A stretch of DNA of 64,000 nucleotides, taken from assembly GCA_018713485.1 (NCBI GenBank), contig DVOQ01000016.1, forward strand, positions 24,953-88,952, written 5' to 3'. Below are positions 1 through 64,000 of this stretch, piece by piece (the stretch's first letter is position 1; each line of letters opens with the position of its first letter). A program made the position numbers and the translations under genes. The stretch comes from Candidatus Avisuccinivibrio pullicola (GTDB lineage: Bacteria; Pseudomonadota; Gammaproteobacteria; Enterobacterales; Succinivibrionaceae). A model generated the notes under the pieces. The model had not been told where the DNA came from. It saw only the letters and a list, made by a program, of their open reading frames with translations, and did not search any database.

Positions 1-474
1 CGCATGCGCCTGTTCGGTACCTTAACGACCAGCGTGCATACTTCGGAGGTGATGTTAAGTGTCGAGGGAGTTCCCCTGGAGCAAAAGGGCCATCTCATCT
101 CCGACGAACCCACGGTGGAAGAGAGTACCGGCACGGTGACGCTCCGGGCTATCATCACCAACGATCATCACTTTTTAATGCCAGGCATGACGGTGAGCGC
201 ACAGCTCATGCTAGGCGTCAATCCGCTCGCGAAAATCATTCCCGTCCGCGCCGTGCAGCGCGATCCCAAAGGACATACTTATGTCTTCGTGGTGAGTAGC
301 GATAACCGTGTCGAGAGACGGCGGGTAACCTTAGGCATGCTCACGGAGCAGGGCTTTGAGGTAGCGGAAGGTTTAGAGGAGGGCGAGGAGATCGTCGTGG
401 AGGGCCTGACGCTCTTAAAGGACGGCAGTCCCGTGCGTATCGTCAATCTCGTGGAAGAGGAAGGCGATGTTTAG
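1..474 (+). CDS. RND efflux membrane fusion protein, C-terminal part (truncated by window edge)
   Basis: The reading frame is open from base 1, so the gene starts upstream and only about 157 C-terminal residues are visible. They look like the beta-barrel and membrane-proximal domains of AcrA/MexA-type periplasmic adaptors: a segment around PGMTVSAQL, then IIPVRAVQRD, then a domain ending in EGLEEGEEIVVEGL. The ATG at position 4 of the ORF track is internal. The adaptor links an inner-membrane RND pump to an outer-membrane TolC-type channel. Its stop overlaps the start of the pump gene by 8 bp, so the two are translationally coupled. No TolC homologue is visible. The substrate cannot be deduced. 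Confidence 0.9.
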   Translation, partial: RMRLFGTLTTSVHTSEVMLSVEGVPLEQKGHLISDEPTVEESTGTVTLRAIITNDHHFLMPGMTVSAQLMLGVNPLAKIIPVRAVQRDPKGHTYVFVVSSDNRVERRRVTLGMLTEQGFEVAEGLEEGEEIVVEGLTLLKDGSPVRIVNLVEEEGDV

Positions 475-3400
475 CCGCTTCTTTATCGCCCGTCCCGTCC
501 TGACCGCCGTGGTGATCCTCATCACCCTGCTTTTAGGCCTGCTCTCCCTAATGCAGCTGGAGATCGCCCGCTACCCGAGCATTGCCCCGCCGGCGGTGAG
601 TATTTCGCTCTCCTATCCCGGGGCCTCGGCCTCCACTCTGGAGCATACCGTCTCCCAGGTAGTGGAGCAGCAGATGACGGGTCTTGATAACCTGCTTTAT
701 TTCCGTACGCGTGCCAATTCCGAAGGCCGCGTTTCCATGAACTTTTACTTTGATCCCTCGGTCAATCCCGACGTGGCGCAGATGCAGGTGCAAAACCGCC
801 TTGATACCATCATGTCCTCGCTGCCGGAGGCGGTGCAGCGCTCAGGGGCCAGGATCCGCAAGGTCTCGGATGACACTTTGCAGAATATTGCCTTTTACGC
901 CACGGACGGCTCGCTCTCCCAGGAGGACGTGGCCGATTTTTTAGCCTCGGTGGTACAGGATCCCCTAAGCCGTTTAAACGGCGTAGGCCAGGTGACCCTG
1001 CGCGGCTCGCAGTACGCTATCCGCATCTGGCTTAATCATCCCCGTCTTTATGAGTACGCCTTAAATCCCTCCGACGTGGTGGCGGCCATTGAAAAGCAGA
1101 ATCAGCAGGTGTCGGCCGGACAGTTAGGCGCGCTGCCTTCCGTGGAAAATCAGCCGCTTAACATCAATGTTAAGTCGCGGCAGCTTTTAGAGACGGTCAC
1201 GGACTTTGAGAACCTGCTTTTAAAGGTGGACAGCTCGGGGGCGGCAGTGTACTTAAAGGATGTCGCCACCGTGGAGATGGGGCGTGAGAATTACACGTAC
1301 TTTGGCAATTACAACGGCCGGCCTATGGCTGCCCTGCAGATTGAGCTCTCCGAAGGAGCTAACGCCGTGACCACGGCCGGGGCCATCGAGGAACTGCTCA
1401 GGCGTCTGCGGCCGCTCTTTCCCGATAAGCTCACTTACGCTTACGCTTACGATACCGTGCCCTTCGTCAAGGTCTCGCTTTACGAGGTGACGCAGACCTT
1501 AATCGAGGCTCTCCTCCTCGTTGCGCTGGTGCTCTATATCTTCCTGCGCTCCTTAAGAGCCATGCTTATCGTGGCCCTGACCGTGCCCGTGGTGCTCTCC
1601 GGCACGGTTTGCGTGCTCTTTTTCATGGGTTATTCCATCAATACCCTGACCATGTTCGCCATGGTGCTTGCCATTGGCCTGCTAGTCGATGACGCCATCG
1701 TGGTGGTGGAAAACATCACCCGCCTCGTAAGCGAAGAAGGTCTTTCCGTGCCTGCGGCGGCGGTACGCAGTATGCAGGAGATCGCTCCCGCGCTCATCGG
1801 CGTGGGTTTGGTGATCGCCGCTGTTTTTACCCCGATGGGCTTTTTCCCGGGGGCCGTGGGTAATATCTACAAGCAGTTTTCCGTGACCATCGTCGCGGCC
1901 ATGCTGCTTTCGGTGCTCACCGCCATCCTCGTAACGCCCAGTCTCTGCGCCCGGTTTTTAAAGGTAGCGGGCAAGGCGGATAAGCTCCCTGCGGATGGGG
2001 AATTTAAGGCAAGAAGCGTGTCCCGCTCTCCTTTCACGGCGCTCCTTAATCTCTTTGACGGCGGTTTCAGGAAAAGCCGCGAGCTGACGCTTAAGGCTGC
2101 CGCCTGTGCGGTGGAGCATTTAAAGCTTTCCTTTTTGACGATCCTGCTCTGTACGGTACTTTGCGGAGGTCTTTACGTCCTCATCCCCTCATCCTTTCTG
2201 CCCGTTGAGGATCAGAGCGTGCTTTCCGCGCGCATCGTCATGCCGCCCGGCACCACGCAGGAGGTGACGGCGAAGGTGGCCCTCGATATTGAGGATTATT
2301 TCCGCACCTCTGAAAAGGAATACGTGGAAGGAGTGATGCTTTCCCTGGGCACCGGGGGCGGTTCGGCATCCGGTCAGGCCACGGCGCAGCTTAACATCCG
2401 TCTGAAGCACTGGGACGAGCGCGTCAGTGAGGAGAGCTCGGCGCAGGCTATCTTAAGGCGTGCCAAGGCCCGCTTTGATAATGTGCCGGACGCCAAGATC
2501 AATTTCTCGCTGCCGGCCTCGGTACGGGGACTGGGCTCATCTTCGGGCTTTGACGTCTACGTGCAGAACGTCAACGGCCATGATCACGCGCAGTTCCTAA
2601 GTGACGTGCAGGAGATCGTGCAGCGGGCCAATGACAGCGTGCGGCTTTTCAACGTGCGCTACGAGGTACAGGACGACGCTCCCGAGCTTATCGTCTCCAT
2701 GGACGATCTCAAAGCCGGCCAGTACGGGGTGGATTTAGACACGCTCAATGAGAACCTGGAGATCGCGTGGGGAGGTAAGTACGTCAATGATTTTGTCGAT
2801 CGCGGACGCATCAAATCCGTTTACGTGCAGTCCGCGCCTGAGTTCCGCTCGCTGCCTTCCGATCTCAATTCCCTGTATTTAAGAAACGCTCAGGGACAAA
2901 TGGTCAGCGCGGGAGCCATCGTTACTACCTCCTATGACTACGGCCCTAAGCAGTTAGAGCGCTTTAACGGCGTGGCGGCGATCGGCGTGACGGGCGATCC
3001 CGCCCCCGGAGTGAGTTCAGGTGAGGCGATGGCCGAAATTGCCCGCATTATCAATGCCCATCCGGGCAATTACGGTTACGCCTGGTCGGGCAGTTCCTAT
3101 CAGGAGCAGACCTCGGGACAGCTTTTGCCCCTGCTCTTTTCCGTTTCCGCGCTCATCGTGTTCCTGTGTCTTGCCGCTCTCTATGAATCGTGGTCCATCC
3201 CTCTGTCCGTGATTCTGATCCTGCCTCTTGGCGTGCTGGGCGCTCTGGGAGCCATTTACCTGCGCTCGCTGACCTTTGACGTGTATTTGCAGGTGGGACT
3301 TCTGACCACGGGAGGCCTTGCCGCCAAGAACGCCATTCTCATCGTGGAGTATGCCGCCTCTTTCCATCACTCGGGCATGAGTCTTAAGGACAGCGCGCTT

Positions 3401-3649
3401 CTCGCCTTAAGGCAGCGCTTCCGTCCCATCATCATGACTTCGGTGGCCTTTTTGCTGGGCGTTCTGCCGCTGGCCACCGCCACGGGCGCAGGAGCGGCCT
3501 CACAGCAGTCCATCGGCACGGGCGTGCTGGGAGGAACCCTTATGGCGACGGTCTTAGGCGTTATTCTCGTACCCGCCTTCTTCGTGATGGTGGGGCGTCT
3601 CTTTGATAAATCAGCAGATGGGTCGGGTACAGCCTCTAAGGAGCTCTGA
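467..3649 (+). CDS. RND (HAE1/AcrB-type) multidrug efflux transporter
   Basis: At 1060 residues this is a typical length for hydrophobe/amphiphile RND pumps, which exchange protons for drugs in the inner membrane as trimers. It opens with the family signature FFIARPVLTAVV (first membrane helix). A second helix bundle begins near residue 335. The proton-relay aspartate pair is present in GLLVDDAIVVVENI (about residue 405), and the matching lysine is in GGLAAKNAILIVEYA near residue 950. Two large periplasmic loops fall where expected. The start ATG follows GAGGAAGG inside the end of the adaptor gene, and the stop overlaps the next start (TGATG). It is intact. Drug specificity and the outer-membrane partner are unknown. 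Confidence 0.95.
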   Translation: MFSRFFIARPVLTAVVILITLLLGLLSLMQLEIARYPSIAPPAVSISLSYPGASASTLEHTVSQVVEQQMTGLDNLLYFRTRANSEGRVSMNFYFDPSVNPDVAQMQVQNRLDTIMSSLPEAVQRSGARIRKVSDDTLQNIAFYATDGSLSQEDVADFLASVVQDPLSRLNGVGQVTLRGSQYAIRIWLNHPRLYEYALNPSDVVAAIEKQNQQVSAGQLGALPSVENQPLNINVKSRQLLETVTDFENLLLKVDSSGAAVYLKDVATVEMGRENYTYFGNYNGRPMAALQIELSEGANAVTTAGAIEELLRRLRPLFPDKLTYAYAYDTVPFVKVSLYEVTQTLIEALLLVALVLYIFLRSLRAMLIVALTVPVVLSGTVCVLFFMGYSINTLTMFAMVLAIGLLVDDAIVVVENITRLVSEEGLSVPAAAVRSMQEIAPALIGVGLVIAAVFTPMGFFPGAVGNIYKQFSVTIVAAMLLSVLTAILVTPSLCARFLKVAGKADKLPADGEFKARSVSRSPFTALLNLFDGGFRKSRELTLKAAACAVEHLKLSFLTILLCTVLCGGLYVLIPSSFLPVEDQSVLSARIVMPPGTTQEVTAKVALDIEDYFRTSEKEYVEGVMLSLGTGGGSASGQATAQLNIRLKHWDERVSEESSAQAILRRAKARFDNVPDAKINFSLPASVRGLGSSSGFDVYVQNVNGHDHAQFLSDVQEIVQRANDSVRLFNVRYEVQDDAPELIVSMDDLKAGQYGVDLDTLNENLEIAWGGKYVNDFVDRGRIKSVYVQSAPEFRSLPSDLNSLYLRNAQGQMVSAGAIVTTSYDYGPKQLERFNGVAAIGVTGDPAPGVSSGEAMAEIARIINAHPGNYGYAWSGSSYQEQTSGQLLPLLFSVSALIVFLCLAALYESWSIPLSVILILPLGVLGALGAIYLRSLTFDVYLQVGLLTTGGLAAKNAILIVEYAASFHHSGMSLKDSALLALRQRFRPIIMTSVAFLLGVLPLATATGAGAASQQSIGTGVLGGTLMATVLGVILVPAFFVMVGRLFDKSADGSGTASKEL

Positions 3650-4179
3650 TGGTTCAGCATGTCATTGTGAAAGGTCCTTCCCCTGAGTATAAGCGGCTCT
3701 TTGACAGAGAGGCGCATCTGCTGCACGCCATTCTGGGAACGCATCTTACGGGGATCTTCCATATCGGATCCACGGCGGTGCCGCATCTTTACGCCAAACC
3801 AGTTATCGACATCCTGATTGCCGTGGATACGCTTAAGGCTGCAGATGTGCGGCAGGGCATTTTTGAGAAGGCAGGTTACGAGTACCTGGGAGAGTTCGGG
3901 ATCGAGGGGCGGCGCTATTTAAGAAAGGGCGGCGATGAGCGGACCCATCAGGTACATATCTTTGACCGCGCTGATCGCCTGAATATTGATCGCCATTTAG
4001 CGGTGCGCGACTATCTCATCCGTCATCCCGAGATGCGTGACGCCTATGGTCTCCTGAAGTGCGATCTCGCCCTGCGCTTTCCTCTGGACATCGCCGCTTA
4101 CTGCGAGGGCAAGGCGGAGTTTATGCAGGAGCTGGAAAAGAGGGCTCTGGAGGAATTCAGAGGCGGCTATAGTTATTAA
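3649..4179 (+). CDS. GrpB/UPF0157 family nucleotidyltransferase-fold protein
   Basis: A 176-residue protein matching the GrpB (UPF0157) family of the nucleotidyltransferase superfamily. It shows the hallmark segment HIGSTAVPHLYAKPVIDILI, with the GST motif and the following aspartate that in this fold coordinate a metal. The C-terminal half (DYLIRHPEMRDAYGLLK) is also typical. The biochemical substrate of the family is not established. The start overlaps the stop of the RND pump gene, so it is probably co-transcribed with the efflux genes, but nothing shows a role in efflux. Length is normal for the family. Confidence 0.85.
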   Translation: MVQHVIVKGPSPEYKRLFDREAHLLHAILGTHLTGIFHIGSTAVPHLYAKPVIDILIAVDTLKAADVRQGIFEKAGYEYLGEFGIEGRRYLRKGGDERTHQVHIFDRADRLNIDRHLAVRDYLIRHPEMRDAYGLLKCDLALRFPLDIAAYCEGKAEFMQELEKRALEEFRGGYSY

Positions 4180-4207
4180 GCTGACAGTACACACAGAGAG
4201 GACATCC

Positions 4208-4792
4208 ATGTTTAAGATTTTTCTGACCGTCACGGCCCTGATCCTTTGCCAGGGATTAGTACATGCCGCTCCGGCACAGTTAAACGCCCCTTCTGCCGGA
4301 CGTCCGCTGCTTAAGGCCTTTACTTTTGGTAAGGGACAGTACAGTGCTTCCTTAAAGCGCCTGCAGACCACTGCCTGCAGACCCGTTAAGGCCGGCAGTG
4401 CGGTGCGTTTTGACGGCTCCTGTTTAGGACTTGCCGGAGATCCGGAGGTGGTGGCTGACGGCGTGCCCTCCTCGGATATCCTCTTTGATCTTACCCTGAG
4501 CTTTAAGGATGAGACGTTTTTTGAGGATTACGCTAAGGCACTTAAGGCCCGTTACGGAGAGCCCACGGGAGAGGTAAAGACCTACTTTGCAGGCGAGACT
4601 CTGGTGTGGCAGGGAGAGGAGCTCTTTGTTGAGCTCTCCGCTCCTTTTAATATCGGCGGGAAGATGACCTTGCGCTATGCCGATCCGGAGTTCACCGCTC
4701 TCTATGAGCAGATGCGCATGGCAAGACGGGAGCAGGGACGCAAAGACGCCGCGCCGGTAAATACCGGGGCGGCTCTTGAGGATCTGCTGTAA
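4208..4792 (+). CDS. Secreted/periplasmic protein of unknown function
   Basis: A 194-residue protein not recognised. Residues 1-21 form a clear Sec signal peptide (MFKIFLTVTALILCQGLVHA, cleavage after HAA likely) without a lipobox cysteine, so the mature form is predicted periplasmic. Two cysteines (TTACRPV and GSCLGL), about 16 residues apart, could form a disulfide. The C-terminal 25 residues are charged and probably flexible. The start is preceded by GAGAGGACATCC, giving a usable ribosome-binding site. It follows the GrpB gene by 28 bp and may be the last gene of the efflux operon before the shared terminator. Confidence 0.7.
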   Translation: MFKIFLTVTALILCQGLVHAAPAQLNAPSAGRPLLKAFTFGKGQYSASLKRLQTTACRPVKAGSAVRFDGSCLGLAGDPEVVADGVPSSDILFDLTLSFKDETFFEDYAKALKARYGEPTGEVKTYFAGETLVWQGEELFVELSAPFNIGGKMTLRYADPEFTALYEQMRMARREQGRKDAAPVNTGAALEDLL

Positions 4793-4814
4793 GGACGCAC
4801 CTTGCGGGGCGCTC

Positions 4815-4856
4815 TTAAAGGTCAGGGAGGGGACAGGTCTGCCCCCTGGCCTTTAA
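4815..4856. terminator. Convergent, probably bidirectional terminator hairpin
   Basis: A 13-bp stem (TTAAAGGTCAGGG paired with CCCTGGCCTTTAA, one G:T wobble) lies between the plus-strand secreted-protein gene and the minus-strand metal-ATPase operon. The A/T-rich outer arms suit termination from either side, although there is no long U-tract. Confidence 0.6.
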
Positions 4857-4857
4857 G

Positions 4858-5088
4858 CTAACGGCGGCCGCGGCGCAGCATCATGCCCGCAGCGCCCATG
4901 GCACCAACCGTGCCCAGGGTCCTGCCGGTAAGCAGTTTGCGGGCAGAGTCGCTTTTGGCTACTTTGCCGATACTCTCCGCCAGTTCATCCAGACCTAAAT
5001 TCTTTTCCTTGCAGTAGCGGTAGCCTAATACCCCCACCACCACGCCGGCGGCGAAGACGGCACCGTAAGTTAACAGGCTTTTATTCAC
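4858..5088 (-). CDS. Small membrane-anchored protein of the P1B-ATPase operon (76 aa)
   Basis: A 76-residue basic protein. It has one glycine/valine-rich membrane segment at residues 7-23 (YGAVFAAGVVVGVLGYRY), a short charged region, and a second Gly/Met-rich hydrophobic stretch near the end (GTVGAMGAAGMML), finishing RRGRR. It is the fifth and last gene of the operon, 8 bp after the previous stop. Small one-helix proteins of the DUF1490/PacL and DUF6110 kind accompany P-type metal ATPases in Actinobacteria and Firmicutes. The position and topology here are similar, but I see no firm sequence match, so a role as ATPase partner or scaffold is inference. Confidence 0.7.
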   Translation of the reverse strand: MNKSLLTYGAVFAAGVVVGVLGYRYCKEKNLGLDELAESIGKVAKSDSARKLLTGRTLGTVGAMGAAGMMLRRGRR

Positions 5089-5096
5089 GTCTGCTC

Positions 5097-5375
5097 CTAC
5101 TGGCCGTTTGCCGGGGTAGAGTAACGGGACTGATACTCGGCGATGAGATCTTCAAGGCGCTCCTTCTGGGCCATGAGCTCCTCTAAACTGAGTTCGTCCT
5201 TAGCTCCCTCAGCGGGAGCGGCGGCTGCGCCTTCCTCAGCGGGACCGTCTTTAAAGAAACCGGCCTTATTGAGGCGTTCCCCGATTTCGTCTTTGTGCTC
5301 GTTATAGAACTTAAAGCCTAAGGCACCGACGGCGGCACCGGCTAAAAAACCAATGAGCAGATTTTTGTCAAACAT
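5097..5375 (-). CDS. Small membrane-anchored coiled-coil protein of the P1B-ATPase operon (92 aa)
   Basis: A 92-residue protein with an N-terminal glycine-zipper membrane segment (LLIGFLAGAAVGALGFKF, residues 6-23), an acidic, Ala/Pro-rich linker, and a C-terminal amphipathic helix (SLEELMAQKERLEDLIAEYQ, about residues 63-82) of coiled-coil character. It reads like a YtxH-type or PacL-type small anchor. There are no cysteines or His clusters, so it is unlikely to bind metal itself. It lies between the ATPase gene (14 bp) and the other small membrane gene (8 bp), in the same orientation, so the products probably act in one membrane complex. That is inference from context. Confidence 0.7.
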   Translation of the reverse strand: MFDKNLLIGFLAGAAVGALGFKFYNEHKDEIGERLNKAGFFKDGPAEEGAAAAPAEGAKDELSLEELMAQKERLEDLIAEYQSRYSTPANGQ

Positions 5376-5389
5376 GTATGGCTCCTTAA

Positions 5390-7534
5390 TTAACGGCGTG
5401 AGCGCACGTTTTTCGGTAACAGCACGCGCACGGAATTGGCAACCACCCCGAGGGTGGAGGCATTATGCACCACCGAGGCTACGAGCGGATTGATGACTCC
5501 GAGGGCTCCCAGGGTCATGGCCGCCGTATTGACGAGGATGGTGACGGTGAAATTCTGATGGACAAGACGCATGGTATCACGGCTTAATTCGATAAAGCGC
5601 GGCAGCTTTAAGGGATCTTCGGAGCTTATCGTGACGTCCGCCGTTTCCATGGCGGTGTCGGTACAGCCCTTGCCCATGGCGACGCCGATGGAGGCGTAGG
5701 CGAGGGCGGGAGCATCGTTAATGCCGTCTCCGACCATGAGTACCGTACCCACATCCTGTTTCTGCGAGACGATCTGTGCCTTATCCTCGGGCAGCACCTC
5801 GGCCTTGTAACCGTCGAGATTAAGCGACGAAGCGATGTCGCGGGCGGTCTTCTCGTTGTCTCCTGTCAGCATGATGATCTCCTCCACGCCTAAATGACGC
5901 AGACGGTTCACCGCGCGCTTGAACAGCGGACGTACCGGATCGGCCACCTCGATGATCCCGGCAAGGCGCCCCTGATGGGCAACATAGATAAGCGAACCGC
6001 TTTCGGCTTTACGCACCGGCGTAAGGTCAAGATCCGTGACCTGTCTTTCCTGCATAAACTTTAAGGAACCCACGAGAGTTAATCCGCCCTCGCAGCCCTC
6101 AAAGGGGCAGAGCTCCCCTTCCATGCCGCGGGCCATGACGGTGCGCGTGTCGTAATGGTTAGGCAGGGTGAGACCGCGCTCTCTGGCCTCATCGAGAATG
6201 GCCATGGCCATGGGATGGGTCGAATGCACCTCGGTGCCTCCGGCAAGCTTCAGCAGCAGTTCCTCGCTGTAGCCAGGCGCGCAGGTCAGGGAGGTGATCG
6301 CGGGACGGCCGCGTGTGATGGTGCCGGTCTTGTCAAGAATGACGGTATCGATGGCCGCGGCACTCTCAATGAAGCTGCCGCCCTTGACTAAAATACCCTC
6401 GCGGGCGGCCCTGGAGATCGCCGCGGACATGGCCGTGGCGGTGGAGAGCTTTAAGCCGCACGAGAAATCAATAAAGAGCATGTTGAGTACGCGCTGCAGA
6501 TCCCGCGTGGCGAGGTATACCGCGGCCGCGGCGATAAAGGACACGGGCACGAGCGAGGTGGCCATGCGGTCGGCGTACTGCTGAATGGGCGCACGGCGGT
6601 TCTGCGCGTTCTCCACCATGTGCACGATGCGCGAGAGGGAGGTGTCATCGCCGACGCGTTCGACCGTGACCTCGATTTCACCTAAACGGATGGTGCTGCC
6701 GGCGTAGACCTTATCTCCCACGCCCTTAGTGGCGGGCACCGACTCGCCGGTGATGGCAGCCTCGTCCACGGCCGCCTCTCCATGGCAGACCACGCCGTCA
6801 ACGCAGATCTTCTCGCCGGTGTGCACGGCTACCTTCATGCCCACGCTGACCTTTTCAATGGGGACGCGCACCTCGGTGCCGTCCTCACGGGTCACCCAGA
6901 CTTCCTGCTCGTTAAGCCCCACCAGATCCTGAATGTTCTGACGGGCTTTCTGCGCGGCGAGAATGGTCAGGGTCTCGGCGAAATTGGAGAGGGCTAAAAG
7001 CGAGAGCGAGGACTCCGGCCTGCCTGCGGCAATGGAGGAGAGCACCGCCGTAACTGTCAGCGTATCGGCGTTCGGGCGTCGCTCTTTCACAGCTCCCATG
7101 AGACCTTCCTTCACTAGCCCTGCGCTCAGGCTGAGAACGCTCAGGTGGCGCAGCAGGGCTGTCGAGGCGTAAAGGGTGGGGTTCACGCGCTTCAGGAGGG
7201 CGAAGGCGACAAAGGCGGCGATGGAGGCCAGAGCCTGACGCTTGTGACGGTCAAGCTGCGCCTTAACGTCGCCGGGCGTGGCACTTTCCTTCTTCCTTAT
7301 CAGAGTGCCGGCACTGCTTACCGTCTCCATGGAGGAGGCAAAGAGGGCTCTGCCCAGGTTTCTGCTCACTAATAAAGTTGCCCTGAGGTAGCTTAAGCCG
7401 TTCACGGTAAGCTTTAATGACGTGCCTGCAATGCAGGCGGAAATCACGCCTTTCTCACGGCGCAGGCGCGCCTCCAGCAGAGCGCTTTGCGTATAGGAAG
7501 GAGCGCTCAGAAGCGGATAGGTAAAGTTTTGCAT
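5390..7534 (-). CDS. P1B-type heavy-metal-translocating P-type ATPase with SCG membrane motif
   Basis: A 714-residue P-type ATPase. Visible hallmarks are the actuator loop AITGESVPAT, the phosphorylation site DKTGTITRGRP, the heavy-metal HP dipeptide (VHSTHPMAM) and the hinge GDGINDAPA. The membrane metal-site motif that reads CPC in copper and zinc pumps is FSCGLKLSTATA, so the first CPx cysteine-proline is not conserved. Residues 20-50 look like a degenerate HMA domain without CxxC. ATPases of this class commonly sit beside HMA_2 proteins, as here. The pump would move a transition metal across the inner membrane at ATP cost; metal and direction are not certain. It is the third gene of a tight five-gene operon. 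Confidence 0.9.
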   Translation of the reverse strand: MQNFTYPLLSAPSYTQSALLEARLRREKGVISACIAGTSLKLTVNGLSYLRATLLVSRNLGRALFASSMETVSSAGTLIRKKESATPGDVKAQLDRHKRQALASIAAFVAFALLKRVNPTLYASTALLRHLSVLSLSAGLVKEGLMGAVKERRPNADTLTVTAVLSSIAAGRPESSLSLLALSNFAETLTILAAQKARQNIQDLVGLNEQEVWVTREDGTEVRVPIEKVSVGMKVAVHTGEKICVDGVVCHGEAAVDEAAITGESVPATKGVGDKVYAGSTIRLGEIEVTVERVGDDTSLSRIVHMVENAQNRRAPIQQYADRMATSLVPVSFIAAAAVYLATRDLQRVLNMLFIDFSCGLKLSTATAMSAAISRAAREGILVKGGSFIESAAAIDTVILDKTGTITRGRPAITSLTCAPGYSEELLLKLAGGTEVHSTHPMAMAILDEARERGLTLPNHYDTRTVMARGMEGELCPFEGCEGGLTLVGSLKFMQERQVTDLDLTPVRKAESGSLIYVAHQGRLAGIIEVADPVRPLFKRAVNRLRHLGVEEIIMLTGDNEKTARDIASSLNLDGYKAEVLPEDKAQIVSQKQDVGTVLMVGDGINDAPALAYASIGVAMGKGCTDTAMETADVTISSEDPLKLPRFIELSRDTMRLVHQNFTVTILVNTAAMTLGALGVINPLVASVVHNASTLGVVANSVRVLLPKNVRSRR

Positions 7535-7542
7535 ACAGCCTC

Positions 7543-8208
7543 TTAACGGTTTTTACCGTTATCCTGAAGGTTATCTTTTACTCCCTTAAGGGGATCGGGA
7601 CGCGAGAAGAGCGAGGCCTTCACCGTGCCCTCGTTTAAAGTACGGAATTTACGGTGGGTCTGACGCAGTAAGAGCGCCACGCCCCACCAGAAAAGCTGTG
7701 GTCCCGAGGGACGCTCTCCGCGCAGCACGCGGGAAACGCCGTAGGCGATGAGAGCCAGTCCCGCGATACGGCTTACAAAGACCGGCTCGGAATGATTTAA
7801 AAAGGACGCCATGCCGTCTTTTAAGCGGCGGGCGCTGTCATTGAGGTTCTCACCCATCTCAATTAAGGAGCGGGGCAGGAGGCTTTCCTCCTGCTGCGCG
7901 TGACGTCCTGAGAGCTCGTGGGAGAGCGTGTCAAACAGCGCGTCCATGACGCTTTCTTCCTGGGAATAGGTGACGGTAAGCGAGCCCGTGACGGGATTAG
8001 CGTTCACGGAAGAGATGAGAGGAAAATCGCGCAGGGCCCCGGTTACCGCCTCGCAGAGCGCCGGATCGCCTTTTAATGCCTGACAGGTATAGCGGCGGCG
8101 TCCTTTAATGCGGTGGGCGATGATGAGTACGTCAGGTGAGCCCTCAAAAAGCGAGCGCACGAAACCTCCGGCCTTAAGGCCCAGGGAAAAGGGAGTGAGT
8201 GCGGCCAT
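7543..8208 (-). CDS. HMA_2-domain membrane protein (metal-ATPase accessory)
   Basis: A 221-residue protein. Residues about 25-85 form an HMA_2-like ferredoxin-fold unit (IAHRIKGRRRYTCQAL ... VNANPVTGSLTVTY) that lacks the CxxC metal-binding pair of classical HMA domains. A hydrophobic region at about 150-185 (VSRIAGLALIAYGVSRVL, then LFWWGVALLL) suggests one or two membrane helices. The C-terminus is basic. It is the second gene of the operon, 8 bp before the ATPase. Known HMA_2 proteins are almost always linked to this ATPase class, so a role as docking or regulatory subunit is likely but unproven. Confidence 0.8.
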   Translation of the reverse strand: MAALTPFSLGLKAGGFVRSLFEGSPDVLIIAHRIKGRRRYTCQALKGDPALCEAVTGALRDFPLISSVNANPVTGSLTVTYSQEESVMDALFDTLSHELSGRHAQQEESLLPRSLIEMGENLNDSARRLKDGMASFLNHSEPVFVSRIAGLALIAYGVSRVLRGERPSGPQLFWWGVALLLRQTHRKFRTLNEGTVKASLFSRPDPLKGVKDNLQDNGKNR

Positions 8209-8210
8209 GT

Positions 8211-8525
8211 TCAGTGTCCTTGTGCAAGATAGCGCTCCCTGGCCTTTTTAAGCATGAGCCCCGGCAGTGAGGCGGGGTCAAGGGCAGATAGCGCATAATA
8301 AACGGTGACAGATCCGGTTACGGGGTTAATGCTGAAGGATCTGACCGCCTTAAGCGAGCTTAAGGCTTCTTCAAGAGAGGCTCGGGTGTCTGCCTCATGC
8401 TTTAAACGCGGCCAGAGAAGGCGGATCCGGCAGGGATCCGTGTTCTCGATAAGGTGCATGACGGTCATCTCGTTAAGAGCCGTCTCCGCCTTTAATTTAA
8501 GCCACGCATCCTGAAGCCACGCCAC
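8211..8525 (-). CDS. Small HMA_2-domain protein, first gene of metal-ATPase operon
   Basis: A 104-residue protein of HMA_2 type: a beta strand (RIRLLWPRL), a helix (DTRASLEEALSSL) and the repeating motif SINPVTGSVTVYY, which is nearly identical to NANPVTGSLTVTY in the next gene. There is no CxxC and no membrane helix. It is cytoplasmic and presumably a paralogue of the HMA_2 half of its neighbour. The start is GTG at base 8525, chosen because AAAGGAG lies 7 to 8 bases upstream. It precedes the next gene by 2 bp. The promoter and metal-box-like palindromes lie just upstream. Confidence 0.75.
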   Translation of the reverse strand: MAWLQDAWLKLKAETALNEMTVMHLIENTDPCRIRLLWPRLKHEADTRASLEEALSSLKAVRSFSINPVTGSVTVYYALSALDPASLPGLMLKKARERYLAQGH

Positions 8526-8541
8526 GCTTAAGCTCCTTTAA

Positions 8542-8560
8542 TTAGCCTTGACTAACTTAA
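8542..8560. promoter_or_regulatory. DtxR/IdeR-like box 1 upstream of metal-ATPase operon
   Basis: TTAGCCTTGACTAACTTAA matches the classical DtxR consensus TTAGGTTAGCCTAACCTAA at 14 of 19 positions. It lies between the predicted transcription start and the GTG of the first operon gene, a position that would suit repression. Confidence 0.5.
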
Positions 8561-8571
8561 ATTTAAGTTAG
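8552..8571. repeat. Perfect 20-bp palindrome in the 5' leader of the metal-ATPase operon
   Basis: CTAACTTAAATTTAAGTTAG is exactly self-complementary. It is made by the facing half-sites of boxes 1 and 2, whose centres are 21 bp (two helical turns) apart. Confidence 0.85.
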
Positions 8572-8581
8572 CCTACAGTAA
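8563..8581. promoter_or_regulatory. DtxR/IdeR-like box 2 upstream of metal-ATPase operon
   Basis: TTAAGTTAGCCTACAGTAA matches the DtxR consensus at 15 of 19 positions, including the core GTTAGCCTA. It lies downstream of the -10 element. Confidence 0.5.
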
Positions 8582-8607
8582 CCTTGAAAGAATATTAAAC
8601 CGCGTGC

Positions 8608-8613
8608 ATTATA
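8608..8613 (-). promoter_or_regulatory. Promoter -10 (TATAAT) of metal-ATPase operon
   Basis: On the minus strand the sequence reads GCGCTATAATGCACG, a consensus -10 hexamer about 85 bases upstream of the GTG start of the first operon gene. A weak TTGCAT lies 19 bp further upstream as a possible -35. Confidence 0.6.
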
Positions 8614-8669
8614 GCGCATTGCCGGAAGGGTGATGCAAGCGCCTTAAAAGTGCGCACCGCTTGGAAAAG

Positions 8670-8688
8670 TTAGGTTAGCTAAGGCTAA
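8670..8688. promoter_or_regulatory. DtxR/IdeR-like box 3, upstream of the -35 region
   Basis: TTAGGTTAGCTAAGGCTAA matches the DtxR consensus at 15 of 19 positions, with the left ten bases exact. It lies about 70 bp upstream of the -10, in the gap after the metallophosphoesterase gene, where an activator site would be expected. Confidence 0.5.
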
Positions 8689-8701
8689 TTCTACGCGGAC
8701 T

Positions 8702-9856
8702 TTACTTTGAGCTCAGGGTGAACAGGGTGATCTCCCCCGAAGTGCCAAGACGCGGCACGTAGCCGCACCACAGGCCGCTGCCGTCACTGACATAGAGCAG
8801 GGTATGCCGAAGCTGATAGAGGCCTTCAACGAAACCTGAGTTGGCATTGGCTGTCACGCCCTTTAAATAGCTGATCTGACCGCCGTGCGTATGTCCCGAG
8901 AGAATGAGATCGGGAGCGTCCTCACGTGCGGCGTACTCAGCGGCATGGCGGGGCTGATGACTTAGGAGAATGGTAAAGTCAGCGTTCTGTGTGCCCTTAA
9001 GGGCCTGATCGGGACTGGGACCCTCAAAGCCGCGCGAGGGGGCGGAATCATCAGGAAGTCCCGCCACGGCGAGCGTGGCTGCGCCCACCTTCAGGGTCAC
9101 GTTATCGTTAAGGAGAAGTTTAAGGCCCTCCTTACGGTAATAATCCATCCATTCCTTAAAATCGGTGATGTATTCATGGTTGCCGCTTACAAAATAGGTG
9201 CCTAAGGGGGCCTGAAGGTTCTTAAGGGGTTCGAGACTGTGCGCGCGGGCGGCTGGAGTGCCGTCGCTCTGATCGCCCGTGACGAGGATGAGATCGGGCT
9301 TTAAGGCATTCACCTTCTCAACGATGGCCGCTGTGCGTTTCTGAAGAAAGAGGGGGCTTGCATGTATGTCCGTCACCTGCACGACTTTAAGTCCTGAAAG
9401 CTCCTCGGGTAGTGCGGAGTAGCTTAAGGGAACGGCTTTGATTTCCGGCACTCTGACTCCCTCATAGGTGGCAAAGAGCGCAAGAGGTACGTAGATAAGA
9501 ATGAAGAGACGCGTGAGACGGTGACGCCAGAGCTTAAAGGACTGCGACTTGAAGCGGTTTCTGAAAAAACGGCTGAGGATGAGGGTCAGGGCATCGTAGG
9601 CGAGAGCCCAGGGCAGCACCAGCGTTCCCAGGACGACAGTGGCGGCAGTGATGAGAAGCGGGTAGTAAAGGGATCTGAAATCATAGTAGTTGCCAATGGA
9701 CAGCAGCGCCTGATGCAGGGCACCGAGCAGGGCAGCGCCCAGACATAAAAGAAGCACATAGAGACGGGGTAAGCCGGCGCCTGCAGCCATACGGTGCACG
9801 CTGTAGCCTGCAATGAAGGCGGAAATCAGGACAATGGAAATAAAGATGACGGTCAT
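8702..9856 (-). CDS. Membrane-anchored metallophosphoesterase (YaeI/YkuE-like)
   Basis: A 384-residue protein. About four hydrophobic helices occupy residues 1-135, followed by a calcineurin-like phosphoesterase domain. Metal-ligand motifs appear in order: VVQVTDIHASP (D-x-H), LVTGDQSD (GD), YFVSGNHEY (GNHE), ILLSHQP (H) and ILSGHTHGGQIS (GHTH). All are intact, so it should be an active dinuclear-metal hydrolase at the membrane. Members of this branch act on lipid or nucleotide phosphoesters, with UDP-diacylglucosamine hydrolysis known for some; the substrate is undetermined here. The start ATG follows AGGAGAG. It is a single gene, transcribed away from proQ. Confidence 0.85.
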   Translation of the reverse strand: MTVIFISIVLISAFIAGYSVHRMAAGAGLPRLYVLLLCLGAALLGALHQALLSIGNYYDFRSLYYPLLITAATVVLGTLVLPWALAYDALTLILSRFFRNRFKSQSFKLWRHRLTRLFILIYVPLALFATYEGVRVPEIKAVPLSYSALPEELSGLKVVQVTDIHASPLFLQKRTAAIVEKVNALKPDLILVTGDQSDGTPAARAHSLEPLKNLQAPLGTYFVSGNHEYITDFKEWMDYYRKEGLKLLLNDNVTLKVGAATLAVAGLPDDSAPSRGFEGPSPDQALKGTQNADFTILLSHQPRHAAEYAAREDAPDLILSGHTHGGQISYLKGVTANANSGFVEGLYQLRHTLLYVSDGSGLWCGYVPRLGTSGEITLFTLSSK

Positions 9857-10079
9857 AGCTCTCTCCTTCGCCCGCTTAGTGTAAGACAGGGGCAGCCGTC
9901 CCTCAAGATCCTGGAAGGGATACTGCCCTCAGGGAGAGTTTTGGGCAAGAAAGTGCCTCAATCTGACAGAACGGGGGAGTTATGCAGAGGCAGGACCTCC
10001 TTTACGGAAGCAGAGTGCGTCACCTCAGTGCAGGGCGTAAAATCCTTAAGAAACTTAGTGACTTAGCCTGAGTCTTGTT

Positions 10080-10085
10080 TATAAT
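10080..10085 (+). promoter_or_regulatory. Candidate -10 (TATAAT) for proQ-prc
   Basis: CTTGTTTATAATAGG carries a consensus -10 hexamer about 134 bases upstream of the chosen proQ start, leaving a long leader. No good -35 is visible at the standard spacing. Confidence 0.45.
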
Positions 10086-10218
10086 AGGTCGTTACGCTGT
10101 CTGCACTGTGTGCAGAGCGTCAGTACGGATGCGCCCGGCCCTGCCTTTCCTGAAGAAGGTATGTGGTAAGGAGTGCTTCGTTTTATGCTTTTTTAGTCGG
10201 ATGTTTGCAGGAGTTTCT

Positions 10219-11163
10219 ATGGAAACCCAGAAAGAAGAACAGCTTCAGGATACACAGGCCACAGCTGCTGTGGCTCCTGTGACCCCCGAAAATCCCGCGG
10301 CGGAAACCGAGGCGCAGCAGCCACAGCAGGATCCGCCTGGCGGAGTGCCGGGCAGCCGTTCCGAGCATATCAAGGCTGCTCTTGAGGTTTTATATCAGCG
10401 CTACCCCAAGTGCTTCTTCCGTGACGGTGATTTAAAGCCGCTTAAGGTCGGTATCTTAGAGGATCTCAAGAAGGCCGTCCCCGAAATGGAAGGCATGTCC
10501 ATTTCCAAGCTGCGTGCCGCCGTGCGCATGTATACCACCCGTCTGCGCTATCTTTACAATGTGCAGGAAGGCGTGATGCGCATTGATCTTGACGGTAACG
10601 AGACCGAAGCCTGCACCGCAGAGCATCAGGCTTACGCCAAGGAAAAGTTCAACGAAATTAACACCAAGCGTAAGGAAAACCAGCTCAAAAAGCAGCAGAT
10701 GCAGGAGCAGGGCCAGAAGCCTGGCCAGAGACCGGGCCGTAAGTTTAACGGCAAGCCCGGCTTCAGAAAGGGTGGTAAGCCCGGCTTCCAGAACCGTCAG
10801 GGCGGCAAGCCCTTTAACCGTGAGGGCGGTTTCCAGCGCCGTGACGGTGCTCCCCGTCCTCAGGGACAGTTCCGTCAGGGACCGCGTCCCGAGGGCTTTA
10901 AGAAGTCTGCACCCAAGGTGGGGTTTGCCGGAGCCGCCGGTTCGCGACTCAAGAAGGACTTCAAGGTACCGAGGATCACCATTAATGCCTCCAGTCACGC
11001 CTCCGAGCTGACGCAGGGTACAGAGGTGCTGGTGAAGACCCAGGCCGGGTTCTCCCGCGGTACCGTGAAGGAAAATGCCCAGGGCGGCGTGGTCACCGTT
11101 ACCATGCAGAACGGCATGACACTGACCTTACCGGTCAGCCGCGTGTCCGTCGCCTCTAATTAA
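10219..11163 (+). CDS. proQ: ProQ/FinO-family RNA chaperone
   Basis: The start ATG was set at METQKEEQ because GCAGGAG sits 7 bases upstream; the longer ORF from 10075 adds a Cys-rich, unlikely N-terminus. The product is 314 residues. A Gln/Pro/Ala-rich leader of about 45 residues is followed by the FinO-like RNA-binding domain (residues about 50-160; LYQRYPKCFF, DGDLKPLKVGI, MYTTRLRYL). Then comes a basic, Gly/Arg/Lys/Gln-rich linker with RQ-GG-KP repeats (160-260) and a C-terminal Tudor/KOW-like domain (TEVLVKTQAGFSRGTVKE). ProQ binds structured mRNAs and small RNAs. The linker is longer and more repetitive than that of E. coli (232 residues overall). prc follows by 33 bp, as in E. coli. 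Confidence 0.9.
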   Translation: METQKEEQLQDTQATAAVAPVTPENPAAETEAQQPQQDPPGGVPGSRSEHIKAALEVLYQRYPKCFFRDGDLKPLKVGILEDLKKAVPEMEGMSISKLRAAVRMYTTRLRYLYNVQEGVMRIDLDGNETEACTAEHQAYAKEKFNEINTKRKENQLKKQQMQEQGQKPGQRPGRKFNGKPGFRKGGKPGFQNRQGGKPFNREGGFQRRDGAPRPQGQFRQGPRPEGFKKSAPKVGFAGAAGSRLKKDFKVPRITINASSHASELTQGTEVLVKTQAGFSRGTVKENAQGGVVTVTMQNGMTLTLPVSRVSVASN

Positions 11164-11196
11164 TGCGCCTTTTAAAGGTCAGTTAAGGACAAGAAC

Positions 11197-13374
11197 GTGC
11201 GTGAGCTTTTAAAACTGGTTCTGATCGTACCCCTGTGCCTGATTTTCACGGCAGAGGCTAAACTCACAGTTCCGGATGCCGAGGATGTGCCCGTGCTCAC
11301 CTCGCAGAGCGTGCACTATACCGCCTGCTCGCGCACGGCCAATTATTTCTTAAGGGCGCACTACAAGCCCGTGGCAGTCAATGACGCTTTTGCCGATCAC
11401 GTCCTTGACCGCTATCTTTACTTCATGGATTACAACCGCTCGCTGTATACGCAAAAGGAAGTGGACGCTATTCACACGCACCGCGATCGTATCCTGCGGG
11501 CCATTACCTACTGTGATCTGGCTTATCCCTTTGAGCTTTACAACGACAGCTTAAGACGCCGCTTCAATAAGTATTCCTTCTTTGTGGAGGCGGTGAAGGG
11601 AGATCTCGATCTCAGCACACATGAGCGTGTCGAATTTGACCGCCGCGAGGTGCCGTATCCTGCCTCTGAGGACGAGATTAGGGCCTTATGGCTAAGCGAA
11701 ATCAAGAATGAATATGTAAATCAGCTCTTAAATGACAAGAGCCCTGCGGAGGCTAAGCAGCGCTTAAGACGCCGTTACGAGGCGGCCTTGGGCAAGTTAG
11801 TGCAGACTAAGTCCGAGGACGCCTTCTCGGCCTTTGAAAATGCCTTTGCCACCGCCATTGATCCGCATACCTCTTATTTAAGTCCCGATGACAGCGAGAA
11901 CTTCAACGACGATATCAATCTCTCCCTGGAGGGAATCGGCGCGGTTCTCACTTCCGAAGACGAGTTCACGGTCATTAACAGCCTGCTGCCTGGATCGCCT
12001 GCCGAGCTTTCCAGAAAACTCAAGGCCAATGACCGCATCGTGGGCGTGACTCAGGAGGATGGCACCTACGAGGACATCATCGGCTGGCGGCTTAGCGATG
12101 TAGTGAAGCGTATCAAGGGGCCCAAGGGATCTAAGGTGACTCTTGACATCGAGCGTGAGGGAACGGGCGGCGCGGCCTCCCGCACCTTCCAGGTGACCCT
12201 GGTGCGTGACCGTATCCGTCTCCAGGATCGCGAGGCCAAGGGCGAGGTGAAGGAAGTCAATGGCCAGAAGGTCGGCGTGATCTCGATTAAGAGCTTCTAC
12301 ACCAACTTAAATCAGGATATCCGCCGCGAGATCACCAGGTTAAAGGAAGAGGACATTAAGGCCCTTGTTATCGATCTGCGCTCCAATGGCGGCGGTCTCC
12401 TTCCCGAGGCGACTCTGTCTACCGGACTTTTCATTAAAGACGGTCCGGTGGTGCAGGTGCGCGATACTGTGGGTAATGTCATTCCCCAGGTGGACTCGGA
12501 CAGTGACGTGGCCTATGATGGCCCCTTAGTGGTGCTGATTAACCGACTTTCGGCTTCCAGTTCCGAGATCATGGCGGCGGCTCTGCGCGATTATGGCCGG
12601 GCGCTGATTGTCGGTGATACCTCCTTTGGCAAGGGTACGGTGCAGCAGAACCGTCCCCTGGCCCGCGTCTACGACTTTGACGGTTCGCAGTTAGGCTCCA
12701 TTCATTACACCATCGCTAAGTTCTACCGCATTACCGGCGGATCGACGCAGTTAAAGGGCGTAACCCCGGATATCGCTTTCCCGGGGCTCGTGGATGACAG
12801 CGAAATCGGTGAAAGATCCGAACCCTTTGCGCTGGCCTGGGACAAGATCAATCCCACGCCGTACACCGGTATTTACAATATTGACGCTTATGTGCCGGAA
12901 CTGAAGCGCCGCCATGAGGAGCGCGTGGCGCATAACCTTGCCTTCTCCATCATGCGCGAGGATATGGATCGCTATTTAAAGCAGAAGGCCGAAGGCTCCG
13001 TGACCGTCAACCTGAAGGAACGCGAGGCCCTAAAGAAGGAAGAGGACGCGCGTCACTTAAAGAACGTCAATGCCCGTTTAGAGGAGATGGGTGAGAAGCC
13101 GGTTAAAAAGGTCGGTGATTTACCCGAGGACTTCGAGTTCCCGGATGCCCTCTTAAATGAGGCTGTCAACATCGCTCTTGATTTTGCCTCGCTCATTGAA
13201 GAGCACGTCTATAAGGCCGAGGGCACCCCTGAGTTTACGCGCTTTTCCCTGACTCAGACGATGCTGCCGGATAAGGCCGAGGACGAGGTATTAGACACGG
13301 AAAGTCAGATCGTCTCCAAGGATCCGGATACCGGCAAGGCACCGGCGGAGGCGGTCGAAAGTCAGGTACAGTAG
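11197..13374 (+). CDS. prc: Tail-specific (C-terminal processing) periplasmic protease Prc/Tsp
   Basis: A 725-residue protein beginning at GTG after AAGGAC. Residues 1-22 form a signal peptide. A helical N-terminal domain (HYTACSRTANYFL, YLYFMDYNRSLYT) leads to a PDZ domain at about 235-330 (EGIGAVLTSEDEFTVINSL) and the S41 catalytic core. The core has the Ser nucleophile in NRLSASSSEIMAAA and the general-base Lys in SFGKGTVQQ. This is the Ser/Lys dyad protease that trims penicillin-binding protein 3 and degrades SsrA-tagged or misfolded periplasmic proteins. It is slightly longer than E. coli Prc (682). The proQ-prc gene order is conserved. A short hairpin ends the unit. Confidence 0.95.
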   Translation: MRELLKLVLIVPLCLIFTAEAKLTVPDAEDVPVLTSQSVHYTACSRTANYFLRAHYKPVAVNDAFADHVLDRYLYFMDYNRSLYTQKEVDAIHTHRDRILRAITYCDLAYPFELYNDSLRRRFNKYSFFVEAVKGDLDLSTHERVEFDRREVPYPASEDEIRALWLSEIKNEYVNQLLNDKSPAEAKQRLRRRYEAALGKLVQTKSEDAFSAFENAFATAIDPHTSYLSPDDSENFNDDINLSLEGIGAVLTSEDEFTVINSLLPGSPAELSRKLKANDRIVGVTQEDGTYEDIIGWRLSDVVKRIKGPKGSKVTLDIEREGTGGAASRTFQVTLVRDRIRLQDREAKGEVKEVNGQKVGVISIKSFYTNLNQDIRREITRLKEEDIKALVIDLRSNGGGLLPEATLSTGLFIKDGPVVQVRDTVGNVIPQVDSDSDVAYDGPLVVLINRLSASSSEIMAAALRDYGRALIVGDTSFGKGTVQQNRPLARVYDFDGSQLGSIHYTIAKFYRITGGSTQLKGVTPDIAFPGLVDDSEIGERSEPFALAWDKINPTPYTGIYNIDAYVPELKRRHEERVAHNLAFSIMREDMDRYLKQKAEGSVTVNLKEREALKKEEDARHLKNVNARLEEMGEKPVKKVGDLPEDFEFPDALLNEAVNIALDFASLIEEHVYKAEGTPEFTRFSLTQTMLPDKAEDEVLDTESQIVSKDPDTGKAPAEAVESQVQ

Positions 13375-13406
13375 GGATCTGACCGGCCGTGACAGAACAG
13401 GCTAAG

Positions 13407-13428
13407 GGGCGGCGCAGGCCGCCCTTTT
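13407..13428 (+). terminator. Terminator after proQ-prc
   Basis: A 7-bp GC stem (GGGCGGC / GCCGCCC) with a 4-base loop GCAG is followed by TTTT, between the prc stop and the pepN start. Confidence 0.65.
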
Positions 13429-13464
13429 GCTGAGAATAAAACCTAACGTAACCGGAGATAAGTA

Positions 13465-16092
13465 ATGGCAGGCTTTCAGGCACAGAAACGACTTGATTAT
13501 CAGGAACCCCCCTTTACCGCTACGGACACGGAATTAGAGTTTTTCCTTTCCGATGAATATACGCGGGTGCGTCAGGTGACCCGCTATAAGCGTCTCACTA
13601 AAGACCGTAGCGTGCCTTTGCGCCTTGACGGTGAGGACATGGAGCTTATTTCGGTGCGCCTCAACGGTCAGGAAGTGCGTCCGCAGGTGGATCCGAAAGG
13701 TCTGACGCTTGCTGGGGTGCCGGATGATTTCGAGCTGTCGCTTGAAAATGTTATCGCCCCGGCCTCCAATACCACCCTGATGGGTCTCTATAAGTCCAAT
13801 GGCGTGTTCTGCACTCAATGTGAGCCTGAGGGCTTCAGGCGCATAACGTATTTCCTGGACCGTCCGGATGTGCAGTGCCGCTATACCGTGACGATTCACG
13901 CCCCGGCCTACGGCTGCCCGGTGCTGCTTTCCAACGGCAATCTGATTAAGGAAGGCGAGGATCGTGACGGCTATTACTGCATGTGGCAGGATCCCTTCCC
14001 CAAGCCCTCCTATCTCTTTGCGCTGGTGGCAGGTCCCTTTGACATTCTCACCGACACCTATACCACGGGATCGGGCCGTAAGGTCAGCTGTCAGGTCTAT
14101 GTAGACCGCGGCGCAGGTCCGCGCGGCAAATATGCCCTGGAGTCCATCAAGACGGCGATGCGCTTTGACGAGGAGCGCTTCGGGCTTGAATACGATCTCG
14201 ACAATTTCAAGCTCGTGGCGGTAGATTTCTTCAATCAGGGGGCCATGGAGAATAAGTCGCTCAATATCTTTAACTCCAAGTTGGTGCTCGTGGATGCGGC
14301 CACGGCCACGGATAACGATTTCTATAACGTCGAGAGCGTGGTGGGGCATGAATACTTCCACAACTGGACGGGCGACAGAGTGACGCTGCGCGACTGGTTC
14401 CAGCTTTCGCTTAAAGAGTCTTTAACCGTGTTCCGCGATGAGGAATTCTCCGCCACCACGGTAAGCCGGGCCTTAAGCCGTCTCAAGGCCGTCGAAGTCA
14501 TCAAGGGACCGCAGTTTGCCGAGGATGCCTCGCCCATGGCCCATGCCGTGCGCCCTGACGAGGTCACCGAGATGAACAATTTCTACACCGTGACCATTTA
14601 CGACAAGGGCGCCGAGGTCATCCGCATGATTCACACGCTGCTCGGTGAAAAGCTCTTTGTCAAAGGCATGCGCCATTACCTTAGTGTGCATGACGGTAAG
14701 TCCGCCACTATTGATGATTTCGTGAAGGCCATGGAAGAGGTTTCGGGAAAATCCTTAGAGAAATTCATGCGCTGGTATACCCAGGCGGGTACCCCGACCC
14801 TGAAGGCGCACTGGGAGCAGGAGGGCTCTGAGCTTACCCTGATGCTCTCCCAGAGCACCGGGCCCACCTTAAAACAGCCGGCCACGGAGCCCTTTGTCAT
14901 TCCCGTGCGTCTGTCCTTTATGGATAAGTCAGGACAGAAGGTCACGCCTCCGGAGCTTGCCGGGAGCGGCGTCATTATCCTTGAAAATGAGAGTGCGGAG
15001 TATGTCTTTACGGGCCTGCCGCCAGAGGCTCTGCCGGTGCTCCTTGAGGATTTTTCAGCCCCGGTGCGCCTTGAGGCCCCGTACAGCGAGGAGGATTACA
15101 GCCACATTCTCGCTTTTGCCTCCGATCCCTACAGCCGTTATGCAGCCTGCGAAGGCCTTATCGAGCGTTATCTAAAGGATAATTTAGCGAAGGCGCAGCA
15201 GCATGAACCCTTGCCGGAGCCTCATGCCCTGAGCGCCGCTTTTGCTGCGGTGGCTGAAGGCTTTGAAAAGGAAGAGGATCCCCTGGTGACGGCGGAGCTT
15301 ATCCGGGTGCCGCCGCTGGCCACGCTGATGCAGATGTTCCCCGTCATTGATCTTGATGCCCTGCATACGCTGCGTGAGCATCTGGAGACGCGTCTTGCCG
15401 TAAACCTGGAGGAGCACTTTGCCAGACTGTATGAAAAGACCCGCCTCAGGGGGGCCTACCGTTATCAGGTAAAGGATTATGCCTGCCGCAGCGCAGGTAA
15501 TCTCGCTTTAAAGATGCTCGTCATAGCGATGTGCGCCACGGAGCGTAAAGCTCAGGCCGACGCACTGGTGCGCGGTCATTTTGAGAAGGCCAATAATATG
15601 ACGGATTTCCTTGCCGCCATGACGCTGGCCATTCATCATGAACTGCCCTGCAGGGAAGCGGTTGTCAGTGAGTTTACCGTCCGCCACGGTGACGATCCTC
15701 TGGTCTACGACAATTATTTCCGCATCATGGGTCAGGCCGAGGGCGAAAGCGCCGTCTACGACGTGCGCCGCCTGATGCGCGATCCGCATTTTGATATCGG
15801 CAATCCCAACCGCCTGCGCGCCCTCGTGGGCTCCCTGGTGCTTAACAATCCGTGGGCATTCTACCGTAAGGATGGCACCGGTATGCTGCTTGCCTACGAC
15901 GTCATCAATGAGCTCAATAACGTCAATCCCATGATGGCCGCACGTATGGTGACTCCGCTTTTAAGCTTCCGCCGCTTTGATCCTGAGCGTCAGGCGCTGT
16001 GCCGTGAGTATTTAGACAAACTGCGTGCCCGTCCCGATCTGGCCCGTGACGTCTATGAAAAGGTGGAGGCGGCTTTAAGCGAGAGGCAGTAA
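13465..16092 (+). CDS. pepN: Aminopeptidase N (M1 family)
   Basis: An 875-residue M1 zinc metallopeptidase, the length of E. coli PepN (870). The exopeptidase signature is NQGAMENKSL (about residue 260). The zinc site is HEYFHNWTGDR with the downstream Glu ligand in QLSLKESLT (HEXXH-x18-E). The alpha-helical DUF3458 C-terminal part is complete. The enzyme removes N-terminal amino acids from peptides in the cytoplasm. The start ATG follows GGAGATAAGTA. The stop overlaps the following DUF2835 start as TAATG. Confidence 0.95.
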   Translation: MAGFQAQKRLDYQEPPFTATDTELEFFLSDEYTRVRQVTRYKRLTKDRSVPLRLDGEDMELISVRLNGQEVRPQVDPKGLTLAGVPDDFELSLENVIAPASNTTLMGLYKSNGVFCTQCEPEGFRRITYFLDRPDVQCRYTVTIHAPAYGCPVLLSNGNLIKEGEDRDGYYCMWQDPFPKPSYLFALVAGPFDILTDTYTTGSGRKVSCQVYVDRGAGPRGKYALESIKTAMRFDEERFGLEYDLDNFKLVAVDFFNQGAMENKSLNIFNSKLVLVDAATATDNDFYNVESVVGHEYFHNWTGDRVTLRDWFQLSLKESLTVFRDEEFSATTVSRALSRLKAVEVIKGPQFAEDASPMAHAVRPDEVTEMNNFYTVTIYDKGAEVIRMIHTLLGEKLFVKGMRHYLSVHDGKSATIDDFVKAMEEVSGKSLEKFMRWYTQAGTPTLKAHWEQEGSELTLMLSQSTGPTLKQPATEPFVIPVRLSFMDKSGQKVTPPELAGSGVIILENESAEYVFTGLPPEALPVLLEDFSAPVRLEAPYSEEDYSHILAFASDPYSRYAACEGLIERYLKDNLAKAQQHEPLPEPHALSAAFAAVAEGFEKEEDPLVTAELIRVPPLATLMQMFPVIDLDALHTLREHLETRLAVNLEEHFARLYEKTRLRGAYRYQVKDYACRSAGNLALKMLVIAMCATERKAQADALVRGHFEKANNMTDFLAAMTLAIHHELPCREAVVSEFTVRHGDDPLVYDNYFRIMGQAEGESAVYDVRRLMRDPHFDIGNPNRLRALVGSLVLNNPWAFYRKDGTGMLLAYDVINELNNVNPMMAARMVTPLLSFRRFDPERQALCREYLDKLRARPDLARDVYEKVEAALSERQ

Positions 16093-16322
16093 TGTACGGC
16101 TTAAAGAAGTTTCATTTCGCGCTGCGTATCCCCAGAGAGGAGCTGATGCGGGTTTATACCGGCTCGGCTCAGCATCTGGTGGTACGCTGTGAAGAGGGAG
16201 TGACGCTGCAGCTTGATGCCAGTCACCTGCGCTCCTTCACTACGCTCTCGGGGATCTACGGCCGTTTTGAGCTGGTGGTTAACGCCGAGAACCGTTTCGT
16301 TTCCTTAAAACAGATAGGATAG
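16092..16322 (+). CDS. DUF2835 family protein
   Basis: A 76-residue protein matching the small DUF2835 family of Gammaproteobacteria (KFHFALRIPREELMRVYTG; LQLDASHLRSF; IYGRFELVV; RFVSLKQI). The function is unknown. The beta-rich pattern resembles a small PilZ-like barrel, but that is a guess. It is translationally coupled to pepN through TAATG and precedes pyrD by 8 bp, a gene order also seen near pyrD in relatives. Confidence 0.75.
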   Translation: MYGLKKFHFALRIPREELMRVYTGSAQHLVVRCEEGVTLQLDASHLRSFTTLSGIYGRFELVVNAENRFVSLKQIG

Positions 16323-16330
16323 ATAGAAAG

Positions 16331-17356
16331 ATGTCACTTTACGCGCTCTACCCATATCTCATCCGTCCCTTCGTGTTTATGCTCGATCCTGAGGACGCCC
16401 ACACCATGACCATTAAGGCCGGACGTATGCTCTCCTCCCCGCTGTTACGCCCGTTCTTCGGACAGTCAGTTCCCGACAGGCCCGTCGAGGTGATGGGGCT
16501 TAAATTCCGTCATCCCCTGGGGCTTGCTGCCGGCATGGATAAAAACGGTGACTGCATTGACTATTTGGGGGGCCTTGGCTTTTCGCATCTTGAATTAGGC
16601 ACGGTTACCCCGCGTGCGCAAGAGGGCAATCCGCGTCCCCGCATGTTCCGTGTCAAAGAGGCCCGCGGTCTGATTAACCGCATGGGTTTTAATAATAAGG
16701 GTGTTGATTATCTGACCGTCAATCTCACGCGCCGCACCTATAAGGGGATCATCGGCGTCTCGATCGGCAAGAACGAGACCACGCCGCTGGAAAACGCGGC
16801 TGATGACTATCTGTACTGTATGCGCAAGGTCTATGCGCATTGTGATTACATCGCCGTCAACGTCTCCTGCCCTAATACGCCGGGGCTTACCGCTTTACAG
16901 GAGGCTGAACCTCTGGTGGCCTTAATCAGGACCTTAAAGGAAGAGCAGAAGAGTCTCAGCCGGAATACCGGCCGCTATGTGCCGCTTGTAGTCAAGATTT
17001 CCCCCGATCTGACTCCTGTGCAGTTAGAGGCGGTATGCGACGCCTGCGTGCGCCTGAGCGTCGATGGCATGAGCTGTACCAATACCACCACCGATCGCGA
17101 GGTCATTCATGGTCTGCCTCACGCAGGAGAGTGGGGAGGACTTTCGGGTGAACCGCTGAAGCAGCGCAGTACCGAGGTTCTGAAAAAGGTTGCGGAATAT
17201 ACGGCGGGTAAACTTCCTCTCATCGGGATTGGCGGGATAAGCGGCGCCGTGTCGGCCCGCGAGAAGCTCAATGCCGGCGCCAGCCTGCTGCAGCTCTATT
17301 CGGCCTTTGTCTATCAGGGACCGTCCATTATCGGCAAGGTAGTAAGTAACCTCTAG
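16331..17356 (+). CDS. pyrD: Dihydroorotate dehydrogenase (quinone), class 2
   Basis: A 341-residue class 2 dihydroorotate dehydrogenase, the FMN enzyme at the inner membrane that passes electrons from dihydroorotate to quinones in pyrimidine synthesis. An N-terminal amphipathic membrane-binding helix (residues 1-35) is present. HPLGLAAGMDKNGD, INRMGFNNKGVD and the catalytic-serine segment NVSCPNTPGL are intact, as are the FMN-phosphate motifs LIGIGGISG and LQLYSAFVYQGP. Presence of a quinone-linked enzyme means that the organism has a quinone pool even if it lives anaerobically. It is the last gene of the pepN-DUF2835-pyrD run. Confidence 0.95.
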   Translation: MSLYALYPYLIRPFVFMLDPEDAHTMTIKAGRMLSSPLLRPFFGQSVPDRPVEVMGLKFRHPLGLAAGMDKNGDCIDYLGGLGFSHLELGTVTPRAQEGNPRPRMFRVKEARGLINRMGFNNKGVDYLTVNLTRRTYKGIIGVSIGKNETTPLENAADDYLYCMRKVYAHCDYIAVNVSCPNTPGLTALQEAEPLVALIRTLKEEQKSLSRNTGRYVPLVVKISPDLTPVQLEAVCDACVRLSVDGMSCTNTTTDREVIHGLPHAGEWGGLSGEPLKQRSTEVLKKVAEYTAGKLPLIGIGGISGAVSAREKLNAGASLLQLYSAFVYQGPSIIGKVVSNL

Positions 17357-17365
17357 TTCCTTCCT

Positions 17366-17400
17366 CCGTGTCAGAGCGCCATGACTGTTCTCTGACACGG
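17366..17400 (+). terminator. Hairpin just after pyrD
   Basis: A perfect 11-bp stem (CCGTGTCAGAG / CTCTGACACGG) with a 13-base loop starts 9 bases after the pyrD stop. It has no U-tract, so it may be a processed 3' end or a Rho-type stop rather than a simple intrinsic terminator. Confidence 0.5.
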
Positions 17401-18102
17401 CACTTCTCCATAATATTTTCTTCAGTACGGAAAAACGCGGATACAGGTGCCATACCTGTATACCGGGTGTCGTTTAGTTATACGTTACCGAGAATAAGAG
17501 CACTCTCATCTCATGAGGAGCTCAGGGAATGGGTAAACGGAGGAGGTAATGCATAATTGAGAGGAAGAGGGAGTAATGTGAGAGGCTCTGTCCCCGGCTT
17601 TGAAAAAGACGTTGCGGTAGGGGAAGAGAGGTAAGCTGCGGCAGAAAAGAGAGCAGAGTGGCTAGCATAAAAAAGAACTGGCAGTTAAAAATGATAATAT
17701 CTGTATACTTTGGTTAATTTACGTTTCTTAAACAATAGTATTTACAATTAAAAGTATTAAACGGTAAACTCTCAATAAGCAGAAGAGAATAGGGAGCTAA
17801 ATTCAGAAAGAACATAGTAATCAGGGGTATCGGAGGCTATGTCAAAAAGCTGACAAGTGTTCCGGACAGAGGGGGGGGATTCTTCTTAAGAAATACAGAT
17901 TATTTAAGTATTTAAATGTGTAAGAGGCAGCCTGGCAGAGACAGTTAGGAAAAGGATTGAAAAACTGTGATAAAGATCGGATTGATATTTGAGTAAGTTG
18001 GCACGCAATTAGCAATGATTAACGTGTGTAAAGTAATCTTTACTAAAAACCGGAGGTGGCTCACAAAAATAAGCAGAATAGCTTTTTACTTTTAAGCGCC
18101 GA
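17401..18102. other. AT-rich intergenic stretch without a convincing gene
   Basis: About 700 bases between pyrD and zapC with no ORF I can support. It holds one perfect 8-bp hairpin (ATACAGGT-GCCAT-ACCTGTAT, 17441-17461) and A/T-rich runs. The listed ORF 17368-17556 has no coding character. Confidence 0.6.
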
Positions 18103-18106
18103 TTGG

Positions 18107-18112
18107 CTACAA
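18107..18112 (+). promoter_or_regulatory. Candidate -10 (TACAAT) for zapC
   Basis: GGCTACAAT resembles the extended -10 elements TGCTATAAT/TGCTACAAT used elsewhere in the window. It ends 38 bases before the preferred GTG start and argues against the longer TTG-initiated reading frame at 18103. Confidence 0.4.
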
Positions 18113-18150
18113 TAAACCTGAAATTAAATTACAAACAGGAAATCATTTCG

Positions 18151-18720
18151 GTGAAATTCACGTTAAGCGCCTCCTGGACATGGGATTACCACCCTATAGG
18201 AAACGCTGAGTATCTGGCCCTTAATCTGGTAAGCGATGAAGGAGAAAAGTTCTTCTTCAACACCTGCTACCGCAAAGAAGATCTGCTTTCTCTCCCGCAG
18301 ACGGGTCAGGCCTTTACCGTGGAAGACGCCCTGTTACTTACGGATTTCCAGGACGGTTTGTATGACATCAACCTTCAGGATCGCTGGTGCATGCCGCTGG
18401 CCCTGACTGCTTTAGCCTGTGCCCGCTTTGTGCGTCTGCCCAATCCGAGCGGTGGCCGTATGTATCTCCCTTACGGCGGCCGGGAGGCAATTTACCGTGG
18501 GCAGGTAGTCTCTCTCTACGCCAAGGAAGGCGGGGTGGGTGATTTCATCGTCCTCGATGATCTCCCTGACGGGGACGTTTACCGGTTGATGCTGCTGAAT
18601 AATGAATGGGATCTCGGCCGCTATGTCTTAAAGCAGGGCATGATGGTGCGCGTTTCCTCAAGCGTGATTTGTCCGTACCGTTCCGTTGATATTTCAAGGA
18701 GAACAGTCCGTTACGCTTAG
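18151..18720 (+). CDS. zapC: ZapC-like FtsZ-ring-associated cell division protein
   Basis: The GTG at 18151 was chosen because AGGA lies 9 bases upstream and the product (189 residues) then matches E. coli ZapC (180) in length; the ORF track starts earlier at TTG 18103. By eye it aligns along its length with ZapC: an N-terminal strand plus W-x-W (SASWTWDYH against DNWRWYYDE), then FTVEDALLLTDFQDGLYDI against FCVDDAALYFSFEEKCRDF, and a C-terminal beta-barrel half. The neighbouring pyrD is the same as in E. coli (pyrD-zapC). ZapC bundles FtsZ protofilaments at midcell. Identity is low, so this is a synteny-supported assignment. Confidence 0.7.
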   Translation: MKFTLSASWTWDYHPIGNAEYLALNLVSDEGEKFFFNTCYRKEDLLSLPQTGQAFTVEDALLLTDFQDGLYDINLQDRWCMPLALTALACARFVRLPNPSGGRMYLPYGGREAIYRGQVVSLYAKEGGVGDFIVLDDLPDGDVYRLMLLNNEWDLGRYVLKQGMMVRVSSSVICPYRSVDISRRTVRYA

Positions 18721-18772
18721 TTCCTCTTTCTTTCCTAAGTTGCTGTAGTCTTAACGAAAGTTAGGATGGCTT

Positions 18773-18807
18773 ATCCCCTCAGTTGCTCCACGGAGGGGAT
18801 TTTTTTT
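18773..18807 (+). terminator. Rho-independent terminator after zapC
   Basis: An 8-bp stem ATCCCCTC / GAGGGGAT with a 12-base loop is followed by seven T residues, about 50 bases after the zapC stop. Confidence 0.85.
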
Positions 18808-18810
18808 GCT

Positions 18811-20304
18811 TTGGCGTAAACCGGAGAGGTGGCCGTAAGGATTGGGGGACCGGTGTGAACGGAGAGTGGGCGGGGCAGGAACGAGGGAAGTGAGTTACGC
18901 TTAGAGCAAGTCTATCAGATGTTACCTGAGGGCACGGGACGAGGACAGGGTTAAGCATCCTTGCTGAATAACATGCGATCTCCTGGTAGTCAGTACTTTT
19001 CAAGCTGTCTGTTGCAGGAAGCGAAACGTCTGCACCCGTGAGCAGGGAGAGCGCATTGAGGTACCGGCTGCCCCTGGAAAAACCGTGTAAGGCAGGGTTA
19101 AACGCGGATACTTAACGGATCATTCTGCGCCGCTGATGCTGTCAGTTACGACAATGAAAGACGCAGGGCACTGTTCTGTAAATTGGAACGGTGTGGGCGA
19201 GCAGAAGAACTGAAAGACCGTTGAAACCCGCGAAAATGTTTAAACTTGCTGAAAATAATAACTCTAAATAACTCTAATTTTAATAAATTCACAATAAATC
19301 AATATCTTAATAAGAAATAAGCGCTGGGTTTATTTTTTTTGCTTTAAAACGCATATGTAAATACGCTCTACAAAACTGTAACTAAAAACGTAAAATTTAC
19401 AATAATGAAAGCAATTTACAGAAATTACTTTCAGGCAGAACTACAGCGAACTGAAAGCGGCAGTGCTTCGGTCAGAAATGAGCAAAAAGCCTCTATAATG
19501 TGTGTTAAGTAAATCTAATCCTTTCATTACATTTGTAAATTAAGCTCTTGCAGTTAATTGAACCCAGCCCGCTGCTCTGGAAATAGATTTTTCAAATACA
19601 GGCTATATTTAATAATAAATGATGTATATAAACATAGATTAAATTGAACTTTTGTGTTAAAACTTAAAAACATGGTTTAAGTTTAGTAGTAAATACTTAG
19701 ATAAAAAGTTCTTAACCTTTTTTGATCTCACTTGTCCCTATCCTCTCCCTCTTTTCCTTTTATGCCACCCACAGATAATTACCCCGTCTATATTCTGGTA
19801 AAGCTCTGGAATACCTTGTGATACCCTTCACTCCCTGGATTAAATCTTAACCGCTGCCTTTAAACCTATCAGTTAAGTGGCTGTGTATTAAGTAAAATGC
19901 CAAAAAGTGGGCTTATAACTTTAAGCCGGCATTTTTCTGTACCTATTCAGGTTAAAGCCTAAGAGTTAGGAAAGATCTTTAGCTCCCTTACTTTAAGTTT
20001 CCTGCTAATACTCATTACTGGGGTATTTAGCAGTTACGCCAAAGATGCAGTTTCCTTCCTAATATGCCCGGGATTTACGTCCCGCGGGGGGTGTTTAGTC
20101 AGCTTTCGTATGCAGAATTTCAGTTTAGCTCCTTTGTGACAGCGTATTTTAGAGGACGGTAGTTTTTTGAGTTCCGGTAAGCGCCCTTGCGCGTCCTGAC
20201 TGAACCCTTCCGCACTCGGGATCTTACAGATCCTGAAGAAAATCAGTCTTAGGTCAAGGTTAGCGTTATTTTTTAAGATGCATAAATTTTCCGTATCCTA
20301 AGTT
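18811..20304. other. AT-rich gene desert (about 1.5 kb) with hairpins
   Basis: No ORF on either strand looks coding. The stretch is clearly richer in A/T than its flanks. It contains an isolated TATAAT (19494-19499), a poly-T run (19332-19340), a 10-bp interrupted hairpin (CTGCTA-ATAC / GTAT-TAGCAG, 20002-20033), and the two-part stem-loop listed separately. It may contain a small RNA, decayed DNA or a structural site. Confidence 0.6.
19894..19936 (+). ncRNA. Two-part stem-loop, possible small-RNA 3' end or terminator
   Basis: The outer arms AAAATGCC / GGCATTTT enclose an inner stem GGCTTA / TAAGCC that stacks directly on the 3' side, with an A-rich bulge on the 5' side and a trailing TTTTT. 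No gene precedes it within 1 kb, so if it terminates something, that transcript is non-coding. Confidence 0.35.
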
Positions 20305-20334
20305 TTGCCTAATTGTGAGTCTCTAAACTGTAAT
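20305..20334 (+). promoter_or_regulatory. Promoter of the OB-fold protein gene
   Basis: TTGCCT (20305-20310), an 18-bp spacer and TGTAAT (20329-20334) form a reasonable sigma70 promoter 49 bases upstream of the start codon. Confidence 0.5.
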
Positions 20335-20382
20335 CATCGCTTCAGTTAACCGCACCATCATTTAACTTATGAGGATTGAGTT

Positions 20383-20778
20383 ATGAAAAAGTTAGCCTTA
20401 GTTTCCGTGATCGCCGTCGCCCTGACTTCCGCTGCAGTCATGGCCGCTCCCCAGGGTTTTGGCGGGGGTGCTCCCGCAGCCGCTCCCGGAGCTCCCGCTG
20501 GCTTTAACAACGCTGCCCCCAATACCATCGCCAGTGTGCTGGCCAGTGCCTATGACGATCAGGTGGTGACTTTAGAGGGCCGTCTTACCAATTACCTGGG
20601 TGAGGATCATTACGAGTTCACTGATGCGGCAGGTGATCGTATCGAGATTGAGCTTGATGACGATCAGGACTGGAGCTTTATCTCCAAGGATATGCTGATC
20701 CGCATCACAGGTGACGTGGACAAGGATCTGCTCTCCACCACCATTGACGTTAAGCGTGCCGAGCCCGTGCAGCCCTAA
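20383..20778 (+). CDS. Periplasmic YgiW/YdeI-type OB-fold (BOF) protein
   Basis: A 131-residue secreted protein. Residues 1-22 form a signal peptide (ending VMAAP), then comes a Gly/Ala/Pro-rich linker (22-48), then a BOF domain (PF04076-like): VVTLEGRLTNYLGEDHYEFTD and IRITGDVDKDLLSTTIDVKR. This small oligonucleotide-binding-fold family occurs in the periplasm of enterics, where members are linked to stress tolerance; the ligand is not well defined. The start ATG follows TTATGAGGATTGAGTT. It is monocistronic, followed by a strong terminator shared with the convergent macroglobulin gene. Length is typical. Confidence 0.85.
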   Translation: MKKLALVSVIAVALTSAAVMAAPQGFGGGAPAAAPGAPAGFNNAAPNTIASVLASAYDDQVVTLEGRLTNYLGEDHYEFTDAAGDRIEIELDDDQDWSFISKDMLIRITGDVDKDLLSTTIDVKRAEPVQP

Positions 20779-20809
20779 GCCGTCTTAACTGTCGCTTTGC
20801 GTAAAAAAG

Positions 20810-20839
20810 GACCCCGCAGTTGCGGGGTCTTTGCTTTTT
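20810..20839. terminator. Strong terminator between convergent genes
   Basis: A stem GACCCCGCA / TGCGGGGTC with a T-rich 3' side (TTTGCTTTTTG) and an A-run (AAAAAA) on the 5' side, so it can terminate both the OB-fold gene (+) and the macroglobulin gene (-). Confidence 0.85.
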
Positions 20840-20859
20840 GAGGCTATCCTGCGTAGCAG

Positions 20860-23800
20860 TTACTGTTCGCTGATAAGCAACGTGTTCTGTGTGGCCGGAA
20901 CGACCGAGCGTAGTCCGAGGTGGGTGCGGCTTAAGAGCAGACTCTCAGGCAGGGCGTAGTTGCCAGGAGAGGCGGCGCGCAGCACGTAGCACAGGGAGCC
21001 ATTACGCAGCCACGAGGTCGTGGTCAGCAGACGGTCATCAACGTGGCTGGGATTTAAAAGCTGCGCCTGTGCAAACTTAGGCAGCGTCTGCTTGAGAGCG
21101 TGAGCGCCTAATTCTCCCTCATAGCTCATGCCCGAGGGCAGGAGCGAAGAGAGCAGGAGGTTTTCTCTGTCCGAGAGACGGTGGCTGAAGTCCTCGCGCA
21201 CGATGAGCCTCTCGCCTACCCTGAGCGTCAGGGGCGGAGTCAGCTTCTCTCCCCGCGTATTGTAGTAGGTACGCGTGATCTGAAGCCTGGGATCGCTACC
21301 TGATGCAGGATCCTTAAGTTCGCCTACGGCGCCGATACTGATAAAGGCTGCCTCCCCGGTATCATTAACTAAGGTAACGTTTTCAGGCACGGTCGTTTCT
21401 CCGCCCTTCAGGAAATCGGTACTCTTTGTTACCGGAGGCGTGGAACTCAGGCTTAACAGCCCTGCCCGCTCGCTTAAGGGCAGGTAGTATTTACCGCTCA
21501 AGGCGGCACTTAAAGAGGAGGCCAGCGTGGCGGCGCTTTCCGTATCCTCAAGGGCCATCGCCGCACGCAGCAGGGCGATGATATCAAGGGCTTCGGTATT
21601 GAGCGGGCTTTCCTCATAAGGCTCCATGAGGTTGTAAAGCTCTCGGATAGTTTCCTGAGAGGCATTCCCGGCATAAGCCTCGGAGAGGGTGGCGCGCAGT
21701 TCCTGATGCTGTTCATGCGCCTCCATGCCGCGTGCGAGTGCGAAACGGGCGCGATCAGGATCGCCTACGGCGAAGAAGACCTTGGTGAGCAGAGCGAGAG
21801 CCCGCACGTTTTCGGGAGTTTCCTCGTCCAGCATATAGCGCAGCGAACTCAGATCGACGCTGTCTCCGGCTCTAAGCAGAAGCAGGGTCGCTCCGGCGCG
21901 CTCCAGGGCCGTACCATAGACGGCACTGCTCTGTAAGGCGTTTAATGCCTCATCCAGAGCCTCAAGACCTACGTCATAGCCCCGTTCCCTGGCTATGAGC
22001 AGTGTCTCGATGGCGTAATGGCTTACGCTGCGCTGATAGTCGCTCCAGCCATTACCAAAGTAGCCGCCTCCTAAGTTGCTAAGGCGCAGCAGATCGATGG
22101 CATCCTGGATTTCGCTGTCCGTACTCCCGGGCATACTCAGGAGAATACGTACTTTAGCGGCCCGGTCCAGAACGGTCACCGGCTCAAAGTCCATTTCCTC
22201 AGGATCAGGATAGGTACAGGGCAGGGCACTTACCTCGCCGCGCAGAGCCTTCAGACTCTTAAACAGTGAACCTATCTCAAAGGTGGCGCTCTGTCCTGCT
22301 GTCACGTACTGAAGGGAGGTATACAAAGCCGGACTGAAGGCGCTTAACACCGGCAGCGTAAAGCTGCGGGCATAGCGGTAGTCTCCGGCCTGCGCCGTCA
22401 CTTCCACCGTACCCTGTCCGACGCTTAAGGCCGTAAGATCAAGAGGCAGAGCTAACTTATGTCCATGTGAGAGTTCGAGTTTCTGCGTCAGATCGCAGCT
22501 CAGGGAGCCTTGGCACTTCACGCTGAGCTGAATCTGAGAGCTGCCTTTAAGATCAGTATTATCCAGGGATACCGAGGCGCGCAGGCGCTCGTTCTCGCGC
22601 AGATAGACCGGTAAGGAGGGCTGCACCACTAAGGGTTCACGTACCGTAAGCCTGCCTTCCTTCTTAACCAGGGTGTCTTTTCCTGAGAGCACCACGGCAA
22701 GGTGCATCTCACCGTTAAAGACAGGCAGGTCAAAGTTAAGCAGGGCCTTGCCGTCCTTCACGGGAGCGGTGGCGTGCAGCGCGATGGCTTCCGAAGAGAG
22801 GGCCGCCAGGGATTCGGCGCTTAGGGCCTTGCTCAATAGCGCCTCTTCCATGCCGCCATAACCCTGTCCCCTCGGACTTAAGGAACTCATGAGCAGACCA
22901 TAGGAGTCGTAAAGCTTCAGGTTTAGAATCTGAGGATCATAAAGAGCCTTAAGGGGATCGGGATAGTTAAAGCCGCTTAAGGACAGAATGCCGCTATCCA
23001 CGAGGAAAGCCTCTGCCTCCAGTCTTTCCTGAGAGCCTTCCACCGTTACCGGAACCGTCAGGCTCTGACCGCCCTGTACTTGCGGGGGCAGATCCAGGGT
23101 TACCTCCGGATTGCGCTCTTCAAGAGCATAGGTGAGAGGCGCGACAGCGAGGAGACGGCGCGTCATAGGACTGTCTTTTGCGGAAGAGGGGTAGAGCGTC
23201 AGCAGAACGCCTGAGCGCGGGAAATACTCCTCGTGGTAGGGCAGGGTGAGATGATTGACGCCTTTTTGTACCCTGAGATTCTTAAGCGTCAGTACGCGAT
23301 CGCGGCCCACGGCCAGCGTGGCCTCCCCCTTAAAGGGACTGTTAAAGGTCAGTTTCACGTCCTCTCCCTTAGCGTACACCTCCTTGGAGAGGGTAAGCGG
23401 CAGACGGTCCGGGTGGTTGGCATCAAGGTTACTGACAAAGCCCAGCGTGGTTTCAAAGGTGGTGACACTCTCGCCGCAGCTAAAGGTCACGAGATAGCTG
23501 CCGTCCTCGCCTGCGAAGGTCAGCGGCGTGACGCTTTTACCGTCTTTAAAGGTAAGTTTGCCGGCTGTCACGGGACGGTTGAGGCTCACCTCGCGGAAGG
23601 TCCAGCGCCCGTTCTGAAGCACGTACTGATAGTCCTTGAGGACGCGCTCAAGCGTGTAGGAGGCGCTGCCGTCTGCAGGACGTCCTGCGCTGTCAACGCA
23701 GATGGCCTCGAGATTTAACTTTCCGGGCTCCCCTTCAAGCAGCTTCACGCCCACCATGGGGCCGGAGGCGGGTACGGTGTAGTCGGTACGGGCGATCGCT

Positions 23801-25545
23801 CTTTCACCGTTGACGTCATACACCTCGGCGTGCAACGTGGCACTCTGGGCATAAGGCACCCTGGTCAGTGTCATGGGCATGCGGCTGTATCCCAGGGCGT
23901 CGGTGCGTGCGGGGGACAGGGAGATAAGCCGCGTCAGAGCAGGGTTTAAGCGCGGATCGGGGCCGAAGGCATAATCCTTAAACTGCGGGTAGGGATGGCT
24001 CTCAGGACGCACCGTGAGCGTCGCGGCGGTCGTGAGCGCTGAGGCCGGGGCCCCGTAGTTATAGCGGGCACTTAAGGTAAAATTGTTATTGTCAGGGGAG
24101 GGATCGGGCACCAGGCTTACCGCAAGGCGCGAGGGCACAAAGCTCTGCACGCTAAGTCCCGTATGACTTAAGACCGTGCCGCTTAGATCCTCAAGGCGTA
24201 AGGTCCAGTGTCCAAAGGGCGCGGCCTTAGGCAGCGTATAGACGGTGCTGTAGCGTCCCGTGCCGTTGTCTTTAAGTGTCAGTGAGGCAGTTTCCGTGCC
24301 GGAGGGGGACAGGACTTTCAGCACATATTCCCCGTCCGTGACCGCCGTGCCGTCCGTCTCCCTAAGATAGGCACTGTAGTAGATACTCTCACCCGGGCGA
24401 TAGAGATCGCGATCGGTGAAGATGACGGGGAGCTGTCCTTCCACGGCCTGACCGGAGTGGAACTCCTCGATATACAGGGGCGAGGAGCTGAGATCGTAGG
24501 CAAAGAAATCCTCATCGCTACGGGCCACGAGGTATGCGGGACGATCACCGCGTTCACCCTCAAGCAGGGTCTTATCAAAGAAAGCACGGCCTTCGCGGCT
24601 GCTCTGTGTCTCGCCTAACACGCCGCCGCTTTGTGAAATCAGGGTCAGGCTCACGTCTTTAAGTGCCCTGGCGTTTTTATAGGAGCGCACCGTGGCGTGC
24701 AGACCGTCGGTCCCGGAAAAGAGCGTCAGCGCCAGATCGGAAACCTCAATGAGTTTGCCGTCAAGGGGCTTGCCTTCGTTAAAGGCGCGGTAGAGTGCGC
24801 CGTTGTCAATACCTTCCTCCAGATCGAGTTTTAAGGAGCTGTCCGCCACTACCACGTAGTAGAGACCCGGCCTTATGTTTCTGTCCCCGGAAAGCCGGAT
24901 TAGAGCCGTGGACTCCTGATTACGCTCTCCCTTAAAGCTGACTTCCGTCTGGCGGATCAGCGAGGCGTGATCGCGCAGGAGGGTAATTAACTGCGAGGCC
25001 TCGGAACTGCCGTTTAAATAGCGGCTTAAATCAATGGCCGTCAGATGCTGAGGATGCAGTCTGTAAACGTAGGCCCTGGCTCCGCTGACATTCAGGGCGC
25101 TGACGGCTACCCTGCCTTTGCGGGAGACAGGCAGCAGCTGGCCTTTTTCAAGGCGCAGCCGTGAAGGGGCGTCGGCTACCGTGAAATCATGCTGCTGCTC
25201 CGTCTCAAGGAGCGCTCCCGAGGCTCCTTTAAGTCCCGGCTTTAAGGTCAGGCTATAGCTCTTACCGTGCTGCAGGGGGCCTACGCACAGGGACTGTCCT
25301 GAAAGCGAGGCATTAACCGGCAGACTCTGAGACTGGCCCTGCAGATGCAGGCTCAGATAGTCCGGAACTTCGCTTACCGGCATAACCGCGAGGTTTTCGT
25401 TAAAGATAAGACAGTAGGTGGCAGGATCCTGATCGCTTCTGGCAAAGGAACGCGTGATGTCAAGCGGGGCTGAGTGCACCAGAGCAGGCAGGCATAGCAA
25501 AGCCGCGCTCAGGGCCAGTTTTCGGGACAGCACAGACGGGGCCAT
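20860..25545 (-). CDS. Bacterial alpha-2-macroglobulin homologue lacking the thioester motif
   Basis: A 1561-residue periplasmic protein. It has a signal peptide at residues 1-25 (LLCLPALVHSA) but no lipobox cysteine, unlike E. coli YfhM. Many MG-type beta-sandwich segments follow, for example IYYSAYLRETDGTAV, RYSTVYTLPKAAPFG and LPVYLRENERLRASVSLDN. After these comes the alpha-helical thioester-domain fold (LSNLGGGYFGNGWSDYQRS, then YAIETLLIA). Where thioester forms carry CLEQ, this protein reads PCTYPDPEEMDFE, so covalent protease trapping should be impossible, as in the YfaS branch. No pbpC gene is adjacent. The start follows AAGGAGG, an ideal ribosome-binding site. It is a single gene, divergent from dgkA. 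Confidence 0.9.
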   Translation of the reverse strand: MAPSVLSRKLALSAALLCLPALVHSAPLDITRSFARSDQDPATYCLIFNENLAVMPVSEVPDYLSLHLQGQSQSLPVNASLSGQSLCVGPLQHGKSYSLTLKPGLKGASGALLETEQQHDFTVADAPSRLRLEKGQLLPVSRKGRVAVSALNVSGARAYVYRLHPQHLTAIDLSRYLNGSSEASQLITLLRDHASLIRQTEVSFKGERNQESTALIRLSGDRNIRPGLYYVVVADSSLKLDLEEGIDNGALYRAFNEGKPLDGKLIEVSDLALTLFSGTDGLHATVRSYKNARALKDVSLTLISQSGGVLGETQSSREGRAFFDKTLLEGERGDRPAYLVARSDEDFFAYDLSSSPLYIEEFHSGQAVEGQLPVIFTDRDLYRPGESIYYSAYLRETDGTAVTDGEYVLKVLSPSGTETASLTLKDNGTGRYSTVYTLPKAAPFGHWTLRLEDLSGTVLSHTGLSVQSFVPSRLAVSLVPDPSPDNNNFTLSARYNYGAPASALTTAATLTVRPESHPYPQFKDYAFGPDPRLNPALTRLISLSPARTDALGYSRMPMTLTRVPYAQSATLHAEVYDVNGERAIARTDYTVPASGPMVGVKLLEGEPGKLNLEAICVDSAGRPADGSASYTLERVLKDYQYVLQNGRWTFREVSLNRPVTAGKLTFKDGKSVTPLTFAGEDGSYLVTFSCGESVTTFETTLGFVSNLDANHPDRLPLTLSKEVYAKGEDVKLTFNSPFKGEATLAVGRDRVLTLKNLRVQKGVNHLTLPYHEEYFPRSGVLLTLYPSSAKDSPMTRRLLAVAPLTYALEERNPEVTLDLPPQVQGGQSLTVPVTVEGSQERLEAEAFLVDSGILSLSGFNYPDPLKALYDPQILNLKLYDSYGLLMSSLSPRGQGYGGMEEALLSKALSAESLAALSSEAIALHATAPVKDGKALLNFDLPVFNGEMHLAVVLSGKDTLVKKEGRLTVREPLVVQPSLPVYLRENERLRASVSLDNTDLKGSSQIQLSVKCQGSLSCDLTQKLELSHGHKLALPLDLTALSVGQGTVEVTAQAGDYRYARSFTLPVLSAFSPALYTSLQYVTAGQSATFEIGSLFKSLKALRGEVSALPCTYPDPEEMDFEPVTVLDRAAKVRILLSMPGSTDSEIQDAIDLLRLSNLGGGYFGNGWSDYQRSVSHYAIETLLIARERGYDVGLEALDEALNALQSSAVYGTALERAGATLLLLRAGDSVDLSSLRYMLDEETPENVRALALLTKVFFAVGDPDRARFALARGMEAHEQHQELRATLSEAYAGNASQETIRELYNLMEPYEESPLNTEALDIIALLRAAMALEDTESAATLASSLSAALSGKYYLPLSERAGLLSLSSTPPVTKSTDFLKGGETTVPENVTLVNDTGEAAFISIGAVGELKDPASGSDPRLQITRTYYNTRGEKLTPPLTLRVGERLIVREDFSHRLSDRENLLLSSLLPSGMSYEGELGAHALKQTLPKFAQAQLLNPSHVDDRLLTTTSWLRNGSLCYVLRAASPGNYALPESLLLSRTHLGLRSVVPATQNTLLISEQ

Positions 25546-25721
25546 ATGACCTCCTTATATGAAGTGGCACTGAAAAGAGTATAGACGATCCCGTACAAAA
25601 AAATCTCCGTAAATCATGAAGTTGCGATCTGCCACACATGAGCGCGGCGCGTAAGCGTTTCCATGACGGAGATTGGTAGCGCAGGTATGATTTTATGGAA
25701 AAAGAAAGCGCCGGTGCGTGC

Positions 25722-25727
25722 TACAAT
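25722..25727 (+). promoter_or_regulatory. Extended -10 promoter of dgkA-tadA
   Basis: GTGCTACAATGTG is an extended -10 (TGC-TACAAT) 25 bases upstream of the dgkA start. Confidence 0.55.
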
Positions 25728-25751
25728 GTGCGACCGCAGGAGAGGTAGATC

Positions 25752-26123
25752 ATGGCAAAAACCGGTGTCGGCGGCTTAAGACGCATTTATAACGCTTTCT
25801 TCTATTCTTTAAAGGGCCTCAGGGCCGGCCTTAAATACGAGGCGGCCGTGCGCCAGGAACTCTGTTTAGCCGTGCTCATGACGGCCCTCGCCGCTGTCAT
25901 TGCCGACAGTCTGACGCTCTTTCTGATCCTGTTCATCCTGCCCTGGCTGACGCTGGCCTTTGAGCTGGCCAATTCCGCCATTGAGGCGGTGGTTGACCGT
26001 ATCGGCGATGAATATCATGAACTTTCGGGGCGTGCCAAGGATCTGGGTTCGGCCTGCGTCTTTGTGCTTTTGTGCCTTGATGTTATCGCCTACGCCGCGG
26101 CCTTATGGCGCTATTACAGCTAA
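25752..26123 (+). CDS. dgkA: Diacylglycerol kinase (prokaryotic DagK type)
   Basis: A 123-residue integral membrane kinase of the DagK family. It recycles diacylglycerol released during membrane-derived oligosaccharide and lipid A modification by phosphorylating it to phosphatidic acid. Three membrane helices are visible, and the signature ELANSAIEAVVDRIGDEYH carries the catalytic Glu and Asn and the metal-binding Glu. Length equals E. coli DgkA (122). The start ATG follows CAGGAGAGG. Its stop overlaps the preferred tadA start (TAATG). Confidence 0.95.
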   Translation: MAKTGVGGLRRIYNAFFYSLKGLRAGLKYEAAVRQELCLAVLMTALAAVIADSLTLFLILFILPWLTLAFELANSAIEAVVDRIGDEYHELSGRAKDLGSACVFVLLCLDVIAYAAALWRYYS

Positions 26124-26665
26124 TGCCGGATCCTTCCCTGCCCTCGCAGATCCTTAAGCGCGACGACAGCTATTACATGCGCCTTGCCATTGCGCAGGCC
26201 CACCGCGCCGAGGAGCTCAATGAAGTACCCGTGGGTGCGGTGCTCGTCGCTCCGTCCGGGGAGATCATCGCCTGTGCCTGCAATGAGACCATCTCGCGGC
26301 ACGATCCTACCGCGCACGCCGAGATCCTCTGTCTCAGGGCAGCGGGAGCGCGTATTAACAATTACCGGCTGTTAGATCTCACCCTTTACGTGACGCTTGA
26401 GCCCTGCGTGATGTGCGCCATGGCGCTGATCCACGCCCGCATTGGACGTCTGGTCTTTGGCACCTGTGATTTAAAGACCGGGGCCTGCGGCTCGGTTTTT
26501 GACATACTCTCCGATCCGCGGCATAACCACCATCTCACGGTAACTCAGGGGGTTCTAAAAGAGGAATGCGCAAAACAGCTGTCCTCCTTCTTTGCCCGCC
26601 GGCGCGCCGAGATCCGTAAGGCGCGCGGGCTTAAAAAAGCCTCTGAGGGCGCAGCGGGCGTTTAA
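26123..26665 (+). CDS. tadA: tRNA-specific adenosine-34 deaminase TadA
   Basis: A zinc deaminase that converts A34 to inosine in the wobble position of tRNA-Arg(ACG). Motifs are intact: the zinc-ligand/proton-shuttle segment DPTAHAEIL (HAE) and the two-cysteine ligand site LEPCVMCAMALIHARI. The TAATG overlap with dgkA supports the start at 26123 (180 residues); the ORF track begins 18 bases earlier at an ATG without a ribosome-binding site. The C-terminal 35 residues (FFARRRAEIRKARG) are basic and may contact RNA. Essential in most bacteria. Confidence 0.93.
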   Translation: MPDPSLPSQILKRDDSYYMRLAIAQAHRAEELNEVPVGAVLVAPSGEIIACACNETISRHDPTAHAEILCLRAAGARINNYRLLDLTLYVTLEPCVMCAMALIHARIGRLVFGTCDLKTGACGSVFDILSDPRHNHHLTVTQGVLKEECAKQLSSFFARRRAEIRKARGLKKASEGAAGV

Positions 26666-26752
26666 AGGACAGGTTTCTGATAAGGCCAGGGCCTTTCCTT
26701 TAGCGTGTGCACTTGCCGCGTGAGCTCACAAAAAAGCCTGATTTCACCGTGC

Positions 26753-26758
26753 TATAAT
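26753..26758 (+). promoter_or_regulatory. Extended -10 promoter of the JetD-like gene
   Basis: GTGCTATAATC is a consensus -10 with the TGC extension, 70 bases upstream of the chosen GTG start. It indicates the gene has its own promoter after tadA and supports the downstream start. Confidence 0.6.
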
Positions 26759-26827
26759 CAAAAGAAAGCCCAAAAGTCCGATGCTTTTAGGCACATCCTC
26801 AGTTTAAGGTACATTAAGGAGAACCCG

Positions 26828-28042
26828 GTGAAAAATCGCAGTTCCATCCGCACGGAGATCAATCTCTTTTACCGTAATAAAGTCAATGGATGGCTCACCT
26901 CGCATGTTAAGGAGAAAAAGGATCCTCCGGCGGATTTTCCCGTGTCTCTGTACTTAGGCGCCCCCACGCTGGACGAGGAAGTGAAAAAGAATAAGGATGC
27001 CTTCCTGCGTTTCTGCAAGGACTGGCAGGAGCCGCTGATAGCCGGTCACGTCGATTTCCTCGAAAAGAGCTACGACGGGATCGGCACGGTACAGGTGCCC
27101 ATTCATCTCGTTTTTGACAAGCCCTCGGAGGTCGCTACCTGGGCCGGTAATCTCGTTGAGTACAATTCCGCCGTGGAGCGCCTCGATGTCATCGCCAAGG
27201 AACTGCCTGAGCTCGTGGACAGCGCCCTGAGCGTCATTTCGAGTATCTCCAACCTCGAGGCGAGCGATTTCTACCGCTTCACTCTCGTGTGCAAGTGGCT
27301 TCTGGATAACCGCAAGAGCCACGCGCTCATCCGCTCCATCCCCGTGCGCGGCGTGGATACGCGCTGGTTTGAGATTAACCGGCATCTGCTCCTTGATTTC
27401 CTGCGCGAAAAGCTCGACTTAAATCCCGTGCGCAAGGATCTGCTGCAGTTAGGTCTCATCCCGCCGCCTTCCCTCGTGACGCTGCGTGTCCTTGATCATG
27501 TACTGCGCGGCCGCGCCGGAGGCATGAGCTATTTCTCCACCACCTGCGCCGATCTGGAGAAACTGAATCTCAAGCCCATCCGGGTCATCTTCATGGATAA
27601 TGTGCCCACTGTGCTGTCCCTGCCTGACATGCCGGGGACGGTGATCATCATCACTCCCGTCACGGGACTTGAGGAGATCTGCAAGGTCTCGTGGGTGGCT
27701 AACGCCCGCTGCCAGTACTTTGGCTCCATCGATCTCAATTCCTTTGCCAAGCTCCACAATCTGCGTCTCTTCCTGCCTAAGATCGAGTCCGTGCTTATGG
27801 ATGAGGAGACCTTCTTTGCGCACCGCGATCTGTGGACTTATGATGACGTGGGCACCTTCAGCGGCTATTTAGGGGCCTTAAACGAGCGCGAGGCCTGGTT
27901 CTACCGTGCTCTCGTCGACGGCTCTTACGGTTTTGGTGTCAGACTCTCCCAGGAGCGGCTGCCCCTTGACTGCGTCTTCAAGGCCCTGGGTATCAAGGGC
28001 GATGATTTAGACGACGCAGAGCCCGAGCCCCTCGAGCCTTAA
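26828..28042 (+). CDS. Orphan JetD-like (Wadjet nuclease subunit) protein with altered TOPRIM motifs
   Basis: The GTG at 26828 was chosen because TTAAGGAG precedes it by about 7 bases and the promoter lies upstream; this gives 404 residues. The N-terminal half matches DUF3322 (FCKDWQ, VPIHLVFDKPSEVATWAG) and the C-terminal half DUF2220, the TOPRIM-related domain of JetD. The C-terminal match is QYFGSIDLNSFAKLHNLR ... SVLMDEETFFAHRDLW. In Wadjet, JetD cleaves plasmid DNA with JetABC, an SMC complex. No jetA, jetB or jetC gene is within the window. Family members typically show GDID and ENK/ENE, but here I read GSID and DN, so catalysis is doubtful. Confidence 0.75.
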   Translation: MKNRSSIRTEINLFYRNKVNGWLTSHVKEKKDPPADFPVSLYLGAPTLDEEVKKNKDAFLRFCKDWQEPLIAGHVDFLEKSYDGIGTVQVPIHLVFDKPSEVATWAGNLVEYNSAVERLDVIAKELPELVDSALSVISSISNLEASDFYRFTLVCKWLLDNRKSHALIRSIPVRGVDTRWFEINRHLLLDFLREKLDLNPVRKDLLQLGLIPPPSLVTLRVLDHVLRGRAGGMSYFSTTCADLEKLNLKPIRVIFMDNVPTVLSLPDMPGTVIIITPVTGLEEICKVSWVANARCQYFGSIDLNSFAKLHNLRLFLPKIESVLMDEETFFAHRDLWTYDDVGTFSGYLGALNEREAWFYRALVDGSYGFGVRLSQERLPLDCVFKALGIKGDDLDDAEPEPLEP

Positions 28043-28052
28043 TCCGTCATAT

Positions 28053-28085
28053 CCGCGGAGGCGATAATCCCCGCGGGCTCTTATT
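28053..28085 (+). terminator. Weak terminator after the JetD-like gene
   Basis: CCGCGG / CCGCGG arms (28053-28058 and 28071-28076) are followed by GCTCTTATTTT, about 10 bases after the stop codon. Confidence 0.45.
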
Positions 28086-28378
28086 TTCACCAGGCCTGCC
28101 TGTAAGTCATTCCCGGGTAGTGCGGTGTGCCGGGAAAGTCCCCGGTATGAAGGCGGTTAATTTTCCTTAAGTTTTAGGAGCCGGGGCCGACATCTAAGGT
28201 GCAGGCGGAAAACGTCTGCCCCGGTCCTTAAAAAGGACTTACGGAAGTTACCTGTTGGCCAGTGAGCCGTCAGGAGAGAAGGAGACCCGAAGCCCCGTGC
28301 TTCGGGAAATCCTCCCTGAAAGACTAATCCTCCCCCTTCCCTCTGTAAAATTCCTGTAGTCCCCGGATGCTTTGCAGG
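28086..28378. other. GC-rich intergenic stretch with several hairpins, no gene
   Basis: No ORF is convincing. The clearest structure is CCCGAAG-CCCCGTG-ROUGH loop-CTTCGGG (28286-28306), flanked by GGAG and CTCC arms; another is CCGGG...CCCGG near 28130-28146. It lies upstream of the promoter of the next gene, so it is not that gene's leader. I do not recognise it as a known RNA. Confidence 0.4.
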
Positions 28379-28384
28379 TATAAT
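28379..28384 (+). promoter_or_regulatory. Candidate -10 (TATAAT) of the secreted orphan gene
   Basis: TTTGCAGGTATAATCAG carries a consensus -10 about 54 bases before the start codon at 28438. Confidence 0.5.
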
Positions 28385-28437
28385 CAGATACGGTTATACA
28401 TTACACAGGTACTTGTTCCCATAAAGAAGAGGTCCGT

Positions 28438-29097
28438 ATGTTAAGGCCCGCACTCCTGTTTCTTACCGCTGCGCTGTCCCTTGCCGGAAGCGGCAGCGCT
28501 CTTGCCAATCCCTTTACATCTCTCTGGAATTCCCTCTTCGGGGACGGTCAGGTAACGACCGTTAAGGAAGCGGTACTGCCGCAGTATTCTAAAACCGTGA
28601 CCCTGGGGGACGCCCTTGAAAACTACTCCGACTGCGCCGGGGACACGGTTGTCTGGCAGAGCCTTGAAGCCAGGGGGCGCAATCTCGTGGAATTTAGCTG
28701 CAGGCTGACTAAGTCGCCATCGGTCATAGCCTCTAACCGGGCAAATCCCCTCATGCTGGGGCTTCTCAAAGCCTCTTCCTTCTTTACGGGCCGCAAGGCC
28801 CCGGAGCTTTCAAGCGAGGCCATGCAGGCTTATTTCAAGTTTGAGCGCATTACGCTTGCGGTGCGCTTTGCCATGAGCAAGCTTGACGAGAGCGCCTTTG
28901 AGACGGACTCCGTCCTGCTTAACGTCAATTTCTCTGACGGGCAGCGCGGACAGATCCGCCTTGACGGTGATCCCTTAAGACGCGTGTACGCCGACACGCC
29001 CATGACCGATTTTGATAATGCCGAGGACTTTGCCTCCTTTCTGCAGGATTTAGTGGAGATCCACGACGCTGATGTTTCCTCAGGAGACACCATCTAA
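28438..29097 (+). CDS. Secreted protein of unknown function (219 aa)
   Basis: Not recognised. A signal peptide occupies residues 1-23 (LFLTAALSLAGSGSALA), with no lipobox cysteine. The mature part has two cysteines (NYSDCAGD and EFSCRLT) about 26 residues apart that could form a disulfide, a hydrophobic central helix (ANPLMLGLLKASSFF) and a C-terminal beta-rich part (VLLNVNFSDGQRGQIRLDGD). It resembles small periplasmic proteins only in general layout. The start ATG follows AAGAAGAGGTCCGT. An aldolase remnant follows immediately in the same frame after the stop. Confidence 0.65.
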   Translation: MLRPALLFLTAALSLAGSGSALANPFTSLWNSLFGDGQVTTVKEAVLPQYSKTVTLGDALENYSDCAGDTVVWQSLEARGRNLVEFSCRLTKSPSVIASNRANPLMLGLLKASSFFTGRKAPELSSEAMQAYFKFERITLAVRFAMSKLDESAFETDSVLLNVNFSDGQRGQIRLDGDPLRRVYADTPMTDFDNAEDFASFLQDLVEIHDADVSSGDTI

Positions 29098-29433
29098 GCT
29101 CTGTACTTTCCTTTAGTCTCTCTCTCTTACGGAAACACGCTCCTTGAGGCGGTAAAGGAGGTGCACGCAGGCGGTATGCGTCTTCTGGAGATCACCTTTG
29201 ATCAGGCCTCTCCCACGGCGCTTAAGGATACGGCCGACTTCATTGCCCTCGTGAAGTCAGCTCTCGGCGACAGTATGTGCGTGGAAGCCGGTACCGTCAT
29301 GACTGTGGATCAGGCCCGTGCCGCAAAGGACGCCGGTGCCGATTTTGCGTTAGCCCCCAGTACCGATGTCAGGGTGATCCAAGAGATGAAAAAGCTGGGA
29401 CTTATCGGAAACTGGCCGGTCTTGAGTCCCTGA
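29098..29433 (+). pseudogene. KDPG/KHG aldolase (Eda-like) remnant
   Basis: The open frame translates to a piece of 2-dehydro-3-deoxyphosphogluconate aldolase. It has a helix (NTLLEAVKEVHAGGMRLLEI), then EAGTVMTVDQARAAKDAGAD and FALAPSTDVRVIQEMKKLGL, matching the strand-helix units that carry GAGTV and the SP phosphate-side segment in Eda. The N-terminal 20-25 residues with the start codon are missing; the frame opens directly after the stop of the upstream gene. The C-terminal half, including the GxxT segment, is gone. About 110 of some 205 residues remain. It is therefore a broken gene, not a functional aldolase. The track's ORF from 29161 uses an internal GTG. Confidence 0.75.
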
Positions 29434-29579
29434 CGCCAGACGGGGATGAGTGCTTCCTGAAGGGGATCCTGCCCCTTGCAGGAAACCTTTAGATGACGCG
29501 GGGCTCCGTCACGGGGCCCCGTCCTCCTGTTCCTGAAGTTAATCTCTCTCCTCTTTTTCCCGTTGGGGCGTGGCACACC

Positions 29580-30701
29580 TTAAAGCAGGGCGCGGTACAC
29601 GGAGGCGATCTCCGCTGGGGTCAGGGTCACGTAACCGTTGGCAATAAGCAGATTCTGGCGGGTTAAGACCATGTCGGTGAAGGAAAGGATCTGCTCTTCG
29701 GTCATGCCGTAGGAAGAGAGTCTGCGGCGGGGCAGGAGGGCCTGACAGTAACCGTCGAGCTCGTCAAAGGCCTGCTCCTCGCTTCCCTGCATGGCGGAGG
29801 CGAGGACGCGCTTCACTTCCTTCAGGGGCCCGTCGGGGGCCTTCTTTTCGTAAAGGCGCAGTACTTCGCGGCAGACCAGGTAATTGGCCTCGCCGTGGGG
29901 GATGCGCAGACGGACGGATAAGGGATAGGAAAGAGCGTGGATGGCGGCACAGCCTGCGTTGGCGTAACCTATCCCTCCCATGGTGCCGGCCATCTGAATG
30001 TCAGTAAGGGCGCCGTGCAGAGCGCTGATGCCGTCGCGGGCTATGCCCATGAAGGCGCGGATGAGAACGCGCATGGCCTCAAGGGAGACGGTACGTGACA
30101 GGGGCGTGGACAGGGGAGAGAGATAGGACTCAAGGGCGTGAGTGAAGGCGTCTAACATGCTCGCGGCAAAGGGGGAGAAAGGCATATTTTCTAAAAGCGC
30201 GGGGCAGAGCAGGGCGCTGTCGGCATAGAGCAGATCATGCATGAGGATAAGCTGCTGACCTAGATCCTCGATGTAGAGAGCCACGTAGGGGGTGACCTCG
30301 GAACCGGTACCGGGCGTAGTGGGCACTAGGATAAGCTCTCGGGACTTGCGCAGGAGATCCGGATTTTCAAAGAGATTTTTAACCGGCAGGGGACGCTCTA
30401 AAACGAGCAGTTTGGCCAGATCCAGCACCGCCCCTCCGCCCATGCCGATGACACGGTCATAGGCCGTTCCGGCGTCGTCCACGGCCTGGAGCAGCGTTTT
30501 GTCGGTATTCGGTCCCTTGCCGTAGCGATCGCGGATGAGAATGCGGCAGGCGGCCGCCTCTTTGGAGAGGTAGTTCTGATAGACGCGCTCTTCGGTGACG
30601 ATGAGATCGCGCGGGCCTAATTTTAAGGTGTCTAAAAGCAGGTTCACCGTCGGGCATTGCGCGACGGTGACGGGGGCGCAGAAAGCGTGACTTACGGACA
30701 T
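29580..30701 (-). CDS. Iron-containing alcohol dehydrogenase, probably 4-hydroxybutyrate dehydrogenase
   Basis: A 373-residue group III (iron-type) alcohol dehydrogenase. The NAD-binding motif is GMGGGAVLDLAKL and the next block is VPTTPGTGSEVT. Metal ligands are seen in LDAFTHALES (Asp and His) and in HALSYPLSVRLRIPHGEANY (two His). By eye it follows the clostridial 4-hydroxybutyrate dehydrogenase over its whole length, including PHGEANYL and the end (NLLIANGYVTLTPAEIASVY). That enzyme interconverts succinate semialdehyde and 4-hydroxybutyrate during anaerobic succinate/GABA metabolism. Other iron alcohol dehydrogenase substrates cannot be excluded. It is a single gene, divergent from rlmKL, with its start after AAGGAGGGTCCC. 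Confidence 0.8.
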   Translation of the reverse strand: MSVSHAFCAPVTVAQCPTVNLLLDTLKLGPRDLIVTEERVYQNYLSKEAAACRILIRDRYGKGPNTDKTLLQAVDDAGTAYDRVIGMGGGAVLDLAKLLVLERPLPVKNLFENPDLLRKSRELILVPTTPGTGSEVTPYVALYIEDLGQQLILMHDLLYADSALLCPALLENMPFSPFAASMLDAFTHALESYLSPLSTPLSRTVSLEAMRVLIRAFMGIARDGISALHGALTDIQMAGTMGGIGYANAGCAAIHALSYPLSVRLRIPHGEANYLVCREVLRLYEKKAPDGPLKEVKRVLASAMQGSEEQAFDELDGYCQALLPRRRLSSYGMTEEQILSFTDMVLTRQNLLIANGYVTLTPAEIASVYRALL

Positions 30702-30850
30702 GGGACCCTCCTTAAGGACAACGGCTGAGCTTTTCCCCCAAGATATAGCAAAAATTACAGACGGTGTGAGAGGCGCGGCAAAAGATTTGATTATGAAGAT
30801 AATTTTTCTTGATAGAGTTCACAAAACGGGGGAGAGCGGGGGCTTTTTGC

Positions 30851-30856
30851 TATAAT
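30851..30856 (+). promoter_or_regulatory. Extended -10 promoter of rlmKL-uup
   Basis: TTTTTGCTATAATGG is a consensus extended -10, 30 bases before the rlmKL start codon. Confidence 0.65.
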
Positions 30857-30885
30857 GGCGCGAAATTTTAAGGAAGTGCCTGCCC

Positions 30886-33747
30886 ATGCTCAATTTCTTT
30901 GCCACCTGCCCCAAGGGGCTTGAAAATCTTCTCTTTAACGAATTAAAGGCCCTGGATCTCCCCGAGGTGCACGAGACCGTGGCCGGTGTGTCCTTTAAGG
31001 GTACCTTTGAGGCGGCGCTGCGCGTCTGTCTTTGTTCGCGCTTTGCTTCCCGCGTCATTCTCATTCTCTCGGTGTTTCACTGCGAGGACGATACCGATCT
31101 CTATATGGGAGCGGCGGGAGTTGCCTGGGAGGATTATTTCAACTCCGGGGTGACCATGTCCGTGGAGTTCGTGGGCGTCAATAAACAGTTGCGCAATACC
31201 CTTTACAGCGCGCAGAAGGTCAAGGACGGCGTCTGTGACCGTCTCCTGAAGGCCTTCGCCTACCGCCCGCGCGTGGAGCGCAAACAGCCTGAGGTGCGGG
31301 TATACGGCTATCTGCATGAGGATGAGGCGCGCCTGGGAATCGATCTCTCGGGGGAGGCGCTCTTAAAGCGCGAGTTTCACCGTAGGACCGGCATGGCCCC
31401 CCTTAAGGAAAATCTGGCCGCGGCGATGGTGGTCCGCTCGGGATACAGCGGGGAGAACTTCCTTGATCCCATGTGCGGCTCGGGCACGCTCTTAATCGAG
31501 GCGGCGCTCATCGCGACCGATACGGCCCCGGGGCTTCGGCGCCATCACTTCGGCTTTCTTAAATTAAAGCTCTTTGATAAGGCGGTCTTTGAGGCCCTGG
31601 TGGAGGAATTAAAGGAGCGCTCGGCGCGGGGGATCGCGGCCTTTAAGGAAAAAGGCTATAAATTAGTGGGTTTTGACAGTGATCCCGCCAGCATAAGGCG
31701 CGCCACCGAAAACGTGCGCCACGCAGGTCTTGAGGAGGTGATCGCCTTTGAACACCGTCCCTTAAACGAGCTTGTCAATCCTTTCGCTGAAAGCCCCGGC
31801 AGGGTAACGGTGGTGACCAATCCCCCCTATGGCGAGCGCATGGGCAATTTCCACGAGCTCATCGGCCTTTACACGCAGTTAGGACAAAAGGTGCGCACTC
31901 TGTTTAAGGGAGCGACCCTCGCGGTGATCTCCTCCTCTCAGGATCTGCTCTCCTGCCTGAGACTTAGCTATGAGAAGTCCTATAAGCTCTTTAACGGCGC
32001 GCTGCCCTGTCAGCTGCGCGTCTATGACATCCGCGACTCCGGGGAGAGTCAGGAGGAGGCGATTGCGCCTGACTTTGCCAACCGTCTCTTAAAGAACCTG
32101 AAGGTGCGCGACAAGTGGGCAGAGCGCGAGGGCTATGAGGCTTACCGCGTCTATGACGCCGATCTGCCTGACTATCAGGCTGCCATTGACCGCTACGGTC
32201 CTTACGTGGTGATTCAGGCCTACGCCGCACCTGAAAGCGTCCCGGAGCATGTGGCCAGACAGCGCAGCATGGATCTCATCGCCGCCACCCTCGAGGTGAT
32301 GGAAAAGCCAGGTTCCGAAATCGTGATTAAGGAACGCGCCCGTAAGAGCGGTACCTTACAGTATGAGAAGACGGATGAGGACAAGAGTCTGCACCGTACC
32401 CTGACCGTGCGCGAGGGAAGGGCACGCTTTGAGGTCAATATTGACGATTATTTAGATACGGGCCTCTTCCTTGACTCACGTCCCATCAGGGAGCTCATCT
32501 TTAAGAAGGCGGAGGGAAAGAGCTTTTTAAATCTCTTTGCCTATACCGCCACCGCCTCGGTGATGGCGGCCTTAGGCGGTGCCTCACGCACGGTGAGTGT
32601 GGACATGAGCCGCACCTACCTCGACTGGGGCATGCGCAATTTCCGTTTAAACGAGATCGCTTTAAAGCAGCATGCCTTTATTCAGGCCGACTGCCTGGCG
32701 TGGCTCTCTCAGGAGCAGGGGGAGAGCTTTGATCTCATCTACGTCGATCCGCCGACCTTCTCCAATTCCAAGCGCATGGAGAAAAGCTTTGAGGTGGGGC
32801 GCGATCAGGTGGCGCTGCTGTCCAATCTGACCCGCCATTTAAAGGACGGCGGCGAGATCATCTTCTGTACCAACAAGCGCCGCTTTAAGCTCGACAGTGA
32901 GGCTTTAAAGGACTATGGCCTGACGGCAGAGGATGTAAGCGAAAAAACCATTCCCGAGGATTTTAAGCGCGATCCCGACATTCACTCCTGCTTTATCCTG
33001 ACCTTTGACAGGAGCGCCTGCGTTAAGGAACCCGCCCCCATCGTGACTGCGAGGGCCACGCCGCGCTGGTCAGGCCGCCTTAACCCGGAGAACGCCTTTA
33101 CACGGGTGGAGAAAAAGCCCCGCGGCACGTATGCCTACCGTAATCAGGGCACGGTGTCAGAAGGTGAGACCTGGTACCGTGATTCCTACCGCCGCCGTCG
33201 CACGGCAGGTGAGCAGGGCACTCCGGAGCCACGAAAGTCCCCCTTTGAGGCGGCAGGGCGCGTACAGGGGGAGAGCTCTCAGGGGCGCGGGCGGATCTGG
33301 GGACAGACGGGGGAGTCTTTCCACAGCGCGGTGAAAAGCAAGGCGGATATCCCATCTCAGGACAGAACATGGGGCGGTGAGGAGCGCGATTACGCAGCGC
33401 CCGTGGAGCGTCGTCCCCGCCGCTCTCAGGAGGAGATCCGCAATGTCCGTCCCTATAAGGCCGGTGAGGCCCGCGGCCGCGACGCGTTGCCCGAGGGCGT
33501 GGTCTTAGGGGAGTTAGGGCGTCCCGTAAGCCGCCCCGGGCGCAAAGGCGAGGGCTTTAAAGGCCGTAACCGTGACGGAGCCCCTTATGGCGGGAACCGT
33601 GGCTTCCGGGACGAAGGGGATTTCTCTGACGGAGAACGGAGGACGCGTCAGGGACGTCCTTTTAAGGAGAAGCGCGCTAAGGACGGAGAGGAGACGGGAA
33701 AACGTAAACCCCGCGTCTGGGGGCCTGACGGGGTGAAGGACTTATGA
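30886..33747 (+). CDS. rlmL: Bifunctional 23S rRNA methyltransferase RlmKL with long disordered C-terminal tail
   Basis: Residues 1-700 match the fused RlmK/RlmL enzyme, which methylates G2445 and G2069 of 23S rRNA. A THUMP domain (about 45-155) is followed by the RlmL methyltransferase, with FLDPMCGSGTLLIEAA and the catalytic VVTNPPYGERMG. The RlmK methyltransferase comes next (SFLNLFAYTATASVMAALGG; IYVDPPTFSNSKRM). E. coli RlmL is 702 residues; this protein has 953. The extra roughly 240 residues from about 715 are Arg/Gly/Glu-rich and low in hydrophobics (RRRRTAGEQG, RKGEGFKGRNRDG), most likely a disordered RNA-binding tail. Its stop overlaps the uup start by 4 bp (ATGA). Confidence 0.92.
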   Translation: MLNFFATCPKGLENLLFNELKALDLPEVHETVAGVSFKGTFEAALRVCLCSRFASRVILILSVFHCEDDTDLYMGAAGVAWEDYFNSGVTMSVEFVGVNKQLRNTLYSAQKVKDGVCDRLLKAFAYRPRVERKQPEVRVYGYLHEDEARLGIDLSGEALLKREFHRRTGMAPLKENLAAAMVVRSGYSGENFLDPMCGSGTLLIEAALIATDTAPGLRRHHFGFLKLKLFDKAVFEALVEELKERSARGIAAFKEKGYKLVGFDSDPASIRRATENVRHAGLEEVIAFEHRPLNELVNPFAESPGRVTVVTNPPYGERMGNFHELIGLYTQLGQKVRTLFKGATLAVISSSQDLLSCLRLSYEKSYKLFNGALPCQLRVYDIRDSGESQEEAIAPDFANRLLKNLKVRDKWAEREGYEAYRVYDADLPDYQAAIDRYGPYVVIQAYAAPESVPEHVARQRSMDLIAATLEVMEKPGSEIVIKERARKSGTLQYEKTDEDKSLHRTLTVREGRARFEVNIDDYLDTGLFLDSRPIRELIFKKAEGKSFLNLFAYTATASVMAALGGASRTVSVDMSRTYLDWGMRNFRLNEIALKQHAFIQADCLAWLSQEQGESFDLIYVDPPTFSNSKRMEKSFEVGRDQVALLSNLTRHLKDGGEIIFCTNKRRFKLDSEALKDYGLTAEDVSEKTIPEDFKRDPDIHSCFILTFDRSACVKEPAPIVTARATPRWSGRLNPENAFTRVEKKPRGTYAYRNQGTVSEGETWYRDSYRRRRTAGEQGTPEPRKSPFEAAGRVQGESSQGRGRIWGQTGESFHSAVKSKADIPSQDRTWGGEERDYAAPVERRPRRSQEEIRNVRPYKAGEARGRDALPEGVVLGELGRPVSRPGRKGEGFKGRNRDGAPYGGNRGFRDEGDFSDGERRTRQGRPFKEKRAKDGEETGKRKPRVWGPDGVKDL

Positions 33748-35693
33748 GTCTTATTACTCTCTTAGAGGCCTCATTGCGCTATGGCGATGAGCCCCTGCTC
33801 GAGAAGGCCGATTTTGCACTGGAAGAGGGACAGCGGATCTGTCTTTTAGGCCGCAACGGCGTAGGTAAGTCCACGCTCCTTAAGGTTCTGTCAGGTGAAA
33901 CTGAACTTGACTCAGGACGCATCACGCGCCGTCAGGATCTAAGGGTGGTGCGCCTTGAGCAGGATCCGCCCCTTGATGCGGAGGGCACTGCCCTGTCCAT
34001 GGCCGTCTCCCGGATCCCCCTGGTCGGTGAGGCGCTCTCCCAATACACATTAAGTACCGATGCTGCGGAGAAGGCTGCTTTAGCTTCCGTCATTGAAAGT
34101 CACGACGGATGGAGCGCGGAAAAGCGCGTGCGCAAGACGCTCTCGCAGATGTCCATCGATCCCGGCACGCCCCTGAAGTCTCTTTCAGGTGGCTGGCGGC
34201 GCAAAGTGGCCCTCGCGCGCGCCTTAAGCTGCGAGCCTGAGGTGCTGCTTTTAGATGAACCCACCAATCACCTCGATATCGCGACCATCGCGTGGCTTGA
34301 GGACTTCATTCATGCCTTTAAGGGCACGCTGGTCTTCGTAAGTCACGACCGTACCTTCGCCGATGACTGCGCCACGGTGATCGTGGAGCTGGACCGCGGT
34401 AAGCTTTACAGCTATGAGGGATCCTTTGATCACTATCTTAAAATGCGCGATGAACGCCTGCGCATGGAGACCCTGGAGCGGCGCGAATTTGACCGCGTGC
34501 TCTCGGAAGAGGAAGCGTGGATCCGCCGCGGCGTCAAGGCCCGTCTGGCCCGCAATGAGGGGCGGGTGCGCAATCTTGAGGAAATGCGCCGGCAGCGCCG
34601 CGAAAGACGCGACCGGGCCGGCAGGGTCATCATGCAGATCTCCGAGGCCGACAGGCCGGGCAACCTCATCTACGATATCCGTGACATTTCCCTGTCCTTC
34701 GGGGAGAAGACGGTGCTCCGGCCCTTTTCGGCCACGGTGATGCGCGGGGACAGGATCGGGATCGTGGGACCGAACGGCGCCGGCAAGACCTCGCTTATCC
34801 GCATGCTCCTCGGGGAGCTTAAGCCCTCGCATGGCTACATTCAGCGCGGCGTGGGCCTTGAGGTGCAGTACTTTGATCAGTATCACGAGCATTTAGAGCT
34901 CAATAAGCCGGTGGTGGACAATGTCGCCGAGGGGCGCCGTGACGTCATCATCAACGGCAAGACCACCCACGTGCTCTTCTATTTAAAGGATTTCCTCTTC
35001 ACGGCGCGCAGGGCCCGCTCGCCCGTCTCGGTGCTCTCCGGCGGCGAGAAGAACCGCCTTATGCTCGCCCGTCTCTTTGCACGTCCCTGCAATGTGCTCA
35101 TTATGGACGAGCCCACCAACGATCTCGATCTGGAGACCCTGGAGCTTCTTGAGGAGCTCATCTCCACCTTCAGAGGCACGGTGCTGGTGATTTCCCATGA
35201 CCGGCGCTTTATCGATAAGGTTGCCACCGAGACGTGGGTTTTTGACGGTCAGGGGAATATCGAGACCATTGTCGGCGGCTGGAGCGACGTGCAGCGCTAT
35301 TATGCGCGCGTCGGCCGCGCCCCGGACGGATCGGTGGCAGCGCCTGCCGGTGAGGCGGATAAGGACAGCGTGCTTAAGGCCCATCAGGAGCGCAAGAAGG
35401 AAAACCGTGCCAGGGATCCCCGAAAACAGGGGCTTACTTACTCCGAGGCCCATGAACTTAAGGGCCTGCCTGCGAAACTTGAAGCGCTGGAAGGAAAAAT
35501 GGCGGAATCTGACGCCGAGGTGGCTCAGCCTTCCTTCTATCAGCAGGACGGGGAAAAGGTTAAGGAGCGTTTAGCCGCCCGTGAGTCCTTAGAGAAGGAA
35601 ATCACGGAGCTGTATGCCCGCTGGGAGTTTTTAGAAGAGAAAAAAGCGAAGGCGGAGGCGCTTTTAAAAGCGGCTCAGAGCTCTGCGGATTAG
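33744..35693 (+). CDS. uup: ABC-F ATPase Uup
   Basis: A 649-residue ABC-F protein with two nucleotide-binding domains and no membrane helices. Domain 1 has GRNGVGKST, LSGGWRRKVALARAL and LLLDEPTNHLDI; domain 2 has GPNGAGKTS, LSGGEKNRLMLARLF and LIMDEPTNDLDLE. The arm/linker between them is charged (residues about 240-295). The C-terminal 80 residues form the Uup-type DNA/ribosome-binding coiled coil (KLEALEGKMAESDAEV; SLEKEITELYARWEFLEEKK). Uup acts on ribosomes and affects transposon excision and replication repair in E. coli. The rlmKL-uup adjacency with ATGA overlap is the standard gammaproteobacterial arrangement. Confidence 0.93.
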   Translation: MSLITLLEASLRYGDEPLLEKADFALEEGQRICLLGRNGVGKSTLLKVLSGETELDSGRITRRQDLRVVRLEQDPPLDAEGTALSMAVSRIPLVGEALSQYTLSTDAAEKAALASVIESHDGWSAEKRVRKTLSQMSIDPGTPLKSLSGGWRRKVALARALSCEPEVLLLDEPTNHLDIATIAWLEDFIHAFKGTLVFVSHDRTFADDCATVIVELDRGKLYSYEGSFDHYLKMRDERLRMETLERREFDRVLSEEEAWIRRGVKARLARNEGRVRNLEEMRRQRRERRDRAGRVIMQISEADRPGNLIYDIRDISLSFGEKTVLRPFSATVMRGDRIGIVGPNGAGKTSLIRMLLGELKPSHGYIQRGVGLEVQYFDQYHEHLELNKPVVDNVAEGRRDVIINGKTTHVLFYLKDFLFTARRARSPVSVLSGGEKNRLMLARLFARPCNVLIMDEPTNDLDLETLELLEELISTFRGTVLVISHDRRFIDKVATETWVFDGQGNIETIVGGWSDVQRYYARVGRAPDGSVAAPAGEADKDSVLKAHQERKKENRARDPRKQGLTYSEAHELKGLPAKLEALEGKMAESDAEVAQPSFYQQDGEKVKERLAARESLEKEITELYARWEFLEEKKAKAEALLKAAQSSAD

Positions 35694-35725
35694 CCTCGCT
35701 TAAATTGTGAGTAAAGAGAGTTACG

Positions 35726-36637
35726 ATGCGCTATCATGACAGTACCATTGATCTGCACACCCACACCACGGCCTCGGACGGGGCCTTTACCCCCGAGGCG
35801 CTCGTAGAGCGGGCGCGCTCTAAGGGCATTACCCACCTGGCCATCACCGATCACGATACCACCCTTGGCATAGCAAGAGCCATGGCCCGCGCTAAGCAGG
35901 ACGATCTCCTGGGGCAGATACAGATTATCCCCGGGGTGGAAATTTCCACCTCCTTTAAGACGGTGCAGATCCATATCGCCGGTCTCTTCATCGATCCTGA
36001 CTGTGAGGTGATGAAGAGATTCGTGGAGAGGCAGTTATCCCTGCGCAAATGGCGGGCCGAAGAGATGGGGCGTAAGCTTGAAGGAGCTGGCTTTCCCCAT
36101 ATCTACGAGGAGATCACGGAGGGGCTCCCCGAAGGCTCCATCGTCACCCGCGGCAATTTTGCCCGCTACATTTATGAAAAGGGCAAGGCTAAATCCTTTG
36201 AAGATGCCTTTAACCGCTATCTGCGCCGCGGGCGGGTGGGTTACGTCAATTCACAGTGGATGGATATTCAGGAGGCCGTGGAGATTATTCATCAGGCTGG
36301 CGGAATCGCCGTCCTTGCCCATCCGCGCCGCTATGAGATCACCAACGGCAGGCTGCGCACGCTCATCACTTATTTCAGGGAGGCAGGCGGCGAGGCCATG
36401 GAGGTGGCGGCCTGTCAGATGAAACCTTCCGATCGCGACTTTATGGCCACCCTGTGCGTGCAGTACGGGCTTTTAGGCTCGGCGGGATCGGATTTCCATC
36501 ACGAGGGCTCCTTCAGGGAACTAGGCTGGAATCTTTCCATCCCCGGGAAGGTGACCCCCGTGTTTGAGGAGCCGCGCTTTAAAGGGCGTTTTGAGGTGAT
36601 CCCCGGCATGAACAGCGGGCGCGGTACCGCCATCTAA
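35726..36637 (+). CDS. rnm: RNase AM / 5'-3' exonuclease with PHP domain (YciV/Rnm)
   Basis: A 303-residue PHP-family phosphoesterase. Metal-binding motifs appear in order: DLHTHTTASDG, LAITDHDT, a Glu in PGVEIS, VLAHPRRYE and GSDFHHEG. All are intact, so a trinuclear metal site is expected. In E. coli the homologue (formerly YciV/TrpH) is a 5'-3' exonuclease that matures the 5' ends of 5S, 16S and 23S rRNAs. It follows uup by 32 bp, so it may be co-expressed with rRNA-related neighbours. The ATG follows AGAGAGTTACG. Confidence 0.88.
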   Translation: MRYHDSTIDLHTHTTASDGAFTPEALVERARSKGITHLAITDHDTTLGIARAMARAKQDDLLGQIQIIPGVEISTSFKTVQIHIAGLFIDPDCEVMKRFVERQLSLRKWRAEEMGRKLEGAGFPHIYEEITEGLPEGSIVTRGNFARYIYEKGKAKSFEDAFNRYLRRGRVGYVNSQWMDIQEAVEIIHQAGGIAVLAHPRRYEITNGRLRTLITYFREAGGEAMEVAACQMKPSDRDFMATLCVQYGLLGSAGSDFHHEGSFRELGWNLSIPGKVTPVFEEPRFKGRFEVIPGMNSGRGTAI

Positions 36638-36661
36638 GCGCCGCTTTCTCAGAGATCAGAG

Positions 36662-37289
36662 CTACCAGCTGCCCCTGTGGATACGCGTCAGAGGATCGAT
36701 GGCTTTCTGACGGGGCAGGAAAGCGTTGTCAGCCACGTAGCCTAAGGTCAGAAGACAGGTAAGCTCGTAGTGCTCAGGGGCGTTCACTAAAGCTTTGATG
36801 CGGGCGGCCTCGTCTCCCACGGGGATGTGAAACACGGCCCCGAGCCCTTCGGCCGTGGCGGAGAGCAGCATGTTCTCGATGGCGCACCAGGCGGAGGCGA
36901 AATAGTTAAGGGAGCTTAACTCCGCAGGCTTCAGGAGCGGCTACGTCAGCTGCCTGAAAAAGGGCAGGATCAGAAGGCCGCTCTGCAGGAGCATGCGCTG
37001 CTGCCTGGGCAGGGCATCGGCGAACATGGCTATCTTGTCAGGATCGCCTGATTCGTCCACCTCCGCCGCCAGATCCTTAAACTTTTCCATATTCGCCTTA
37101 AGCGGGGTCACTATTTCGGCTATCCTCATCCGGTCGCGGACAACGACAAATTCAAGCTGACGCAGATGATCGTTGGTCCGGGGCCTTAAAGGCTGCCCCG
37201 ATCACCCGCGACAGGATGTCATCGCTGACCTCCCTGGCCGTGAAATCACGGTAGGTGCGGCGTTTTTGCAGGGGCTCGTAAAAATCCAG
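36662..37289 (-). pseudogene. Nitroreductase-family pseudogene
   Basis: Minus-strand translation gives a nitroreductase in pieces. An N-terminal part (DFYEPLQKRRTYRDFTARE; VIGAAFKAP) is broken by a +1 frameshift at a run of C/G near 37180. The frame continues with TNDHLRQLEFVVVRDR and MRIAEIVTPLKANMEKF. An in-frame TAG then interrupts the protein at about 36938. The C-terminal part (NYFASAWCAIENMLLSATAEGLGAVF) ends at 36662. The start codon position reads CTG instead of ATG after AGGGAGAAG, a probable third lesion. This would have been an FMN-dependent NAD(P)H oxidoreductase. A minus-strand TATAAT (37318-37323) remains upstream. Confidence 0.85.
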
Positions 37290-37401
37290 CTTTCTTCTCC
37301 CTGTGAGCTGTCTGAACATTATATGCAGGGGCGCTGCGCGGTAAAAGGGAGCGCAGGGGCCGGGGAAAGACTGCCAGGGCGGAAAGGGGCCGATCTTTTT
37401 C

Positions 37402-37430
37402 TTGAATGCAAGGGACGCATCCTCTATAAT
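37402..37430 (+). promoter_or_regulatory. Sigma70 promoter of tig
   Basis: TTGAAT (37402-37407), a 17-bp spacer and TATAAT (37425-37430): the best-formed promoter in the window, 85 bases upstream of the trigger factor start. Confidence 0.8.
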
Positions 37431-37515
37431 GCGTCAGTTTATAAAGGGCCGCAAGCTATACGCGATGCCCGGTTTGGTTTCATTTGAAGGTTAAACTGCG
37501 ACCTAGAGGTAGAAG

Positions 37516-38850
37516 ATGCAGGCAACAATTGAGAACGGCGCAGGTTTAAAGCGTACCCTGGCCGTGGTGTTTGATAAGGACACGGTCAATAAGGTTACTG
37601 ACAAAGTGGTGGGCGAGTTAGCCCGTCAGGTGCGCGTCAACGGTTTCCGCAAGGGCCATGTGCCCCGTTCGCTCATTGAGAGAAATTACTGGGTGGACGT
37701 GGTGCTGCGCAGCATTGATAAGCTTTCCGAGGAGAACCTCGTCAAGGCTTTAGAGGAAACCGGTGCCACTCCCGTGGCCCGTCCCGAGGTTGAGATCAAC
37801 GAGACTGCCGTTTCCTCCGCTTACCCCAAGGACAGCGAGTGGACCGTGCGTTACGGCTTCTACACCTTCCCGGCCGAGATTAATCCCGATTTTGCCAGCA
37901 TCAAGGTTTCCCAGGTGCGTTCTTCCGTGAGCGATGCCGACGTGGATGCCATGGTCGAGCGTCTGCGCACGCAGCGCGGCGTGTGGGAGAACGTCGATGA
38001 CCGCGTCTCCGAGAGCTCTGACCGTCTCAATATCGATTTCAAGGGTTTCGTGAATGACGAGCCTTTCGAGGGCGGTGAGGCCAAGGGTTTCTCCGTAACT
38101 CTTGATTCCGGTTCCATGATCCCCGGCTTCTGCGAGCAGTTAGTCGGTCACCGTGCCGGCGACGAGTTCACCATTGAGGTGACCTTCCCCGAGAATTATC
38201 CCGCAGAGAATTTAGCCGGCAAGGCCGCTAAGTTCGAGATCCGTGTCAATTCCGTGGCCGTGCGCAGCCTCCCCGAGGTTAACGAAGAGTTCGTCAGGAG
38301 CTTCAATATCGGTGATGGCACCGTGGAGACCTTCCGCAATGAACTGCGCGCCAACATGGAGCGTGAGCAGACCCGCGTCAGCCGCACCCGCAATCACAAT
38401 GCGCTCTTTGACGCTCTCATCGCCGCGGCCGGCAATTTCGACGTGCCCGAGCCCTGGATTGAGGACAACCGCGTCAACATGTGCCGCAGCGAGCAGCGCA
38501 ACCGCGAGATGTACGGCATGAAGATCAAGGGCAAGTTAGAGGATGACGCTTCCTTATACCGTGAGGAAGCCGAGAACGTGACCCGCGTGCAGTGGATGGC
38601 CCACGAGCTCTCCCGTATTTTCGACCTTAAGGAGCCCTCCGAGGAGAGCATTGACGCCGAGCTGACCTTAAGAGCCGGTGCCTATGAGGATCCCGAGGAG
38701 GCCAAGGCCGAGATCCGTAAGGAAGAGCGTCTCTTCGCTACGGTCAAGAACGCCGCCATCGAAAACGAGATGGTAGCTAAGACCTTAGAGCGCGTGCAGG
38801 TTGAGTATAAGGACTTATCCTTCACCGAGTTAGTCAACACTCAGTACTAA
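37516..38850 (+). CDS. tig: Trigger factor, ribosome-associated chaperone / peptidyl-prolyl isomerase
   Basis: A 444-residue trigger factor, close to E. coli (432). The N-terminal ribosome-binding signature is NGFRKGHVPRSLIERNY (residues about 44-60). The FKBP-type isomerase domain spans about 160-250 (DRLNIDFKGFVNDEPFEGGE; MIPGFCEQLVGHRAGDEF). The C-terminal chaperone arms follow (about 270-430). It binds nascent chains at the ribosome exit site. The start follows AGAGGTAGAAG. It is monocistronic, with a promoter and terminator of its own, upstream of clpPX-lon as in most Gammaproteobacteria. Confidence 0.96.
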   Translation: MQATIENGAGLKRTLAVVFDKDTVNKVTDKVVGELARQVRVNGFRKGHVPRSLIERNYWVDVVLRSIDKLSEENLVKALEETGATPVARPEVEINETAVSSAYPKDSEWTVRYGFYTFPAEINPDFASIKVSQVRSSVSDADVDAMVERLRTQRGVWENVDDRVSESSDRLNIDFKGFVNDEPFEGGEAKGFSVTLDSGSMIPGFCEQLVGHRAGDEFTIEVTFPENYPAENLAGKAAKFEIRVNSVAVRSLPEVNEEFVRSFNIGDGTVETFRNELRANMEREQTRVSRTRNHNALFDALIAAAGNFDVPEPWIEDNRVNMCRSEQRNREMYGMKIKGKLEDDASLYREEAENVTRVQWMAHELSRIFDLKEPSEESIDAELTLRAGAYEDPEEAKAEIRKEERLFATVKNAAIENEMVAKTLERVQVEYKDLSFTELVNTQY

Positions 38851-38868
38851 TTCCGACTAAGGCTTAAG

Positions 38869-38902
38869 ACCCCGGCACGGCATGACCCTGCCGGGGTTTT
38901 TC
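38869..38902 (+). terminator. Rho-independent terminator after tig
   Basis: A 9-bp stem ACCCCGGCA / TGCCGGGGT with an 11-base loop, followed by TTTTTC. Confidence 0.9.
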
Positions 38903-38971
38903 GTATCCTGAAGAGGGATTTTTTGTAATACAGGTGTTAAAAGGTCTCTTTTTACGGCTGACGGTTAATGC

Positions 38972-38999
38972 TATATTAAGAGCCCCCGCCGTGGGGGCA
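38972..38999 (+). promoter_or_regulatory. clpP promoter (-10 TATATT) with start-site hairpin
   Basis: AATGCTATATTAAG is an extended -10 (TGC-TATATT). A 6-bp stem GCCCCC-GCCGT-GGGGGC (38983-38999) starts right at the expected transcription start and may stabilise the 5' end of the clpPX mRNA. Confidence 0.5.
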
Positions 39000-39027
39000 T
39001 ACAGTTTTCAAGGAGCGAAGGATATTT

Positions 39028-39645
39028 ATGAGCAGTTTGGTACCCATGGTCATCGAGCAGACCGGAAGGGGTGAGAGATCTTTTGACATTTATTCGAGAC
39101 TGCTCAAGGATCGCGTGATCTTCCTTACCGGCGAGGTGGAGGATCATATGGCGGATCTCATCGTGGCGCAGCTCCTCTTTTTAGAGTCCGATGATCCCGA
39201 CAAGGATATTTACCTCTATATCAATTCCCCGGGCGGTGTGGTAACCGCCGGCATGGCGATTTACGACACCATGCAGTACATCCGTCCCGATGTGGCGACC
39301 GTGTGCTTAGGTCAGGCCTGTTCCATGGGGTCTTTCCTGCTGTCAGGCGGCGCGAAGGGCAAGCGCTACGCTCTTCCCCATGCCAGGATCATGATCCATC
39401 AGCCCTTAGGCGGCTTTAAAGGCCAGGCCTCGGATATCATGATTCACGCCCGTGAGACGGAGCGCATCAAGACCATCATGAATACCCTGTTAGCCCGTCA
39501 TACCGGCAAAAGCCTTGCGGAAATCGAGGCTGCCTGTGACCGTGATAATTTCATGTCCGCCGAGGAGGCGCTGAATTTCGGCTTAATTGACAGGGTCATT
39601 ACCTCCCGTGCCGAAGTGAATCCCGAGGCTAAGAAAGAGGCTTAG
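39028..39645 (+). CDS. clpP: ATP-dependent Clp protease proteolytic subunit
   Basis: A 205-residue serine protease subunit, standard length. The catalytic triad is visible: Ser in [13 protein letters not shown], His in [11 protein letters not shown] and Asp in GLIDRVITS. It forms the double-heptamer chamber that degrades substrates unfolded by ClpX or ClpA. The start follows AAGGAGCGAAGGATATTT. clpX follows after 8 bp, forming an operon. Confidence 0.97.
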
Positions 39646-39653
39646 AGAACAAG

Positions 39654-40958
39654 ATGAGCGACGAGAACAGCAATAAGCCGATTTGTTTATTCTGCGGCAA
39701 GGGGCCGTCGGATGACCGTACCCTGATCCGCACCAAGCAGGGCATTGTCATCTGCTCGGACTGCGTCAAGAAGTGCTACGACATCCTCATGAAGGAAGGC
39801 CGTCCCGAGGACGAAAGGCGGCGCCGCCGCTATGAGGAGGAGAAAGCCGCCTCTGCCCCTGTCGAGGATTTAAACCTTGACGAGATCCCGACTCCGCATG
39901 AGATTGCCGCGCATTTAGATGAGTACGTCATCGGTCAGGAAGATGCCAAGAAGGTGCTTTCCGTGGCCGTGTACAATCACTATCAGCGCTTAAAGCACAC
40001 CACCCCTGCCGAGACGGGAGGCGTGGAATTAGGCAAGTCCAATATTCTGCTTATTGGCCCCACGGGTTCGGGTAAGACTCTGCTCGTGCAGACCCTGGCG
40101 CGCTTTTTGAAGGTGCCGTTTGCCATTTCCGATGCCACCACCTTAACCGAGGCCGGTTATGTGGGCGAGGACGTGGAGAACGTCATTCTGCGTCTCCTTC
40201 AGTCCTGCGATTTCAATGTCGCCAAGGCGCAGAAGGGCATTATCTACATCGACGAGATCGATAAGATCGCCCGCAAGAGCGAAAACCCCTCCATTACCCG
40301 CGACGTGTCGGGTGAAGGCGTGCAGCAGGCGCTCCTCAAGCTCGTTGAGGGTACCGTAGCCTCCGTGCCCATGCAGGGTGGCCGCAAGCATCCGCGTCAC
40401 GAGATGATCGAAATCGACACCTCGCAGATCCTCTTTATCTGCGGTGGAGCATTTGACGGTCTGGAGAAGATCGTCGACAAGCGCGTGCAGAAAAACTCCG
40501 GCATCGGCTTTGGCGCCGAGGTGTTAGGTAAAAAAGACGGCCTTACGCTGACGCAGAAGTATCAGAAGGTTGAGCCTGACGATCTGGTTAAATTCGGTAT
40601 TATCCCCGAGTTTATCGGCCGTATGCCCGTCATCACTGCCCTTGAGGAACTGGACCGCAAGAGCCTCGTGCGCGTTCTGCGCGAGCCCAAGAATGCCATC
40701 GTGCGTCAGTATCAGGCGCTCTTTGGCTTTGAGGGCGTGGATCTGGAGTTCACCGAGGAGGCCTTGAACGCCATTGCCGACGTGGCTATCGAGCGTCATA
40801 CCGGCGCACGCGGTCTGCGCTCCGTGGTGGAAGGTCTGCTCTTAAATACCATGTACGATATTCCCTCTGCCGCGAACGTCACCAAGGTGGTCGTGGACGA
40901 GAATACGGTCAAAAACGGCTCCGAGCCCCTCGTCATCAAACAGGTGCGGGCCTCGTAG
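39654..40958 (+). CDS. clpX: ATP-dependent Clp protease ATP-binding subunit ClpX
   Basis: A 434-residue AAA+ unfoldase. The N-terminal zinc-binding domain has four cysteines (CLFCGKGP and ICSDCVKKC). Walker A is GPTGSGKT, the pore loop GYVGEDV, Walker [10 protein letters not shown], and the RKH loop lies in GGRKHPRHE. It delivers SsrA-tagged and other proteins to ClpP. It is co-transcribed with clpP. Confidence 0.97.
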
Positions 40959-40982
40959 CCCTCTCAGGGGGCCAGGGGCCCC

Positions 40983-41011
40983 CTTGAAAAACCGGGGGCC
41001 TGCCCCCACGT
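40983..41011 (+). promoter_or_regulatory. Sigma32-like heat-shock promoter of lon
   Basis: CTTGAAA (40983-40989), a 14-bp spacer and CCCCACGT (41004-41011) match the RpoH consensus CTTGAAA-N(11-16)-CCCCATnT with two deviations in the -10. It lies 52 bases before the lon start, and E. coli lon is also heat-shock controlled. The same stretch can form GC hairpins with the end of clpX, so terminator and promoter may overlap. Confidence 0.55.
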
Positions 41012-41062
41012 GCCCTCTGACGGATATCCCGTCTTCATTAACCTGCCTTCATAGGATTTTTC

Positions 41063-43624
41063 ATGAGCAAACAAGACAGCAAAACCGTAACGGAGACTGA
41101 GGTTCAGTCCTCCCCCGTCCGTAAGGTACTGCCCCTCGTTACTTTGAGAGGGCTGGTGGTCACGCCTCATGCCAACGTGCAGGTTCTGGCCGCCCGTGAC
41201 TATTCCATTCAGGCTTTCCGTGCCGCTCAGGATTCGGAAAGCCGCGAGGTGGCCGTGTTCTGCCAGTTACAGGACAATGACGACAATCCGCCGCGCGAGC
41301 GACTGCAGCAGGTGGGTGTCATCTGCCGTGTCCTCAACGGCGACTATAAGGACAGCGAGACTTTCCGCTGTCTCATCCGCGGCTACTGCCGCGTGCGTCT
41401 TAACGACGTTATCGAGGAAGAGGGGCTGCCGTACCGCAAGGCTGCGGTCGAGGTACTGGAAGAGAAGAGCTATACCCGCGCCGAACTCAGCCATTACGTC
41501 ACCACCTTAAAGTCCTCGCTTGAGTACGCCATGAAAAAGAGCGATGGCGCGGTGAAGGGCTTTATGGACTCCTCCATCCCTCACGAGATCCTTGACGGGA
41601 TCCGTGCCGAGGAGGATCTGTACGTGCTTTCGGATCTGCTCACGCAGACGCTCTCCCTCTCCATCACCGAGCGGCGCTGCATGTTAGAGACTCTCGATCC
41701 CGTGGTGCGTGCTAAATTCCTCATCGCACGCCTTAACGGTTACTCGTATCAGGTGGAGTTAGAGCAGCGCGTCGTTGAGGAGGCGAGGGCCTCCATGGAG
41801 CGCAATCAGCGCGATTACTTCCTGAACGAGCAGTTAAAGGCCATCCGCCATGAATTAGGCGACGATCGCGACGATGACGAGGTCGAGGAGTTCCGTAACC
41901 GCTTAAAGGAGCTGAAGGCTCCGGATACGGTCAAAAAGCGTATTGAAAAGGAAATCCGCAAGTACACGCAGTCCAGTGCCGCCACCTCCGAGGGCATCAC
42001 TATCCGCAATTACATCGAGGTGCTGCTCTCCGTGCCCTGGCAGGAATCCAGCTCCGTCAACCGTGATTTAGGCAAGGCCCGTGACATTCTCGAGCACGAT
42101 CACTATGGCCTTGAGAAGGTTAAGGAGCGCATTCTGGAGTATCTTGCGGTACAGTCGCGCGCCGACCGGCTGCACGGACCCATCCTCTGCCTCGTAGGCC
42201 CGCCCGGTATCGGCAAGACCTCGTTAGGCGCTTCCATCGCCCGCGCCACGGGGCGCAAGTATACCCGTGTGGCCCTGGGCGGCCTGCACGATGAGGCCGA
42301 GATCCGCGGTCACCGCCGTACCTACGTGGGCTCGCTGCCAGGTAAGATCATCACCAATATCACGCGCACGGGCGTGAACAATCCCTTATTCCTGTTAGAT
42401 GAGATTGACAAGATCACCTCCACCGTGCACGGCGATCCCGAGGCGGCGCTCCTTGAGGTGCTCGATCCTGAGCAGAACCGCGCCTTTACCGATAACTACC
42501 TCGAGATGGAATATGATCTCTCCAACGTGCTCTTTATCGCGACGGCCAATTCCTATGATATTTCGGCCCCGCTGTTAGACCGTATGGAGATCATCGATCT
42601 CTCCTCCTATACCGAGGATGAGAAATTCAATATCGCCCGCAAGTATCTGCTGCCCAAGCAGATGCGTCTCAATACTCTTGAGGAGAGCGAGTTTGCCATC
42701 ACCGACGCGGCCCTCACCGAGCTTATCCGCTACTACACCCATGAGGCCGGCGTACGCGGACTGGAGCGCCTCTTAAATGAGCTGTGCCGCAAGACCGTCA
42801 AGGACATGCTCTTAAAGGACAGCGCCAGGGAGCGCAAGAAAGAGGACGGCAGTGCCGGTGAGGCTAAGAGTGCTGCGGGAGCGAAGAAAAAGCGCCGCCG
42901 TAAGCTGACGCTTGACGTGAAGCATCTTGAGAAGATGTTAGGCCCGCGCCGTTACGATTTCACCTCGCGCCTCTCCGAGAACAAGGTAGGACTCGTGAAC
43001 GGTCTTGCCTGGACGTCCTTAGGCGGTGATATCCTGCAGCTTGAAGCTGTCGCTAACGAGGGCACGGGCAAGCATATTCTTACGGGAAAGCTTGGCGATG
43101 TCATGAAGGAGTCCATCTCCGCGGCCATGACCCTGGTGCGTTCGCGCGCCTCGCTGCTGCACCTTAATCAGAACTTTTTTGAAAAGTGCGATCTGCACAT
43201 TCACGTGCCCGAGGGCGCGACCCCGAAGGAAGGTCCCTCGGCCGGCGTGGGTATGGTGACGGCTATCGTGTCGGCCCTGACGGGCAATCCGGTGCGCGCC
43301 GATGTCGCCATGACCGGCGAGATCACGCTGCGCGGGGATGTGCTGCCCATCGGCGGCCTTAAGGAGAAGCTCCTCGCCGCGCTGCGCGGCGGGATTAAGA
43401 CGGTGCTCATCCCTAAGGATAACGTCAAGGATCTGTGGGATATTCCCGAGAACGTCAAGAAGAACCTGGAGATCGTTCCCGTAGGCAAGATTGAGGAAGT
43501 CCTTAAGCGTGCCATGCAGAACGATCCCTGGTACTTTATTCCCGACACGGTCTGGAGCGCGAACAACAGTTCCCTGAATGCCGGTTCCGGTACGGACAGT
43601 GCTGCCGCCACCCCTAAGGCCTAG
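41063..43624 (+). CDS. lon: ATP-dependent Lon protease
   Basis: An 853-residue LonA protease (784 in E. coli). An N-terminal substrate-binding domain ([20 protein letters not shown]) and a coiled coil ([16 protein letters not shown]) precede the AAA+ module ([24 protein letters not shown]). The protease domain has the catalytic Ser in [11 protein letters not shown] and Lys in [11 protein letters not shown]. Extra length comes from a Lys/Arg/Ala-rich insertion at about 590-620 ([20 protein letters not shown]) and a low-complexity tail after the normal end. Lon degrades misfolded proteins and several regulators. A hypothetical gene follows after 8 bp. Confidence 0.96.
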
Positions 43625-43632
43625 GAGAGAGC

Positions 43633-44055
43633 ATGAGCGAGAACGAGATTAAGGAAGACGCCGCGGGGCTTACCCCGGGTAAAAGCGAGGGTGAGGCGCT
43701 CTTACAGCACCTGATGTCTGTCCTGAGAGAGCTGGAGAAATTAGCCGCCGCCTGCGAGGGCGGGCGGAAGCCTGACAATCCCGCGGTCTTTTTAAAGATC
43801 GTCACGCCCCTGCTCGTGCAGGTGGAAAATTCCCTTCCCGAGCTCAGGGACACGGTCGACAGCCTTGAATATATGGGCAACACGGAGCTCGCTACGGGAC
43901 TTACGCTTACCTTAAACCGCCTTGAAGAGAGCGTGCTGCCGCCGCTTTTAAGGATGGTGGACAGTTTAAGGGCTGAGGAAAAGCCCCGTGAGGACGGCGC
44001 TGAGAACTCCGCTTCTGCAAAGGACGCGGCCTTCACCCCGGAGGCGGTGCAGTAG
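43633..44055 (+). CDS. Hypothetical helical protein between lon and hupB
   Basis: A 140-residue protein that I do not recognise. The middle (residues about 20-115) is predicted helical, with heptad-like leucines: LLQHLMSVLRELEKLAAAC, VENSLPELRDTVDSLEYM and LNRLEESVLPPLLRMVDSL. Both ends are acidic and low-complexity. There is no signal peptide or membrane segment, so it is cytoplasmic. It follows lon after 8 bp with GAGAG before its ATG and precedes hupB by 245 bases. In E. coli, hupB follows lon directly, so this is an insertion into a conserved order. It could be a Lon adaptor or substrate, but nothing in the sequence proves this. Confidence 0.7.
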   Translation: MSENEIKEDAAGLTPGKSEGEALLQHLMSVLRELEKLAAACEGGRKPDNPAVFLKIVTPLLVQVENSLPELRDTVDSLEYMGNTELATGLTLTLNRLEESVLPPLLRMVDSLRAEEKPREDGAENSASAKDAAFTPEAVQ

Positions 44056-44300
44056 GGATCAGGGCTTACCTGATACTGTCAGGTAAGTCTCCTATCCTGT
44101 CCTGCGTCTTTCCCTGAAACCGTGCTGCTTTTCAGGCTGAGACCTGCCGTCACGCAGCGGCTTTCTTATTTTTTGCGTGACGGATCTCCTTTTAGCAAAT
44201 CTTTTTTAATAAAGTTAAGAAAGCATTGCATAATCAGAGCATCACAGGCAGAGGGCTTTTCCCTTCTGCCAAGGCAACACTCAAACTCAAGGAGTATACC

Positions 44301-44576
44301 GTGAATAAGGGAGAATTAGTAAGTCGCGTCGCCGCCCGGGCTGACATTACTTCTAAGGAAGCGGCCGCCCTGGTCAGTGCTTTCATGGAATCCGTAAAGG
44401 AGGCCCTCGCATCCGGTGAGAGCGTGCCCATCGTGGGCTTTGGCACCTTTATGGTCCGTCAGCGTGAAGAACGCATGGGCCGCAACCCGCGCACCCGTGA
44501 GGAAGTCCTCATTCCGGCCTGCAAGATCCCGGCCTTTAAGGCGGGTAAGACTTTTAAAGCGGGTATCAATTCCTGA
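44301..44576 (+). CDS. hupB: DNA-binding protein HU
   Basis: The start is GTG at 44301, preceded by AAGGAGTATACC; the ORF track's earlier start at 44226 lacks a ribosome-binding site. The product is 91 residues, the standard HU/IHF length. It has the histone-like signature GFGTFMVRQREERMGRNPRT and helix-rich N-terminus (LVSRVAARADITSKEAAAL). HU bends and compacts DNA as a dimer. The position after lon and before ppiD matches hupB of other Gammaproteobacteria. The -10-like CATAAT (44229-44234) with a TG extension lies 66 bases upstream. Confidence 0.93.
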   Translation: MNKGELVSRVAARADITSKEAAALVSAFMESVKEALASGESVPIVGFGTFMVRQREERMGRNPRTREEVLIPACKIPAFKAGKTFKAGINS

Positions 44577-44620
44577 TCCCTCTTCCTTTATGGTGTCCGG
44601 CAGGGGCCGGATACCCGTTG

Positions 44621-44643
44621 CCGCCTTAAGGGCGGTTTTTTTT
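44621..44643 (+). terminator. Rho-independent terminator after hupB
   Basis: A CCGCC / GGCGG stem with loop TTAAG, followed by eight T residues, 45 bases after the hupB stop. Confidence 0.85.
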
Positions 44644-44671
44644 GTCTATGGCAAGTCAGGGGGCAGGCAGG

Positions 44672-44677
44672 TATAAT
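44672..44677 (+). promoter_or_regulatory. Candidate -10 (TATAAT) of ppiD
   Basis: GGCAGGTATAATCAGG, 50 bases before the ppiD start; no clear -35. Confidence 0.5.
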
Positions 44678-44727
44678 CAGGGGCTTGAAGACCCTGCGCA
44701 CACAGGCAGGGCTAAAGGAGTTTAACC

Positions 44728-46638
44728 ATGTTATCTGACAAATTAAGAGAAGGGGCTAACGGCAGGATTTTCAAGATCCTGTTCTGGGTCATCATTCTCT
44801 CCTTTGTCTTTACCGGTGTGGGCGGCTATCTTATTCCGCGGCTTAACACCGATCCCGTCACGGTCGGCGAATACACGATTTCAGCTAACGAATGGACCGA
44901 TCAGTACAACCGTCAGACACAGCAGATGCAGCGCATGTACGGTCCGCAGTTCACGCGCCTTTTAGAGGATCACGAGTACGTGAACGAACTGCGTTCGCAG
45001 GTGCTTGAAGGTCTTATTGACAATGTGGCCTTCAATACTGCGGTCTTTAACACCGATGTGCGCATCGGCGACGAGCAGGTACGCGACGCCATCCGCAATA
45101 CTCCAGCCTTCATGAAGGACGGTAAGTTCAATAACGATCTCTATCTGGCCTCCGTGCGCAATATGGGCATGGATCCGGAGTATTTCGGTGAGCAGATGCG
45201 CCTGTCGCTGACGGCCGCCGCCATCTCCGATCCCTTAAGCTCTCTGTCTTCGCGCGTCTTGCCCTATGAGAGCAAAATCCTCAATGACGTGCTGCTGCAA
45301 AGCCGTGTGGTCGATCTCTACAGTCTCGACACCACTTCCCTTAAGAGCGGAATGAGCGCCACTGAAGAGGAGCTTAAGAGCTGGTATCAGGACCATCAGG
45401 ATACCTATATGGCTCCGGCTACGGTCACCTTCACCTATCTGCTCCTTGACAGCAACGCCATCCGCGCCGGCTTAAGCTTAAGCGACGCTGAGCTCGAGGA
45501 GTATTACTCCTTAAACAGTGAGGATTTCCGCGTAGGTGAGCGCCGTGACATGTCTCACATCCTTATCCGCGCCGGGGATGACGCCTCAGAGCGCGCCGCT
45601 AAGGTGCAGGAAGCCCTGGCCTCAGGCCGGGACTTTGCCGCTGTGGCCTCCGAATTCTCCGATGACAGCGCCTCCAAAGCGCAGGGCGGTGAGATGGGCC
45701 CCGTCGGCCGCAACGAGATTGCCTCCAATTTAGAGAATGCGCTCTTCTCCTTAAGCGAGGGAGCGGTCAGTGCTCCGGTGAGCGACAGTTACGGTATTCA
45801 CTTCGTTAAGTTAAACCGCATCCTGCCCTCCTATGTGCCGTCCTTTGCCGAGGCCAGAGAGCAGGTGCGTCAGGCCGCTCTCGATGCCCGTACCCGCGAG
45901 CTCTATCAGGAGCAGGTGACGACCTTATCCGATCTCTCCTTTGAAAATCCTGATTCTCTGGATGTCACTGCCGAGGCCTTAAAGCTCAAGGTGACTGAGT
46001 ACAGGGGCTTAAAGCAGGGGGACACCACCGCTCCGTGGCCCTTAAATACCGCCGCGGTGCAGGAGGCGGCCTTTAACGAGGACAATCTCACTTCGGGTGT
46101 CAACACTCCCGTGGTGACCGTGAATGACGGCGTTTCCGTGGTCATGAACATCTCCGACTTCACCGAGCGCGCCTTACGCGACTTTGAGGAGGTGAAGTCC
46201 GAGGTTGAGGACGCGGTGCTTGCCCATAAGGCCGTGGAAGAGGGTAACCGTATCCTCAATACCTTCGCTAAGGCCCGTCAGAGCGATCCCTCAGCCCCCC
46301 TCCCCGAGGGTGTCTCTGAGACCGATAACGTGACCCTGGTGCGCGGCGATCCCTCCTATGATGCCGCCTTTGGCATGGCCGTCTTCGCTATCCCGGCTGA
46401 AGGCGCTGAAAGATATGCGGTAGGTGAGAATCAGGGTAAGGCCGCCCTGGCGCTCTTAAAGGAGATCAGGGTGCCTGAGGAGAGCCCCGAGTACGCGCAG
46501 CTTATCAATGCGCAGTTTGCGCAGTACCGTCAGGCTGACGCGCAGGCGGCGCTGAACCGCTTAAGCCGCTCCTTAACCGAGATCACCTACAATCAGGAAG
46601 CCATTGACATGGTCAATCAGGGCAGTGCCGGCGAATAG
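44728..46638 (+). CDS. ppiD: Periplasmic chaperone / peptidyl-prolyl isomerase PpiD
   Basis: A 636-residue protein (E. coli PpiD 623). One N-terminal membrane anchor lies at residues 14-38 (IFKILFWVIILSFVFTGVGG). A SurA-like chaperone region follows (VTVGEYTISANEWTDQYNRQ), then a parvulin domain at about 265-370 (MSHILIRAGD; FSDDSASKAQGGEMGPVGRN; SDSYGIHFVKL) and a C-terminal chaperone part. It sits in the inner membrane facing the periplasm near the Sec translocon and helps fold exported proteins. It lies after hupB in the conserved order. Confidence 0.93.
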   Translation: MLSDKLREGANGRIFKILFWVIILSFVFTGVGGYLIPRLNTDPVTVGEYTISANEWTDQYNRQTQQMQRMYGPQFTRLLEDHEYVNELRSQVLEGLIDNVAFNTAVFNTDVRIGDEQVRDAIRNTPAFMKDGKFNNDLYLASVRNMGMDPEYFGEQMRLSLTAAAISDPLSSLSSRVLPYESKILNDVLLQSRVVDLYSLDTTSLKSGMSATEEELKSWYQDHQDTYMAPATVTFTYLLLDSNAIRAGLSLSDAELEEYYSLNSEDFRVGERRDMSHILIRAGDDASERAAKVQEALASGRDFAAVASEFSDDSASKAQGGEMGPVGRNEIASNLENALFSLSEGAVSAPVSDSYGIHFVKLNRILPSYVPSFAEAREQVRQAALDARTRELYQEQVTTLSDLSFENPDSLDVTAEALKLKVTEYRGLKQGDTTAPWPLNTAAVQEAAFNEDNLTSGVNTPVVTVNDGVSVVMNISDFTERALRDFEEVKSEVEDAVLAHKAVEEGNRILNTFAKARQSDPSAPLPEGVSETDNVTLVRGDPSYDAAFGMAVFAIPAEGAERYAVGENQGKAALALLKEIRVPEESPEYAQLINAQFAQYRQADAQAALNRLSRSLTEITYNQEAIDMVNQGSAGE

Positions 46639-46660
46639 CCTGCGTCCCTGAGCCTGCGTA

Positions 46661-46692
46661 CAGCCCCGCTCCGGCGGGGCTGTTGCTTTTTA
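46661..46692 (+). terminator. Terminator after ppiD
   Basis: A 9-bp stem CAGCCCCGC / GCGGGGCTG with loop TCCG, then TTGCTTTTT. Confidence 0.85.
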
Positions 46693-46826
46693 TGTATCAT
46701 AATGGTGCAGTGTCTATAAAGCATAAACGTGAATAGCGTGCTGTTTTATAAAGAAAAATACCGCTATAGAACTTTTTCCACAATAGTAACAATAAAGCTT
46801 CAAGGTTCCTGTACAGTCTGATTTGT

Positions 46827-46845
46827 GTGCAAATTTGGTGCAAAT
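46827..46845. repeat. Direct repeat GTGCAAAT x2 upstream of sucCD promoter
   Basis: GTGCAAAT occurs at 46827-46834 and 46838-46845, an 11-bp (one helical turn) period. It centres about 45 bp upstream of the -10 of sucC, where a regulator would contact the promoter. The regulator is unknown. Confidence 0.5.
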
Positions 46846-46879
46846 GCGGAAGCGGTGCACAGGAAAGGGCCTCCCCTGC

Positions 46880-46885
46880 TATAAT
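46880..46885 (+). promoter_or_regulatory. Extended -10 promoter of sucCD
   Basis: CCTGCTATAATTTG is a consensus extended -10, 33 bases before the sucC ATG. The -35 is weak, which suggests activator dependence. Confidence 0.65.
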
Positions 46886-46917
46886 TTGCGGCGTCTTAGG
46901 AATGTATCGAGATAATT

Positions 46918-48087
46918 ATGAATCTTCACGAGTACCAGTCCAAGGAAATGCTGAAAGCCTATGGACTGCCGGTGCCGGACTTTAAGGTCAGCACCAAGGC
47001 CACGGGGATCGGCAAGGCCGCCTATGAGTTATCCCCCGGCCCCTTCGTCTGCAAGTGCCAGGTGCACTCCGGAGCCCGCGGAAAGGCCGGTGGTGTCGCG
47101 GTGGTTAAGACTCCCGCCGAGGCCGAGGCTTTTGCCGCTAAATGGTTAGGCAACCGCCTCGTTACCCGTCAGTCGGGACCGCATGGCAAGCCGGTGAACC
47201 GTATCTTAATTGAGCCTGCCACCGAGGCGGTGCGCGAGCTCTATATCGGAGCCACCATCGACAGAACGAGTGCGCACCTGACCATCATGGCCTCTGAAAG
47301 CGGCGGCATGTCGGTCGAGGAGATCGCGGCCACTTCCCCTGAAAAGATTCTGAAGGTGCCCATTGACGAGCTGACCGGCCCGCAGCCCTATCAGGGGCGC
47401 GCCCTGGCCTATGCCTTAGGCCTTAAGGGCAAGCAGGTCGGGGAGTTTACCCGCATCTTCGTGGGGATCGCGCGCATGTTCCTTGAAAAGGATCTGTCCT
47501 TAATCGAGATCAATCCCCTGGCCGTCACCGCCGAGGGAAAGCTTCTGTGCCTTGATGCCAAGATCAATCTCGACAGCTACGCGCTTTACCGCCACCCCGA
47601 TTTAGTGGAGTTAGACGACCCCTCGCAGGAAGATCCGCGCATCGCCCGCGCCGTGGCTTCGGGCTTCTCCTATGTGCCCCTTGAGGGCAATATCGGCTGC
47701 CTCGTGAACGGTGCCGGTCTGGCCATGGGGACCATGGACATTATCAAGAACTGCGGCGGCAAGCCCGCCAACTTCCTTGACGTGGGCGGCGCGGCCACGC
47801 GTGAGCGTGTCATGGAGGCCTTCAAGATCATCCTTGAAGACAAGTCGGTGCGCTGCATTCTCGTCAATATCTTTGGCGGTATCGTGCGCTGCGATCTCAT
47901 CGCGGAGGGCATTTTAGGCGCGGTTAACGCCGTGGGTACCACCGTGCCCGTGGTGGTGCGCCTTGAAGGTAATCACGCTAAATTAGGTGCCGAGGTCCTG
48001 AACGGCAGCGGTCTTAACATCACCACGGCCCATACCCTGCGCGAGGCGGCGCAGTTAGCCGTAAGCCGTGCGGAGGAAGCTAAATGA
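46918..48087 (+). CDS. sucC: Succinyl-CoA synthetase beta subunit
   Basis: A 389-residue ADP-forming beta subunit, the length of E. coli SucC (388). The ATP-grasp N-terminus begins [35 protein letters not shown] binds nucleotide, and [11 protein letters not shown] plus LDAKINLD supply metal ligands. The C-terminal CoA-ligase part carries [10 protein letters not shown]. The enzyme interconverts succinyl-CoA and succinate with ATP formation. Its stop overlaps the sucD start by 4 bp (ATGA). No sucAB, lpd or sdh gene is adjacent, consistent with a role in a branched or reductive pathway. Confidence 0.96.
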
Positions 48088-48959
48088 GCATTCTCGTCGA
48101 TAAGAACACCAAGGTGATCTGTCAGGGTATCACGGGTTCCCAGGGTACCGCTCATACCGAGCAGTGCCTTGAATACGGCACCCACGTGGTAGGCGGCGTG
48201 ACGCCCGGTAAGGGCGGTGCCACGCATTTAGGTCTGCCGGTCTTCAATACCGTGCGTGAGGCTGTGGACGTCACCGGCGCTACCGCCTCGATGATCTTTG
48301 TGCCTCCGCCCTTCGCGGCCGATTCCATCTTAGAGGCCATCGACGCGGGCCTCGAGCTTATCGTCTGCATCACCGAGGGCATTCCCGTCCTCGACATGCT
48401 CAAGGTCAAGGCTAAGCTGCGCGCCTCCGGGAGCACTCTGATTGGCCCCAACTGCCCCGGTGTGATTACGCCCGGTGAGTGCAAGGTGGGCATTATGCCA
48501 GGCTACATCCATGAGCGCGGCCGCGTGGGTATCGTCTCGCGCTCGGGTACCTTAACATATGAGGCCGTCAAGCAGACCACGGACGCGGGATTCGGTCAGA
48601 CCACCTGCGTGGGAATAGGAGGCGATCCCGTGCAGGGATCGTCCTTCGTGGACATGCTAAAGCGCTTTGAAGAGGATGATGAAACCGAGGCCGTGGTGCT
48701 GGTGGGCGAGATCGGCGGCACTTCCGAGCAGGAGGCCGCCCGCTTTATCAAAGAGCACATGACCAAGCCCGTGGTCTCCTATATCGCCGGGGCTTCTGCC
48801 CCCGCGGGGCAGCGCATGGGACACGCCGGTGCCATCATCACCGGAGGTCAGGGCACGGCCCTTGCCAAGCAGCAGGCGCTGCGTGAGGCCGGCGTCATCG
48901 TGGTGCCCACTGCCGCTGATATCGCGGACGGTATCCGTGAGGCCACCGGATGGAATTAG
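48084..48959 (+). CDS. sucD: Succinyl-CoA synthetase alpha subunit
   Basis: A 291-residue alpha subunit (E. coli 289). The CoA-binding Rossmann part has [13 protein letters not shown]. Conserved blocks [19 protein letters not shown] and [12 protein letters not shown] are present. The phosphorylated histidine lies in [15 protein letters not shown], and the partner Glu is in GEIGG. It pairs with SucC as an alpha-beta heterodimer or tetramer. It is coupled to sucC by overlap and followed by a strong terminator. Confidence 0.96.
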
Positions 48960-49000
48960 GGGACCGGTCTTAAAGGGCGGAGCGGCCGCTTTGCCCTGAA

Positions 49001-49031
49001 AAGCCCTGCCTGAGTGCAGGGCTTAATTTTT
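49001..49031 (+). terminator. Terminator after sucCD
   Basis: A 9-bp stem AAGCCCTGC / GCAGGGCTT with a 6-base loop, followed by AATTTTT. It also lies at the convergent end of pncC. Confidence 0.85.
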
Positions 49032-49130
49032 CCTGACGTGAAGGAATGGAGGATCTGCGGGAGCCTGAAGCTCTCCCTTCTTCGCTTTTAAGGACGGAGA
49101 TTTTCAGCGCCCTGCCGGAGCTTACCTTAT

Positions 49131-49691
49131 TCAGATGTGCAGGTTCGGAGCCTCGGGAATGAAGGAATGGGCTACGCGGTAGCCTGCGGGGATCCTGCCT
49201 TCCGAGAGCGTATAGAGTCCTTTCAGGGCCTCGCATACGGTGTTAAGACGCACGCCGTCTCTGTCTCCTGCAAAATGGCAGCGGTTGACGTAAAGACCTT
49301 CTCCGCGTACGCCAAAGCCCACGTAGACCGTACCTACGGGATTTGCGTCATTTCCCCCCGAGGGGCCGGCCACACCGCTTACTGCCACGCTTAAATGAGC
49401 ATGGGATCTGCGGATCGTCCCGGCCGCCATTTCGGCGACGCAGCCGAGGCTCAGTTCGCTCATGTTCTCAAGAGTCAGCGCGGAGACCTCCAGCATTTCA
49501 TGTTTGGCACGGTTGTTATAGGTTATAAAGGCGCGGTCAAAGAACTCAGAGGAGCCCGGCAGGGAGGTAAGGTAAGCGGAAATGAGACCTCCGGTCAGGG
49601 ATTCGGCGGTAGCGACCATGAGGCGATGCTCAAGGAAACTCTCCTTGCATTTTAACAGCAGCTCTGCAATCTGACCGTTCAGATCAGTCAT
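49131..49691 (-). CDS. pncC: CinA C-terminal-family nicotinamide-nucleotide amidohydrolase
   Basis: A 186-residue stand-alone PncC/CinA-C domain, which deamidates nicotinamide mononucleotide to nicotinate mononucleotide in NAD salvage. Recognisable blocks are VATAESLTGGLISAYLTSLPG, FITYNNRAKHEML, VAVSGVAGPSGGNDANPVGT and VYVGFGVRG. The usual TAESCTGG motif has Leu in place of Cys here; the nucleophilic Ser of TAES is kept. The last about 20 residues extend slightly beyond the domain. The minus-strand sequence TTATATAATAATC just upstream may supply its promoter. It converges with sucD. Confidence 0.88.
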   Translation of the reverse strand: MTDLNGQIAELLLKCKESFLEHRLMVATAESLTGGLISAYLTSLPGSSEFFDRAFITYNNRAKHEMLEVSALTLENMSELSLGCVAEMAAGTIRRSHAHLSVAVSGVAGPSGGNDANPVGTVYVGFGVRGEGLYVNRCHFAGDRDGVRLNTVCEALKGLYTLSEGRIPAGYRVAHSFIPEAPNLHI

Positions 49692-50115
49692 GATTTTTTC
49701 CTTATATAATAATCAGTTAGATGTTTCTGTCTGAATAGGACACATCTTTGCACAACTGTGCTTCCTCAGGCAAGACACGTGGGCGTTTTCTGTCAGCTCA
49801 TCTTTAAAACCTTATCGTCACTTAGCCTGCGAACCCGTGCTGCCACGCTTCGGGCAGTGAGAGTTTATGGCTTGGTTATCTAAATAACTGATTGATATGT
49901 ATGCAAAAGTCTCTGGAGTGTAAAAATATGCCAGTGTGTTGGCATATTTTTGCCAGCGTAATGGCAATTTTAGGAATGGGGTATAACTATCTGAAGCAGC
50001 ACTGCTATAGCATTGGGCCTGCCGGGATCCGGGCCGAAGAGTTTTTTACGCTGCAGCTTGGCGATCTTACTGACCGTAAGGCGAGCCGCTGCAGGCACGC
50101 CTTACGGCAGGCGGT
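49692..50115. other. Intergenic stretch between pncC and brnQ with two hairpins
   Basis: No gene is supported; ORF 49892-50119 looks non-coding. Two perfect inverted repeats are visible. One is a 12-bp A/T-rich stem (AAAAATATGCCA / TGGCATATTTTT, 49922-49951). The other is a 9-bp stem (CCGTAAGGC / GCCTTACGG, 50074-50107) located just after the brnQ stop, where it could act in brnQ termination. Confidence 0.6.
49922..49951. repeat. Perfect 12-bp inverted repeat, bidirectional terminator-like
   Basis: AAAAATATGCCA, loop GTGTGT, TGGCATATTTTT. The arms give an A-run on one side and a T-run on the other, so it can work on both strands. A smaller GCCA-GCGTAA-TGGC stem follows directly. Confidence 0.7.
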
Positions 50116-51462
50116 TTAGGATTGCTGAATTTCCTCGGGATGTTCCTTCAGGTATTCATCCTCAAGCTCGTAGCGCGGGTTTAGGAAGTGATCGTAGAGA
50201 GCAAGTATGATGAGGAGCACCAGGCTGGGCAGAAGCCAGGCAAGATAGGCATCGCTTAAAGGCAGAAGTGTGGTCACGCTCGGGGGCAGAAGAGAGATAC
50301 CCGCGGTCTTAAAGCCGTCTACGAGACCAAAGGCAAGGCTTAAGAGAGCCACCGGAGCTATCACAAAACGCGGGTTGTTAAAGCGCCGTGCTACAAAGGA
50401 GGTGAAGACCAGCACCACGAACATCGGATACACCGTCATGAGCAGCGGCGTGGAGATGCGGATGAGTTCCGTGAGGCCTAAATTGGAAATGACGCAGGAG
50501 AAGATGGCGATGGCAAAGACGTAGGCGCGGTAACGGATTGGGGTAATGGAGCTGAAATAGGCCGAGCATGCGCAGATAAGGCCGATGGCGGTCACGAGAC
50601 AGACGATGGTGATAAGCAGGCTGAGGAAGATATTGCCGCCCGTGCCGAAGGCGTAATTGACGAAGGCCCTGAGCACGGTGGCGCCGTTCTCGGCCTCGGG
50701 GGCCAGGACGTGCGCGGTGACGCCGAGCTTAAAAAGCGAGACGTAAATCACGATAAAGCCGATACCGGCCATGGAACCTGAAATAATGGCGTATTTGGTG
50801 ATGCGTTTTCTTTCCGTGACGCCGCGGGAGCGGATGGCGTTGACGATCACGATCCCGAAGGCTAACGAGGCGAGGGTATCGAGGGTGAGATAGCCGTTGA
50901 TGATCCCCTCGGAGAAGGCCTGGGAGCGGTAGGGCTCCACGGGATCGATGGGGGCGGAGGGCGAGAAGATGACGCCGGCTACGCACAGCACTAACAGCGC
51001 GCCGATCTTGACCGGGGAGAGGAAGCGCCCCACGGTGTCGAGGATCTTCGTGGGGTAGAGGGCAAAGAGCGCCGCGATGACGTAGTAGATAACCGAGTAG
51101 ATAAGTAGGTTATCCTCTCCCATGTAGGGAGCTGCTCCCATTTCATAGGCCACGGTGGTGGTACGCGGGATGGCGTTGAGCGGGCCGATGCACAGATAGC
51201 AGATCACGGCCGCGACGATGCCGCCCTTAAGACCGATGGGCAGGGTGATGAGGGTCAGGGAACCGACCTTGTTGGCAAGGGCGATGGCGGCGATGACGGG
51301 CAGTCCCACGCCGGTAATGATGAAACCGATGGCAGAACTTATCACCTCGGTTCCGGTACACATGCCTAAATAGGGCGGGAAGATAATATTGCCGGCGCCC
51401 ACGTAGAGCACGAAGTTGGTCATACCGAGCAGGATAATGTCCCTAAACGAAAGTTTTTGCAT
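50116..51462 (-). CDS. brnQ: Branched-chain amino acid : cation symporter, LIV-II type
   Basis: A 448-residue integral membrane protein with about 12 hydrophobic helices. It matches the BrnQ/LIV-II family from its N-terminus (FVLYVGAGNIIFPPYLGM, with the GNIIFPP signature) through GVNPLNAIPRTTTVAYEMG-like blocks (here GPLNAIPRTTTVAYE). It carries leucine, isoleucine and valine inward with sodium or protons. It ends with an acidic cytoplasmic tail. It is a single gene. The start follows GAGGTGCTAA. Confidence 0.92.
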   Translation of the reverse strand: MQKLSFRDIILLGMTNFVLYVGAGNIIFPPYLGMCTGTEVISSAIGFIITGVGLPVIAAIALANKVGSLTLITLPIGLKGGIVAAVICYLCIGPLNAIPRTTTVAYEMGAAPYMGEDNLLIYSVIYYVIAALFALYPTKILDTVGRFLSPVKIGALLVLCVAGVIFSPSAPIDPVEPYRSQAFSEGIINGYLTLDTLASLAFGIVIVNAIRSRGVTERKRITKYAIISGSMAGIGFIVIYVSLFKLGVTAHVLAPEAENGATVLRAFVNYAFGTGGNIFLSLLITIVCLVTAIGLICACSAYFSSITPIRYRAYVFAIAIFSCVISNLGLTELIRISTPLLMTVYPMFVVLVFTSFVARRFNNPRFVIAPVALLSLAFGLVDGFKTAGISLLPPSVTTLLPLSDAYLAWLLPSLVLLIILALYDHFLNPRYELEDEYLKEHPEEIQQS

Positions 51463-51645
51463 TTAGCACCTCAAAAGCCCGCGGTCAATACGCAACGTAA
51501 AACGCACTGAATTATAGCAAAAGGCTCTTTACAAAGGAGAAAAAGAAAGACTGATTAGGAATTTAGGGTTCGGATAATCTGCATCTTAAGGGTGCAGAAG
51601 CTCACAGGGACAGGACAGTATGCTCAGGGTGTCTAACAGAGGGCC

Positions 51646-51668
51646 CCCTCTCCCAAAGCGGGAGAGGG
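51646..51668. repeat. Hairpin after the NrdD-like small gene
   Basis: A perfect 9-bp stem (CCCTCTCCC / GGGAGAGGG, loop AAAGC) lies 9 bases beyond the stop of the minus-strand NrdD-like gene. It has no U-tract; it may mark the 3' end of that transcript. Confidence 0.5.
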
Positions 51669-51676
51669 AAAGCGTT

Positions 51677-51844
51677 TTAGACGTGCAGATGCTTGACGCG
51701 ATCGCGCTCCTCGGCGCGCTTGGCGTTGTTAAAGCGATCAAGGGTACCGACGAGATAGCCCGTGACGCGGCGGATGCGCTGAAATTTCACTCCCGTGCCG
51801 ATAATGCCGTTCTTGCTGTTGAGCCTGCAGATAAAGTTACTCAT
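51677..51844 (-). CDS. Stand-alone NrdD C-terminal (glycyl radical) domain-like small protein
   Basis: Absent from the ORF track because it has only 55 codons. Minus-strand translation from ATG 51844 gives a protein whose second half (RIRRVTGYLVGTLDRFNNAK, then RAEERDRVKH) closely matches the C-terminus of anaerobic ribonucleotide reductase NrdD (E. coli RRVCGYLGSPDARPFNAGK then RRVKHL), which carries the glycyl radical in GYL. The first half (FICRLNSKNGIIGTGVKF) has one cysteine instead of the zinc CxxC pairs. ACAGGA lies 9 bases upstream. Similar tiny NrdD-annotated proteins occur in anaerobes. Whether it works as a radical-repair domain, like YfiD for PFL, is speculation. Confidence 0.7.
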   Translation of the reverse strand: MSNFICRLNSKNGIIGTGVKFQRIRRVTGYLVGTLDRFNNAKRAEERDRVKHLHV

Positions 51845-51920
51845 GATGCTGTCCTGTGTCGTGGGTGAGGTGATTTGCGTTTTTATTGTAGGTCACCTGA
51901 AGGAGGGCGGAGATTTAGCT

Positions 51921-51933
51921 GCAAAAATTTTGC
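51921..51933. promoter_or_regulatory. Palindrome GCAAAA-A-TTTTGC between divergent genes
   Basis: A perfect 6+1+6 inverted repeat sits between the minus-strand NrdD-like gene and the plus-strand MFS carrier gene, a typical operator position. The minus-strand TACAAT (51885-51890) lies close to it. No regulator is known. Confidence 0.4.
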
Positions 51934-52067
51934 AACAGAAGCTCTCAGGTGAACCGTACTGGCCGCTTTCTGCACTGTTTTAGGTATGACCGCGGTCTTT
52001 TACACAACTCAGGTTTCTTTTCCCGGGGCTATGCAGTAGGATCCGCTCCGTTTTAAAGGAGGGTAAT

Positions 52068-53261
52068 ATGATTAAGGGGCTTATCTCACTGGCCTTCGGC
52101 GCGCTGTCCTTTGGCATTATCGAGTTCGTCGCCATGGGTCTTCTGCCATATTTTGCCGCAGATTTCGGCGTGTCCATAGCCATGGCCGGGCAGACCATTT
52201 CCTTTTACGCCTTCGGCGTGGTCGCCGGTGCTCTGGGGATCATCTTCTGTCAGCGCTTTAATCTAAAGCGACTCATGCTCGTTATTGTGGCACTGCAGTT
52301 AGTGGGCATTCTGCTCACCCCCATGGCACAGAGCTTTGAGATGCTGCTTGCAGGACGCTTTGTCAGCGGACTGCCTCATGGCTGTTTCTTCGGGGTGGGG
52401 GCGATCATCGCGCAGCGGATTGCCGTTAAGGGCAAAAGCAATGCCGCCATGGCGATCATGATCGCAGGGCAGACCGTCTCCAACGTCTTCGGCGTGCCCT
52501 TAGGCACCTTCTTAGCTCACGCCATCTCATGGCAGACCATCTTCTATATCATGGCCGTCTGGGACGTGGTGGTGCTGTTATCCATGCTCCGCTTCCTCCC
52601 CGATACGGGACATCTTGAGGAACAGAGTTTCCTTGGGCAGTTCCGTTTCCTGAGACACCGCGCCGCATGGCTCGTCTTCGGCACTATCTTCCTTGACAGC
52701 GTGGGTATCTTCTGCGTGCACACCTACGTAAGCCCCATGCTCACCGGGCATGTGGGGCTGGCGCTTGAACACGTGCCGGCCGTGCTCATTGTCATCGGCA
52801 TGGCGATGATGATCTTCAATCTGCTTTCAGGACGACTTGCCGATCTCTTCACCTCCGGCAAGGTCACTTTTTACTTTCTGATCCTCGCCCTTATCTCCAT
52901 GCTCCTGTTAGGCCTTGCCGGCGGGCATGTCATGGCGGTGGGCATCGTCACGGCCTGTATCGTGCCTGCGGTGCTCTTTGGCGTGGGCACGCCTGAGCAG
53001 GTGGCGATCGTGCGCTGTGCCCGCGGCGGCGAGCTTTTAGGCGTGGCCTTGGGCCAGGTGTGCTTTAACATGGGCAATGCCGTAGGGGCCCTCTTAGGTG
53101 CCCTGCCCATGGAACACGGCTATAGTGTGGCGAGTATCACCTATATCGGGGCGCTGCCCCTTGCCCTTGCCATCGGCCTCATCTTTGTCTACGTGCGCTG
53201 TGACGAGGCGGCCGTGGAGGCGGCACGGGATGCCGAGAGAGCACTGGAGAAAGAGGCCTAG
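52068..53261 (+). CDS. MFS transporter, AraJ-like
   Basis: A 397-residue major facilitator carrier with 12 predicted helices. It resembles E. coli AraJ along most of its length: GLPHGCFFGVGAIIAQ against GFPHGAFFGVGAIVLS, VPLGTFLAHAISWQTIFYIM and RGGELLGVALGQVCFNMGNAVGA. These carriers are proton-driven exporters of sugars or drugs; the natural substrate is unknown. Start after AAAGGAGGGTAATATG. It is a single gene, divergent from the NrdD-like small gene. Confidence 0.88.
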   Translation: MIKGLISLAFGALSFGIIEFVAMGLLPYFAADFGVSIAMAGQTISFYAFGVVAGALGIIFCQRFNLKRLMLVIVALQLVGILLTPMAQSFEMLLAGRFVSGLPHGCFFGVGAIIAQRIAVKGKSNAAMAIMIAGQTVSNVFGVPLGTFLAHAISWQTIFYIMAVWDVVVLLSMLRFLPDTGHLEEQSFLGQFRFLRHRAAWLVFGTIFLDSVGIFCVHTYVSPMLTGHVGLALEHVPAVLIVIGMAMMIFNLLSGRLADLFTSGKVTFYFLILALISMLLLGLAGGHVMAVGIVTACIVPAVLFGVGTPEQVAIVRCARGGELLGVALGQVCFNMGNAVGALLGALPMEHGYSVASITYIGALPLALAIGLIFVYVRCDEAAVEAARDAERALEKEA

Positions 53262-53326
53262 TCCCGGGCTTAAGGCAGGATGGGAGCGCAGGGCGGAAGC
53301 ACCCTGCGGCTGCGGTTAAGGTTCCG

Positions 53327-54685
53327 TCAGTCCTCGCTTACCGTAACGGCAAGGCCTCCGAGGGAGGTTTCGCGGTATTTGACGTTGAGATCACGGCCGG
53401 TTAAATACATGGTCTTGATGACCTCATCGAGGCTGACGCGCGGGCGCGTGGTGCGGGCTAAGGCCATGCGCGCGGCGGTAATGGCCTTGATGGCCCCGAA
53501 GGCGTTGCGCTCAATGCAGGGGATCTGCACGAGGCCCGCCACGGGATCGCAGGTAAGGCCTAAATGGTGCTCCATCGCCACCTCGGCGGCACAGCAGGCC
53601 TGATGCGCGTCCCCTCCCATCACGGTGGCCATGGCCGCGGCGGCCATGGAGGATGCGGAACCTATTTCGGCCTGGCATCCCGCCTCGGCCCCCGAGATGG
53701 AGGCGTTGTTCCTGTAAAAAGAGCCGATAAGGCAGGCCGTTAATAAGAAATCGACTGCCTTGTCCTCATCAAAACCCTCAGTAAAGTTCTTCAGATAGAG
53801 CATCACAGCGGGAATGACGGCGCAGGCTCCGTTGGTGGGGGCCGTCACCACCTGCCCTCCGGCGGCGTTTTCCTCGGAAACGGCGATGGCGTACATCGTC
53901 ACCGCGTCCATCGCCATAAAGGGATCGTTACCCTCAGAGGCGATGTGCTCCTTTAAATGCCGGGCACGGCGCTTTAAATGCAGGGGTCCCGGCAGATAAT
54001 CCTCCCGGGGACTGACGCCGCGGGCGTACACATTCTGCATGACGGACCAGATTCTGGAGAGATAGGCGCGGATCTCCTCTTCAGGGCGGAACTGCTTTTC
54101 ATAAAAGAGCGAAAGCTGAGCCAGGTTCAGGCCGTCATCCTCGCAGATGAGGAGGGCTTTTCTGGTGTTTTCGATACTTACGCGCTCGTCAAAGCCGTCA
54201 TCGGTGCTCACCTTTGCAAAATCGGCCGCGGTTCTGACATAACCGCCGCCTACCGAGAAATAAGTCTCCTTAAAAAGGATCTCCCCGGCACTGTTACAGG
54301 CGCATAAGGTAAGAGCGTTCTCATGTTCCTTCAGAAAATCCTTCGAGAAGGTGAGATCGCGGGAGGGCAGGAACTCGATTTCCTGAGTACCGGCAAGTTT
54401 CAGCACGTGATGCGCTGCGATTTCTTCGATAATGCTTTTTTGCAGTGCGGGAGTCAGGGTCTCGGGCGTGAGTCCCGTCAGCCCCCATAAAACAGCCTTA
54501 TCCGTTAAATGCCCGCGTCCCGTGAGAGACAGCGAGCCGTACAGGGTAACGCTAAGGTGCGTCACCTCCTTAAGATGCGGGCGCAGGCCTTCTAAAAAGC
54601 GCAGCGCGGCCAGCATCGGTCCCAGGGTATGCGAGGACGAGGGACCGACGCCGATTTTGAAAATGTCGAGATTACTGCTGGGCAT
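53327..54685 (-). CDS. sdaA: L-serine ammonia-lyase, iron-sulfur type, single chain
   Basis: A 452-residue L-serine dehydratase that converts serine to pyruvate and ammonia. The N-terminal beta-domain starts with FKIGVGPSSSHTLGPM. The alpha domain holds the cluster cysteines GAEAGCQAEIG, GLTCDPVAG and IPCIERNAFG, which bind an oxygen-sensitive [4Fe-4S] cluster. The APTNGACAVIPA block is complete. Length is close to E. coli SdaA (454). The oxygen-labile cluster suits an anaerobe. It is a single gene transcribed away from the GGDEF gene. Confidence 0.95.
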   Translation of the reverse strand: MPSSNLDIFKIGVGPSSSHTLGPMLAALRFLEGLRPHLKEVTHLSVTLYGSLSLTGRGHLTDKAVLWGLTGLTPETLTPALQKSIIEEIAAHHVLKLAGTQEIEFLPSRDLTFSKDFLKEHENALTLCACNSAGEILFKETYFSVGGGYVRTAADFAKVSTDDGFDERVSIENTRKALLICEDDGLNLAQLSLFYEKQFRPEEEIRAYLSRIWSVMQNVYARGVSPREDYLPGPLHLKRRARHLKEHIASEGNDPFMAMDAVTMYAIAVSEENAAGGQVVTAPTNGACAVIPAVMLYLKNFTEGFDEDKAVDFLLTACLIGSFYRNNASISGAEAGCQAEIGSASSMAAAAMATVMGGDAHQACCAAEVAMEHHLGLTCDPVAGLVQIPCIERNAFGAIKAITAARMALARTTRPRVSLDEVIKTMYLTGRDLNVKYRETSLGGLAVTVSED

Positions 54686-54854
54686 ATCCTGTATTCTTTC
54701 TTCTATGGCCGCGCTATTGTAGATCAGGTGGGCTCAAAGTGCATGGGGCAGGGCAGGCGCGCTGTAATTTGACCGCCTGCCGGATCACGGTTAAGATGGG
54801 AGGTGTTTGACAGGACTCAGAACCTCAGCTTAAGGTAAGTCAGGATAGATTTTC

Positions 54855-56837
54855 ATGCTGACAGGCAGTGTAAGACGACGGAGTGAAAACAGCGAGGAAC
54901 TGCGCTGGGGGCGCACCTTTGCCGGCACGGCCCTGCTCCTTAGCCTGATTTTCATAGCTTCCCTTGCCGTCACGCGCTATATCGGTCACATGGAGCGCGA
55001 GGCCTGCTTTGACCGTCTCGTCGAGGAGGCCCGCGATATTGCGGATTACGTGGAATTAAGCGCCCGTAAGGATCGGGAGCAGCTTAAGGTACTTGCCACC
55101 GTGGTTGCAGGCTATCCTGATCTGACCTCAGGGGAGCTTGCCGCCCTTATGGGATCCTTTGAGGATCTGGGGCTTATGGAGCGTCTCGAGTTGCTGCTCC
55201 CTGATGACCGGGTGCTCACCGCGGAAGGTAAAATCCTGAATGTCAGAGGGATCCTCTCCTTTAAGGAAGAGGCCGCCCGCGGCGCGCATGTCACGGACCG
55301 GCAAAACGATCTTGAGGATAAGGACGCTTACGTCCTGCGCCATTATGTGCCCGTGATCCGGGACGGTAAGACCGTCGCCATGCTCTATGGCGTCATTGTG
55401 ATTAAGGATCTGCCCATCGTGGTCAACGTCACCCCCTACGCCGGCAGGGGGGCCATGTATATTGTGGACGGCAGAACCGGAGATTTTCTCATTGACACGT
55501 GGCACCCGGGCAAAATGGGCAATATCTGGGCCCTGGGGGAGAGAGAAACGGCCCGCGGCTACGACGGACCTGCCCTGATGCGCGGCATGATGGAGGGTAA
55601 AAGCGACTATATCGTCTTTGTTTCCCGCACCGTGGGGGAATATCTCTACTTTTACTATACGCCCATAAACATCAACGCCTGGCGCGTCGCCGTCTCTGTC
55701 CCCGAAAGCGTGGTCTTTGAGAGCTCTAATACCGTAGCCCGCCTTCTAAACGCCCTGCTTGTCTTTGAGGCCCTGTGCTTTGGTATCTATCTTCTGTGGA
55801 TGCTGCGCACCGTGCGCCGTGTCACCACCGCCAAACAGAAGCGTCTTGAGGTCATTGAGCATATTAACGCCGTGGAAAGGCTGCTCTTCAGCGCTCACGA
55901 AAACAGGGAGCATCTTTACGCGGCTTTAGATAAGCTAAGCTCCATCCTGGATTACGTAAGACTCAGCTTCTTTATCCTAAGCGGCGGGGATACGGTGCGC
56001 CTTTACGTAAAGGAGGAAGGCAGGGAGGTTTCCGAGAGGGAGCTTTTAAAAAGCGATCCGACGCTGAAGATGCTGTGCGCATACTTTGAGGAAGGACGCG
56101 AGCTTTTGCTGACCTACAGTGCAGGTGAGTTAAGGCGTCTTTTTCCCCACGTGGATCTTAGCTCCGTGCACAGTCTTTTAGCGGTGCCGATCAGGGACGA
56201 AAACTCAGGTACGCTCATGGGGATCCTGACTTTCCGTAACCTGCCCGAAGATCCGGCGCAGCTGGCCTTTATCCGTGCGCTTACCTTCAGCTTTGCCCGT
56301 TTCTGCAGCAATCTGAGACAGCGTACGGCTCTGCAGGAGAGAGGTGATCGCGACACTCTCACCGGACTCTACAACCGCAACCGCTATGAACGCGATCTTA
56401 AGGACATCCTGAGCCGCTACGGCGACAGCCTGACCTGTATCTACATTGATGTCAACGGCTTAAGAGAGATGAACAATCAGCGCGGGCACGCTGAGGGCGA
56501 TGCCATGCTGAGTTATGTCGCCGGGGCTATCCGGGAGCACTTTGCCACTCCCTTAAGCTACCGCACGGGCGGCGATGAGTTCGTGCTCTTTGTGCCGCAT
56601 GGCGATCCTGAGATCCTTAAAAGTGCCTCCCTGAGGCTGGCTCAGGCTCTTGCCGGGAAGCATTATCACGTCTCCGTGGGCATGGAAAGCGGCACCTGCC
56701 TTGATTCACTTACCGCTCTTATCAAAAAGGCCGAGGCGAGGATGTACATGGAGAAACAGCGCTATTACGCCACGCATGAGCGCCGTGTAGCACAGGACGG
56801 AAAACGGCCTGAGGAGCGTTATCAGCCGCAGTTCTAG
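54855..56837 (+). CDS. Membrane diguanylate cyclase with Cache, GAF and GGDEF domains
   Basis: A 660-residue sensor. Helix 1 lies at about 24-46 (TALLLSLIFIASLAV), followed by a periplasmic region of about 230 residues with dCache layout (YVLRHYVPVIRDGKTVAMLYG; YIVDGRTGDFLIDT). Helix 2 is at about 290-315 (LLNALLVFEALCFGIYLLW), then a cytoplasmic GAF-like domain (residues about 340-490). The GGDEF domain has DTLTGLYNRNRYERD and the intact active site TGGDEF. No RxxD inhibitory I-site is visible five residues before GGDEF, so product inhibition may be absent. It probably makes cyclic di-GMP in response to an external ligand. Confidence 0.88.
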   Translation: MLTGSVRRRSENSEELRWGRTFAGTALLLSLIFIASLAVTRYIGHMEREACFDRLVEEARDIADYVELSARKDREQLKVLATVVAGYPDLTSGELAALMGSFEDLGLMERLELLLPDDRVLTAEGKILNVRGILSFKEEAARGAHVTDRQNDLEDKDAYVLRHYVPVIRDGKTVAMLYGVIVIKDLPIVVNVTPYAGRGAMYIVDGRTGDFLIDTWHPGKMGNIWALGERETARGYDGPALMRGMMEGKSDYIVFVSRTVGEYLYFYYTPININAWRVAVSVPESVVFESSNTVARLLNALLVFEALCFGIYLLWMLRTVRRVTTAKQKRLEVIEHINAVERLLFSAHENREHLYAALDKLSSILDYVRLSFFILSGGDTVRLYVKEEGREVSERELLKSDPTLKMLCAYFEEGRELLLTYSAGELRRLFPHVDLSSVHSLLAVPIRDENSGTLMGILTFRNLPEDPAQLAFIRALTFSFARFCSNLRQRTALQERGDRDTLTGLYNRNRYERDLKDILSRYGDSLTCIYIDVNGLREMNNQRGHAEGDAMLSYVAGAIREHFATPLSYRTGGDEFVLFVPHGDPEILKSASLRLAQALAGKHYHVSVGMESGTCLDSLTALIKKAEARMYMEKQRYYATHERRVAQDGKRPEERYQPQF

Positions 56838-57048
56838 AGGCCTTCGGGCACAGCCGGGATCAGGAAAGGGCAGGTGTACGGGCAGGGGAGAGTACGCAGG
56901 CAGGGCGCAGCTGTCAGAGCTGCTCCGTATCCTGTATTCAGCGTAAGCCCCCTCTGCTTCCTCAGGGCTGTGTAAAGCGTCTCTCCCCGGGGCGCAGAGG
57001 GTTCAAGAGTGCGGTCAGTTTACGGTGCTGCGCAGCGCCTCAGAAGCT

Positions 57049-58077
57049 TCAGATGCGGTTTTGGTGCCATACCTGCGCTGAGGAGCACGCCTGAGGGGTG
57101 TTCTGCGCCATGACGCCGGCAAGGGGATGGGGCACATAAAGTTCCTCAAGAAAGTCAGTGTCATCCCTGCTTAACGTCATATCGCAGGCCCTGCTGAGAG
57201 CTTCAGTCTGCGCAGGAGACGTGGCTCCCGTAACCGGCACGCATCCCCTTGCTAAAAGCCACGCCAGGGCCAGAGCCGTCATGCAGCAGTTCTTCTCCAG
57301 GGAAAGCCCGTGTAGGCGCTCTATAATCCCCGCATCGTACTTAGCCATCCTGTCATATTTAAAGTGCAGGTAACTGTCTTCCCTGAAGCGGCGCGTCTCT
57401 CCCTCAGCGCGGCTTAGCTTTCCGCCCGCAAGGGGACTGTAGGGGGTATAGGTCATGCCTTCTTCCCTGACGCAGGGTAGCATCTCGCGTTCTTCCTCAC
57501 GGAAGATGAGATTGTAGTGGCCCTGCACCGAGACAAATGGCGTCAGTCCCTCGTGGCGGGCAAAGTCATTAGCTTTAGCTAACTGCCAGGCAAAGCAGTT
57601 GGAGATCCCCAGGTTACGTACCAGGCCCTCCTTTACTAGCTTATGGAGACTTTCCATCACGGTCTCAAAGGGAGTGGCGTAATCCCACATATGATAGATA
57701 TAGAGATCGACGTAATTCACGTCAAGCCGCCTGAGACTGCCCTCAAGCATCTGCCGCACGTGCCTTTCAAAGCTTACGCCCTCTGAAGCCTCCTCAGAAC
57801 TTAAGGGCAGAAATTTGGTGGCGATTACCACCTCATCACGCTTTGCGTACTCCTTTAAGGCTCTGCCTAAAAATTCCTCAGAGGTTCCTTTCTGATAGAC
57901 GGGAGCGGTGTCAAAGAAGTTGATCCCCTTCTCAAGGGCTGTCCTGATAATGGCACGGCTCGTCTCTTCCTCCACTGTCCAGCTGTGCTGCCCCGTATGC
58001 GGATTGCCAAAGCCCATACATCCAAGGCACACCCCAGAGATTTTAAGCCCCGTATTGCCAAGCGTCGTGTAGCGCAT
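57049..58077 (-). CDS. Aldo/keto reductase
   Basis: A 342-residue TIM-barrel oxidoreductase of the aldo/keto reductase superfamily. Conserved blocks are NFFDTAPVYQKGTSEEFLGR (catalytic Asp and Tyr), EVVIATKF (Lys), VDLYIYHMWD (His) and LGISNCFAWQL, with the NADPH site near VTGATSPAQTEALSRA. It resembles the YajO/YeaE-type group. The physiological carbonyl substrate is unknown. It is a single gene. It starts with ATG after GAGCTTTAAAT; the minus-strand region upstream of 58077 has no obvious strong promoter. Confidence 0.9.
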   Translation of the reverse strand: MRYTTLGNTGLKISGVCLGCMGFGNPHTGQHSWTVEEETSRAIIRTALEKGINFFDTAPVYQKGTSEEFLGRALKEYAKRDEVVIATKFLPLSSEEASEGVSFERHVRQMLEGSLRRLDVNYVDLYIYHMWDYATPFETVMESLHKLVKEGLVRNLGISNCFAWQLAKANDFARHEGLTPFVSVQGHYNLIFREEEREMLPCVREEGMTYTPYSPLAGGKLSRAEGETRRFREDSYLHFKYDRMAKYDAGIIERLHGLSLEKNCCMTALALAWLLARGCVPVTGATSPAQTEALSRACDMTLSRDDTDFLEELYVPHPLAGVMAQNTPQACSSAQVWHQNRI

Positions 58078-58267
58078 ATTTAAAGCTCCTTAATAGCGTT
58101 TCCTGAAATTGTAGGATTTCCCTGAGAAAGAAGTGATTTAAAATTTTGCTTAAACATGGCTTTTTCTGCCGGCTTTATTTGGGGCTTGCAGGGATAGCCA
58201 GAGCGTATTCATGCCCTGCAGCACGGTGTGTGACTGTCATGACTATCCATCCCCTTGCTTTTAGGAT

Positions 58268-58273
58268 TATAAT
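58268..58273 (+). promoter_or_regulatory. Candidate -10 (TATAAT) of the phase-variable glycosyltransferase
   Basis: AGGATTATAATTTC, 33 bases upstream of the start codon at 58307. Confidence 0.5.
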
Positions 58274-58306
58274 TTCTCACACCTTACTTAATTTTGGGAA
58301 AAGTTC

Positions 58307-59628
58307 ATGTCCAAAAAAATCCTCTGGGCCTCGCTCTACAGCCTGCATGACACGTCATCCGGTGCGGCAATCTCCAGCCGTACCCAGCTTGAGGAGCTGG
58401 TGAAGCAGGGCTTTACCGTGAAGGTTCTTACCGCTTTTGTCTTTGACAATCCCCGGGGCACATCGATGTTTCCCGATCTGGACGAAAAGCTTAATTCCGA
58501 GCGCAGAATCTTCACTGTGAGCGCAGACGGCATCGAGTATGTCTATGTGAAAACCGCCTCCCGCTATGTCAATGAGGTCACCGTAGCCGAAGAGAATTTC
58601 TTCTTACAAGTGTATTTTGACATGCTGCGCAGGTTCCAGCCTGACATCATGATGGGTTATGGCGGTGAGCCCCTGTCCTTCATTATGCGCCGTGAGGCCA
58701 AAGCGCGCGGTATCAGCGTCGTCTACAACCTCTGTAACGGCAGCCATCAGAATTTCCGTTTTCCGGATGTAGATCTGATTATCACCAAGTCCAGGGCTAC
58801 GGTTGACTATTACGCCAGGTGGGGCAATGCCGTCAGAAACACGGGCGTTTTTATTCGTCCTGAAAGCGTTCGGGCCTTAAAGCGTGAGCCTAAGTACATC
58901 ACCTTTATCAATCCCACTCCAGAAAAGGGTACGGCGCTCTTTGCCCGTCTGGCGATGATGTCCAAGAAAGAGCTTCCGGATGAGAAATTTCTCGTCGTGC
59001 AGAGCCGCGGCCATTTTCAGACCACTTTGCGCCAGATTCAAAATTTCGCCACACACACACACACACACACACATCTCCAGAATCTAAAGACACATCCTTA
59101 ACCCTTTCTACGGACAGCTCCGCTTTAGACGGCGCGTTAGCCTCCACTTCTGCATCCGCTTTACCGGATAACTTCGTTACCTCGTTTACCAACGTTGACG
59201 TTGCCGAACATTCCAATCAGATCAGCGCCGTTTATGCTCTGACCAAAGTGCTCATTGTTCCGTCACTGTGGCATGAGTCCATTCCCCGCGTTGCCCTTGA
59301 GGCAGAAATCAACGGCATTCCCGTCCTCGGAGCCAATAACGGCGGGATCCCTGAGGCCATCGCCGGTGGCGGTCTGGTCTGCACCATTCCTCAGCAATGC
59401 ATGAAAAACTATCTTTATCTGCCTTCTGAGGAAGAAATGCGCCCGTGGATGGACGCCCTGAAGCGTCTGCTTAGCGAGGACTGGAGCGGGGCCTGCCGCC
59501 GCAGCGCCGAGCGTAACGCTCTTGATAAGAGTACAGCCCGTCTCGTGGCCTTGCTCAATCCGCTTGTTGACAAGGCTCATAAGAGCAAGAACATCGCCAA
59601 ATCGTGGTATCTCAAAAAGGTGCAGTAA
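58307..59628 (+). CDS. Phase-variable family-4 glycosyltransferase, currently frame-shifted (OFF) at a (CA)12 repeat
   Basis: The first part (264 aa, 58307-59101) begins MSKKILWASLYSLHDTSSG and contains NLCNGSHQNFRF, LIITKSRATVDYYARWG and the GT4 C-terminal-domain start FINPTPEKGTALFARL. It then runs into THTHTHTH and stops. In the +2 frame the rest is open from the repeat to 59628 and holds the GT4 core EX7E motif (ESIPRVALE) and GANNGGIPEAI. Loss of one CA or gain of two would join the frames into a 439-residue enzyme. A Ser/Thr-rich stretch (about 35 residues) follows the repeat. The sugar donor and acceptor are unknown; the neighbours suggest a surface polysaccharide. Alternatively the gene could be permanently broken. 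Confidence 0.85.
59050..59073 (+). repeat. (CA)12 dinucleotide microsatellite inside the glycosyltransferase gene
   Basis: Twelve exact CA units in the coding strand, encoding alternating Thr-His. Such tracts are prone to slipped-strand mispairing, and changes not divisible by three units shift the reading frame. No other simple repeat of this length is seen in the window. Confidence 0.95.
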
Positions 59629-59661
59629 GAATTTAATAAGAACATTCAAGGAATTACCGTC

Positions 59662-59760
59662 ATGACTTCAATTAACACCGCAGAAGCTCTGCTAGCCGTT
59701 CTTCAGGATCAGCAGAAAAACGAAGCGGCCCGTGCCTTTATAGTTCAGATCATCAGATGA
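59662..59760 (+). CDS. Small ORF after the glycosyltransferase (32 aa), possibly a remnant
   Basis: ATG at 59662 follows CAAGGAATTACCGTC (AAGGAA, 8 bases upstream) and opens a 32-residue ORF (MTSINTAEALLAVLQDQQKN). The good ribosome-binding site and the immediate position after the glycosyltransferase suggest the start of a real gene, but the frame stops quickly. It may be the N-terminal stub of a deleted neighbour. Confidence 0.35.
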   Translation: MTSINTAEALLAVLQDQQKNEAARAFIVQIIR

Positions 59761-59846
59761 TGTTTACGCTATTACCACGGGGAGCCTGAGAGCTGTCTGT
59801 AGCGGAAAATATTGCCCCACCATAACTTTTAAATCAGGGACTTGGT

Positions 59847-60119
59847 ATGCTCTTTTCTTTCATTTTGTTTTTCTCTTTATGTGTCGCGCTGTGGTTCTTT
59901 ACCTCGCCTGCGTATCTTGCAGAGCGCGTCGCTGGACTGTATCCATTCGCGATGATCGTCTTCGGTCTTCTCTTTCTCTATCTCTTTATCGCAAGCAAGG
60001 AGGACTATCTCATGTGGATTAACGGGATACTGTTTCTGGCCTGCGGTTTTGCCTGTATGCAGGACGTGGAGAAACTAAGGCGTAAGAAGGCCGGGAAAGA
60101 AGACCTTGAAAAAGAGTAA
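59847..60119 (+). CDS. Small integral membrane protein (90 aa)
   Basis: Not recognised. Three hydrophobic segments are visible: LFSFILFFSLCVALWFF (2-18), YPFAMIVFGLLFLYLFIA (32-49) and YLMWINGILFLACGFACMQ (54-72). A charged cytoplasmic tail follows (KLRRKKAGKEDLEKE). The start ATG follows AATCAGGGACTTGGT. It lies in the polysaccharide-type cluster between the glycosyltransferase and the acetyltransferase, so a small membrane component is possible, without direct evidence. Confidence 0.6.
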   Translation: MLFSFILFFSLCVALWFFTSPAYLAERVAGLYPFAMIVFGLLFLYLFIASKEDYLMWINGILFLACGFACMQDVEKLRRKKAGKEDLEKE

Positions 60120-60200
60120 GCGCATTATCAGGCAATTACTGCGCAAGGCCTGAGATAACTTAACGTCTGACCTGATGATTACACGGAAGAGGATAAGCTC

Positions 60201-60332
60201 ATGAAATTTAAAGTTCTGACATATTTTAAAGACGAATGGAGAAGCGCCAGTAGGGAACCGTGCGTTACGGTTCTCTGTGGCTTTCCTGCAGGCAGTAAAG
60301 TAAAGGAGCGGGAGGATCGCAATGCGGATTAA
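60201..60332 (+). CDS. Small ORF overlapping the acetyltransferase start (43 aa)
   Basis: ATG at 60201 follows AAGAGGATAAGCTC and encodes 43 residues (begins MKFKVLTYFKDEWRSASREP). It ends 11 bases inside the acetyltransferase gene, which would couple their translation. A short stem GAACCGT-GCGTT-ACGGTTC lies within it. Not recognised; it may be a leader peptide or the remnant of a longer gene. Confidence 0.35.
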   Translation: MKFKVLTYFKDEWRSASREPCVTVLCGFPAGSKVKEREDRNAD

Positions 60333-61104
60333 CGTCACTCCTGAGCTCATACCCGAGTTTGAGAAACTGGGGATTAACTTTACCTTTCCCGGGATGAGAA
60401 ACCTTGCCCGGGGCCTGCTCTTTAACGGGCCCGTCGCCATACGTGAAAACGCCTCCTTAATCCGCGTCACGATGGATGCCTACTGCAGCGTGCAGTTCGA
60501 CACCGTCCTGACCACGACGACGCTCGGGCGTTACTGCACCATCGCCGACGGAGTGAAGACGGGACTGGGGATCCATTACCCGCAGTGGCTCTCGGCTACC
60601 CCGGCCTTCTTTGATCGCCGCTATTTCAGACCGCAGTTAGGTAAGATGCCCTATCCGTGGAAGGTTAAGGAGAACGGCGAGGAGACTACCGAGGTATGGG
60701 TTGGCAATGACGTCTGGATAGGATGTCGCGCCATGACCGCCTCTTGTGATGACATTCATATCGGGGACGGTGCCATAGTGGGCGCGGGAGCCGTCGTGAC
60801 GCACGACGTGCCGCCATACGCCATAGTGGGTGGAGCACCGGCCCGGATCGTGCGTATGCGCTTTAACGACCGGCAGATCGAGGCCCTGCTTAAAATTCAG
60901 TGGTGGCAGTACGATCTGCCGCGTGCCATCAAAAACGGTCTTAAGATACCGGTGAAGAACATTGATGACTTTATCGCCTTTATGGAAGACACCGATCCCG
61001 CGACGCTGCCGCGCATCCCTGACAGGTGGACACTGCTAAGGCCGCAGGGGGATAACCGGTTGCGCTATGAAAGGGTCGATCCGGGTAAAGTGCCCGTCTT
61101 TTAA
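60322..61104 (+). CDS. Hexapeptide-repeat (CatB/WbbJ-type) O-acetyltransferase
   Basis: A 260-residue left-handed beta-helix acetyltransferase. The repeats are seen around LGRYCTIADGVKTGLG and VWIGCRAMTASCDDIHIGDG, with the terminal coil AIVGAGAVVTHDVPPYAIVGGAPARIVRMRF typical of the xenobiotic/polysaccharide acetyltransferase family. The catalytic His is probably in GIHYPQW. Such enzymes move acetyl from acetyl-CoA to sugars of surface polysaccharides or to chloramphenicol-like compounds. Beside a glycosyltransferase, the first is more likely. The start ATG follows AAGGAGCGGGAGGATCGCA. The trimeric fold has an added C-terminal extension of about 45 residues. Confidence 0.85.
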   Translation: MRINVTPELIPEFEKLGINFTFPGMRNLARGLLFNGPVAIRENASLIRVTMDAYCSVQFDTVLTTTTLGRYCTIADGVKTGLGIHYPQWLSATPAFFDRRYFRPQLGKMPYPWKVKENGEETTEVWVGNDVWIGCRAMTASCDDIHIGDGAIVGAGAVVTHDVPPYAIVGGAPARIVRMRFNDRQIEALLKIQWWQYDLPRAIKNGLKIPVKNIDDFIAFMEDTDPATLPRIPDRWTLLRPQGDNRLRYERVDPGKVPVF

Positions 61105-61336
61105 AGATCCCTGCCGTAAAGACTTTAAACCGCACATTACAGGCTAAGTAGACAGGCTTACTTTCGTGAGTTCCCTTCTGTTTTGAGGAACCACTCCCCC
61201 GGAGTTATTGACAGAATGCTAAAATCTGTCTGTTACCCGGGGCTATGTTGGCTTATTCTAAGCTTTAACCTCTCAGGTTTTTTAGAGCTGCCTTATGTAA
61301 GAAACTCAGGCTTTTCAGCTGATCAAGGAGTAAGTT

Positions 61337-61795
61337 ATGCTTCTTTCATCTTTTCTTGCCGTGTCCCTCCTTACCGTGGCGCTTTCAGGATGCGCCTCAC
61401 AGTGTCCCGTGGAGCCGGTAACCCCGCAGCCGGCCACGCCGCTTAGCTATCAGAATCCCGCCTATCATAAGGTAACTCCGGATGTGGCCAGGGCCCTCAT
61501 GGAGCAGGGGGTACCGGTTATCGACGTGCGTGAGCCCGATGAATATGCAGCAGGGCACATTAAGGGCTCGGTCAATGTCCCTCTGTCAACCTTAAAGCCC
61601 GGTACCGTGCTCGAGTCCGCTCCGGATGTCACGAAGCCGGTGTTAGTACACTGCCGTTCGGGCGTGAGAGCTGAAAATGCCTCAAAAATCCTCGTGGAAA
61701 GCGGCTACAGTTACGTGTTTAACATGTACGGCACGCAGCAGTGGCCGTACGGCTTCGTGACTGAAGAAGAGAGTTCCCCTGAACCTCTGCTTTAG
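61337..61795 (+). CDS. Rhodanese-domain lipoprotein
   Basis: A 152-residue protein with a lipoprotein signal peptide (lipobox LSGC, lipidated Cys about residue 19). A proline-rich linker leads to a single rhodanese domain (residues about 50-140): VPVIDVREPDEYAAGHIKGS and the active-site loop VHCRSGVRAENASKIL with the catalytic Cys. It would act in the periplasm as a sulfur or thiol carrier, like PspE-type proteins. The start ATG follows CAAGGAGTAAGTT. The ORF at 61183 in another frame is a shadow. Confidence 0.88.
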   Translation: MLLSSFLAVSLLTVALSGCASQCPVEPVTPQPATPLSYQNPAYHKVTPDVARALMEQGVPVIDVREPDEYAAGHIKGSVNVPLSTLKPGTVLESAPDVTKPVLVHCRSGVRAENASKILVESGYSYVFNMYGTQQWPYGFVTEEESSPEPLL

Positions 61796-61888
61796 AGTAC
61801 GGGCTCAGAACGTAAAAGCGGCGCTCTCAGCGTCCCAGGTGTTATCCTGGAGGTAAAAAAGGTTCTCTCTGTGCCTTGAGGAGTAGGT

Positions 61889-62818
61889 ATGCGTTTTTCC
61901 ATTACTTTAGGGGCCGTGCTTACGGCCCTGACTATGAGCGGATGTTCCCTTAAAGCTTCTGATCAGGAGGAGATTGCGCTCATGCGCTCTGGGCTTGAGC
62001 GGGCCTCCCTGGCCGCGGACGGTTACGGCAGTGAAACCCGCGATGCGCTGCAGCGAGCCTCAGAGATGCGGACCTGCTCGCGCTATACCCTGGGTAACTG
62101 CGCGCTCTTTGAAAGTGAGCTGATGGGCGATGCGCACCGCATGATTATGATGGAGGGTAAACGTGCTCCGCGCGCTGAGGACGAGCCCGGTGATCCGTAT
62201 TTCGTGCGTGAGGTTCTCACCTTTGATGGCAGGGGGGAGTTTACCGGACGTTCAGTGCGCTATATGTGGCAGTGGAATCCGGTTATGCACGATTTCACGC
62301 GTTATTATGAAGACAGCTATGCCACTGACGATACGCTCCTGAGCCGTATCTATCATGAAAACGGCGTGGCACTTGACTACCGTCTCTTTTACAGGGGCGC
62401 ACAAGACGCTTATGACAGAAAGCACCTTAGGGAAGAGGGGAAGGATTACCGCGTGTTAGCGTTAAGCGAGGAACATGAGGAAGGGGCAGGATGCGTGGAT
62501 CATGCCCGCCCCGGACGCTGCCGTACCGATTACACGGCTTACTATCCCTCGGGAAAGGTGAAGGCGCGCTCGGTGAATAATACTGAGACACGTTACTCTG
62601 AAAACGGGGAGGTAAGCGAGTACCGTGATTACAGCCCTGAAGGCAGACTGCGCATCGTAAGACGTTATTTCCCTGCGGGTACGCACTCTGAAGTTCTTGA
62701 AGTGCAGTTTAATGAGCGGGGCAGGATGGTAAGCGCTTCCTGTTCTAATGGCGCCGATCCCCTGGCCGACGGTTTTCGTGACTGGCGCATCCTCAACTGC
62801 GGTATCCCTGAAGATTAA
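61889..62818 (+). CDS. Lipoprotein with YwqK/MORN-like repeats
   Basis: A 309-residue protein with a lipoprotein signal (TALTMSGCSL; lipobox MSGC). The second half contains repeated short beta-hairpin units of the MORN/YwqK kind: YYPSGKVKARSVNN, RYSENGEVSEYRDYSPEGRLRIVRRYFPAG and VQFNERGRMVSASC. These are ordinarily structural and may bind peptidoglycan, lipid or partner proteins. Several cysteines suggest disulfides. No specific function can be named. The start follows TTGAGGAGTAGGT; the rhodanese lipoprotein gene lies 93 bases upstream, and a hairpin (CCAGG-TGTTAT-CCTGG) lies between. Confidence 0.7.
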   Translation: MRFSITLGAVLTALTMSGCSLKASDQEEIALMRSGLERASLAADGYGSETRDALQRASEMRTCSRYTLGNCALFESELMGDAHRMIMMEGKRAPRAEDEPGDPYFVREVLTFDGRGEFTGRSVRYMWQWNPVMHDFTRYYEDSYATDDTLLSRIYHENGVALDYRLFYRGAQDAYDRKHLREEGKDYRVLALSEEHEEGAGCVDHARPGRCRTDYTAYYPSGKVKARSVNNTETRYSENGEVSEYRDYSPEGRLRIVRRYFPAGTHSEVLEVQFNERGRMVSASCSNGADPLADGFRDWRILNCGIPED

Positions 62819-63021
62819 GAAAAGGTGAATAAAGGGCTCAGATCACCGTGAGGGACAGTCTGCAAGGTGGATCGATATTTCTTATGGAACGGTGCCTGAA
62901 AGGATTGCGTGGAGGAAAACGCGCAGGGAGAAGCACGCAGGATCCCGGCTATCAGGTAGAATAATGACAGAGTATTCTATGACCTCCGGTTTCAGGAGAT
63001 TTTTCAGCGCGGGAGGGCCTT
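62819..63021. other. Intergenic leader without recognised structure
   Basis: About 200 bases before the AAA-ATPase gene. I see only the ribosome-binding site (GGAGGGCC) at its end and no clear terminator or gene. Confidence 0.4.
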
Positions 63022-63864
63022 ATGAAGGTCAGGACTGCTTTAGGCTGCTCCTCTTTTGAGGAGCTGCGTAAGGACGCACGTGTCTACATTGATAAAACGG
63101 CTTTCATTGCGAGGCTGCTGCGCGTGTATGATGCCTCCCTTCCCTATGGGGGAGCGGCTCCCAAGATCTCTCTTATCACGCGCCCCCGCCGTTTTGGGAA
63201 AACCCTGCTCCTGTCCACGCTCGAGGCGTTTTTTGATATCTCAAAGGACAGTGCTTCCCTTTTTGAAGGCCTTGAGATTACCCGATACCGGGCGCTGTGC
63301 CTAAACTGGATGAATCAGTACCCGGTGATTGTTATCTCTTTTAGGGGAATGATCAAACACACTTATTCAGAAAATCTGAATGAGTTTTATCAGAATGTGG
63401 TTATTCCTCTTCTGGAACGGAATCAGGACTCGCTGTGTGATCCCAGGCTGTTTATAGTCTACCGTGAGTATTTTGATTCCCTTATCAGGATGGGAGGTCT
63501 TCCTTATCCGGAACGCGCTTATGAGGAATTAAGGTTCTTTCTGAAAAATCTGCTTCATGCCCTGTACAGTTATTATGGCAAAAAAGTCATCGTGCTTATA
63601 GATGAATACGATGTTCCTCTTGCCAGTGCTCAAAAGCATGCTTTTTATGACTCCATGCTGTCCTTTATGCGCTCTTTACTCAGCTGCCTTAAAGATAATC
63701 AGGAGCTTAACTTTGCCGTTCTTACCGGATGTCTGTGCCTTTCAAAAGAAAGCATGTTTACGGGGCTTAATAATTTTAACAATTTTTGGCCAGAAGTCTC
63801 CACCTTCTGTAAGGTGGAGATGAATGGCCCGCGGTTGATAAAAACAGGGGATATAGTAAAATAG
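63022..63864 (+). pseudogene. AAA-ATPase-like (DUF1703/PF09820-type) gene interrupted by an IS605-type element
   Basis: The visible part matches the AAA-ATPase-like family that is coupled to a C-terminal PD-(D/E)XK nuclease domain. It has DKTAFIARLL, Walker A in RPRRFGKTLLL, a long helical region, Walker B in KVIVLIDEYDVPLA, and the sensor block LTGCLCLSKESMFTGLNNF. Full-length members are about 500-580 residues and continue after TGLNNF. Here the frame runs through TTTAAC into unrelated sequence (WPEVSTFCKVEMNGPRL) and ends after 280 residues, so the nuclease domain is missing. These genes are frequent in multi-copy in gut bacteria; their function is unproven. The 3' half may follow the element beyond the window. 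Confidence 0.8.
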
Positions 63865-63909
63865 AACCCGGGGTTTGTTCAGGAAATAATTATCAGCAGG
63901 ATTAAACCC
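63775..63909 (+). mobile_element. Left end of an IS200/IS605-type element
   Basis: TTTAAC (63775-63780), the target reported for IS605 of Helicobacter, sits exactly where the AAA-ATPase homology ends. Just inside is a perfect 10-bp hairpin, TCTCCACCTT-CTGT-AAGGTGGAGA (63797-63820), of the kind recognised by TnpA Y1 transposases at subterminal ends. The element's tnpB starts about 90 bases further on. No tnpA is seen, so this may be an IS1341-type (tnpB-only) element. Confidence 0.65.
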
Positions 63910-64000
63910 GTGACAATGGTAAAAGTCTTCAGATGCATGGAGTTCAGGATCCTGCCGACGCAGGATCAGAAAGTCCTCATCTGGAAAACTTTCGGCTGCC
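63910..64000 (+). CDS. tnpB: TnpB / OrfB (RNA-guided nuclease of IS200/IS605 family), N-terminus only
   Basis: The frame GTG-ACA-ATG from 63910 (alternative ATG 63916) translates to KVFRCMEFRILPTQDQKVLI then WKTFGC, the usual TnpB N-terminus (R-L-Y-P-T-x-x-Q ... TFGC). TnpB proteins are omega-RNA-guided DNA nucleases that help keep the element in place. The rest, with the RuvC and zinc-finger regions, lies outside the window. The ribosome-binding site is weak (AGGATTAAACCC). Confidence 0.8.
   Translation, partial: MTMVKVFRCMEFRILPTQDQKVLIWKTFGC

Follow-up and report, generated by a model that had tools for sequence, protein, structure and literature searches.

The orphan gene and its surroundings

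The window considered here is the whole 64,000-nucleotide stretch of DNA that was analysed. On its minus strand lies a 55-aa open reading frame, hereafter called the orphan, which a first-pass annotation had pointed out from the letters alone and which is indeed present (Table 1). The ribosome-binding site, described there as good, proved to be a fair Shine-Dalgarno sequence. A promoter scan gave no sigma-70 match for the orphan, and a terminator scan gave no intrinsic terminator. The hairpin directly past the stop codon is not a canonical terminator because it has no T run. The neighbouring brnQ gene accompanies the orphan in relatives and lies outside the glycyl-subunit/NrdD system. Between the orphan and the divergent MFS gene, an inverted repeat (GTTCACCTGA / TCAGGTGACC) flanks a gcaAAATTTTTGC stretch at 51891-51953 and looks riboswitch- or operator-like. 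A glycine riboswitch was suspected from this repeat on the plus strand; no Rfam match was found at gathering or at E<=1.

Table 1. Features around the orphan gene (positions of the window)
Feature	Position	Strand	Basis
55-aa glycyl-radical subunit gene, orphan copy, MSNFICRLNSKNGIIGTGVKFQRIRRVTGYLVGTLDRFNNAKRAEERDRVKHLHV	51677..51844	-	ORF, family searches, relatives
Codons of G29 (predicted radical glycine) and Y30	51755..51760	-	Alignment to 8p23; invariance in relatives
AGGA, probable Shine-Dalgarno, 7 nt ahead of ATG	51852..51855	-	Sequence
9-bp perfect hairpin CCCTCTCCC-GCTTT-GGGAGAGGG directly past the orphan stop codon	51646..51668	-	Sequence
BrnQ-type branched-chain amino-acid transporter (PF05525), downstream neighbour of the orphan	50116..51462	-	
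MFS transporter, divergent neighbour of the orphan, context only	52068..53261	+	

Residues 19-53 of the 55-aa protein correspond to the glycyl-radical loop of class III ribonucleotide reductase (RNR), NrdD. The Pfam model NRDD (PF13597) matches the protein with 31 bits against a cut-off of 26.2, at profile positions 533-562 of 562. NCBIfam PRK07111 matches with the end of its profile only (E=1.2e-12), and residues 708-739 of Prevotella copri NrdD (PDB 8p23) align with E=4e-6. By these scores, the likeness to NrdD is far above chance. The family-model searches found neither the catalytic barrel nor the Zn ribbon in the orphan protein, their matches covering the last ~30 NrdD positions only. These results uphold the early description of an NrdD-type glycyl-radical protein devoid of a catalytic domain. 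In the 8p23 alignment, G29 is the equivalent of Gly711, named as the radical glycine of P. copri NrdD (PMC11226230). The conservation of the glycine and tyrosine of the GYL motif, on which the first-pass annotation had made its proposal depend, was borne out: G29 and Y30 are invariant across 18 relatives, and the flanking NrdD loop residues likewise.

A search for homologues and their neighbours, which had been advised at the outset, recovered orthologues of the orphan in six species of two genera. They lie upstream of brnQ, mostly with the MFS gene opposite, and have in common an N-terminal FICR that is distinct from the operon copies described below. Across the six orthologous genes, dN is 0.02-0.19 while dS is >1 or saturated; the reading frame is under purifying selection.

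A class III reductase divided over two genes

The nrdD gene of the source genome (contig C80) matches PF13597 at positions 1-531 only and stops just past the Zn ribbon, ending in CPKCGRRDGEGVTIERLSKLGVDCICTG. The question whether this NrdD has its own glycine loop can thus be answered: it has none. Behind it lies a 52-aa ORF (MVTRLHARNGVVGEGVKFERIRRVTGYLVGTLDRFNNAKRAEEHDRVKHMHV) that has a Shine-Dalgarno sequence to itself, AAGGAG, and carries the glycyl loop (PF13597 533-562); nrdG with its CxxxCxxC motif comes next. Since nrdD ends before the loop and the loop stands on a separate ORF, the enzyme is split between Zn ribbon and glycyl loop. The core NrdD, 753 aa long, comprises the ATP-cone, the barrel, the catalytic cysteines and the Zn ribbon CPVC...CPKC, and aligns with 8p23 over ATP-cone and barrel. 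The catalytic cysteines C184 and C452 are nearly invariant in split cores. What the core lacks is the covalent C-terminal glycyl-radical loop RVxGY by which a class III RNR is recognised. As the core never carries this loop, it must depend on a separate glycyl subunit. No full-length NrdD was found in the source genome (82% complete). With none to repair, the orphan would be an additional subunit gene and not merely a repair patch. Another split-NrdD genome (G002) contains, on contig C4:9882-10844, a second, divergent NrdD-like ORF (513 aa, profile 164-504) in which no glycyl loop was matched.

The orphan and the operon glycyl copy are 78% identical over residues 5-55, and the first 18 residues of the orphan protein differ from the operon copies. 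This distinct N-terminus, along with the extra unlinked copies, would suit a small protein in which the RVTGYL...RVKH motif has been put to a different use, e.g., in regulating NrdG or NrdD. Such a role is very unlikely, given that the radical glycine, the tyrosine and the flanking NrdD loop residues are invariant and that the core NrdD is without this very segment, which known class III chemistry requires.

Co-occurrence in the Succinivibrionaceae

Within the family, NrdD is truncated in 13 genomes, and every one of these has the small gene, in up to four copies. Nine family genomes with an E. coli-type cis NrdD (one with the loop on the same chain) have no short homologue, and cis NrdD and the small gene occur together in none. 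A further family genome outside this tally of 13 and 9 (G035, 74% complete) holds a longer, 86-aa glycyl form.

The large subunit of class I/II RNR (PF02867) was not found in the split genomes G000, G001 (96% complete), G002, G014 and G018, and the source genome (82% complete) gave no PF02867 match. No class I/II RNR was found in cultured Succinivibrio dextrinosolvens DSM 3072 (G062) or S. faecicola (G068) either. Therefore, the split enzyme is apparently the sole RNR of these genomes, unless all drafts miss a gene; at 82% completeness of the source genome, the absence of other RNRs rests on relatives, mostly draft genomes. Class I/II RNR is also present in the split genomes G003, G004, G008, G010, G013, G015, G016 and G020. 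The split NrdD with its small gene is conserved and probably essential. The orphan copy is missing from several split genera and is thus not essential for the split enzyme. In the core tree, the split NrdD of Succinivibrionaceae falls outside the E. coli-type lineage to which the NrdDs of the cis genera belong, pointing to lateral acquisition.

Wider distribution and origin of the split

Named genomes were scanned with the small protein as seed, so the sample is biased, and the best 80 of at least 584 loci were considered. Among these best 80, core and small gene occur together in 45, of which 37 also have nrdG; a cis NrdD was seen in 16 of the 80, and most of the remainder have the small gene only. 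Split cases span Succinivibrionaceae, Oscillospiraceae/Butyricicoccaceae, Bacilli/Mycoplasmatota and Desulfovibrionaceae. The split is rare in 147 evenly drawn genomes of the Marasmitruncus class, with G060, G171 and G212 among the matches listed. A tree of the cores without the loop needs eight changes between split and cis (gains not separable from losses), at least five of them forced by strongly supported branches. A single clade of split forms was rejected in the tree of sampled rows (p-AU 1e-13). In Candidatus Desulfovibrio intestinipullorum (G063), the small gene was found with neither an NrdD core nor a class I/II RNR, this MAG being probably incomplete.

In Marasmitruncus massiliensis, the core is 35 kb away from the small gene and nrdG, on the opposite strand. 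As core and small gene are unlinked, the small protein acts in trans. The split operon was also found on a circular S. variabile replicon (OY725842). C. difficile was among the plasmid matches, and the record opened has an ordinary full-length nrdD.

At some loci (L041), both ORFs lie in one frame with a single stop between them, as if recoding or ligation made a single chain of core and small ORFs, unless the split were an artefact of assembly. This explanation is hardly credible, considering that up to four in-frame stops intervene, that the ORFs have separate Shine-Dalgarno sequences and that the genes are unlinked in Marasmitruncus. The frame relation of core to small ORF is mixed (21/13/11 over the three frames), so there is no programmed read-through, and recoding of the core stop codon is ruled out. 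An assembly artefact is ruled out by the same split in cultured isolates and on the circular S. variabile replicon.

Intact cis NrdDs with a separate glycyl protein exist as well. In G150, an intact cis NrdD is followed by a 94-aa glycyl protein and then nrdG, and the Clostridia G194 and G136 combine an intact cis NrdD with an unlinked standalone glycyl protein of ~94 aa. By gene content, this is a true YfiD-like arrangement in some Clostridia. Moreover, the linker EGEGVxxER of cis NrdDs is retained in the tails of split cores, and divergence sets in at the glycyl loop (for most tails, only 0-2% of shuffles reach the score); the small proteins start with this linker, too. Such tails would be in keeping with a duplication of the 3' end followed by decay of the cis copy. 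Together with the arrangement in G150, G194 and G136, this speaks for a spare in the manner of YfiD, i.e., a small protein whose sole task is to stand in for the C-terminus when oxygen has cleaved it in an otherwise complete NrdD. For the orphan such a reading is improbable, as no cis loop to repair exists in the source genome or in any tested split genome of the family; repair as its sole role in the source genome is refuted. The spare part for a full-length NrdD that the first-pass annotation had in mind is thus not found where it was proposed, but it does seem to occur elsewhere. For the origin of the split, a path from cis NrdD via cis NrdD plus spare to the split form would be the simplest reading of these sequences.

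Several further tails and glycyl proteins were recorded. In the core tails of L059 and L090 (Desulfovibrionaceae/Mailhella), a degenerate form of the glycyl loop is still in register (GEGIPLETLRRIKGY, GEGIPLSVLKQLKGY), possibly a relic of a cis loop. The clostridial split cores L102, L087, L085, L075, L093 and L046 share a conserved tail of the form ~TxGYxGDPxEExxRxxNP, which is absent from Succinivibrionaceae cores. Glycyl proteins of 86-94 aa with an N-terminal domain of ~50 aa are encoded at L231:1474-1779, L230:1471-1761, L232:1462-1776, L024 and L107. Three genomes with proteins of 86-94 aa also have an intact cis NrdD, making these proteins candidates for a true spare part. In Victivallis vadensis (G066; C44, C3), two NrdDs are of the cis type; in a third, loop and barrel share a frame but are matched separately, and an additional 125-aa ORF has a glycyl loop.

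Phages and mobile elements

The small gene stands with no NrdD nearby in 65 of 80 viral contigs; three of the 80 hold split core and small gene, and two hold the small gene and nrdG. Phages carry the glycyl subunit gene alone. When three small proteins were searched in PHROGs, NrdD families were the only matches at meaningful E-values. Viral neighbours include genes for baseplate wedge, tail fibre, endolysin, helicase and reverse transcriptase. In viral contig L118 (3378-5150), a reverse transcriptase, possibly of the diversity-generating type, lies immediately ahead of the glycyl gene, and in L170 an RT-like gene, nrdG, the glycyl gene and a helicase are grouped.

Many copies in viral contigs, and phage integrases directly preceding two small-gene copies in G020, raise the question of whether the orphan is a duplicate derived from a phage or another element, with no role of its own while the operon copy does the work. 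We consider this unlikely, though less so than the other alternatives: the orphan occupies a stable chromosomal site upstream of brnQ in six species, is under purifying selection, and shares with its orthologues the FICR N-terminus that sets it apart from operon copies.

Proposed function

Class III chemistry, as far as is known, requires the glycyl-loop segment: NrdG radicalises the glycine, and the radical passes to a cysteine of the core. The best explanation is that the orphan, an additional copy located outside the nrdD operon, encodes a free-standing glycyl-radical subunit for a class III RNR that is split (probability roughly 0.8). The sequences show the split itself, the loop in trans, the co-occurrence, the conservation, the apparent sole-RNR status and the extra copies. 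How the parts dock, how the radical is installed, whether subunits are exchanged and what this particular copy does, we infer as follows. The small protein would supply the loop RRVTGYLVGTLDRFN...RVKH in trans to the core NrdD, docking in the groove that, in P. copri NrdD, is filled by the cis C-terminus. Gly29 of the docked protein would be radicalised by NrdG, a radical-SAM activase, and the radical would then move to the core's active-site cysteine. By analogy with YfiD and T4 Y06I, ~6-kDa subunits cleaved by O2 or quenched could be replaced with no need to remake the ~85-kDa core. An exchangeable radical carrier of ~6 kDa would explain the duplicate, unlinked and phage-borne copies. A structure model was computed for a read-through proxy of L041 (core, natural intergenic linker and small protein). 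The core is confident (pTM 0.79), with P. copri NrdD as best PDB matches, and the loop has pLDDT <50 at residues 804-814.

Comparison with known systems and significance

To our knowledge, the radical glycine of class III RNRs lies in cis, and glycyl proteins serving as spare parts have been validated only for pyruvate formate-lyase (PFL). No published description of a split or spare NrdD was found in the open-licence literature. Like P. copri NrdD (8p23), the split enzyme has a homologous core over ATP-cone, barrel, catalytic cysteines and Zn ribbon, and nrdG is encoded alongside the operon glycyl copy as in class III RNR systems. In contrast to the NrdDs of P. copri, E. coli and T4, in which the glycyl loop is the covalent C-terminus, the loop here forms a protein by itself, which a genome often encodes more than once.

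The comparison with YfiD made in the first-pass annotation is apt. YfiD/GrcA and T4 Y06I are likewise small autonomous copies of a glycyl-radical C-terminus, also phage-borne. However, YfiD/GrcA serves PFL and the small protein here is of the NrdD type (PF13597); the former is a repair option, whereas the latter appears, from gene content, to be an obligatory enzyme part in the source genome. Membership in the GrcA/YfiD family was ruled out by the family search, the orphan protein having no PF01228 match, and six split genomes contained no standalone PF01228 protein. T4 Y06I is a phage-borne spare-part glycyl-radical protein of PFL, and spare parts for other glycyl radical enzymes were called possible in 2021 (PMC8683613).

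An RNR divided over two genes, both needed, is also known from Pseudomonas aeruginosa NrdJa/NrdJb (PMC4520616). That enzyme differs in being class II and B12-dependent, and its NrdJb serves in disulfide exchange and is not a radical carrier (PMC4520616). A split of this type, i.e., a divided PF02867, was ruled out in the source genome, which has no PF02867.

These findings would place the radical of a class III RNR, apparently the sole RNR of cultured anaerobes, on a separate, exchangeable subunit. Short glycyl ORFs can escape gene callers, and split cores would then look truncated. With two small proteins and one core, it becomes testable whether the parts dock in trans, whether NrdG installs the radical on a small protein and whether subunits are exchanged after O2 damage. 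At about even odds, the radical-bearing part is an exchangeable, multi-copy and horizontally mobile subunit that arose through several splits, probably via an intact NrdD with a spare. Cells would keep spares and phages would bring their own, and fresh subunits swapped onto a shared NrdD core may sustain dNTP synthesis after oxygen damage or during infection.
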